Under the pieces are notes generated by a model. It did not search any database. It was given only the letters and a program-made list of their open reading frames with translations, and had not been told where the DNA came from. A program made the position numbers and the translations under genes. From Ischnura elegans (lineage: Eukaryota; Arthropoda; Insecta; Odonata; Coenagrionidae), in NCBI RefSeq assembly GCF_921293095.1, contig NC_060251.1, forward strand, positions 57,739,585-57,803,584: DNA of 64,000 nt, in the 5' to 3' direction. Of the stretch, positions 1 through 64,000 are shown piece by piece (within the stretch, counting starts at the first letter, position 1; every line of letters starts with the position of its first letter).

Positions 1-3000
1 ATTCCTGGGAAATGTTTTCCGCCTTCAACATTATCATTTACCCATAGTTGCTTATTCAGTCACTTGCTCAGTGCTTCAACCAGAGGATCATAAGTGGGCA
101 CAAAATCAATAGTAGTCAATCACCTTTAGTCATGCCCCTCGTTTGTTCTAACAACAGTGAGTTGGTGACTTACAGTGAACTACTAAGCATTTGGCTTTGC
201 AGCACACTTTAAGGTTACACACATTGAAGATAGTTAAATTGTTTTCTATATTTTAAAGCTAGTGCCCAACATTAGTGAAAAGAGACAATATCACCAGTCA
301 ATACACATAGGAAATATCTTCCGAATAAAAGTTAAGCATTCATTAATCAATCAAGTAAAATTGTTTTGTCTTATCACTTGCTCATACATGGGTAAATGCC
401 TGCAGTGTATTTTGAGTGGGGATGTAGGTCGGTTGTGTCCCCCATAGATTAGTTTTGATAGATGAGGTTAAATCTTACCCCTGACTCAGCCATTGGTGTG
501 TGAATTTCACACGTTCGCGTTTGAAATTCACACACCAACCACATTTGAAAAGAAGTTCACTGTTTAGTAGGGATGTCTTTCCCTGGCCCACTTTTTTAAA
601 ATTCTGATTTTCTGAATTAGCTTCATGATGAATATTGTTTAAAGCTGTCTGAAATCATCACCTTGATTTGCACCTCTGTCCATTTGACGAATAAAGAAAT
701 GCTGCATCCATTAGGCCACTATCATTGTGCTTCATTTTATATGTTCATGTATCTTTTTCCATGCACTATTTTTTGGCTTATGGAGCATTTAGCGTTCACA
801 CTCGTATTGGCATTTATTTTGAAAAATATAAGTGACCCATCTAATACTTTTCCTCTTTGATTATTCTCTTCTCAAACCATCGTAAATTCTTGTATGTTCT
901 CTTATTCACTGCTTACTTGATTGGTCTTATTTAATTCTCGCTTCACCGGCTATCCCACATAATAGTGGAGGATTGAAAAAAATGGCATTGAAGGGCTTAA
1001 CTATGGAATTTATTTTATTCTTCAGTATAATCTTGTTGGTCTGCTCTGATTAGATGTTTCCTAACTTCCCTCATATTCAGCCACAGTTGAGGTTCCTTGA
1101 ACAGAGATTATTCACCCCAAATGTCCCAGACTATGTTGTGCATACATGAATTCATTTCCTTCTTTTACATCAGTGTTGAGATTATAATCTAGGGAGAGTT
1201 TTTTTTAAATTATCCTTGACACCTATTGAATGTGGACCAAGCTACTCATAATGCACAAGTATCTACATTTTCATAGGTAATGATAGTATATCATGGAATT
1301 TCCCATGATATTGTGGATTAGATATTACCTAAATGTCTTTGGTTTGATTTTCATTATGAACAGGGTAGATATGGTTGTTGAGGATCATAGCCTTTCTCGT
1401 AGAACAATTTTTTGAGAATGGATAAAAATTTGGGCTTGCATCTCATTTTGTATCTACCTCTTTGTCGTATAGGACATTTAAACTGCCCTCCATTTGGTTT
1501 AATTACTTTGAGATATTTTAATGTTGGATTCTCTCTAACTTAATTCCATGACAATGTATGTACACTACCACTTGCCATTGTGATCTGAATGGCTTAGTAT
1601 GGTCTCACTCACTCAGTTCCAAAAGCTACAACTGTATCAACTGTTAAAAAATTGCTTGACTCTTCATTATCAGCATTTTCTGATGTTTTATGGTTTTATG
1701 TTGCCTGTTTTCCTTTTGGTATTTGCTGTGGTTGGAAAAAATATCCTTAAGAAGCAGTGCCAATGCATACTTCTAGGATGCTGTGCATATTAATGAGTGC
1801 TGATCCATTTAATTACCTCACAATAAACCTTATGCAATTGGTGCATTTATAATGGGTAACATTTGAAAAGTTTTGCATGATGAACTAATTTGGGAGAAAT
1901 CCTCATTATAAATTTGTCGATTCTTCGCTTTCATTGATCTCAGTGTTCATTGGAAAAACTCTCTAAAAAGTAAACTTTGCACCATCTCAATAATTAACTC
2001 AAGGTAGACACATCCCATAATGGGAATAAAATTATGATTCCCTGTGGATAAGGATTTTGTATTGAGGCATATGGTTTTGCTTCCTGTTATAATTTTGCAT
2101 TGGCAGCTGGAATGCCTTCCTATTCCTTTTTTCTTACTTCAAGTGGTGATTTATGTTTATAATCATGGCTTTATTTTTGATTTTCTGTTGAATGTTACCA
2201 TCATCTTTTATATTTGCTTGATAAAATTGCGTTCATTATTCGTATTTAAAGGCTCTTAATATTCATCTGAAACAATATTTATACTTATATTTTTTGCATT
2301 TATTTTTACTGTGGATACTTTATTTAATTTCCTGTTTTATGTGTGAGCTAATACGAGAATTTTATGTTCTATATGAATGTGCCATGGAGTGTCTTTCATG
2401 GAATAAGTTGTTTCATTAAATTTTGCCATGCATTTGTTTAAAAAAAATGTATTCGTGTATGCTTAGCTCTTCCACTAAAAGATCTCTCTATCATGTATCC
2501 ACCTAAGAATTATATTTCCACATCAGTATCAGGGGCAGTCTGGGGCTCATGATGCAGCTCTCCTTCACAGGGTATTTAGAGATCCTCCACTGGAAAATTT
2601 TACGAAATTGCATGCCCAGAAATGGATTTTGACGCTATTATGGCTTTTAAAAACTAGGTAAAACTTAATAAAAAAATAGCAATTTCATAAGAAAAAATAC
2701 TATTTGAGGTAGAATTTCACAGCTTATAAAATTTATTAGCATTTTATGATTCTATTATCTATTTATTGAATTTGTTCCTTGAAACTGCTCTGAAATCTAT
2801 AAAACTTCTAAAATAATCTTTTCGAATAATCATGTCAAGTATCAGGTTCTCTTTCATCTTCTGACACTTTTATTTTTTTAGATCATATTTTTACCCTGGG
2901 TATGTTATTAATAAATAAACTAACAGAAACGTGTACTTTTATAATTAGAGAAAAACTTTGGTTCAAGAAATCGAGTCTTCTTCATTATACCTTTCATATA

Positions 3001-6000
3001 CACTTCACAATAGACACGAGCATTGTCGAGCACGGCAATTGCCGACCAGCCAACCTGGCCAGACCGCCCCTAATCAGTATATAAGAAGTGCCTTCCGACA
3101 TTTTTGGTCATATCTTTGCATTTCCCATATGTGTGAGTTAATCTTTTGTGTTTTTATCGCGTGAAAAGGGAAGGCACTGTGGGTAATTCAGAATAAATGT
3201 TATAATGGTCATTACTCTCATTCAAAAGAGTAGTGTTGCATACAAAGTATTTCTACTCTTGTTACAGTTGTAACTGCCTTATCTCCACTTGAATTTCTGA
3301 TTACGCTACCTATAGGTATCGGTTCAACAATTTAAAACTAAGAACATGTCTTCTTTCCATTAGAGAAGCCGAATATGTGGTTGTAAATAATCTTGATAAT
3401 CCCAATTCTAATGATGTCACAGGTCAGATTGGGAACCCAAGTCTTTGGCATTTAAGGGAAAACGATTGATTTTTCATCACAAAAATAATTTCATTTGATT
3501 GGTATTCCAGACTTGTAATGTCACAAATTTTATAAAAATAGGTTGTATAAAATTTTGGAAATGTATTATTGCATATTTGGGTACTGTAAATTGCCCAACT
3601 TCATTAAAGTGATGAATTTCAATTGAAGTTATGATGTATGCGTAGTTAATGCCTTATTTAGTTGCAGACCAGCTGAAAAGATGTTCTGCCAGTGAAAATA
3701 CATTTTTAATCAGACCAGGATGTCCAGAAAATTAAGGCCTAATATTTAAAATTCTGTCTTTCAGTATCCAGCTCAGCTAAGCAAGAAAGTGTTCATTTTT
3801 TTTCTTTTTAAATGAGGAAAGAAATAATTTTATAATATACAATAAATGCAACCAAACAGTGTTATATTTAATTACCTTGGTGTAATATATGATTTATAGC
3901 AGTTGTATCTTAGATCCTGGTAGAGTACCCTGTTATTGATGGAAATCATTATGTATTGTGCCATGAGTAATGAATAAACCTGAATATTGATCATGTTAAA
4001 CGACAATTGTGACCCTATCACCAGGTTATTCCTCCCTATGGAAACTGATCATTACCTAATTAATCAGCCTATGAAGAATCTCTGACTCACTCCAGTGATT
4101 CGACTCAAATGTTAGTTTGGATATTTTCAGAGGATCTCTAGGATTGAAGCAAATAGAACATACCTAGAAGGAGAAAAATGTAAAATTTGGTTCTTAGAAT
4201 ATTTAATTTAAAGAAAAGTTTCAATGGTAATGTTTACATATAATTTGGTTCGGTCTAGAGTTTTAGTCGAAGACATTCTGATATTATACGTATGTGTTGG
4301 ATCTGACTTCCATCAAGACGTTCATCATACATATTTTAAAAAAAATTTTCTCAGTTCATTGAATGTTCACTTAAGCTTCTAATAAATCTTCGTCTCTGTT
4401 GTTAGTTATTCACTCAAATCCCATGGCAACTTTGAGCATAAACTCACGAATCGATTGTTGTTTTAGTATTCTTCTGGTTATCTTAGATTATCATGAGACT
4501 ATACATGAGTTAACCATATCCCCTCTCCCACATTCAACTCCCCTCTATCCCTAAATAATGCATTTTTCCTTTCAATCTATCTCCTTATACCTTTGTCCCT
4601 CATTTCTTACTCTGGAAGCTTCTCAAAACATTTGGTCTTTTTGTGAAAATCCTTCATTCTGTATTCCTCACACTGGTTACCTAGTGTATCAACTCATGCC
4701 AGCAGACTTCTTGCTGACTGGCTTACGAATGACTGATAATTTGCTAACCTTACTGATTTAAACATCAATTTACCCCCCAATTTAAACCTTGTTTCTAGCT
4801 CCTCCCATACCTTTATTATCTCTTCTATATACAGGTAATTAAATGGAAATGGCAATTGGGTAGACAGTGGCAGATTGAGAGGGTATTTCTGGACAAATTG
4901 ATAAGATGCTAATTTTTTAGGAGGCTTTACAATGTAAGTTTTTATTTCATCACCTTAACCTGCAAAGTTCTAAAACCTTTGATTAAATTGATATGTAAAA
5001 GTCCCTTGTACATCCCTATCAGATTGCAGACATGTTATCGCAGATAGGTACTGCATACCATCAAGGATACTGCAGTTAATAATGAACCAACCATCCCCAA
5101 ACCGATTCGACCATCCAACAAATCCAATTGTCTGATTTGTCTGTGGCTGAATTTATGGTGCACTTCATTTGAGAATTTTATTCACCAGGAGGTTTAGAAT
5201 ACAGTATGATATCATTTTGGGAATGAAGAACTTAGGGAGTGGTTTAAGTCTAATGGTGATGATGACAACTTCGCTTCTGATGCTGTATGGTTTATCACTG
5301 ATGTCACAATTTATGGGTCAGCTGAAAGTGAGTTTTCTGTTTTAGAAATATGCATTAATCTGCAAGCAACATTCGATTCATTTTATTTCATGGGTCATGG
5401 ATTAGGTTGGTGTGGAGGCGAATCCCTACTTGAGTGTCTTGTGGAGGGCACTTCAAGAGTAGCACTCCATCCATCATCTGGGACATTAAGCTGTGGCACT
5501 CTTGGCACCTTTTGTTAAGAGCAGGCTAATGCTTATGCCAGGTCTCTCCTTACCCTTCTCTCGCGGCACAAATACCATCAGTCATTCTGGTTCACACATT
5601 GAGTATTATTTTCTCCGTAACTTACATTCACTGTTTGAATGCCAAGGGAAAACCACATTAAAATAGCCCTTCTCCATCTGAGGGTCAATTGTTGACTATT
5701 CTCAGGTTTTGAATTTTCGGTTGCCACTGAATGAAATGCCCTGAACGCATCATACTTCAAAGTTCTGATCTCATAAATATGTCAATGCTTCTTGACATCA
5801 TGAGATTTGCCCAACATTTAAAGATATTATCTTGAGTTATATGTGGGTTACACAAATGGCCCTCATCGGATTTTTATAATCATCCATCATGATTATCAAC
5901 TGCAAAGTAGCTTCACGATATTGAAGGTAATGCAACAAAGTATGATAAGTTTTGATGGAATATTACTCTTTATCAACGTATGAACGTACTTAGGCTCTAA

Positions 6001-6771
6001 TTTCTGAGCATTGTTGGTTGCTTGTTGAATTCTTTCATTAATGTTATACATCACTGCGTAGGTTAATCTGCACTATCACTTGCCTGTATTAGTGGGCGGA
6101 AATGTGATACTCAAACTTTTCTTTATTTTCACATCGATCCGGCCCTCAGATGATATAAGAATTATACACACGTGTGATTTAAAATTTAATGATTTTTAAT
6201 CATATCTGCACCCTGGTGGTTGTCATTCAATTTGCCATTTCTCCATTCAACAGGTTCAATGTAAGTGGTTAAAACGCATTCAGTAAGATTATTTATTTAT
6301 CTATCCACAACTCTCATATAGGATTCACCAGATGGTAAGTGAGAACCACTACTGGAAATATAAATAGAAGCAACGCATTTTATTTACAACGCCTTTGAGT
6401 ACAGCTAATAATAAAGTCGAGGAAACCAATAAAAATACAACTCACTTGATTTTGGAAATAAAAATCCAATGTCCGTACGGCCTTCACAAGGCTACATAAC
6501 TTTCCAAATTCAATACAGCTCGTGAGGTCCTAGTAAAACGAAGCAACATTTGTACTTGGCAATAGCACAGCACCACGATTTTTAAACAGCCCGTTTCATT
6601 GGTGACCTACCCCAAACTTCACTGCAAGCAAGTTGGTACGGCCATAAATGATTATGGCCATGCACTTCATCCCACCAACGACTCGGCTAAATAATTCCAT
6701 GAATATCATGAAATTCATTACGATAGTAGTATCACGAAACTACGTAGAAACACCATGGAAATTAACTGCCA
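1..6771. other. AT-rich stretch without a recognised gene
   Basis: I see no coding exon I can support here. The short open frames have no recognisable domain and no convincing splice context. The only clear local structure is a short hairpin near 493-538. Around 5400-5570 there is a more GC-balanced patch that reads like a worn interspersed repeat, but I could not assign it to a family. The part nearest 6772 should hold the 3' untranslated region of the minus-strand DNAJC19 gene; an AATAAA on the minus strand lies at 6384-6379. Confidence 0.6.
493..538. repeat. Short perfect hairpin, 17-bp arms
   Basis: The arms TTGGTGTGTGAATTTCA (493-509) and its exact reverse complement (522-538) flank a 12-base loop. 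It could be a MITE remnant or a chance palindrome; function unknown. Confidence 0.7.
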
Positions 6772-6882
6772 TCATGACCTGCTGTTCTCCAATAGATCCT
6801 TAGCTTCGTTGATCTTGGCTGCAATTAGCGGTGACCCTCCTCTGTCTGGATGGTTTAATCCCATCAATCGTTTGTGCGCTTC
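6772..6882 (-). CDS. DNAJC19: DNAJC19 exon 4 (HPD motif, stop)
   Basis: 36 codons plus TGA, with acceptor TGCTTTGCAG. Holds [14 protein letters not shown], which contains the HPD loop that activates Hsp70, and the closing helix [11 protein letters not shown]. Confidence 0.94.
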
Positions 6883-7364
6883 CTGCAAAGCATGATGCAA
6901 TGCCTTTAATTCATTGCTTAATTTTAAGATATTCTACGGAATTAGTGCCCAAACTTACCTTTATTTTATTTTTGCTGGCACTAGGTGACACGCCGAGTAT
7001 AAGACAAGCTTCCCTTTTCGTCATTTTTTGTTCAAAACCACCTTTATAGTACCGGCTATTAGCAAAAGACTGAGAAAATGATAGTGACAAACATTAGTTC
7101 AAGGAATGACATTTTCCATGAAATAACGCACTAAAACAGTACTTACTTGGGGGTCTAACTTTGGAAGTGATTTCATCGCCTCGTTCATTTTTTCTGTCAT
7201 TTTAGGCATCATTCGAACAACTTGCCTCCCAACAAACCCTACGGCCACAAGGCCGAGGCCAACGACAACTGCAGTACTAGCCTACAGTGAAAAATATTGA
7301 GGTAAGATCAATGGATTTAAATTCATGAAAGACAAACTATACTTTGGAGTATCCTTCTCACCAT
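6772..7364 (-). CDS. DNAJC19: DNAJC19 / TIM14 (Pam18), mitochondrial import J-protein
   Basis: J-domain co-chaperone of the mitochondrial presequence translocase motor. It sits in the inner membrane and stimulates mtHsp70 ATPase during protein import. The four coding exons, in transcript order, are 7364-7362 (the ATG alone), 7281-7147, 7069-6959 and 6882-6772. All junctions are GT-AG and all are in phase 0, giving 119 codons ending in TGA at 6774-6772. The protein opens [19 protein letters not shown], one N-terminal membrane segment, as in the animal family. It continues with [15 protein letters not shown], then the J domain with its HPD signature in NHPDRGG and a conserved end [12 protein letters not shown]. 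Animal orthologues are about 115 residues, so it looks complete and intact. An ATG-only first exon followed by GTGAGA explains why no long open frame is visible. It is divergent from MCM7 with a shared promoter. Confidence 0.95.
6959..7069 (-). CDS. DNAJC19: DNAJC19 exon 3
   Basis: 37 codons, with acceptor TTTTCTCAG and donor GTAAGT. Encodes [20 protein letters not shown] and the first J-domain helix region. Confidence 0.93.
7147..7281 (-). CDS. DNAJC19: DNAJC19 exon 2
   Basis: 45 codons from A2 to Q46, with acceptor CTGTAG and donor GTAAGT. Carries the hydrophobic membrane segment and the linker ending SLPKLDPQ. Confidence 0.93.
7362..7364 (-). CDS. DNAJC19: DNAJC19 exon 1 coding part (ATG only)
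   Basis: The start codon is followed directly by a GTGAGA donor at 7361. Joining to the exon at 7281 gives M-A-S-T-A-V, the family's usual N-terminus, and this decides the start. Confidence 0.9.
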
Positions 7365-7664
7365 GAAATGATGCCAGATATTCGGCACTTTCGTTGAGAA
7401 ACTTCGTGTTGATTCCCTGCGACCTGTTATGACGACAATGTATCGCTTTTCGTTTCGTATTTGATATGTTTTAGTTCGGAAAGCGAGGGCGCTGTCGTCG
7501 TTCCTGCTGAAATTTCCCGCCGATTTCTTGTTAAGAGTGGAATTGAAGAATTCAGTTGGTAGTTGAGTTTGGCGGTTGTTACTGTCCAAGTTTTGTGGAG
7601 AAAGTAATACTAACTGTTTAAAACTTTTTGTCATCGTCGGAAAAAGACTCTTCACCTTGCCGAA
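7365..7664. promoter_or_regulatory. Divergent DNAJC19-MCM7 promoter with E2F-like sites
   Basis: The 300 bp between the two start codons must hold both transcription starts. Two sites match the E2F consensus: TTTCCCGCC at 7513-7521 and TTTGGCGG at 7568-7575, about 150 and 95 bp before the MCM7 ATG. MCM genes are classic E2F targets at G1/S (family knowledge). The stretch is more GC- and CpG-rich than its surroundings and I see no clear TATA box. Whether E2F also acts on DNAJC19 is not shown. Confidence 0.65.
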
Positions 7665-27438
<19,774 letters not shown>

Positions 27439-27732
27439 AATTCCAAATTTCATAATTTCGTATTTGTGGTCAACCTTCTACTACATCATTCATAGACAGC
27501 TCTTGAGTGTGAACAGCATCATCATCAAACCAAGTGTCCTTGTGTCTTCAATCCGGTGCCATCTGACTTTATTGATGGAGTCCGCAAGAATGGTGTGCAT
27601 CTTTAACTAAGATGCTCTTAGGATCTAAGTATCCTGTTTCTGGATTTCTGTATTTAACTGTACCATTTTTGGTATTTTTTAGGCTTAGTCTATGTATAAT
27701 TTTTATCCTTCTAATTTGGCATTCATTTTTTA

Positions 27733-27738
27733 AATAAA
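27733..27738 (+). terminator. MCM7 poly(A) signal AATAAA
   Basis: AATAAA lies about 295 bp after the MCM7 stop and is the first good signal downstream. It implies a 3' untranslated region of roughly 310-330 bases. Confidence 0.6.
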
Positions 27739-27899
27739 TCACATTTCCATGTATTCTTTGGTTATGTCTTTCACCTTTGTTGGATTTTGCTGAATGAATA
27801 TTCTTAGCCTAATTTTTGTCCTTTGTGAAGCGTATTAAGTTTGAATCATGAGGTGTCGATGGAAGTTTTGCCAGAACAATGGCTAACTGGGCTTAATTA

Positions 27900-28145
27900 T
27901 TGGTGCTCTCATCTATTCCCATCATTTTTTGCCCAGTTTCCACCGGAGTCCAGCACATCCGGCACTCTTAAGAATTCTGACACAAATATTTCAGCTGTTG
28001 CGATCCATACTTCGGAAACGAAACATGTCATAGAATTTGACCAGGTCAAAGTTCTTGCCTCAACCAATGATTTTTGTGAAAGTAAAATTCTAGAATCAAT
28101 AGAGATAAGGAAAAACGAGCATAACTTCAATAGAGACAGTTGATT
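27900..28145 (+). pseudogene. Penelope-like element fragment (GIY-YIG end)
   Basis: Just past the MCM7 3' end, an open frame ends IHTSETKHVIEFDQVKVLAS, then ILESIEIRKNEHNFNRD. This resembles the C-terminal GIY-YIG endonuclease region of Penelope-like retroelements (H..ETGH.I.F, then REAIEI.K...NFNRD). Only this end is seen and the reverse transcriptase is absent. Fossil fragment. Sequence to about 28340 may be its 3' flank. Confidence 0.6.
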
Positions 28146-28944
28146 TGACCTTAGCCATACTTGAAAGCAGATTATAGGGAAGCTAAACACCCAGTGTAAC
28201 CTTCAGCCTTATGAGGCAGGAGGGAGGATAGCGGAGAATTTGCCACCATGCAGGGACTTGAGTAAACCTCCCAGCAACCATCCACACCCTCTGCTGCCGC
28301 TACCTTACAACCTTAGGTGCAAACCACTTCTCATTAATTACTCGCTTGTGCTGCATTGCCTCTGAAACATCGGCCAGGCATGTGAACTATGGAAACTCCA
28401 CGTGCCTTCACCTCAAAGACTGAGACAAGTATTTAGGTAGAAATGACTACATCCACATATGTATTAGTAAGCACTCTGGCTTGAAGCCTACCTATTTTTA
28501 TGTAGTGATGGATATTTTGAGTGTTTAGTGCACAAGTAAGATAGTAAGCTTTATGTGGATGTTAAAGGTGGGCTTTTAATGGCTTGTTCTTGTGAATTGA
28601 AGGTCATGAGCAAGAAGAAATGAGAGAGAGTTAAAACTTAAAAGACATCAAAGAAATGCATTCTACATTTTACTCAAACGTATAGAATGCATCCTAAAAC
28701 AACTTCTTTTCCTTATTTAAGTCGGAAATCTTCCAATTTTCAATACCAGCAACAAAAAATTCCATACCTCATTCGTGCTGAAAAGTTGCGTTCGGCGAGT
28801 CGTCATAAAATCGCACAGCAGGCCATTTATAGAGAAGTCACCAAAATTCAATTAACGCGGTGTGTTTTCCTGCAAATGTGATTGGTGATTGAATTTCGTT
28901 ACGCAGATGTTTTTGCTTCCGTTGTTTTCAATTGAGAGGAGGAC

Positions 28945-29302
28945 TGTAGCCGATTTTTGTTACCCTGTATTAAAAGTAAGTTATGTAACTTTTATTTAAT
29001 CGAGTCACAGATGGGAACGATTCATTGCACATTTTATATCCTATGTTGTCACCTTCGTTCGTAGCTTTGCCGTGTATAGATATTTATGGAGTCTAGTTGG
29101 TCTTGTTTGCACAGGTTCATATTTATCGTATCTTAATTGCTCTCTCGCTTGGTGCTGAGTCCCAAAATATCACGTTACCGTGATAAGCTGGAATAATATA
29201 GTATAATTATTTCAGTCTATCTTATCCAGCGTGAAGACACGTCGTGTTCTGCAATCTCTATACCAGCCAGTCTACCTTACGTCCGGGCTTTTGGTGGTTA
29301 CA
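28945..29302 (+). mobile_element. LTR-retrotransposon terminal repeat fossil with adjacent primer-binding-like site
   Basis: A 358-bp segment begins TGTAGCC and ends GGTTACA, matching short inverted ends. It is followed at once by TTGGCGCCCGATAAGC, which looks like a tRNA primer-binding site. No internal genes and no second LTR were seen, so it is a broken remnant. Family uncertain (gypsy-like is possible from the primer-site type). Confidence 0.45.
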
Positions 29303-30149
29303 TTGGCGCCCGATAAGCTTGTGTTTCTGGAAGTAAAAGGTAAGGTACAGCTATGTAGATTGTACTTTAAATACGAACTGAATTGATAACGTAGTTTACG
29401 TAGGTGCGCTCTAACCGTGATGTTCTACATCAGCCTTAGTCATCACTGATTGGGGCAAGGAGGGGTATGTTACTGTTATAATTGAGACAATTTTACGGTT
29501 GGTCTTAGTGTGTGGTCAATGTTGGAGAATTCAGTTGAGTGTCCGTGTATGATAAATGCTCTGTGTATTCATTTACCTCTATATTCAATGTTAACTTTAA
29601 TGGACTAACTTGTTATCGCCAATTTTCCTGAAGGGCTTGTGTTTAGAATCCTCCCCAGGTATCTTGTGTGATCTGTCTCATGTAGCTTCTGCTGCAACAG
29701 CAGAGAACCTCACACATACCCATTTATTGAAGGGAAGGGTGGCTATCCTTCAGAGTGGGTATGATGTTTATTTTCTTCAATATACGGAAGTGAGTGGTGA
29801 AACTATCCTTCTGAGGGTTTTTCGCTATTCTGTTGATCACTTGATGATGACTTGAGCGGAACGGGAGCAGTACATTTGCCAGTGGTTTCTTCCTATGGTC
29901 ATAGTCATTATGATGTGGTTGTCTCTCTTTTATTCACCAGCTAAATGAAGTAGCTTAGTTTTTAAGTTTATGACAATGAAAGGGAAAAATATATCTGTGA
30001 TTTTTAGCAATTAATTTGAGATATTTATTATTTGTATTTTAATCTTTATTTATTGAATCATTTAAAAATAGCCAAAACGTCCACATTGAGTAGACAAGTT
30101 AAAATCTGCCGCCTTAACAAATGTAAACTATCAAAAGGATATTAAAAAA

Positions 30150-30675
30150 AAAAAGATTCTGAAGATGGCATTTCAAAGCTGCCTCTTGAATGATCTGATG
30201 GGAATTGAAAGATCCAGGGAAGGGTGAGTAGTTGAAATAGTATTGAAAGAGGTAGGGAGTCTGTAGAAAAGTGATCTCTGGGAGAGAGAAAGACAGAATT
30301 TTGGTTGGTGCAGTAGGTGATTATTATTAAAGTGGCGGGTGGGAATGTGGAGTGAAAAGAAAGGGAGTATTTCTGAGGATCGGTACTTGCCATTTAAGGC
30401 ATTGTAAATGAAGGAAAGACTATGAAAATGTCTATGAGAGGATAGTGGGACCAATGATAGGGCAGACATAACTTCAGAGCGAGAAGGATTACGAAGGTGA
30501 GGATCACTGTGTCGGACTACTGAAATAAAGAAATCAACAGTTCAAGAATTTTAAGTTTGGAGGGATAGGGAGTGGAGTAGATTACAGAGCAGTACTCCAG
30601 GATTGGGAGAATGCAACCAATGAAAATAGATCTCATGGCAGTAGGGACAATGAAACAATATTTCTGTTTTGGTCT
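30150..30675 (-). mobile_element. LINE 3'-end fragment
   Basis: Minus-strand frames read IGCILPILEYCSVIYS, then LSLVPLSSHRHFHSLSFIYN and a C-terminal block ending SFKRQL before an oligo-T/A tract. This is the usual C-terminal layout of a non-LTR reverse transcriptase. It is 5'-truncated, with frame breaks. Confidence 0.7.
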
Positions 30676-30679
30676 ACTT

Positions 30680-32130
30680 CTTCTGTAAATAAATTAGTTG
30701 TTCAAAAGTCTTGACTCATTTAATGGTGAATATAAACTAATGCATGTATATTACCAGGTCCAATGACAGGGTGCCACTCAAGTATCAAACGAAATTACTT
30801 CACTTTTCCAGACTTTACGGATCATATTTTTCAATGTTTATGACTATTTATTTTATGTGTCATTCCTCATGCATGTCTTTAAAGGGGATAGAAGTTCCTA
30901 GATAAATAATAAATCGAGCAAAATTGTTAATGATTTTTAATTTTGCTGAAAAATGCTATGCTGTATGCTTTTAACCTGGGTATCTGTGTACTCTTTTGTG
31001 ATGTTTGTTTGCTTTTTATTTGCCTCTTATTTTTGTTTGCTCTTCTTGCTCATAGGAATCAAATAAGTGTATCAATGCTGGTTATAAGCTTATCTTGTTC
31101 TGGTGGTCCATAGCTTTTTCCAAAATTTGTGTGTATATTTTTTCAAAATTTCCTACTCGCCTAACTTCTGTGGAAATATTGCAGCGTTTTATTTAACAAG
31201 TACCCTGTCGTGACATTGTGTATTAGGAAAGTCTCCACCTTCCCATCATGTTGTCGTCTCTTAAGTTTTCTAATTAGGAGACAGAATTGGAATCATGTAA
31301 TTGTAGATTGGAATTTTTGTTCATCCATAATTGTTATCCTGGCTTTCATTTTATCAAATTGATCATTAATATGTGTCCTGATCTACTTTGCCACTGCATA
31401 ATCTAATTGCAAGCATTATCTTCTGTTAAAAATTGTCCTTTTGTAGTCGATAGCTTTTTACCTTACAGCAAACAATTCCATGCAGAATTCTACTTTTTAT
31501 ATAGGATGTTGAAAGGGAAATAGAATTCATCTCTTACTCTGGAGTACTAAATTTTTTACTGTAAACATTATTTTCATTTAATGATTGTGTAAGATTTATG
31601 AGAACTTTCTGGCTCGATGTAGACTTTTTTTCTTTACGAGTGAAATAAATTAGCTTATACTTTAAGTTTGAAACTCAAAGGAATAGCCCTTCAATCTCAA
31701 AGGATATAATTGTTCTGTAATTTATTTTTGATGTCAATGTTGAAAATATCATCCTAGAATAGGTTTTTTCTTATTTTACTGTGAAAAGTTTACCCTATTT
31801 GCATGCACGGAATTGCAGGCATAGAAACATAATTTAAAGTTTGAAGTCTCTGGAAAATCATGGAATCATCAACTGTTAATAAATAAAATCTTTTAATAGT
31901 TCATGTAAGGTTGTCAATAGTCAACATGCTTTTTGACATTGTGGTGAACATTTTTGTCAAAAAATGGATATAGGTAATTGATAATCATCCATCTACTGAC
32001 ATCTTTCCACCTCTCTCATCTTGTTAGAAGTTTTGAGGATCATTTGCTTCTTAAACAAGAATGAAATAATGACATTGTTAATATGCTGTCAGTGCCTGAC
32101 GCTAGTTCTCGACACATTTCATTTAGTCCT
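30680..32130. other. AT-rich stretch, nothing recognised
   Basis: No coding exon, repeat end or RNA gene that I can support between the LINE fragment and the kinin gene's 3' region. Confidence 0.5.
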
Positions 32131-32138
32131 TGGTGGGA

Positions 32139-32144
32139 TTTATT
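32139..32144 (-). terminator. Possible kinin-gene poly(A) signal
   Basis: AATAAA on the minus strand, about 250 bp after the kinin stop codon at 32395-32393. Plausible but unproven. Confidence 0.4.
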
Positions 32145-32392
32145 GCAGTGGATGGTGGTAGGGAAATAATACAACAGGATCAAGGATTGCAGTGTTTTCA
32201 AGATTTCATATATGACCATTTAGGCTTGATGCTCACACAAAATAGCTCGCCACTCTTGTTTTTAATCACATTTTTTGGAGTAACCCTTTCATTGCCGGAG
32301 CATATCGGGGGCATCCCTTTCTATTGACATCCATGGCTTGTTGAGACTGCTATAGGTGTTTGTGGAAGGAAGAGTCATTCTGTGAGTGTCCC

Positions 32393-32546
32393 TTATAAGG
32401 ATGATCTCTTTCCGCCCCAGGGGAAGAAATCTGCACCTGCAGCTCGTCGATTTTGTCGTGGGGGCTGGAGGTTGGTCGCTGCCCTCCATAGGGCATTCCA
32501 TCTCTTATGCTCCCAGGGCAATCCTTCGGTAATCGTTGGGTCTTCC
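32393..32546 (-). CDS. Kinin precursor terminal exon (sixth kinin)
   Basis: The minus strand encodes RR, AAGADFFPWGG, KR, SSL, stop (TAA at 32395-32393). The nucleotides around FFPWGGKR are almost identical to those in the upstream exon. Acceptor candidates are CAACAG (exon starts 32546) or GGGAAG (starts 32541); the second keeps frame with the upstream donor. Confidence 0.7.
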
Positions 32547-35500
32547 CTGTTGGGGGCAAATTGAAATCATGGTGTAGTCCTGATCGGGCCTTTCTTCATT
32601 CAGCCAGTGGTCATTCATGTCATTCAGTAAACATTTCCCTTATTTTTTAACATCTATGCTTAAGCCTTTGTACTTGCTATTTCAATGCAATTATCCAAAA
32701 ATTTTGCTTCTATCATTCAAATAAAAGTTTTGAGATCACTTGTTGCCTATTTACTGACAAATAGAGCACAGGCCTGGGGTATTGAACCTGTGTGTTGAAA
32801 ATTATTGACTGAAATCGTTAGTTCATTTCATTTTAATTGCCTTAACTTTCCTGCAATCCAAATACAGGATTTTAAAGGAAAGGTTGTAACATTTTCCTTG
32901 AAAGCTGAAGTATTTGTCATTAATATACTCTATTTAGGGTTTTTATCCCAAAATTTAAAGCAGATTTTTCAGTGCAGCTTTATCTTATTTACTTGCAGAA
33001 AGGAAATCCAGTTATTTGTATAAATTATTTAATTTTCTTTCCACCTCTTGACTCTTCCTTTTCAGTTTTTTTTAGCTTGTAAAATAACTGCTCTCTTAGT
33101 TTGTGTCATTGTATATTATGAAGTAGAACATACTCATGGAGGCATACATTTATGTTTTAGTGCTCTCGGGCTAAATGGTTCATTGACATTTTATTTTTTT
33201 TTTGTGTTACCTTAAGACTCATTTCAAGAAATCATTTACCTAAAAATTAGAGTCTATTCATAACATGCTTTTATTACTTCTTCAGTAGATTCTTGAATGT
33301 CACTATTCATTTGGGAAATTGCCTCCATTACATTAAAGGGTTTTTATCATCAGTAAGCATACTAATTTTGTGTGTAGGTAATAGGCAACATGTAATTATG
33401 GGGGAAAAATAATATTCTGGTATATAATAACAAGGCATATAACATTCAGACTTCTTACTCCTAATGTGATTTTTGTGTTTTCATAGCCAATTAGTAAAAA
33501 TAGGATGTCATAAAGGTACATTAGATATTTTCCAGGGAAACATTTTGGAAGAAGATAGCCTATCAATTGTATGTGCATTCAATTATGACTGTGATGCAGT
33601 CTACAACATATGAGTTTGTAAAATAAATCCTGCCGGTTGACTTAGTTGGAGAAAGGTCAGAAAAGACTTGTTGGTGGATAGTGTTGGGGAAGTTAGATAA
33701 ATTGAATAGAGAATGATATTGCTGAATGATTATTTCCTGTTTACTCTGGTCCCCAACCAGAGTAAAAGTAGCCCAAGATTCTGTACAATAGAGCAGCACC
33801 AGATAATTTGCTGCTCGGTCTGATTATACTATTGAGTGCTGAAGAAAATGAGGTGAGTTTCTAGGGTTAGGCAGTGACATAAGAGTTGAAGCAAATGTTT
33901 AGAGTAATGCCACCATGGATTAGGCAAGAGTAAGGAATTTAATTCAGAAGTGCTTGCGGGCTAGTGTTGCCATTAGATATCTTTAACGGGTCAAATCATG
34001 AATTTTGTTGAAAAAAGCATTTTATGTGGTTTTCTCCATATTTTCACTGTGCATGTAACACCAATTTTGTATTCTGATTTGCAAAATATATATTTCTATT
34101 TGACCTAAAGTGATACTTCCTAAAGGAATGAAATTTTCAGGTAGGTTAAGGTTTTGTCTACATGAATATTTCATTCCTTGTCATTCAAATGATAACTAAA
34201 ATCCATGCACAGCCTGTGATTGTGCGATAAAATATTTATTTAATTCTTAGTAAATAAATTGTAATTATTCAGTGAGTGTGAATTTAGTGATATTTTATTT
34301 CATCTAGCGGACATTCTTTGGAAAGGGTTCTTACACAGTGGCTATAAGGTGATTCCTAGTGGAGGTTGGACTCCTGCGCCCTCTGCCAAAAGGTCGGCCC
34401 CATGCCTCCCCACTCTCACCCTCACTACCTTCCCTCACCCCTACAAACTCCTCTGGTTGCCCTGCGTAAAGCCATTCCACTGACCCTGTGGAGAGAAATT
34501 GGAAATTAAGGTTGTATTAAAATTTCCATATTAATCTTCTAATCTCAAAGCAATGATAAATACACTCATGATTAAGGCACTCATATCTATTCAAAGCCTC
34601 CTCTTATTACACAAGGGGGTGAGAAGCCAAGGGTTACAAGTAATTTTCTTTCTAAACAGAGTTAGGTACCGCAATTGATTGAAGAAATATACAAAAACTT
34701 GGTGGCCAAGGGATATGAATGAGTATATGCTCTGTGCTGACATAGAGTGGAAAATCAAATGTCAAGTTGATCTTGTATTTTTATTTACCTAATTTCTGCA
34801 CTTAACTCTGTTTAGAAAAAATAACTTGTACCCCTTGGCTTCTCTTCCCCACAAATGTGTTTTGAATAAGTTGTGACGTTTGCATTGATGATAGTTCAAA
34901 ATTAAATTTTTGTTGTTTTGTCTAATATCAATATCAATGCTGTTATTTTCCCCTTGATTTTGGTTAGAGATGCATAGTTGATCATCTATGGTTGTAACTA
35001 TAGATTTCTACTTGATTAGAATTATTGAATGAGTGATATATTCCTGAAAATAAGAATTAAATTCCTGTATTCAGTTAAGGCACAAACTCCACTGTGCTAG
35101 TTGTCCTCCTGTAAACAGTACTTTATCATGTTCATGTTGGTCTGAGGTTGGATTTTGGGAAAAGTTACTTCAAAAGGTACTTCATATTTGAAATAATTAA
35201 TTTCATAGTTAGTTGAGTGCAGAAAATCATTTTCAGTTCATAATCTTGGCTTGATGTGCTCTTCAATGCAACATAGCCAAATTCTACAGTGATTCCATTT
35301 GCATAAAAGTAAGTGACCACTGACCTCAACTGTGGAGCAATTTAATAATAGGGTAGCGGATTTGAGGAAAATGGACGCTGTAGTTAAAAATAAAAGGAAG
35401 GAAATAGCTTTGGTGAAAGAGGCATGTAGGAGTGTTTACAAAAGGCTAACAAAGATATACTTAAGAATACTTATTCGAGTTTCCAGAAGTTACTCAAAGC

Positions 35501-36647
35501 ACTCAGATAGGTATTTAAGTACCCATGCAGTCATGAGGGTATTTAAGTACTTAGACTAATCGGCAAATACCTTGTGGTAGACTAATTCATTCCCACCTTT
35601 GGTACAATCGGAATATGGACCTGGGGACATGTCATCTTTCTGTAGCCAAGCACTCTATCCACCTGGCTACCATGCCCATATATTTACTGCATATTTCTTT
35701 AACACATTTTTCAAATTGTTCCCTAAGTCCATATTAAACTACAGCAATGGTAAAATTCCCATACTATGTGCATACTGAACTCAACTGATCATTGGTTTGA
35801 TATTTTCAAGGTTGATAAATACGTTTGTAAATGTCCGTGCTTGTTTGCTTGTTTATGTCAAAACCATGGTTTGTTGAGTCCAATATGTACTCTTGGTAGT
35901 ATACAAGTTACCAGTGTTTTATTTTAATATGGATATCAAATGTTATGGATACAAAATACAGCCTAGTAGGGAGTTAAATTTTGCCTCCAGTATTTTCGAT
36001 TCCCCTGCAAATTTTTCTCCATGTTCAAACTTGCACTATACATTTTCCTTGAGGATGACTGAGCTTGATTTAATGCAGCATCACCGTTCCTCCTCACCTC
36101 GGGGTCCCTCCTCCACCTCCGCTTCGCCTCCGCTCCTCTTTCCGCCCCACGGGAAGAAGGCCCTTGGGGCCTCGCCCTTCGGTCCCCTCTTTCCTCCCCA
36201 TGCGTTGAACCGGCTCCTCTTGCCGCCCCACGCGTTGAATCCCACCCTCTTGTTGGCCTCCTCTGGTGAGCCGGACGCTCCTCCCGGTCCTCGAAGCCCG
36301 TCCCTCAGGCCCAGCACCCAGCCGAGGGCCCCGCCGCGGAACGCCGACGATCCGTCCGCATCCGCGCTTCGCTTACCGCCCCACGCGTTGAAGCCCACCC
36401 GCTTGCCGCCCCACGCGTTGAAGCCTACTCGCTTGGCCGGCTCCCCGTGGTCGCCTCCCCCTTTGGCGTCCGCCGCCTCGTCCGCTTCTTCCTCGAGGGG
36501 CAGCCGGGGAGGTTCGTCCGCGCCCGGGGCGGAGACTCCGGTGCAGGGCGAGTCGCCTGAGGACGCGGGTGCGCTGGCCGCCGCGGATAGGGTCGCGAAG
36601 GCGGCCATGTTGGCCAGCAGCAGGCAGAGGCCGTGGCTCGGCTTCAT
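32393..36647 (-). CDS. Insect kinin (leucokinin) neuropeptide precursor
   Basis: Secreted prepropeptide cut at dibasic sites into amidated kinins (C-terminus FX1X2WG-amide), which act through a G-protein-coupled receptor on Malpighian tubules and gut. The main exon (36680-36098, ATG at 36647-36645) encodes a signal peptide (about residues 1-26, MKPSHGLCLLLANMAAF...). It then carries VGFNAWGGKR three times, SRFNAWGGKR once, and APRAFFPWGGKR once. A second exon (from 32546 or 32541 down to 32393) encodes RRAAGADFFPWGGKRSSL and stop, a sixth kinin. The first exon ends CGAG before a GTGAGG donor; reading through instead gives a stop at 36083-36081. Direct joining is in frame only with the acceptor that starts the exon at 32541. 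The stronger CAACAG acceptor (32546) shifts frame, so another exon may intervene. The exon is far more GC-rich than its surroundings. Confidence 0.85.
32560..34610. other. Kinin intron / AT-rich, nothing recognised
   Basis: Most likely intron of the kinin gene. I see no further WGGKR-type repeat. A minus-strand frame near 33800-33563 has no recognisable domain. Confidence 0.5.
34615..34850. mobile_element. MITE family GGTGAGAAGCCAAGG, copy 1
   Basis: A 236-bp element with roughly 45-bp inverted ends (GGGGGTGAGAAGCCAAGGG and its inverse), each including the word AACAGAGTTA. Short ACAA words flank both ends. Non-coding. It lies in the kinin intron. Further copies are at 62515-62759 and 63902-64000. 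Confidence 0.8.
35585..35690 (-). mobile_element. tRNA-derived SINE
   Basis: On the minus strand, GGTAGCCAGGTGGATAGAGT is a good A-box-like tRNA head, and GGTCCATATTCC stands where a B box should be. Diverged. It lies in the kinin intron. Confidence 0.55.
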
Positions 36648-36680
36648 GTCGCTCGGCTGGCTGAGAGTCCCACTGGGGAC
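36098..36680 (-). CDS. Kinin precursor exon with signal peptide and five kinins
   Basis: The acceptor TAGTTTACAG ends at 36681. The 5' untranslated part is 36680-36648 and coding runs 36647-36098 (183 codons plus one base), with donor GTGAGG at 36097. All five kinin cores (FNAWGG four times, FFPWGG once) are followed by KR and have the glycine needed for amidation. Confidence 0.88.
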
Positions 36681-36744
36681 CTGTAAACTAGAGCAGAGGA
36701 ACGTCAGTTTTGGGAGAAACCTAAAGGTGTGCTTTCTCTATGTA

Positions 36745-37065
36745 ACATGTTATATAAACATTTTAAATGTAACAAGTTACTTGTAACATTTTTTTAATAA
36801 CAAGAGTCCAGCGGAACCAAAAATGCACAAATAACATGTTGCAGATTCACCCGTCAACTGTCTATCCCCACCATGCGCCTCACCTCTTTGTTGTAACATG
36901 TTACACATTTTCCCACTTCGTGCGGGAAACCAAAAACTTGTTATAGAACACGAGTTTTTGTTTTCTAACACAATGTTACATGTAACTTATTACACGGATT
37001 TGTAAATTTTTCGTAAAACATGTTGTATGTAACTTGTTTATGTAGCATTTTACATAGTGTAAACG
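36745..37065. repeat. Cluster of TGTAACATGTTACA-like palindromes
   Basis: At least seven degenerate copies of TAACATGTTA or TAACTTGTTA lie within 320 bp just upstream of the kinin exon, for example near 36745, 36770, 36833, 36892, 36970 and 37020. They could be worn tandem repeats, a MITE end or clustered binding sites. Confidence 0.6.
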
Positions 37066-37069
37066 CTCC

Positions 37070-38430
37070 GTAAAGGGTGAGGGTTGTATTAAACCTTGTT
37101 CTCAACAACGCAGCTTGTCACAACTATGGAAAACTGCCTCCTGGAAATATTATCGGATAATTACAAGTTAGCACTAATGTCGCGGCAATATAATTGTATT
37201 TTGCAATTTTTTACATCCGAAATACATGATTTGCTTTACCTCTGGCCCGTGACATCATAAAACTTTGATTCAACGATAATTAAAGTACATAAGCTCGATC
37301 GATTCGCTAAGTTGATTTTTTATTAAGCTTTATAGTCGTAATACTTATCACATTATACAGAAGAAAATTTTTACATGTAAGTAATTCAATAATACAGTAA
37401 TTGATTTAATTCCCCTTAATACTTACTAATGCAATGTTTGTGGTAACATTGTATTTTATGTATATGAAATGAAATGCACACGAGTTTTAGAAATGTGTCT
37501 GATGGTTCGAATCAACATAATACGATTTTGCTTGGTTATTAATTGAGAAATGATCCAATCTCCGTAGAAAGTAGTCTCTAGTTAGAAAGATATAAGAAGT
37601 TTTGTGTATTTATAATGATACCATAATCATCTGCTATTCTCTGAAATGTTTTCCGCGTTTGATGCACGTCCGTAACCGTGATTTGTGGAATATTTAACGT
37701 AACGATATCGGTTTCTCCGTCAATAGAAGTCAAGTTACGCCAAGGTGAATCGTTGTGAACGGGTCTTAATACCGCATGTATTGAACTGCCCAATGAATGG
37801 ACCATCTGTGTACAGGATCTAGGAATTAACCCACATGCCTATATCCCCTCACTTTCCCTTGAATTTTACGTGCATCTTAATATGTATTTGATCTAATTAT
37901 TCTTGGAATTTTTTTAGCACTGCTCTAGCGTATATTTTATAACTTTTAGTAGGCCCAGATTAATTTTTTGACGTTTAGAGAAGCAGATGTTTTTTTAATG
38001 GTGGAAATCAAATAATGCAGTATGTATATTTATATAGATGGCCTTCCTCTTTTATATTTTATCCCTATCCGTCCTTGGACAAAATTTACTACGTTCTTCA
38101 CCATTTTTGGAGAGGTAATATTAATTACTTCGTTCATAAAATATTCGATGAATGTTACTCATGTCTACACATAATTGCAAGTTGGTACGAATGTGGCAGC
38201 AATAGAATTGTATTTTACTTTTTTTCTTCCGTAATACATGGTTTGATTTACTTCTGGTCGGTAACTTCATAAAAATTCAATAAAAATATAATTTAATTTG
38301 ATAAGCTGGATGGATTTGATGAGCTGATTTTTCCTATGAAGCGTTTTAATCATAGTATGTATCATATCTTACTGAGAAGGATATATGTACGTTTGTGGAT
38401 GAATTATACAGTCATTTATGTGACTCTCCT
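37070..38430. other. AT-rich stretch, nothing recognised
   Basis: No supported gene or element. Confidence 0.5.
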
Positions 38431-39040
38431 TAAGACTACATGTTAACATTGCATTGAATATCTATGAAATTAAGTCGCTGACTTATTATTCTTTCACTTC
38501 TATGCTTGGATGCCCCTTGGTAAACACATGTGCGAAGTTTCACAAAAATCTCCTCAATGTCAATGGAGCGTGCCTGCCACCTCAAGCAGTTGATGTGCAT
38601 GATATTGTGATAATGGTGCCTTGCCTTTGACTTTGGATTCATAGTTTGAAGGCGAAGGGACGCTCCCTGTGGCCTGCTTTTGAGCGGCGCGCGTGTGGAA
38701 TTGTTATCTGCTTTGTGTTGGCGCCAGTGAATGCCAATTGAGAGCCCTCCGTAGACAAACAGATTATCTCTGTCGTTTCCGTGTGATTTGGCTCGAATCC
38801 ATTCAGGCGCGCGTCTTTGTGTGAATCTGGGGGGTATGGGGAGACATGGCGACTCCATTGGATGAAATGGGGTGCAGCACGACGACGCGTTGGGGTGTGG
38901 TTTGTGAGCAGGATACTCGCAGGGCATTGTAACCTGATGAATATGTTGTACATCGAAACAGAGATCCAGTCAAATTAAATCTAATGCATAAGTCGGCAAT
39001 CTTAAGATTGTTAGAGCGTAGGTTTCCGCGGCGATGGTCT

Positions 39041-39230
39041 GATCTCTGCATTTCTCCAGGGTTTTCTTCCGCGTCAGGTTGTTGGTTGATTGACAACAGT
39101 TTCGCTGGCAGTCCTGCCAGCGTCCTCAGGTCACCTTCGACCTGAGGACGCTGGCAGGACTGCCAGCGAAACTGTTGTCAATCAACCAACAACCTGACGC
39201 GGAAGAAAACCCTGGAGAAATGCAGAGATC
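39041..39230. repeat. Perfect 91-bp inverted repeat with hammerhead-like cores
   Basis: The arms 39041-39131 and 39140-39230 are exact reverse complements with an 8-base spacer. Each arm, read outward, contains CCTGAGGA, a stem CGCTGGCAG/CTGCCAGCG, then AAACTGTTG. This is the order of a hammerhead core (CTGANGA, stem II, GAAAC), although the first base of GAAA is shared with stem II. Such cores mark the terminal repeats of Penelope-like elements. A LINE fragment abuts the right arm. Confidence 0.85.
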
Positions 39231-39244
39231 AATCTTAAGATTGG

Positions 39245-39640
39245 TTTGACACAGCTCTCCATTCCGCTCTCCTATCTGCTTGATTTTTCAAGCGAAGATT
39301 TTCGGATGAAAAAGTATAAAAGAGGTGGTATTTCACACCCGTCCAACCGCACCTTGAATATACAGCGAGCATATGGGATCCGGTGCAGAAAGACTTAATC
39401 CGTGAACTTAATAAAATGCAAAGGAAAGCTGCGAGATTTGTCAAAAACTGTTACGGCTGTAAAGAAAGCGTTACACAGAAGTTAAAAGAATTAGGCTGGA
39501 AGCTACTAGAGACCCAAAGGTTGCGCGATAGGCTTAGATTACTTGAGCAATTGAGAGTGGTAATCTTTAAAAGCGACACCGAGAACTTTATATTAGAACC
39601 GTACTACATTTCCTGGTCCAACATAAACGATTAATTAGTG
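39245..39640 (+). mobile_element. LINE reverse-transcriptase C-terminal fragment
   Basis: The plus-strand translation reads FSSEDFRMKKYK, VQPHLEYTASIWDPVQKDL, then NKMQRKAARFVKNCYG, KLKELGWKLLETQRLRD and RLRLLEQ. These are conserved marks of CR1/jockey-type reverse transcriptase C-termini. It is 5'-truncated at or near the inverted repeat. Confidence 0.85.
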
Positions 39641-40084
39641 AGATATTTTTCCGAACGAATAAGTATTGGAAATAATTTTTCCCTCAAACAGTAATGGACT
39701 TCTACGTGGAACTTCCTTAGAGCATTTCCATTGCATTCATTTAGGGCTGGTATCCTAACACCTCGGACACGCATTTTAAGGTGGCTGGCGGGGTAGTATG
39801 TAGATCTTGTATTTTCCTTGTGGAATAATTCCTCTCATTTACATCATTAATAGCCTGTCCTATGTAACTAATTCGGGGCCGTATCAGCAGTAGTAAGAAA
39901 TATTAATTTTTAATTATCGAATCTGTTGATTGGCTTTGCCCCAATGCAGTGCGTTAACTCGTTGACGAGAGGCGATCGTGCCTATCAGGACACTTCGTCA
40001 AGTCAGTTTGACGGTTTAGGCCCTTCGAGTTTAACCTATGTCTCTAGCGCGCAACAGGGGTAAATTGCTTTGCAATAACTTAAC

Positions 40085-40350
40085 AGATTTGGGTATGTAG
40101 AAGGTGAGGTGGACGAGGAGGAGGAACGACCAAATGTTGGAAATGGTGAGTGAGGAGAGCCAGCTTTTAGATGAGATACGGAGGAGACAGAAGGTATGGA
40201 TGGAGCGAGTACTTAGCGGGGAGGTGATGTTGATAACAGTGTTAGAGTTCAGAATATTTGGTGAACGAGGGAGGGAAGGAAGAGAATAGGATTTTTAGAT
40301 GAATTGAAACGGAGTAGGCCTTAGGTCTTATTGTGAATTGCAGAGGAAAT
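40085..40350 (+). mobile_element. LINE fragment (endonuclease/RT C-terminus type)
   Basis: The frame reads RWTRRRNDQMLEMVSEESQ, then RRRQKVWMERVLSGEVML and FGERGREGRE. It mirrors the C-terminal block W..R..NE.VL..V.E...LL..I..RQ..W.GH.LRG...L...EGR..GKRGRGR seen in many arthropod LINEs. Short and degraded. Confidence 0.6.
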
Positions 40351-40616
40351 GACGAGAAAGTAGGGGGGGCTCCCTTCTCAAGTACTCCATGGAAACCTAC
40401 ATTAATTGGGAGAATACATATAAAATAGGTTGAAGCGCAAAAAATAGCGTGGACTCTCGGTTATATATCACTCTTCTGCGGGACTACATCTACAAACCGT
40501 CGCACATAAGGTATTGACATTCAGTTGAAGTGTTTCATGGCCGCATCGGCTTCTTTTCCGGACTTCTCAATATTATATAATATCCACGCTATTTTTTATT
40601 TCAAGGTATCTTCTTT

Positions 40617-40776
40617 CAGTGGCGGATCGAGGATAGGGACTAGGGGGGCGGGGGGCTTAGTGGGGGTTAAAATTCCAGCAGTGGTGGGGGTCGGAAAAAA
40701 TTATCATTCTATCTAGTGTAAATTGAATACCCAAGGGAAAGAATATAGTCCCCCCCCCCCCATAGATCCGCCACTG
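40617..40776. mobile_element. hAT-type MITE, ends CAGTGGCGGATC
   Basis: A 160-bp element with ends CAGTGGCGGATCGAGG and, inverted, CAGTGGCGGATCTATGG. The flanks TCTTCTTT and TCTTCTTC form an 8-bp target duplication with one mismatch. It has G/C homopolymer tracts inside and is non-coding. Confidence 0.75.
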
Positions 40777-41139
40777 TCTTCTTCCACAATTGAAGGTTAT
40801 AACTAGCAAAACACGGTGCAAAGTGCATGGAATATATGAATGCGGCACTGCGCGTTCTGAATTTTCAAGCTATTTTTCCCATTAATTCGAATTCAACAAA
40901 ACCCAACGCTGATTTCTACAGTTTCTGCCCTATTTTTTTCTATAAATTTCGCCATTGATGTATAGTTCTAGAACTACGCTAATTTCTCCGATCGTATAAT
41001 TTCTTGCTAATATATTTCTATAAACCGCCGTAATACGTCACGGAAAAGGCGATAAATACTTGGCTGGCGAAGCGGGAGAGATGCGTCCTGTTAATATAAT
41101 GTAATCCATCCCTTTCGACTTAAGTCTGTGAGTAAGACT

Positions 41140-42930
41140 TGGAAATTTGTGTAAATCACTCGCTGCTTCCGTCAAATCACTAGTGTCACTCCCTACCTCG
41201 GAGTTAACACTTATTGGAGCGATTTTTGGCTTCTGCGCAAAGGAAAAATATTTAAATTGCAGAACCTGAGATGAAGGGATGATTATTACTGGCCGATGCC
41301 GGCGAAATGGTTTGTTTCCGTATTATTTATTTCGATTGGAAATTTTTACTAACATAAAAATTAAACTTCACGAAGAAGGAGAGGTATCAGGGTTTCAATA
41401 AACTGTATGTATGTTAGTCTTTTATTTTCTAGGTTTTTATATTTCCTTTAATGATGCTGATGTTGAGATTTCATCGTTGGCTCCAGCCTTTGGTTAGGCC
41501 TTGCGCTGCCACCGTAAGCTCCCTTGTTCATATTCTTAATTCGCAGCGCGACGTTTGCTTTTCTTGGTTTCTTTGACGGCATCACGAACTGTCTAAGTAT
41601 GTACTAAGTGTCTCCCGTGACATCATCCGCGATTAGTGACGTCGTAGGAGACATTCCATTACTTTCTCCCTCTCTCTCCACTGTGGTCCACTGCCACGGA
41701 ATTTCATCTCGAAGATTTGTCTCCCATCATTTTCCAACGTCCACCCTGTAAGGGACCACGGCCAACCCCCACGAAGGACATACACTTCTCCCTCGTCTCC
41801 GAGAGAGAATCCGCCCATCATCCCCGCATCTCTCTCGTTTTCATCATTTTCCCTTTTTTTATTTTCGCTCCTCATTCGCCGAGCGAGTGGGGTCGGGAGG
41901 GGAGGGCTGTCGGCCACACGAGTAATACCCTCTCATCTCCGTTCCATTTTGGAGTGGGAGCCATTAAGATTGGGTCAATCACATTTCATCCGCTTGGATG
42001 CCACCCCGTGATGTGCACTCCGTGTTTCTCTTCTGTTTTTTTATTAATTTCACTCTCCTCATTACCCCTTCTACATTTTCACGTCGCCTTTGGCCGCTTC
42101 GAATGTACCGACAGCAACAACAACAACAACCCACAAGAATTTACAACCCTGTGCAGCTTATTAATGCTCTTCTAATTATTTATCGGAAAGAGGCTCGTGT
42201 GCTATTTTTTTACGCCGTTTCTGATGAGGTAGTTGGCAGGCCCTGGTTTTTTGCTGTCTTTTTCATTCATCAGTTGCATTAACTGCTGTTCGTATTTTCG
42301 GCGGCGAAACAGTGTTATTTAGTATTTGCTGTGTTTGAAGTTACTTACCCGAACATGGGATGGGATCTTCAAAATTTGTTTAAATCACTCGTGGTTTTCG
42401 TCAAATCACCAATGTCGCCACCTACCTCGGAGTAAATATTTAATTTATTTATTTATTGGCAAATGCGCAATGTTGAAACGGCAAAATCAGAAATATCTTA
42501 GTGAGTCTGATTCGGATGAATGCGTTTGTTTGATGTTATTTATTTCGATTATAAAATTTAATTCGCATCACATTTAAAGCTCACGAAGATGATGTATCAA
42601 GATTCTGATGAAGTAGTAGGATTCTGATGAATGCGTTTGTTTGATGTTATTTATTTCGATTATAAAATTTAATTCGCATCACATTTAAAGCTCACGAAGA
42701 TGATGTATCAAGATTCTGATGAAGTAGTAGGCTGAAGTGCCGGTATTTGTTGCGGACTTTTTCATTCATCAGTCGCATTATCTGCTGTTCATATTTTCGG
42801 CGGGGAAACAGTCCAGAAACGACGGCGAAATCTTCCAATAAAAGTAATAAATCACTTTCATTTTATAGGTTTTTCTTTCTTAAATGATACTGAAGTTGAG
42901 ATTTCATTCTTGGCTTTGGCTTTTGGTGAG
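41140..42930. repeat. Region of diverged direct duplications and a 111-bp tandem pair
   Basis: 42515-42736 holds two nearly identical 111-bp units. Older copies of neighbouring blocks are also visible: 41150-41225 resembles 42376-42440, 41450-41500 resembles 42880-42930, and 42260-42310 resembles 42762-42812. A (CAA)n tract lies at about 42112-42131. 41640-41990 is pyrimidine- and GC-rich. No gene recognised. Confidence 0.65.
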
Positions 42931-43649
42931 GAGCTGTCAACTGGAGCGCTCATGAACGTACTCTGAAATCCTTTGCGACTTTTACTTCTCGAGGGGCCCT
43001 CAACTTCTGCGAGTTTTTGTTTCTAATTTACTTATTAAGTCTACCACCTTGTTTAGGTGAAAAGGTTCTTTCATAATTCAATTTAGCTGGCTACTTAGAG
43101 GTCGAAAGATAAGCGTATCAAAGTCGCGTAATTTCTTAAAATTGAACTTTAATGCTACTATGCCGTTGTTTGTGTAACCACTTTTTTGCGAATGATCGGG
43201 GAAATTTTTTTGGAGGCTTGGTCAATTATAAAATTAAGTATTCGTAAATTTTTTTCCCGTCTTTTTGCTCATTGATTCAGATCCTAAGTGTGTAGTACCA
43301 CGCAAAAAAACTACATTAGTGTGGAGAAATTGGTGTGAATATCAATAAAGTAATGCTGAATATTTTTATGTACAATTTTCCTTCGCTATTGTTGTTTCGT
43401 ACGTTGAAAATGTACCGTAGAATGCTCAAATGAATGAGTAAAAATTCGAAAAATATTATCCGTAAGTTATTTTGTGATTTAACATGCCTTAGGAACATTA
43501 TCTCCATTCATACGTAAATATAACCATTCGTAATATCAATAAAACAAGATTGCAAATGTCACCAAACTCATTATCTTATCTAATCTAATCAAAATCGCAC
43601 TGCACTCTTGTGCCTTGAACCTAATGTGATACATTTATCTGATCAAGTG

Positions 43650-44055
43650 TATTTGATGATTACATAAAAGTCGAAACGGGTCGCACGTATGTAAGCTTTG
43701 TGGAAGAGTACCAGAATGTGTGATTGGAGTTAGAGAGCTTGTGGAATTTGAGTTTTTCCAGGCGTATAGTTCGAAGGAATAATTCTCGGGTTTTCCTCCG
43801 GGTGTTGTTTTGTGGAACTGGTCCCAACGTTTTGAAGGCTGAGTCTGCCATCGTCTTCAGTGGTAGAATGTGGAGCCAAGTTCTTGTCGTTGTTTATACC
43901 ATCTCTTTGTCGCTATTTACGCTTGAGCGGCACTCGAGGCTGTTAGTATCGACAAGAACTTGGCTCTACATTTTACCCCTTGAAAATAATGGCAGACTCA
44001 ACCTTCGAAACATCCCGAGAATCATTCCCTCTTTAGAGATCATGTGTAGTCGTAG
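43650..44055. repeat. Foldback cluster with hammerhead-like cores
   Basis: A plus-strand GATGATTACATAAAAGTC-GAAACGGGTC lies at about 43655-43690. A minus-strand core (CTGAAGACGATGGC, then AAAACGTTGGGACC) lies at about 43868-43815. A plus-strand relative (AATGGCAGACTCAACCTTCG, AAAC) lies at about 43988-44012. The last two form imperfect inverted arms that include GAGCCAAGTTCTTGTCG. The pattern fits head-to-head Penelope-type terminal repeats, worn. Confidence 0.5.
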
Positions 44056-44059
44056 TTTC

Positions 44060-45240
44060 TTGACGAAAATATCAAGGGTTTTTGGAATTTAGATTAAAGG
44101 TCCATTTTGGGCGAAGGTGGGATGTGGTTAACAGGGGGCTGCAGACTATGTCTATCAGGTTGCAGTTAATTTCCTTCAACTCGCGAGTGTTGCTTTGATC
44201 AATCGGTCCTGAGATTGATGGATGGTGGATGTCGTGAGGTAAACCCGTGGAAGACAAAATTATTTGATCCTGTCCAATCCTACTTTGGTGAGACGACATT
44301 TCCCTTTGCTGAAGTATTGGTTCTTAATACATAGGAGTAATTAAAGTTTCGTTTCCTGATTTTTGTGGACACGAATGAAATTATTTTTCTCATCTCCTAC
44401 GATCGTGGTGATTTCAACGCTAGCCCTCTGTCCAAATACTGTTTATCCTCATTTATAGTTGGGTATTAGTGAAGTACCTGGCCTACTTTAGTTAAACATA
44501 TTTTGGCGAATGTTACGTTTTAAGGGTGATAGATTATTTGATTCATCGATTTATGACTCATTCTCGCACCTTCCGATAAGCTATGTCCCTCAGTGGTACA
44601 TATATTGGTGTTTATGGAAGGATATCTATTGATTCAACCTCTTAACATTCTGGAATTGTTTATCTCGTACACTATCCTTGCATGGGGAATTTCTTTTTTT
44701 GTTCAACTGTGTCCAGTTAAATTTCAGAGTTACGCTTAGTTTATGATTGCTATCGTGGATGTATCTCTTAAAGTATACCTTTCGTTAACCATTTTTACTT
44801 AAATAAAAATTGCCAATTATGCTTGAAGTCCTAGTATGCTATTTAATACCATCGCGGTTTATCATAATTATGCATTCATTATTTGATTGAAGAACTTTCT
44901 TGCAAGGTTACGGTTTTTGTGTGCGTCAACCTCATAATCAAGTTTTACCTAAACAAAATGTTATTCCAAATCACGTGAAAATCTGTCTACCGAAGACTGG
45001 TGATGGGTGAAGATTGTGTGGTAATCAAATGGCGTTATAGGTTTTGATAAAAAGTAGTAGTGAATTGTAAATTAGTTTATATTGGTCTTTAGTTCGATCG
45101 TATCATTTTCGTCGATCTGGTGCATACATTTAACAATTTTATACTCCGTATTAATGTTAGGTTGTGTCTACTCTTTACTACTTTAACGTCGACGCCAATT
45201 CATTATGTTGGCTCCTTATCTGTTGGAGATATGGCGAAAA
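44060..45240. other. No gene recognised
   Basis: AT-rich sequence with no supported exon or element. Confidence 0.5.
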
Positions 45241-45244
45241 CTAT

Positions 45245-45400
45245 TGTAGAAAATATATTTTTTACTTAACTTTAGTCTTTTTTGATGAATAAAATTTAAA
45301 CTTTGTTTTTCCACAAAATTTTTATTAAAACTCGACCATTTTTCCGATGGTCAACGTCATCCTCTGAATTCCGCAAAGTACCGCCAGAAACCACCAACTA
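45245..45400 (-). repeat. Possible Penelope-type terminus (weak hammerhead-like)
   Basis: The minus strand reads GAGGATGACGTTGACCATCG, then a GGTCGAGTTTTAATAAAAATTT tail closing TTGTGGAAAAAC. The AATAAAAATTTTGTGGAAAA tail resembles the one at the 53.9-kb foldback. The core is degraded. Confidence 0.35.
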
Positions 45401-45759
45401 TATTAACTTAAGGCAACATTTTTCGCGCTTTTATTCACAAATCTCTACAAAAAATGTTGCTCAAGTATATGCTTTGGAGTTACTGCTCGCGTATCAACTT
45501 CGTTGAAATGAGTGGTCTTATTTTGAGCCGTAAAATACGCATTTTACCTCGCGTGAAATGGCTATCCGTTTGAATGAAGGAAAGTATGGCAAGCTATCAG
45601 TGCCTATGTCGTTTTGTGATGTGTCGGTGGCCAATTTGTATGCATCTTTCGGGGTCGTGAACCCTCGGTCCCAGATCCCTTTTGAGATAAGCCAGGTATG
45701 GTTGGTTTGGGTTGGCTTGAATCGTTTCGGAGCTCGGGTTTAATTTAGCGCGTGACAGC

Positions 45760-47900
45760 TCTCCTTCGCTCAGATCGAGTCGTCAGAAGTGAAATGGTTA
45801 ATGCGTCACTCCTACAAATTACGCTAACAGTGATTGGGTCGAGATAAATGGGACTGTAGGATCATAATTTGAAATTTTTATAATCTCGGCCGAGTTATTT
45901 TTCCCAACGTAAAGTATCTGTGGTAGCGAAACTCGTCAATCCTGTTGCATCAATTGAAGTAAGTTATGCTGTTAGATTCAAGGAGTATTGTTTGAATGTT
46001 GAGTGCCTGATGAATGCATATAACTTTTTTTGTATTTCAGTTCTCTATAATTATGAGTAGCAACTTAGATGTTCTATCGCATATCAATATTGGTTCTTAA
46101 ATATTTGGTGATTCATATTCTGTTAAAAATATTCTGTCTATTTGAGATAACTGCCGTTGAATACCGCAGAAGTGGTGTAGCATTGCCTGCTCATTTAAAA
46201 TAATGACGATAAAATTTTGCGCGTGAAGTGCTATGAAAGAGAAATTCAATTTATCATAAAGATACGTAATTGATTATCATTATTGTATTTTAGTCCAATT
46301 CATGCATATTTTGCCACCAAAAAACTTTGCTTATTGCGTGCTAGCGGAGACATCTTCAATAAAAAAATAATGTGTTCATAGGTGATTGTGATGTGTTAAA
46401 AAGTTTAAATTTCCGATTTTTAATGCGTGAGAAGCGAAAAAACCTAAAATGCGGAACGATTTGCTCCCTCTAGGTTACTAAATAATATGGCCACATCTTG
46501 AGTGATACTATCACTGGAACCCACATGAATGATGCATTGTTGAGCTCAGGACTTCACGGTGAAAAAATTATTATATCTACCTATATTAAAAGGAGTTGCG
46601 TCTCTAGAAGATTCCTCCGCTCAGCTTATTAAATGTCAGTGTCGAGAAAATTTCGAAATATCCTATTAATATGCTCAACTGGTGGTTGTTAAAGAAAATA
46701 AATATACATTTTCCGGAAAATGTAGCCGCGCTATATTTTCTGGGAATCGCATACACATATTGAAAAATGTCCGCATGCTTTTTGGGTGATGCCTTGCTCA
46801 GCGTAGGAAAAATGACAATAATTATACAAGTGTAACAAAAAATCTGATTTTAGGGGTAGATCATAATCACAATAACAATTAGAATAAAATACCTAATAAT
46901 TCTTCATTTTTAATAATAAGTATATAAATGCGTGGACTGACGTTAACTTGAGTTGTTGGAGTCATAATAAGTTAAATTAATTCATACCTTAGGGAATTCT
47001 CACAAATGGAAAGAGTTATCATTGAATAGTAATTTCAATGAATGTTGTCCATGCTATGCTGTCTAACTTCTATTTTTCACATCTAAGGATGTCACTTGTG
47101 GAAAAGCAATACCGCGTAATTATATATTCGCAAAAAGTTGTAATCGAGTACGGTGAAAACCTCTGCGCCGCTACCACCTCTGTTAGCGGTCGCTTTTCCC
47201 TGGAACTGAACGTATTCCACGTAAAAGTAGTGTAAATTCCACCTCTAACCAGCGCCCACCTACGTCAGTAGCTAGCGGCCTTATTTTTTCGACTACCGAT
47301 CGTTTTATAAGCGACCAGCCCCAACCTTTTCATCATCTCCATCGGTCAGTATTCCGAAGATCGAGTTGACGCAGCTCTCCACTCCGTGCAGGTTATATTT
47401 CAAAACTTTTATAATATAATTGTATTAATTTATTTAATTATAATTAGTAAACTAATTTTATCAATCAAAAAAATTATTTTCCGTATTGCATCCTTCATCG
47501 CCTGTTGTATGTATCTCATCCTAGGCCTTTCTCTGCTCTTCTTCCTTTCCATCTGTCCTTCGAAAATTATTTTCATCAGACCATCGTGTCTCAATATGTA
47601 GCCTATTTATTCGCTCCATATTTTACCTGAGGTTTTCAAAATACTTCTTTTCTCTCCTAATTTATTTCCACAAAATACTTTGGAATACCGTTTGGAAATT
47701 GCTCTCTTTTAATGTGGAAACTCTAGGTTCTGAAGTGTCTATAGAGCGTTCTAAGGAGCTCTAATTAAAACACTGACGCTATTCCGTGTCCTTCAACCAC
47801 TATTGTTTCAATTTTCGTGAATAAATAATAATTATATTTCTACGTCAGACGTAATCGCGTCCTTTGGAAGGTCTCTCGCGTGGATAGAAATTATCTTAGA
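45760..47900. other. No gene recognised
   Basis: AT-rich. Near 47140-47400 the sequence is more mixed and contains TTGACGCAGCTCTCCACTCC, similar to a word at 39246-39265 beside the LINE fragment. This may be a repeat trace. Confidence 0.45.
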
Positions 47901-47908
47901 ATTTCAAA

Positions 47909-48021
47909 GTATATACACCAAGGATGAAATTCGCCATGAAAAAAATATTTGGCTTAACCGGGATTCGAACCCAGATCTCCCGATTCAGGGTGAACTTCAT
48001 CCTAGGTGTATACATATCTTT
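47909..48021 (-). repeat. tRNA-like segment between inverted arms
   Basis: The minus strand has GGTTCGAATCCCGG, a perfect B-box/T-arm word, and GGGAGATCT upstream of it as in the SINE at 21.1 kb. It is enclosed by about 27-bp inverted arms (TATACACCAAGGATGAAATT and relatives). No full cloverleaf, so it is not called a tRNA gene. Confidence 0.55.
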
Positions 48022-48059
48022 GCACCCGTGCGCGTGACTGCGTACAAAGTCACTTGTTT

Positions 48060-49260
48060 CATGCAGTGATTTCAAAGTATGTTCTCATTATGCAATAGGC
48101 AATGGAATTTGCGCATGAAATAAAAAAATTTAAAACTCTTCCCCGTAAATCATTCTATTTTTAGGCATTTAACGAATTAATCGCTAATTTCATCAATATA
48201 CATTCCTAAATATCTTACATCTTTTACCTCTGTTCAACGGTCACGTCCTTACAGCGGCTACATTTTTAAAACCCGTTCGGTGGCCGCTTAAGGTTGGTTT
48301 CACGGTGTTTGTTTTGAATCGCTGAGCCACGGCGGAATCTCCTCAAGCTATCAAGGGAATTCGGTTGGCGTGAAAGTGGTTTCTGTATCTTGAGTTGAGA
48401 TCTCAGTCTAGAGCGTGGAGGTTGTGGATGAATCATGAGACGAAGTCCTGGCCTTCCTTCGGACGGTGAACTTTTTCCGTGGAAAACATTCCGACCCTTA
48501 AGTGATCGTTAAATTTAATAGATTTTTGGCTATCTGTTCGTTACATTTTTTTAACCGTTTACATGAACTCCCGAATTTTCGTTTATTCCAAAGCGGATAT
48601 TGAGAGCTGTCAGAATAGTAATGTGGAATTGATCCTAGGGTTGAAAGATGAAAGAATTTGTTTGAGTTTAACGATTTCAGATGCTTTCGTGGCTTGTTTA
48701 ATTTTCCTTCTTGCTGAATTTTAATCTGTACTGAATTAAATCTGCCCCGGAAATATTAGCACATATTTCAGCCTATGGATCGTATGCTTCATATATTTTT
48801 TTTCATTCTACCAGTTTAAATGGATTGTGTGACATAAGTTTATCTACTGGATTTAAATCAATAAAACGGAATTTTACTCATTTTATTAAAAAATCGTGCA
48901 AACGATGGTTTCATATTGAATTCAAGGAATACGCTTTGCGGTTTTAATGAATAGATTCGCTTAAGATGGAGATCTTTAGTGCCGTTTGCCATTTTTTATG
49001 CCTAATAGTTGTGGGAGAAATAAATTTTTCAACTGTAAATGTTGTCAAAATGTGGGGTACTTCTCTAATTGTCTTCTTCAGGTTCAAACGCTGGTAGTTC
49101 ATTCATTTTGAAGCTATCGAGGTGTTTTTCCACGGAGAATAATTTGCTGTGTATCATGCCAGAAATGTTATGACGGGTGACTTGAAAGTTTATGGCGTGC
49201 TAGAGTTAGTTTGCTTGTGAATTTGAGACCGATGTAATACCGTGGTTTGTATAATTTCAG
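48060..49260. other. No gene recognised
   Basis: Mixed-composition sequence with no supported exon. Some of it could be intron of whatever transcript uses the exon-like segment at 49261. Confidence 0.4.
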
Positions 49261-49355
49261 GATATACCTTCGTGGCCATCTTAGGCCCGCGGCCGCTTCT
49301 TGGCCGATTCATGACTTGAATGAGTTGAAGAAGAGATTCCTAGGTGCACAACTAG
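49261..49355 (+). other. Exon-like segment of unknown gene
   Basis: A 95-bp GC-richer block sits between a good acceptor (GTATAATTTCAG) and a strong donor (CTAG then GTGAGTAAAG). One frame is open throughout and reads IYLRGHLRPAAASW, then DLNELKKRFLGAQL; I do not recognise it. It may be a non-coding exon of a long gene or lncRNA, or chance. Confidence 0.35.
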
Positions 49356-49359
49356 GTGA

Positions 49360-51420
49360 GTAAAGAACAGAATCAGTCATTAATTTTATTTTTACTTGAC
49401 TATGGCTGTGTTGAATTTTCGTTCGAGTTTTTGTGAATCATTCTCAGCAACGACGCACTGTGAATCTTCAATTTCAGTTCTGAGTGTGCCCATTGAATAT
49501 GATTGAAGCCCTTTCGTTTTTTAAGTATATTATCGTTAAAAGTGAGAAGGCGAGTTCCGTTAAATACTGTTCCCAAATTATCGTCGTAGATCTGTCGCGA
49601 AATCCTTAAAAATTCTTGATTCATTGATAACTCATACACGGATTTAGTGGAGCGTGATGCTGTTTCAACCTAAATCTTCCAAAAAACGCGACAAATTATT
49701 TTCAGCAAAGCCCACTAACTCAATTCTCGTAAGAATCCGAATCGATTGGTTGCAGTTTGCGTGACTGAAAAAATGTGTATGATTTTAACGTGAAAATCGA
49801 TCGGCTCAATAAATGTAGGAGCCTGTTGAAAATTATCTGGGCGTCGTAATCAAAAGAAATATCCATTGTGATTTCTCTTCTTAAAAACTTACCGATCGTA
49901 AAATTGATAAAATGGGGTGGTATATGAAATTGTGATATCAGAAATCTACCTTTCCTTGGATGTCTTAATTTTTATTATGGCTTGGATGTTTAAACTTCTA
50001 GTGTTAAATTTTGCTGCTTTTTCTCTCATTTTTCTTGCTAAAAAATATTTTAATTCCTGTTTCTGAAAATTTGGATTTACTCTGGAAATGTTTGTGCAAT
50101 GCAAGAACTTGCGAAAGACTTGATTTATGGGAAAGGTCGCTATTTACCGTAAACTACATCCTTCCTCAAGAGTGTTAAAGTAATCTTGAAAGTTCACTAT
50201 TGCGATTTAATAGAAAGTAGATTGTAGAAGGTAACTTGTAAACATGAGTTTCTCGTGTAAACCCTCATTCTGGGTTTTGATTTTCTTTATTGCACGATTT
50301 TAGGGAGGCCAGCAGCTTGTTCGCAAGATGAAAGTATCGAAGGATTTTGAACCTGATCAGTTTTAAAATCCAAGCTATCACGTGTACTAACAAGATCTCT
50401 ACACTTGATCAAATCATTTGCGGAAACTCATACTTTTACAAATAATTTGTCTTGACTGGTCAAAGTCAAATTTTTTTGTTGAAGTCATCTTAGGATTTCC
50501 ACTGTTTTAAATCATTATGTATCACCAACGTTCTTACGAAATAATTACATCGTATTTTACACAAGTAAAACATTTTCGCAGCAACTCAAACACTACCATA
50601 CTCCGCGAAATAGTTTCCGCAAACGCAGTAGTTGGCGCAAATTGTCTGAGCCTGTCTGTTCTGCTCGGAGCGCTTGGCATTAAAATTACAGGCCCCCAAG
50701 CAATCGCAAAATCCCTTTCTGGAATTAATTAGACCATTTCTTGATAATAAGTGAAGTTTAAAAGCAATTCATTCATGACATGAGAAGTATAAAAAGTGAT
50801 TTGTTGAAATATTGTTATTGATATCTAGATTAGCGATGTGCAAGTTTGTTTATGAGTGGGAAGTGACTTGCTATATGAAGTACTTATAATATATCGATGG
50901 CTAAGTTCTAACAAACGTATCTCAAAAATAGCAACTTTTCAGGAGAAATATTATATCGAAATTTATTCTATTATTCTCCAGGAAATATTATGATTCTTGT
51001 TATTCTCCAGGAAATATTATGATTCTTGTTATTCTCCAGGAAATATTATATCGCAACTTTTCAGGAGAGCAAAAGAAAATATTTATATTTTTAATTGCAC
51101 ACTGAAATTAAAAACCAAAAATTCATAAAACTGATAAAGAAGCATGCGTTTGCAAATAAAGAGTTGATTTTTGCTTGAATTTTACTTTTTAAATGTCATT
51201 ACACTTTGTTTAAGATACCTGTCTCAAACCGGCCAAAATTTGAGATACCTGTTGTTAGAACTTAGCCATCGATATGCGCCTCAAGTACTGAAGCACGCTT
51301 GGGTAACCAAGTTGTCCTTCGTTGTGATCGTCCACGTAGCTGTAATGAAAGACGCCAAAATGACCAATACTAAAATTCGAAAGTGCTCTATCTAAAGTAC
51401 CCTTCACACGCAACCCTAGT
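49360..51420. other. No gene recognised; contains a 29-bp tandem repeat
   Basis: Mostly AT-rich. The only clear structure is the tandem repeat at 50971-51048. A 71-codon frame near 50517 has no recognised domain. Confidence 0.5.
50971..51048. repeat. 29-bp tandem repeat, about 2.7 copies
   Basis: The unit TTATTCTCCAGGAAATATTA plus TGATTCTTG is at 50971-50999 and 51000-51028, with a partial third copy to 51048. The full copies are identical. Confidence 0.9.
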
Positions 51421-51454
51421 CGGTGTTATGTGTGAAGGATACTTATGGATGGTG

Positions 51455-51545
51455 AAGGATAAAAATGCTGGGATTTGAACCTGCGTCTTCTCGCTAGCTC
51501 TCAACTACCACATCAATCCGATCTCCGTGAAGGTCATTTATCCAG
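51455..51545 (-). mobile_element. tRNA-like SINE head
   Basis: The minus strand has TGTGGTAGTTGAGAGCTAGC (A-box-like), then GCAGGTTCAAATCCCAGC (B box). The spacing is tRNA-like but I find no full cloverleaf. Confidence 0.5.
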
Positions 51546-51559
51546 AAGGTAGCAGCTCC

Positions 51560-52690
51560 GAGTGAATTGAGTTTATAAAGGGGAGTAAATCAGAAGAAGG
51601 AATTCCTCTCAGGTTTTTACCGGGTTAGGTCGTCCCTAGTTTCCAAATTTTTGATGCTATATTCATGCTTCGTTCTGAGGCATGTTGCAGGACTGTGGCT
51701 ACCTTTTTACGGTTATCAACATGTTGCATGGTGTCCTAACACGATGGTTTCGCCAGTAATCTTCCTAGGTTATTCAGACTAGAACTCACTTCTTTGGAAT
51801 CATTTGGATTTGAAGTTACTGGAAGATCCTGGAAGGGTCGCTAGCAGAACCGTCGTTTTCAGGCCCAGAGTGAATACCGAAAAGCATAAATATATGTAAT
51901 CTACAGCCGAAATCTTCAATGAAAGCAGGGATATTAGTAGTACTAGTAGTGTCTTAGTAGTAGTATCTTCAATAAAGCAGGGATAGTAGCAGTACTCCCG
52001 GTTGGACGTGTACGCTGACAGCTTAAATTCGACGGCTCGGGGACTTTTTCAAGCGGCAAAAACGCGAGAAGAATTAATGCTCACCGATGGGAATGCAATG
52101 TATTATTACTGCAGAATAGGGCTCGCGTTCCCGCAGCGTTTTTTCTCTCCAGACTCTCTAGTGAAATTCTCTAGTGCTAAGTTATGCACTAATTCTCGAA
52201 GGAGCCCAGGAGGTCCGGACGGGTAAAAATTCATGGAAGTCACGAAGTTGGGATGGGTATATGGTATCACGTTATTGAAATTCGCTGTAATCGCTGAATC
52301 TTGGTTTCGTGCGAGTGGTCCGCTGGCATTCGTTAGTCCATGAGATCCTCGGAGTGATTCACAAGGCGGATAAGAATGCGGAAGTTGAGTAGACGACAAG
52401 AACGGAAAAGACCTCGAACAAAATATATGGAACTGTTGAAGAAGGATGTGAGAGAGAAGAAATATATAGGTGTGAAAAGATTAGCTGATAGGATAATTGA
52501 GTGGAGAGTAGCGTTAAAGCAGTCTTAGGATTATTAGTCATGAGCAAGTTTGAGCCTTAAAAGGACCTGGTCTTCACCGGTCTTATCTCGCGAAGAAAAA
52601 CTCATTTGAAAGTGTCCCTATCTTCTAGAAATTTTCAGAGTATATAGGGCATTTGAAAATTTTCCTGAATATCTAATTAAAAAAAATCGC
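51560..52690. other. No gene recognised
   Basis: Short frames on both strands near 52000-52550 lack splice context and known domains. Confidence 0.45.
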
Positions 52691-52703
52691 CTAAATATCT
52701 TAA

Positions 52704-52928
52704 CCCTTTCCAACCCAATGCTGCTTCCGGGAGAAATTAAATTTCAAGGCTTCTCATTTTAAAAATGTGAAAATTTTCTACTCAATCATAATTATCGTGC
52801 CATCAACCCTACATATTTCGCCATTAAACTTTGCAGCACAAAAAACACGTAGTTTAAATATATTCTGAACGGAGCTAAAAATTTATACATTTTTTCTGTT
52901 TATTGGAAACAACTTGGGTTATAATGGG
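52704..52928. mobile_element. piggyBac-like MITE with TTAA flanks
   Basis: A 225-bp element with left end CCCTTTCCAACCCAA and inverted right end CCCATTATAACCCAA, flanked by TTAA at 52700-52703 and 52929-52932. Non-coding. Confidence 0.75.
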
Positions 52929-53777
52929 TTAAGGGGGAAAAAATCTTTGCATTTAATTTGATGAAAAATGTTGAAAAAATTCTTCTCTCTGTTTCCTGAA
53001 AAATTTCAGATGACTTCACACGTTTTAAACGAGTAATTCATCGTGAAAAAGACACAATATGACCGGCTGAGAAGGTAAGGTGCGTCCTCCAAATAAATTT
53101 ATCTATTTAACAATAACTATCTCACATTATCGCGTTTTTTTTTAGTTTGGCTCTGAGAAAAGCGCTGAGAAAGGGTTGTAAGGGCAGTGCCAGGGATAGT
53201 ACTTTCATGTATAAATACAGGCTGAGTGGTTTGCAGTCTTCATAGGTTTGGAAATAAACGTTTGCGCCGATGATAAAATCTGTATAGCAGCGGCGTCCAC
53301 GTGTACATTTTGTGACGTGCGGCGCGCGTCGGCATCCCTGCCGATGATCTCTTAGGCGAAAATTACGTTCCTCTTTGACGAAAGAAGTAAGAGTTACTTC
53401 CACTGCCATTAAATTGGCGTTAATTTTAAATTTTCCGTTCATGGCGTTTACTCGTAATTTCCTATTACATGCCTGAGCTCAAAGCAATATTTTCTCTATC
53501 ATGATTTCTTTACAGAGTAAAATTATGGTAATTATTCCATTGATCGGAAGTAATTCTATTCGAGGGTACCAGTATTTAATTCAAAGCTAAAGTAAAATGC
53601 AAACATGACTCATTGGCACTCGATTATAACAGCTTCAGTCGTGTTGATAACTCCATTTCTTGATATATTATATTATCTATAATAATTATGCAACTGAAAA
53701 AGAGTGTATTCTCAGTTTTTTTTTATTTTATCTACATACACAATTAACCCCTAAGAATTGCACAGTTGATAACTTGA

Positions 53778-53946
53778 AATAAAAGGTAGTTGCACTTTTT
53801 CCATAATTATTTCAATGACACATTTTACTTTTTACAAGATCATTTCTTAATGATGACTCAAGGTCTTGTACCAAAATGATGGCTTTATGAGCCGAAACGC
53901 CTCGTACGTGTTAAAATAATTGTGGAAAACTGCAGCTACCTTTTAT
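53778..53946. repeat. Foldback element with hammerhead-like core
   Basis: Inverted ends AAAAGGTAGTTGCACTTTTT and AAAAGGTAGCTGCAGTTTTC frame a plus-strand AATGATGGCTTTATGAGCC, then GAAACGCCTCGTACG and a TTAAAATAATTGTGGAAAAC tail. Same order as the other foldbacks in this window. Confidence 0.55.
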
Positions 53947-54059
53947 ATAAATATGTCGAATTTCCACCCTATCACGCCTGAATCTGTTGAATTTATTTTG
54001 ATGTATATTACGTATTTACTATTGATGATAGAAAATTATATTTTGCAATGAATTTACTG

Positions 54060-54335
54060 TTAGTAGTGAGATATGAATGTTACTACGGCTTAGCGCCATC
54101 CGCGCCATGCTGTGCCACTGGAGGCTACCTCGATGGTATGGAATCCGCGAAAAAAACACGTGGACGCCGCTGGCGACGATTCTTGCAGCCGTCGCACAGG
54201 TCTTACGTGGACTAGCGTCGGCGACGCGGCGACATACACCTCTAAATGTGAAACACTGCTCTAGCGGAACCGAATCCTTGAACAGGACTAACAGGGTAAG
54301 TCCATCGAGTGTCATCAATAGATCTCGTTCAAATT
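54060..54335. other. GC-rich island, no gene recognised
   Basis: A CpG-rich block in AT-rich surroundings. Frames exist on both strands but none is recognisable. Confidence 0.4.
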
Positions 54336-54863
54336 TTACTAGGTGATATGAAATAGATACCCATGAGATGTATTTTTGTTGCGGCCGCCAACGCTCATAC
54401 TAGATATTAGCCACAGAAAGCACAAGGAAAATGCCTGAATGTTTGCAACCCACATAACAACAATACACTTTCAGTGCTCTGCGTCCTAGCGACAAAGTAT
54501 GTTTATTGTCGCCCTGCTGGTTACATAAATTTAGTCATTTTCAAGTAATTTCCGTCGCTAATATCTCGAAAAGTAATGAGAGTTGGCGGTTGATTAAAAA
54601 AACCACACATAAACCATTTCCTATCACTTGCGTATCTACAATATCTCTCGAACTCGGGCTTATGTGAAAGAAAGCCGCGACACATTTTCTACCTTACCTA
54701 TATAGTTTCGGAAAATAACATCGGCATTCAGATCCCGAACATCACTTTCGCGATCCTTGTTAGCCAAATTTTGAACGAGATCGGATGGTAACACTCGAGG
54801 GACTTTTTCCTTGCAAAGTACGGATATCCGACGTGGTCCAGTGAAACCTCGCTCCACTCACCT

Positions 54864-55310
54864 CTTCTCGGTGGCTGTCACGTGTGGACCGTCCGCTGCG
54901 GCTGCTTCCCACCGCGGTCTCCTCCTCTCTGGACTTTGTCCCGCTTCGACCAACGCCGCTGGTCCTCTGGGGGTCTTGTGGCTCGTGCCGTGCGCCTCGT
55001 CTCTTTCCTCACGGCACCCTCGGGCGACGAATATATGTGGACACCGCCCCTCTCCTCCCCCGGAGACACTCTCCCACCCCACACCCTCTGTGCCCCCCAC
55101 ACGTTTCGGCCACAAAATTCAACCCCTCTCCCACCTCTCTTCAGTCATCACGTGGCGGTTTTGCCTCCCTCCCCCTAGTAATCTCCATTCCCCGAGTACC
55201 GACTCCGTAGCATTCCCCTAAGCCTTTGCCACCCCCATCTCCGCCCCCGGACTCCGCCCCCTTCCCCCGCGCGGGGGCGGTGGAGGTGTGGGAAGTGAGA
55301 AGGGGTAGGG
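54864..55310 (-). promoter_or_regulatory. GC-rich island with possible minus-strand first exon
   Basis: Strongly purine/pyrimidine-skewed, CpG-rich sequence. On the minus strand a good donor (AAGAG then GTGAGTGG) lies at 54863-54862, with an ATATAT element near 55033-55028 upstream. It could be a promoter plus 5' non-coding exon, possibly of the kinin gene 18 kb away, whose coding exon also needs an upstream exon. That link is inference. Confidence 0.3.
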
Positions 55311-55559
55311 TGCGTTGCAAGATTTCTGCAGCCACTGGGCGCAAACTCGGTGTAACCGTCCGGAAAGGTTGAGAGAGATCTCTCTCTTGGGGGTAGGGTC
55401 TCCGAGAAGGGTGGAGGGATGCCACGGGGACAGGGTTTTTCTTTATTTTTTTGTCCAAAGGGAATGGTATAGGTTGTGGGCGGGTGTGCCTGGAAGGGTT
55501 TAAGGGAATGCTTTCGTGGTTCCGCGAATCTTTTTCGCAAGCGAGAAGGACCTTCCTCA

Positions 55560-56820
55560 TGTCATATGGTTTCGGATGAAAGTGCGACCGGGTTTTCCCC
55601 CTCGGAGGTTTTTCTTTATTGCTTAGAATCGTGAATTATGTTCCCGGTTACTTCTACTTCTCTCCCGGGAGATGCTCCCGGTCCTTCACAGGTGTGGTTT
55701 TCGCACCTTATCGGTTCGGTGGGATCGTAGGTTAAGTGAATGAGTTACACGCTGATTAAAATTCCTGAGAATGCGCTCTTTTTTAGTGACATTATTATTT
55801 TTGGCGTAGTTCACCAAGAAATGTTGTTATTAACACGACTGAAGCCGTATATAATCGCATGCAGCGAGCTCCTTCAGGTGTGGTCTATTAGCCTTTCTGT
55901 TGGATGAGATCTAAGATTAAGTGAAAGAATGGGTAGTGTATCTAAATGAGGGAGTGTTGCATATTTTTTACGTATTCTCTAGTGCTAGCCCATCGTGAAA
56001 GTGGTCAATATGTGCTTTATGAGGGTGTACGAGAATAAACAAAGTATATTGTGAAAAATGTATTAATTGCAATGATTATACTAAATTTCAGTGAAATTAT
56101 GAAATATAAATGCCTTTAGTACGAAGTAAATGAAAATTATTTTGTGTTTAAATGCTGAAGTTTTGGTATTATTTTAATCTGCGAAAGTTTTGGTATTATT
56201 TTAATCTACGGACGTATTTTTTAAACGAAATATGGCAGCTTTAAAAGGAAAATATTCGCGCTTAAAAGGAATTAAAGGGTTTTAGTATTGACGTAAAAAT
56301 ATCAACCCTGCGTAGTCTTCTCACTTGGCCAAAATTGTGGAAGTGATAAATGGCGATGTTGGTCCTCGCCATTCAAATTTTATTGCATCCTCGCCCTCTC
56401 TAGGTAATGGTGTATCATTTTTATCCATTTATGGCTTTCATTTTTTTCCGTTTTCCGTGGGCATCAAAGATGAAGTCTAGGTCCCAAAATGTGTGAGTAT
56501 TTGATTTGCACTTTTGGATAGGGAACACAATTTTGAGTCGATTATTGTAATCTTAATATTTTTGTCGTCGAATTTTAGAACCTCCTGAAGGCCTTCGCTG
56601 ATTCTTACCATGCATAACTTGCCAAGAATCTGAGAATTTAATGTATTTTAATCTTTGAATGCTCTCGAGTCTTATTTGGCGCTTTACAACTTAACTAGGC
56701 GCAGCAATGGAGTTGAAAACTCAAAAAGCATCTTGATGATCATCAACAATTGCGTTATTGGGTTCAAGTTTAGTATAGGTATTAGTTGAAAATATCACGA
56801 CGGTATCCTGTACATCTTCA
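55560..56820. other. No gene recognised
   Basis: AT-rich. The only structure seen is a two-copy 26-bp direct repeat at about 56157-56210 (AGTTTTGGTATTATTTTAAT). Confidence 0.5.
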
Positions 56821-56823
56821 TAT

Positions 56824-57518
56824 TAGCCTGGTCAAATTAGCCCAAAAAAAGGGGGTACCCTTGCATAAATTGCCAACAAGCTGAAAATTTCCAGGACCGT
56901 TAGGAATACCTCTCCAATGAAATCCTGAAAAGTCCACATCGATCCCGTGTGTGCAAAAAGTTTTATTCAAGGTCAAAGGTCACAAAAATGGGTTTTTTGG
57001 ATTTTTCGGCCAAACGGTTAGTTTTACGATAAAAATTGCTCAGTTCAAAATTGTAGAGCAGTTAATTTTCTACCAAATTGTTACCATACTTTTTTCTATA
57101 AGATTTATCATTTCTGAGATAGAGCCATTCGTAATTACCCGAAACTGTATTCTCAGTAATATGCTTAACTATATTATTGCGCTCTCTGAACATTATTGGA
57201 CACGTAACACGCGTATTGCTCGAATGGCTCTATCTCAGAAATGATAAATCTTAGAGAAAAAAGTATAATGACAATTTTGTAGAAAATTAACTGCTCTACA
57301 ATTTTGAACCGTGCAATTTTTATCGTAAAACTAACCGTTTGGCCGAAAAATCCAAAAAACCCATTTTTGTGACCTTTGACCTTGAATAAAAATTTTTGCA
57401 CACACGGGATCGATGGGGACTTTTCAGGATTTCTTTAGAGTGGTATTCCTGACGCTCCTGGAAATTTTCAGCTTGTTGGCAATTTATGCAAGGGTCAATG
57501 TCTATTTTGACCGGGCTA
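56824..57518. mobile_element. Long-arm foldback MITE, ends TAGCCTGGTCAAA
   Basis: A 695-bp element with about 290-bp inverted arms around a short centre (about 57135-57215). It begins TAGCCTGGTCAAATTAG and ends with the inverse of TAGCCCGGTCAAAATAG, flanked by TAT. Each arm yields the same short frame (KVKGHKNGFFGFFGQTVSF), which is only a by-product of the palindrome. Superfamily not assigned. Confidence 0.85.
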
Positions 57519-57524
57519 TATTAC

Positions 57525-60500
57525 CCTGCAAGCCACCTACAGAGGTGTTTAGAAGGGGTTGAACCATCACTTCATGAAGCCGTTAATAATATCCACCGTG
57601 CACAACACCATCCATGGGGATTGAAGTTTACTTACACGAACATGCACTACGCAACACGTACACTACATATGACGCGTAATCCATGGGATTAATTTGTATC
57701 CTACTTATCGAGGCAATCCGCCTTTGGAGCTAAAACATTCTGTTAGAAATACTATTAGAAACATGCATTTAGGAACACATAAGTAAGTAAACTACACTGC
57801 TAATGAACTAGCCTATAACATCTTGAAGTTTCTAGGAAGATATTTATTCTATCGAGAGATATAAAGACTATCTTAAGTACTCTGTAATCGATTTAACCAT
57901 TTATGCGTAGTGTGTGTTTGAAGTAGTATGCTATTGATGAATCTAGTTTATATTAAGTCAAGCTACGCTAAATTAGGTTGTAATGAAGGTGGACCTTTTG
58001 GAGGATTTGACCCTGGTGGTTCGCTTAGTGTACATGATGATAAATGGTTGATTAATATCGAGTTTTCTTGGTTTTTAAAACCTTATACGGAGCTAAGGAT
58101 CGAATCTCGAAAATTTATTCAACTCGCGAGTCGTGACTCACTCTTTTAGAATTGATCTGAAACACGAAGTATGAATCACTCCTTAAAAACCGAATCAAAT
58201 CTTCGATCAAATTTTTTTGTTTTCTCTCTTCGAGATGATTTTCTCTAAGGCTTTTCTTTCTATTGAAGCAAAGTTTCGGAATCCTGCTACTCTAACACCA
58301 ACGAGTTACAAAATCAGTACCAGATATTTCGTAAAAACATTGTTTGTCCTCCGTACAACATTTTAATAAATTGAATTTTGAAACCCGGAGTCACCTACTG
58401 AAATACCCACTGCCTTTATAGTCGATTTTCGCTCATTTTTTTTACAATCCTCGGAGTACTAAAATTTTTTTGTTCCATCCTCGTTTTTACTATAGTGATT
58501 CAATGCAATTGGACCCGAATTGCTAAGCCGCTGGCTGGGAGTCTTCTGACAGTTTGCTTGGAAACTAGGTATGGCTAGCATTTTTCGCTATCACCAATTA
58601 ATGTTTCCGTCCATTTTGCATAGAATATGAAAGTTGTGGAAATTTATGGATCCCGATTCAAGATTCCCATCGGTAGTCATTCATGAATATTATTTTGTTA
58701 TACCATATAATGAAGTCCATCCATGTCTTTTAGCGTTTTTAATGGTGCGGTTTATGTATTTATATAGTGAGTGTATTTAATTTTATTCCTTACCACGTAT
58801 TTAACTCATTAGGTTCCATAGTAATCCTAAATCGTGATTTAGTATAATATAAATTATGGCTGTAATTTAATATCTACGCCAGATGTAGGAGTGGCTATGC
58901 GTACTATTGACTACTAAAACAATTGACTCAGTAAAAATAATCAAATAATTTTTCATTCAATTTATGAAAGTATCAAACTGCTGTTTTGAAAAAGTGCATG
59001 TTCATTCTTGGCAATGACGCTTGGATATCGAAACCAGTATGGTATATAATTTTTATAAATTGAAATCCTTCAAAATGTTTTGAGACTACACTCTTTCTCT
59101 GTGAATTTTCAAAGCAATTCAAGGCGTCAGCTCAAAGTTTCCTCGTAAATAGAGATTTTATACTGATCAACAGTTGCTAATAGAAAGGAGCAGATAAAGC
59201 ATCCCTCAGACATAGACAAAAAACTGTTCATCTCAGTTTTTCTGCCAAGTTGACTTATGCCTATGTTTGGAAATTTTAGTGTGTGAAAACTTCAACTGTG
59301 TGAAAAAAATGCATCAGTAGTTTTTCTACTACAACTCACGCTATTTTTTTTTTTACTTTTTGCACGCTTATAAATTGCGTAAAAGATCTATATCAAGTAT
59401 TGAGGTCGCAAAACTATTGTCACCATTGGAACAGCGGAGGTGAAGAACGCGTAAGGGCATCCGGGCGCAAAAGATAAATGAGCGTCTGATGCTAGGCCTC
59501 ATTACCCTTGAAGTGTGTGTGACCAAGTGCTGCTGTAGAGATAATAGCGGGACTTAGTGAAAATCTCTGTTGTGAAAGCAAATGACTCCACCAAATTGCT
59601 ATCGTATTGATTGTCTTTGATGGAATTTTAAACGCATGTTAAGTATGATTCTTTATAATATCGATGTTACAGGATTTGTATTCGTTTAAATGAGGAACGA
59701 AAATGTGAGAATCCAGTATTCAAACTTAGTTAAAATTACTGGTTAAAAAGTTGTTCCTCTTAAAGCATCGCTTAAAATTTCTCTTAGTGTTTCTTTTTCC
59801 TATTCATAAGTCAAAATGATCGCGATAGTTATCAGACGAGATGTTATGGAACTGTTGCTCCTTGACTTTAACGTAACTTTTGCGAATTCCGATATTATTA
59901 AACTTAACCAGCCGGTATATGCATGCACGACTTGTGTAATTTATTGCATTATTATAAAGATAAGTCAATTTTTGCTCTTTGGCTGTTATGTCATCCATAA
60001 GTGTTGACTGTAATTACAATTTTATTGATATTCTACCCATCCTTGCCGTAGTTTATTAAAATGCATTGCAATTAGAGTCACCTATTCATCTTAATTTTCG
60101 ATTCCGCTTCTCACAGTTAAGGAGAAAGAGGGTTTGAATGAATCGTATACGAAACGAAAGCCGTGTTAGAGAGACCAATGTTAGGTGAATGTTGATGGAG
60201 AAGGAATAGGGTTTATATATGTAAGAAGGAAGTTGGGGATCCAGGACAGTCGGGTTAAATCGCAAAATCCTACTTATGAACCTATTTCAATCGGTATAGT
60301 TCCTTTTACCTACTAAACCTAGCTCAGATTCACGTGGTCATTAAACATTCGTCATTTTGAAGACGCTGTGTTTTTGCCCTCCCATGAAGTTATTTTTGTG
60401 CTTTAAACCAATTAAATTAAAGCTTTATTGTTGTTAATGCATATTTAAAGCTTAAGTCGTGTGTCATTCATTGAAAATATTTTTAACAGCTCTTTTTACT

Positions 60501-62510
60501 ATGATTTATAACAAAAATTTGTGTAAGGTGCTGGGGAAAATATTTAAACTACCATAAAAAAAACGTAATTTTGTATTACAAAATTCATTTTCCACAACTT
60601 TGGAATTTTAATTTGGCGGGTCGTAAAAATATACGAAGGTCTAGTGATCCAGGGTTAATAATTAATTCCTCAAAGTTAAAGTATTCCCTCAATCATGACT
60701 TCCGTGCTTAAATCTTTAACTTAGGCGTCAAAATTTGCAATCACGAGTCCCGTCCTCATCATTCCCGAGGATTTCGCCGTGGTATTCCTTGGGGAAGGAT
60801 TCCGCTTCATCCTTACTTCTTAGTATTTAACGGAATCCGCCGTTTCTATTACACTATCTGGGGGTTTGACTAAGGGACGTAGACGTGAGGGGCATGAGAC
60901 CCGAGTTCACCTCAAGATTAGGGGATCGTTATCTTCCACCGCGGTCCCTTTAGTCTTCGAAGGGTACGGGCATAAAACACGGGACTCTCCAGCGTGTGAG
61001 TGAAGCGTTGGGAATAGTCTGTGCCGAAGCGAGCCGTCCCAAATGCATGCGTATCCGCCGCCTCTGCAAATATTTTCAGCGACAAGCTCGCTTGGTGAAT
61101 GGAGGACGGATATGCATGTTTTCATCTCTCGCGGTCTGTCGGTTTTTCTGCGTGTACTGGCTCGCTAGTTGACCATATATCACCGCCCGGACGTTGTGAC
61201 ATTTCGCCCTGACCTTGAGACTTGGTCTTTTTTTTTTTTTAATAATCGCACCTACGAAATTCTGATGGAGATCTGAATTTTCGCCCCGCTGTGGAAGTGT
61301 TCGACGGCTTCTCATTTTCCTAGTTGATCCTTTCCGGTTGATGTTGGAGGAGTAATATGGATGATCATGCATAATTTGTATATTTTTGGGAAATACTGAG
61401 TCCATTACTTCTAATCAAACTGTTGCTAAATTATGTAAAAAATATATCGGAATATTTGGAAAGTGACTGTGTGCTGCGAGATTTTTAAGATTTATTTATA
61501 TTTACTTTTGTGCTAAAGCTGCTGATAGAAATATTTTACCGTTGTAAAGTCATGATTAAATGATTGATTCATCTCATTCTTTCGTGTGCACTTTTTAAAT
61601 ACGACTTTTGATGTGTAAATTATAACTTTCTCCACTGTTTCTTTATTCGTGTTACAACGAAAAAACGTATTTAAGTTATCGGAGGTTAAATATTGGCTAA
61701 TTTTTCAACGTAGCTGTAGGGAGTGTGATATCTGTGCCATAATCCTTCCGATTAACGCTGTAGTCGGTAGTATTTAATGGTTTAATTTAACGGTGCATAA
61801 TTTATGAAAACACAAAAACTGGAAGTGTGTTGTTAACATATTTGAAGACAAATCATTATTAACAAAAAAATTAAAGCTTTACCAACTCTACAGTTGCTCT
61901 CTGGTTGAATCGCATGAACTTACCAAGGCATGTACTGGAAGTGAAGAGGCTCGTGTTTTAGGTGCAAGTCTGTTCTGGAAGCGCTATATAACCACAGTTG
62001 AGGAATTGTTTATTTTTGATGGAATAATAATATGATATCAGCGTTTAGTTAGGTTTGAATTTTTGGCTTAGGGAAGTTAAGTTCTTTTTTTTCACATAAA
62101 TGGATCGTGTTGAGCGTTAATTGAAGTAAAATAATTTCTTACTGTAATTCTTGAGATATTTTATACTCTTTTCCGATTGAGAGGTGTATTCATACGACTT
62201 TATTGATATTTTTATTTAAAATCGTCTTCGAATATTGCCAAAGTTTTGTTGGCCATACTAACAATTCTTTCTATAATAACTAATTCTTATTTTCCGGTCT
62301 TCATTTGGTAATTACGCGTGTATCTTATTTAAAACTTATTTCACGTATTGTAATGTTGTATCATATTACATATACGTTGTACAACCCACCTTGATGTAGC
62401 TTCTGAACTTCTTCCCTTGGCTATTTAGCTGCGTGATTTGGTGGGATTCAATTAGACTTAATTGCTGAAACTATTATCTATTTAACTATTATTATTACAT
62501 ATGAGTGGGT
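57525..62510. other. No gene recognised
   Basis: AT-rich, with scattered short frames lacking domains. 60880-61200 is richer in GC and CpG, but I see no exon there that I can support. Confidence 0.5.
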
Positions 62511-62514
62511 GAGA

Positions 62515-62759
62515 AGCCAAGGGGTTCAAGTTATTTCTTTTTCTTAACAGAGTTAGGTGCAGAAATTAGGTAAAGAAAACAAACGAGATCAATTAGATAT
62601 GCAGTAGTTGTACTTGATTTTCCACTCGAAGTCAGCACAGAATATAGACTCACTCGTAACCCTTGACAACCAAGTTTTTGTATATTTCTTCTAATTATTA
62701 CCTTTACCTAACTCTTTTTATAAAAATAATCACTTGTATCCCTTGGCTTCTCACCCCCT
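62515..62759. mobile_element. MITE family GGTGAGAAGCCAAGG, copy 2
   Basis: A full-length relative of 34615-34850. Its inner sequence runs in the opposite orientation (TTGTATATTTCTTC here against GAAGAAATATACAA in copy 1). Confidence 0.8.
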
Positions 62760-63901
62760 CATATATGGTTAAAAGTACGTTTTTATTAGCAATAGTTTTA
62801 GCAGTGAAGTCTAATTTAATCCCCCCAAATAGTAACAGCGTCGTTGTAATTGGTTGATTTTAGGCCGCATGCAATTTGTTTGATTATACGAGAGTGACCG
62901 TTTTCTGCAATAGGAATGCGTAAAATGTCAAAAGTGATTGGGTAGTGACACAAGAGACGCGGCAGTTTGGTGTGCATGAAATCTCGAGGCAGCATTCGGA
63001 GAAAACTTTCTATGGGAGGTTTCCTGGAAATATTCAAGCTGTCTCCGTAGTTTCGACTGCGGGGATGCGGCGCCGCGCCGTTACTATATCAAGTGTTTTT
63101 GAAAGATTTTGTAGATAAGAATCACTGGTGTAAATGAAGAGCGGGAATATCGAATGAATATTTTGGAAGCTGTATTCGTGGAATGCAGTCAAATGCTCAT
63201 GTTCTGTTGTTTTAAAAGGTATCTGACTCTCTTGTCAAAACATTAAGACAAAAAATTAAATATGGTGATTAAATTAATCGTATGCCCATGCTTAGTTGCG
63301 CATGTAAACATCATCAGGTCTAAGGTTGAGTATGCAGTGGATTAATGATGAAGAGAGAGCTTGTAAAGAAAAATACCTATTGGTATGAAAAATGCCTGAG
63401 GATATTTAAAAAATATTTTTTAATCATAAGGAAATTTCACAACGCTAGGCCCAGAAAATTATTTTTAATGACATAATTTGGATAATTTTTCCCTCTAGTG
63501 ACGAATCTATGTCATTAAAATGCCAGTGTGTCATGCAAGACGGAAACTCAGTTTAGAATATGTACGGATCATGAGCTCCATAAGTTTCCGTTTTCCTGTT
63601 CTTTGAAACAAGCGATACTTACTACATTTTAGCATAAGTTGAGCCTAATGGAAAATTATTACAGCCTATTACTTTAATTAGTTCCCATTAGGTATAAAGG
63701 GCTAAAGTATTCGTACCTTGTTACTTTATCGTCAGATCCAGGATGAATTAAAATGAATTGGAACCCAGACTAAAATTAAATTATTCGTATCGCACTCCGA
63801 GCTTTTGCTGCTGTGAAAAGCGTGTTTTTTTAAATCTTATTTATTATTTTTAAAGTCAAAGAGCTGAAATGGTTGATCGGTGTAGTTTTGTTTTCATTTT
63901 A

Positions 63902-64000
63902 GGGGTTGAGAAGCCAAGGGGTACAAGAGATTTTTTTCTAAACAGAGTTACGCACAGTTAATCGTTAGAAGAAATATACAAAAACTTGGTTGCCAAGTGA
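63902..64000. mobile_element. MITE family GGTGAGAAGCCAAGG, copy 3 (cut by window end)
   Basis: Starts GGGGTTGAGAAGCCAAGGGG, runs in copy-1 orientation, and continues past the window. Confidence 0.78.

What the first reader, a model, noticed from the sequence alone, without database searches (positions are those of the whole stretch)
39041..39230. Perfect 91-bp head-to-head palindrome carrying two hammerhead-like cores
Both arms are identical, with an 8-base spacer. Each arm has CCTGAGGA, a 9-bp stem and AAAC, the layout of a hammerhead ribozyme known from Penelope-like terminal repeats. Perfect arms in an otherwise worn region imply a very recent event, a foldback conserved as a unit, or an assembly artefact. 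It abuts a LINE fragment.
Basis: partly seen in the sequence, partly recalled or inferred. Interest (0 to 1): 0.75.

Follow-up and report, generated by a model that had tools for sequence, protein, structure and literature searches.

The report
Two-headed Penelope retroelement scar
The perfect palindrome is most likely the footprint of a small Penelope-like jumping-gene insertion in which two copies of the element's end were written head to head, and its uneven ends fit a laboratory finding about how these poorly understood elements copy themselves.

Summary
The palindrome is real: 93-nt arms, 100% complementary, 6-nt spacer. It belongs to a 219-nt insert (39011-39229) flanked by a 14-bp direct repeat found only twice in the window. 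Only the left arm has 29 extra nt. Each arm carries a hammerhead-like core, CUGAGGA-C-stem-GAAAC-UGUU-GUC (0 of 20,000 arm shuffles). Rfam finds no hammerhead, but the published Penelope-like element PAc has the same core layout. A second, older, related head-to-head pair lies at 43737-44032, again with a tail on one arm only. Counted from hammerhead A9, arms end at 82-84 and 113 nt (main), 82 and 118 nt (second). PAc most often starts reverse transcription 111-118 nt into its ORF and has an optional 30-40-bp tail (PMC11167929). Best reading: a truncated Penelope-like insertion, probably primed from both nicked target strands at two start sites. Snap-back of one cDNA is the main rival. Against: no coding Penelope element found, no significant overall similarity to PAc, host genome not held.

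The parts
38997..39010 (.). left copy of the 14-bp direct repeat CAATCTTAAGATTG (itself a perfect palindrome), read as target-site duplication
   Evidence: the 14-mer occurs twice in 64 kb, only at the two edges of the insert
39011..39039 (-). one-sided extension ('tail'), 29 nt (31 if the two bases shared by the right arm and the duplication are given to the duplication); 19 of 29 bases are A or C on the element's sense strand
   Evidence: present on the left arm only; compare the 31-bp and 30-40-bp optional tails of Penelope elements
39040..39132 (-). left arm: truncated Penelope-like terminal sequence, sense on the minus strand
   Evidence: related to 43889-43737
39092..39129 (-). hammerhead-like core of the left arm (CTGAGGA-C-GCTGGCA/TGCCAGC-GAAAC-TGTT-GTC)
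   Evidence: same layout as PAc
39133..39138 (.). 6-nt spacer ACCTTC at the head-to-head junction
39139..39229 (+). right arm, sense on the plus strand, without tail (the perfect palindrome runs 2 nt further into the duplication, to 39231)
39142..39179 (+). hammerhead-like core of the right arm
39230..39243 (.). right copy of the 14-bp direct repeat
43730..43736 (.). second pair: possible 7-bp target-site duplication TTAGAGA, left copy
43737..43889 (-). second pair, left arm with 36-nt tail and hammerhead-like core CTGAAGACGATGGCAGACTCAGCCTTCAAAACGTT
   Evidence: 70% identity to the main arm over 83 columns; local score 31.5 against a shuffle maximum of 22.0 in 2000
43890..43949 (.). second pair, 60-nt spacer between the arms
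43950..44032 (+). second pair, right arm, tailless, with a 36-nt internal gap relative to the left arm
   Evidence: 53 of 62 plus 16 of 18 positions identical to the left arm
44033..44039 (.). second pair: possible 7-bp target-site duplication TTAGAGA, right copy

Best explanation
The palindrome is a short insertion derived from a Penelope-like retroelement (PLE). Two 5'-truncated copies of the element's hammerhead-bearing terminal sequence (pLTR / start of ORF) stand head to head, flanked by a target-site duplication; the element's 3' ends face outwards and one carries the optional tail. Proposed mechanism (inferred): a dimeric PLE enzyme nicked both strands of a symmetric site (CAATC TTAA GATTG), 14 nt apart. 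Each strand offered the same 3' end (...AAGATTG) and each primed reverse transcription on PLE RNA, one at the outer start site (with tail) and the other at the inner start site about 30 nt upstream (without tail). The two cDNAs ran a short way, to about the 5' edge of the hammerhead core, and were joined there through the short inverted repeat AGGTC-ACCTTC-GACCT. Filling in the gaps would duplicate the 14 bp. Shown here: the palindrome, direct repeat, one-sided tail, hammerhead-like cores and a second related pair with similar end points. Inferred: PLE origin, two-strand priming, and the manner of joining.
For: Insert boundaries and 14-bp repeat. Hammerhead-like core: 0 of 20,000 arm shuffles, 1 hit in 60 whole-window shuffles (the descriptor was written after seeing the motif). 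PAc RNA, as printed in PMC11167929, has the same core layout, CTGAGGA-T-G...GGC-GAAAC-GTC, with one pyrimidine between A9 and stem II as here, and its A9 is the A of the start codon. A second related pair in the same window: local score 31.5, 0 of 2000 shuffles reach it. Ends counted from A9: 82-84 and 113 nt in the main insert, 82 and 118 nt in the second. PMC11167929 (parts 1-3 of 4 read; passages) reports for PAc: reverse transcription starts inside the RNA at two adjacent sites, most often in a stem loop 111-118 nt into the ORF; the stretch between the two sites is the tail, elsewhere described as an optional 30-40 bp; both target strands are cut and extended, with no difference in start site; cuts at 5'-ATT-3' in AT-rich DNA; a predicted dimer. 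PMC3846280 (passages): the typical A. vaga Penelope structure has inverted pLTRs, a 31-bp tail at only one of them, 8-10-bp duplications where present, and palindromes at the mostly head-to-head junction.
Against: No reverse transcriptase or GIY-YIG sequence was found: of 10 chosen ORFs scanned with Pfam only the MCM ORF matched a family above its cut-off. Apart from the core layout, the arms show no significant similarity to the 361-nt PAc RNA: 343 (main), 638 (second left arm) and 1875 (second right arm) of 2000 shuffles score as well. PAc has a start codon ATG at A9; both families here have ACG. Rfam calls no hammerhead, and helix I is weak or absent. The PAc text read does not say which of its two start sites lies at 111-118 nt, so matching it to the outer end is an assumption. 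The tail boundary of this family is known only from these two copies. The second pair's duplication is short, and its open frame runs past the proposed left edge (43663-43893). Both arms of the main insert stop at exactly the same base, which two independent cDNAs would do only with a common template end or a junction set by the short inverted repeat; a single snap-back explains this more simply. In A. vaga Pen1 most copies have pLTRs in direct orientation only, and some inverted copies lack a duplication, so the two-ended route cannot be the only one.
Confidence: 0.6

Rival explanations
1. Same PLE origin, but one cDNA only: the first cDNA started at the left target strand (with tail), folded back at its 3' end through AGGTC-ACCTTC-GACCT, copied itself and was joined to the other side. 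A related published view is self-priming, which its authors say would have to use an antisense template.
For: A 5-bp stem with a 6-nt loop sits exactly at the junction, and both arms stop at the same base. PMC3846280 favours self-priming for palindromic inverted junctions (passages).
Against: Copy-back would have to stop 29-31 nt short of the start, at nearly the same place as the tailless arm of the second, independent pair (82-84 against 82 nt from A9). The second pair has a 60-nt spacer, not a tight loop.
Confidence: 0.3
2. A palindromic DNA transposon remnant (MITE or foldback element).
For: The window holds several other inverted repeats of MITE type.
Against: A 14-bp duplication fits no DNA transposon superfamily that I recall; the outer ends are not inverted repeats of each other because of the one-sided tail; and the related second pair has the same one-sided tail.
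Confidence: 0.04
3. A terminal hairpin of a parvovirus-like (densovirus) element left in the genome.
For: Small palindromes nested inside a long palindrome recall parvovirus termini (recalled).
Against: No match in viral contigs to two exact arm patterns, a weak test. The 14-bp repeat, hammerhead-like cores and related second pair point to a retroelement.
Confidence: 0.01
4. Assembly or chimeric-read artefact.
For: Perfect palindromes can arise by template switching in libraries (recalled); no reads were available.
Against: A 14-bp repeat lies outside a 29-nt asymmetric extension, which a simple fold-over of a read would not make, and a decayed second example exists in the window.
Confidence: 0.03
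5. A non-LTR retrozyme (small hammerhead-bearing non-autonomous element).
For: Metazoan retrozyme RNAs are about 170-400 nt and carry type I hammerheads (PMC7229834, passages).
Against: Those occur as direct tandem repeats; here the copies are inverted, with a one-sided tail.
Confidence: 0.02

Closest known systems
Penelope insertions of Adineta vaga with inverted pLTRs (Pen2a_Av and others, PMC3846280)
   Same: inverted pLTRs, optional 31-bp tail on one of them only, target-site duplication, palindromes at inverted junctions, mostly head-to-head (passages)
   Different: those pLTRs are about 181-218 bp and in the examples described mostly flank an ORF (in some cases captured unrelated sequence); here the arms are 91-93 nt, nothing lies between them, and the duplication is 14 bp and itself palindromic
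Poseidon from Anolis carolinensis (PAc, PMC11167929)
   Same: same hammerhead core layout, down to CTGAGGA plus one pyrimidine before stem II; reverse-transcription start 111-118 nt into an ORF that begins at A9; tail; ATT targets; both strands cut and extended
   Different: vertebrate element studied in vitro; no significant similarity outside the core; PAc has an ATG where these arms have ACG; the parts read (1-3 of 4) do not describe an ORF-less inverted pair
Metazoan non-LTR retrozymes (PMC7229834)
   Same: short non-coding insert with type I hammerhead-like cores
   Different: direct tandem rather than inverted; canonical rather than minimal hammerheads

Membership tests
Penelope-like element, complete and autonomous | ORF with telomerase-like reverse transcriptase and GIY-YIG endonuclease | tested here: not met
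   the insert is 219 nt; 10 chosen ORFs of the window scanned with Pfam, none RT or GIY-YIG. It is therefore called PLE-derived, not a PLE
PLE-derived terminal (pLTR) insertion | inverted, head-to-head terminal copies | tested here: met
   second pair
PLE-derived terminal (pLTR) insertion | optional tail of about 30-40 bp on one copy only | tested here: met
   29-31 nt, depending on two shared bases, and 36 nt in the second pair
PLE-derived terminal (pLTR) insertion | target-site duplication | tested here: met
   14 bp, exact, though no empty site could be seen; second pair 7 bp, weak
PLE-derived terminal (pLTR) insertion | hammerhead at the pLTR/ORF junction with the PLE core layout | tested here: met
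   same layout as PAc; the start codon at A9 is ACG, not ATG
PLE-derived terminal (pLTR) insertion | sequence homology to the terminus of a coding PLE | tested here: inconclusive
   one distant PLE (PAc, 361 nt) compared: not significant, 343, 638 and 1875 of 2000 shuffles as good for the three arms. No eukaryote genome or repeat library is held; pattern scans gave no relative that I could use
Hammerhead ribozyme | Rfam model match at gathering score | tested here: not met
   whole window; also nothing at E up to 10 on 701 nt and 129 nt
Hammerhead ribozyme | conserved core CUGANGA - stem II - GAAA - short helix III - UH cleavage site | tested here: met
   with one pyrimidine between A9 and stem II as in PAc. 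Stem II of the second left arm keeps 5 of 6 pairs, one with changes on both sides; the second right arm keeps 3 of 6
Hammerhead ribozyme | helix I next to the cleavage site | tested here: inconclusive
   the arms are cut off at the core; with the spacer read as upstream sequence the predicted fold pairs only a short interrupted stretch
Hammerhead ribozyme | self-cleavage | not testable with these tools
   needs a bench assay

The most novel reading that the evidence does not exclude
Inverted head-to-head pLTRs with a one-sided tail, a recurrent oddity of Penelope-like elements, are the product of a symmetric, two-ended reaction. A dimeric enzyme nicks a two-fold symmetric target on both strands, and each strand primes its own cDNA at one of two alternative start sites in the RNA. 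The 39011-39229 insert is a minimal natural product of that reaction, on a perfectly palindromic target.
Probability: 0.4. Interest if true: 0.65.

Novelty: new member of a known kind. Interest (0 to 1): 0.45.

Why it matters
How Penelope-like elements integrate is unsettled. The 2013 description explained inverted junctions by self-priming, for which it proposed an antisense template; the 2024 biochemistry found internal initiation at two sites and extension of both target strands. Two inserts in one window whose tailed and tailless arms end at matching distances from the hammerhead link the two observations, and suggest a genome-wide test: measure where the tailed and tailless arms of inverted pairs end, and whether the duplicated target is symmetric.

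Tried and rejected
Rfam at gathering score on the window and at E up to 10 on 701 and 129 nt: no hammerhead. The miRNA families that match the palindrome below their gathering scores (MIR6135 80 bits against 99, mir-4526, mir-4874) probably just like long hairpins. mir-4879 aligns with the tail without gaps (15.6 bits, E 0.6, cut at the stretch end); a paper search for that name found 0 papers, so it was dropped. Parvovirus-like termini: two exact arm patterns gave no hit in viral contigs, and the paper search gave 0 papers. Plasmid collection: no match at E up to 0.01; the phage and E. coli collections were not searched. Prokaryote contigs: one 20-base match in a Rhodobacteraceae contig, the remaining similarities at E 1.3 or worse, taken as chance. 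A Penelope-type hammerhead pattern in viral contigs gave 16 stretches. I looked only at each match with 30 bases before and up to 110 after, saw nothing that I recognised as the arm, made no alignment, and used none as evidence. A pattern from the sequence shared by the two pairs gave 0. A profile built from the three arm sequences found four hits in the window at E 1.3e-15 or better, all of them the arms already described (three of the four went into the profile, and the fourth is the perfect complement of one), and three more at E 0.51, 1.7 and 4.7, taken as chance. Literature: in the listings, abstracts and passages seen I met no description of an ORF-less inverted pair or of two-strand priming as the cause of inverted pLTRs. 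Most listed papers were not opened, most subscription papers are not held, and three that I asked for were not held. Papers seen: PMC11167929 parts 1-3 of 4 and passages; PMC3846280, PMC6155905, PMC7229834, PMC8969392 and PMC12910113 passages only.

Full report
What is there. The window holds a perfect inverted repeat, 39040-39132 / 39139-39231, 93 nt per arm with a 6-nt spacer. It is the longest perfect one in 64 kb with spacer 3-100 nt; the next has 33-nt arms, and three mononucleotide shuffles had none of 14 nt or more. The strand 38997-39243 folds at -139.9 kcal/mol as DNA, z -30.7, with 0 of 200 shuffles as stable.

Boundaries. The 14-mer CAATCTTAAGATTG occurs exactly twice in the window, at 38997-39010 and 39230-39243. 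It lies directly right of the palindrome (overlapping it by two bases) and 29 nt left of it. The unit is therefore read as a 219-nt insert, 39011-39229, with a 14-bp duplication, and the left arm has an extension of 29 nt (31 if the two shared bases are given to the duplication) that the right arm lacks. The duplicated 14-mer is itself a perfect palindrome; the window has 14 perfect 14-bp palindromes in all, the two copies included. G+C is 53% in the insert against 38% in the window.

Hammerhead-like cores. On the sense strand each arm reads CTGAGGA-C-GCTGGCA-GGAC-TGCCAGC-GAAAC-TGTT-GTC-AATC. A descriptor of that layout was matched by 0 of 20,000 dinucleotide shuffles of the arm and once in 60 shuffles of the window. 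It was written after the motif was seen, so the test is not blind. No Rfam hammerhead model matches at gathering score, or at E up to 10 on the two stretches tried. PLE hammerheads are described as usually minimal, lacking helix III and tertiary contacts (PMC6155905, passages), so this does not exclude one. The methods text of PMC11167929 prints the RNA of the Anolis element PAc. Its core reads CTGAGGA-T-GCC...GGC-GAAAC-GTC: the same seven bases, one pyrimidine, a stem starting with G, then GAAAC and GTC; and A9 is the A of the ATG. The arms here have ACG in place of ATG. Outside the core there is no significant similarity: 343 of 2000 shuffles score as well for the main arm, 638 for the second left arm and 1875 for the second right arm. 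With the part 3' of the cut alone, 403 (main) and 898 (second left arm) of 5000 do. The arms end at the 5' edge of the core, so helix I is missing or weak and no activity is claimed for this copy.

A second pair. A low-stringency search with the arm found a match (itself not significant, E 0.85) next to an older inverted repeat at 43829-44011. Dissection gives a left arm 43889-43737 (sense minus) and a right arm 43950-44032 (sense plus), 53 of 62 plus 16 of 18 positions identical, with a 36-nt gap in the right arm and a 60-nt spacer. The left arm carries CTGAAGACGATGGCAGACTCAGCCTTCAAAACGTT, again hammerhead-like. It is related to the main arm: 70% identity over 83 columns, local score 31.5 against a maximum of 22.0 in 2000 shuffles. 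Stem II keeps 5 of 6 pairs in the second left arm, one with changes on both sides, and 3 of 6 in the decayed right arm. Against that boundary, the open frame on the minus strand runs past it (43663-43893).

Matching end points. Counted from A9 of CUGANGA as base 1, the tailed arms end at 113 nt (main) and 118 nt (second), and the tailless arms at 82-84 nt and 82 nt (82 in the main insert if the arm is cut at the duplication). In PAc, where A9 is also base 1 of the ORF, reverse transcription starts inside the RNA at two adjacent sites, most often in a stem loop 111-118 nt into the ORF. The stretch between the two sites is the tail, described for D. virilis Penelope as an optional 30-40-bp extension. 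The protein cuts and extends both target strands, prefers ATT in AT-rich DNA, and is predicted to be a dimer (PMC11167929, parts 1-3 of 4; passages). The text does not say which of the two sites lies at 111-118, so setting it against the outer end is my assumption. In A. vaga the typical Penelope insertion has inverted pLTRs with a 31-bp tail on only one of them; duplications of 8, 9 and 10 bp are given for single copies, others have none, and Pen1 copies mostly have direct pLTRs only (PMC3846280, passages).

Reading. I take the insert to be PLE-derived (about 0.88) and, with less certainty (about 0.55), to have been made by priming on both nicked strands: one cDNA from the outer start site, one from the inner, joined at the short inverted repeat AGGTC-ACCTTC-GACCT. 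The palindromic target offers the same 3' end, ...AAGATTG, on both strands. The main rival is snap-back of a single cDNA (about 0.3), which explains better why both arms stop at the same base and worse why the tailless arms of two independent pairs end at the same distance.

Limits. The host genome is not held, so copy number, a coding PLE and an empty site could not be sought. Ten chosen ORFs were scanned with Pfam and none is RT or GIY-YIG. Zero differences in 91 positions allows up to 3.2% divergence, so the insertion need not be very recent. Pattern scans of viral and prokaryote contigs and a plasmid search gave no relative used here.

Noticed in passing
36084-36737 (minus): Open frame with repeated FNAWGGKR units (VGFNAWGGKR three times, RFNAWGGKR once, one FFPWGGKR), like an insect kinin neuropeptide precursor (identity recalled; no Pfam match).
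   Followed up: partly
20484-20846 (plus): Exon-like frame matching the MCM ATPase domain (Pfam MCM, E 8.2e-36), which fits a eukaryotic source for the window.
   Followed up: no
56857-57495: Large inverted repeat, 275-nt arms 95% complementary with an 89-nt spacer, MITE-like; not hit by the arm profile.
   Followed up: no
17099-17304; 34615-34850; 62436-62830; 9094-9267: Further inverted repeats of MITE or foldback type; those at 34615-34850 and 62436-62830 share a GAGAAGCCAAGGG stretch.
   Followed up: no
42509-42731 and 11059-11255: Near-perfect tandem duplications with 111-bp and 94-bp units.
   Followed up: no
39011-39050 (minus): Weak ungapped match of the tail to Rfam mir-4879 (15.6 bits, E 0.6), perhaps a miRNA entry that derives from a similar retroelement, perhaps chance.
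   Followed up: partly
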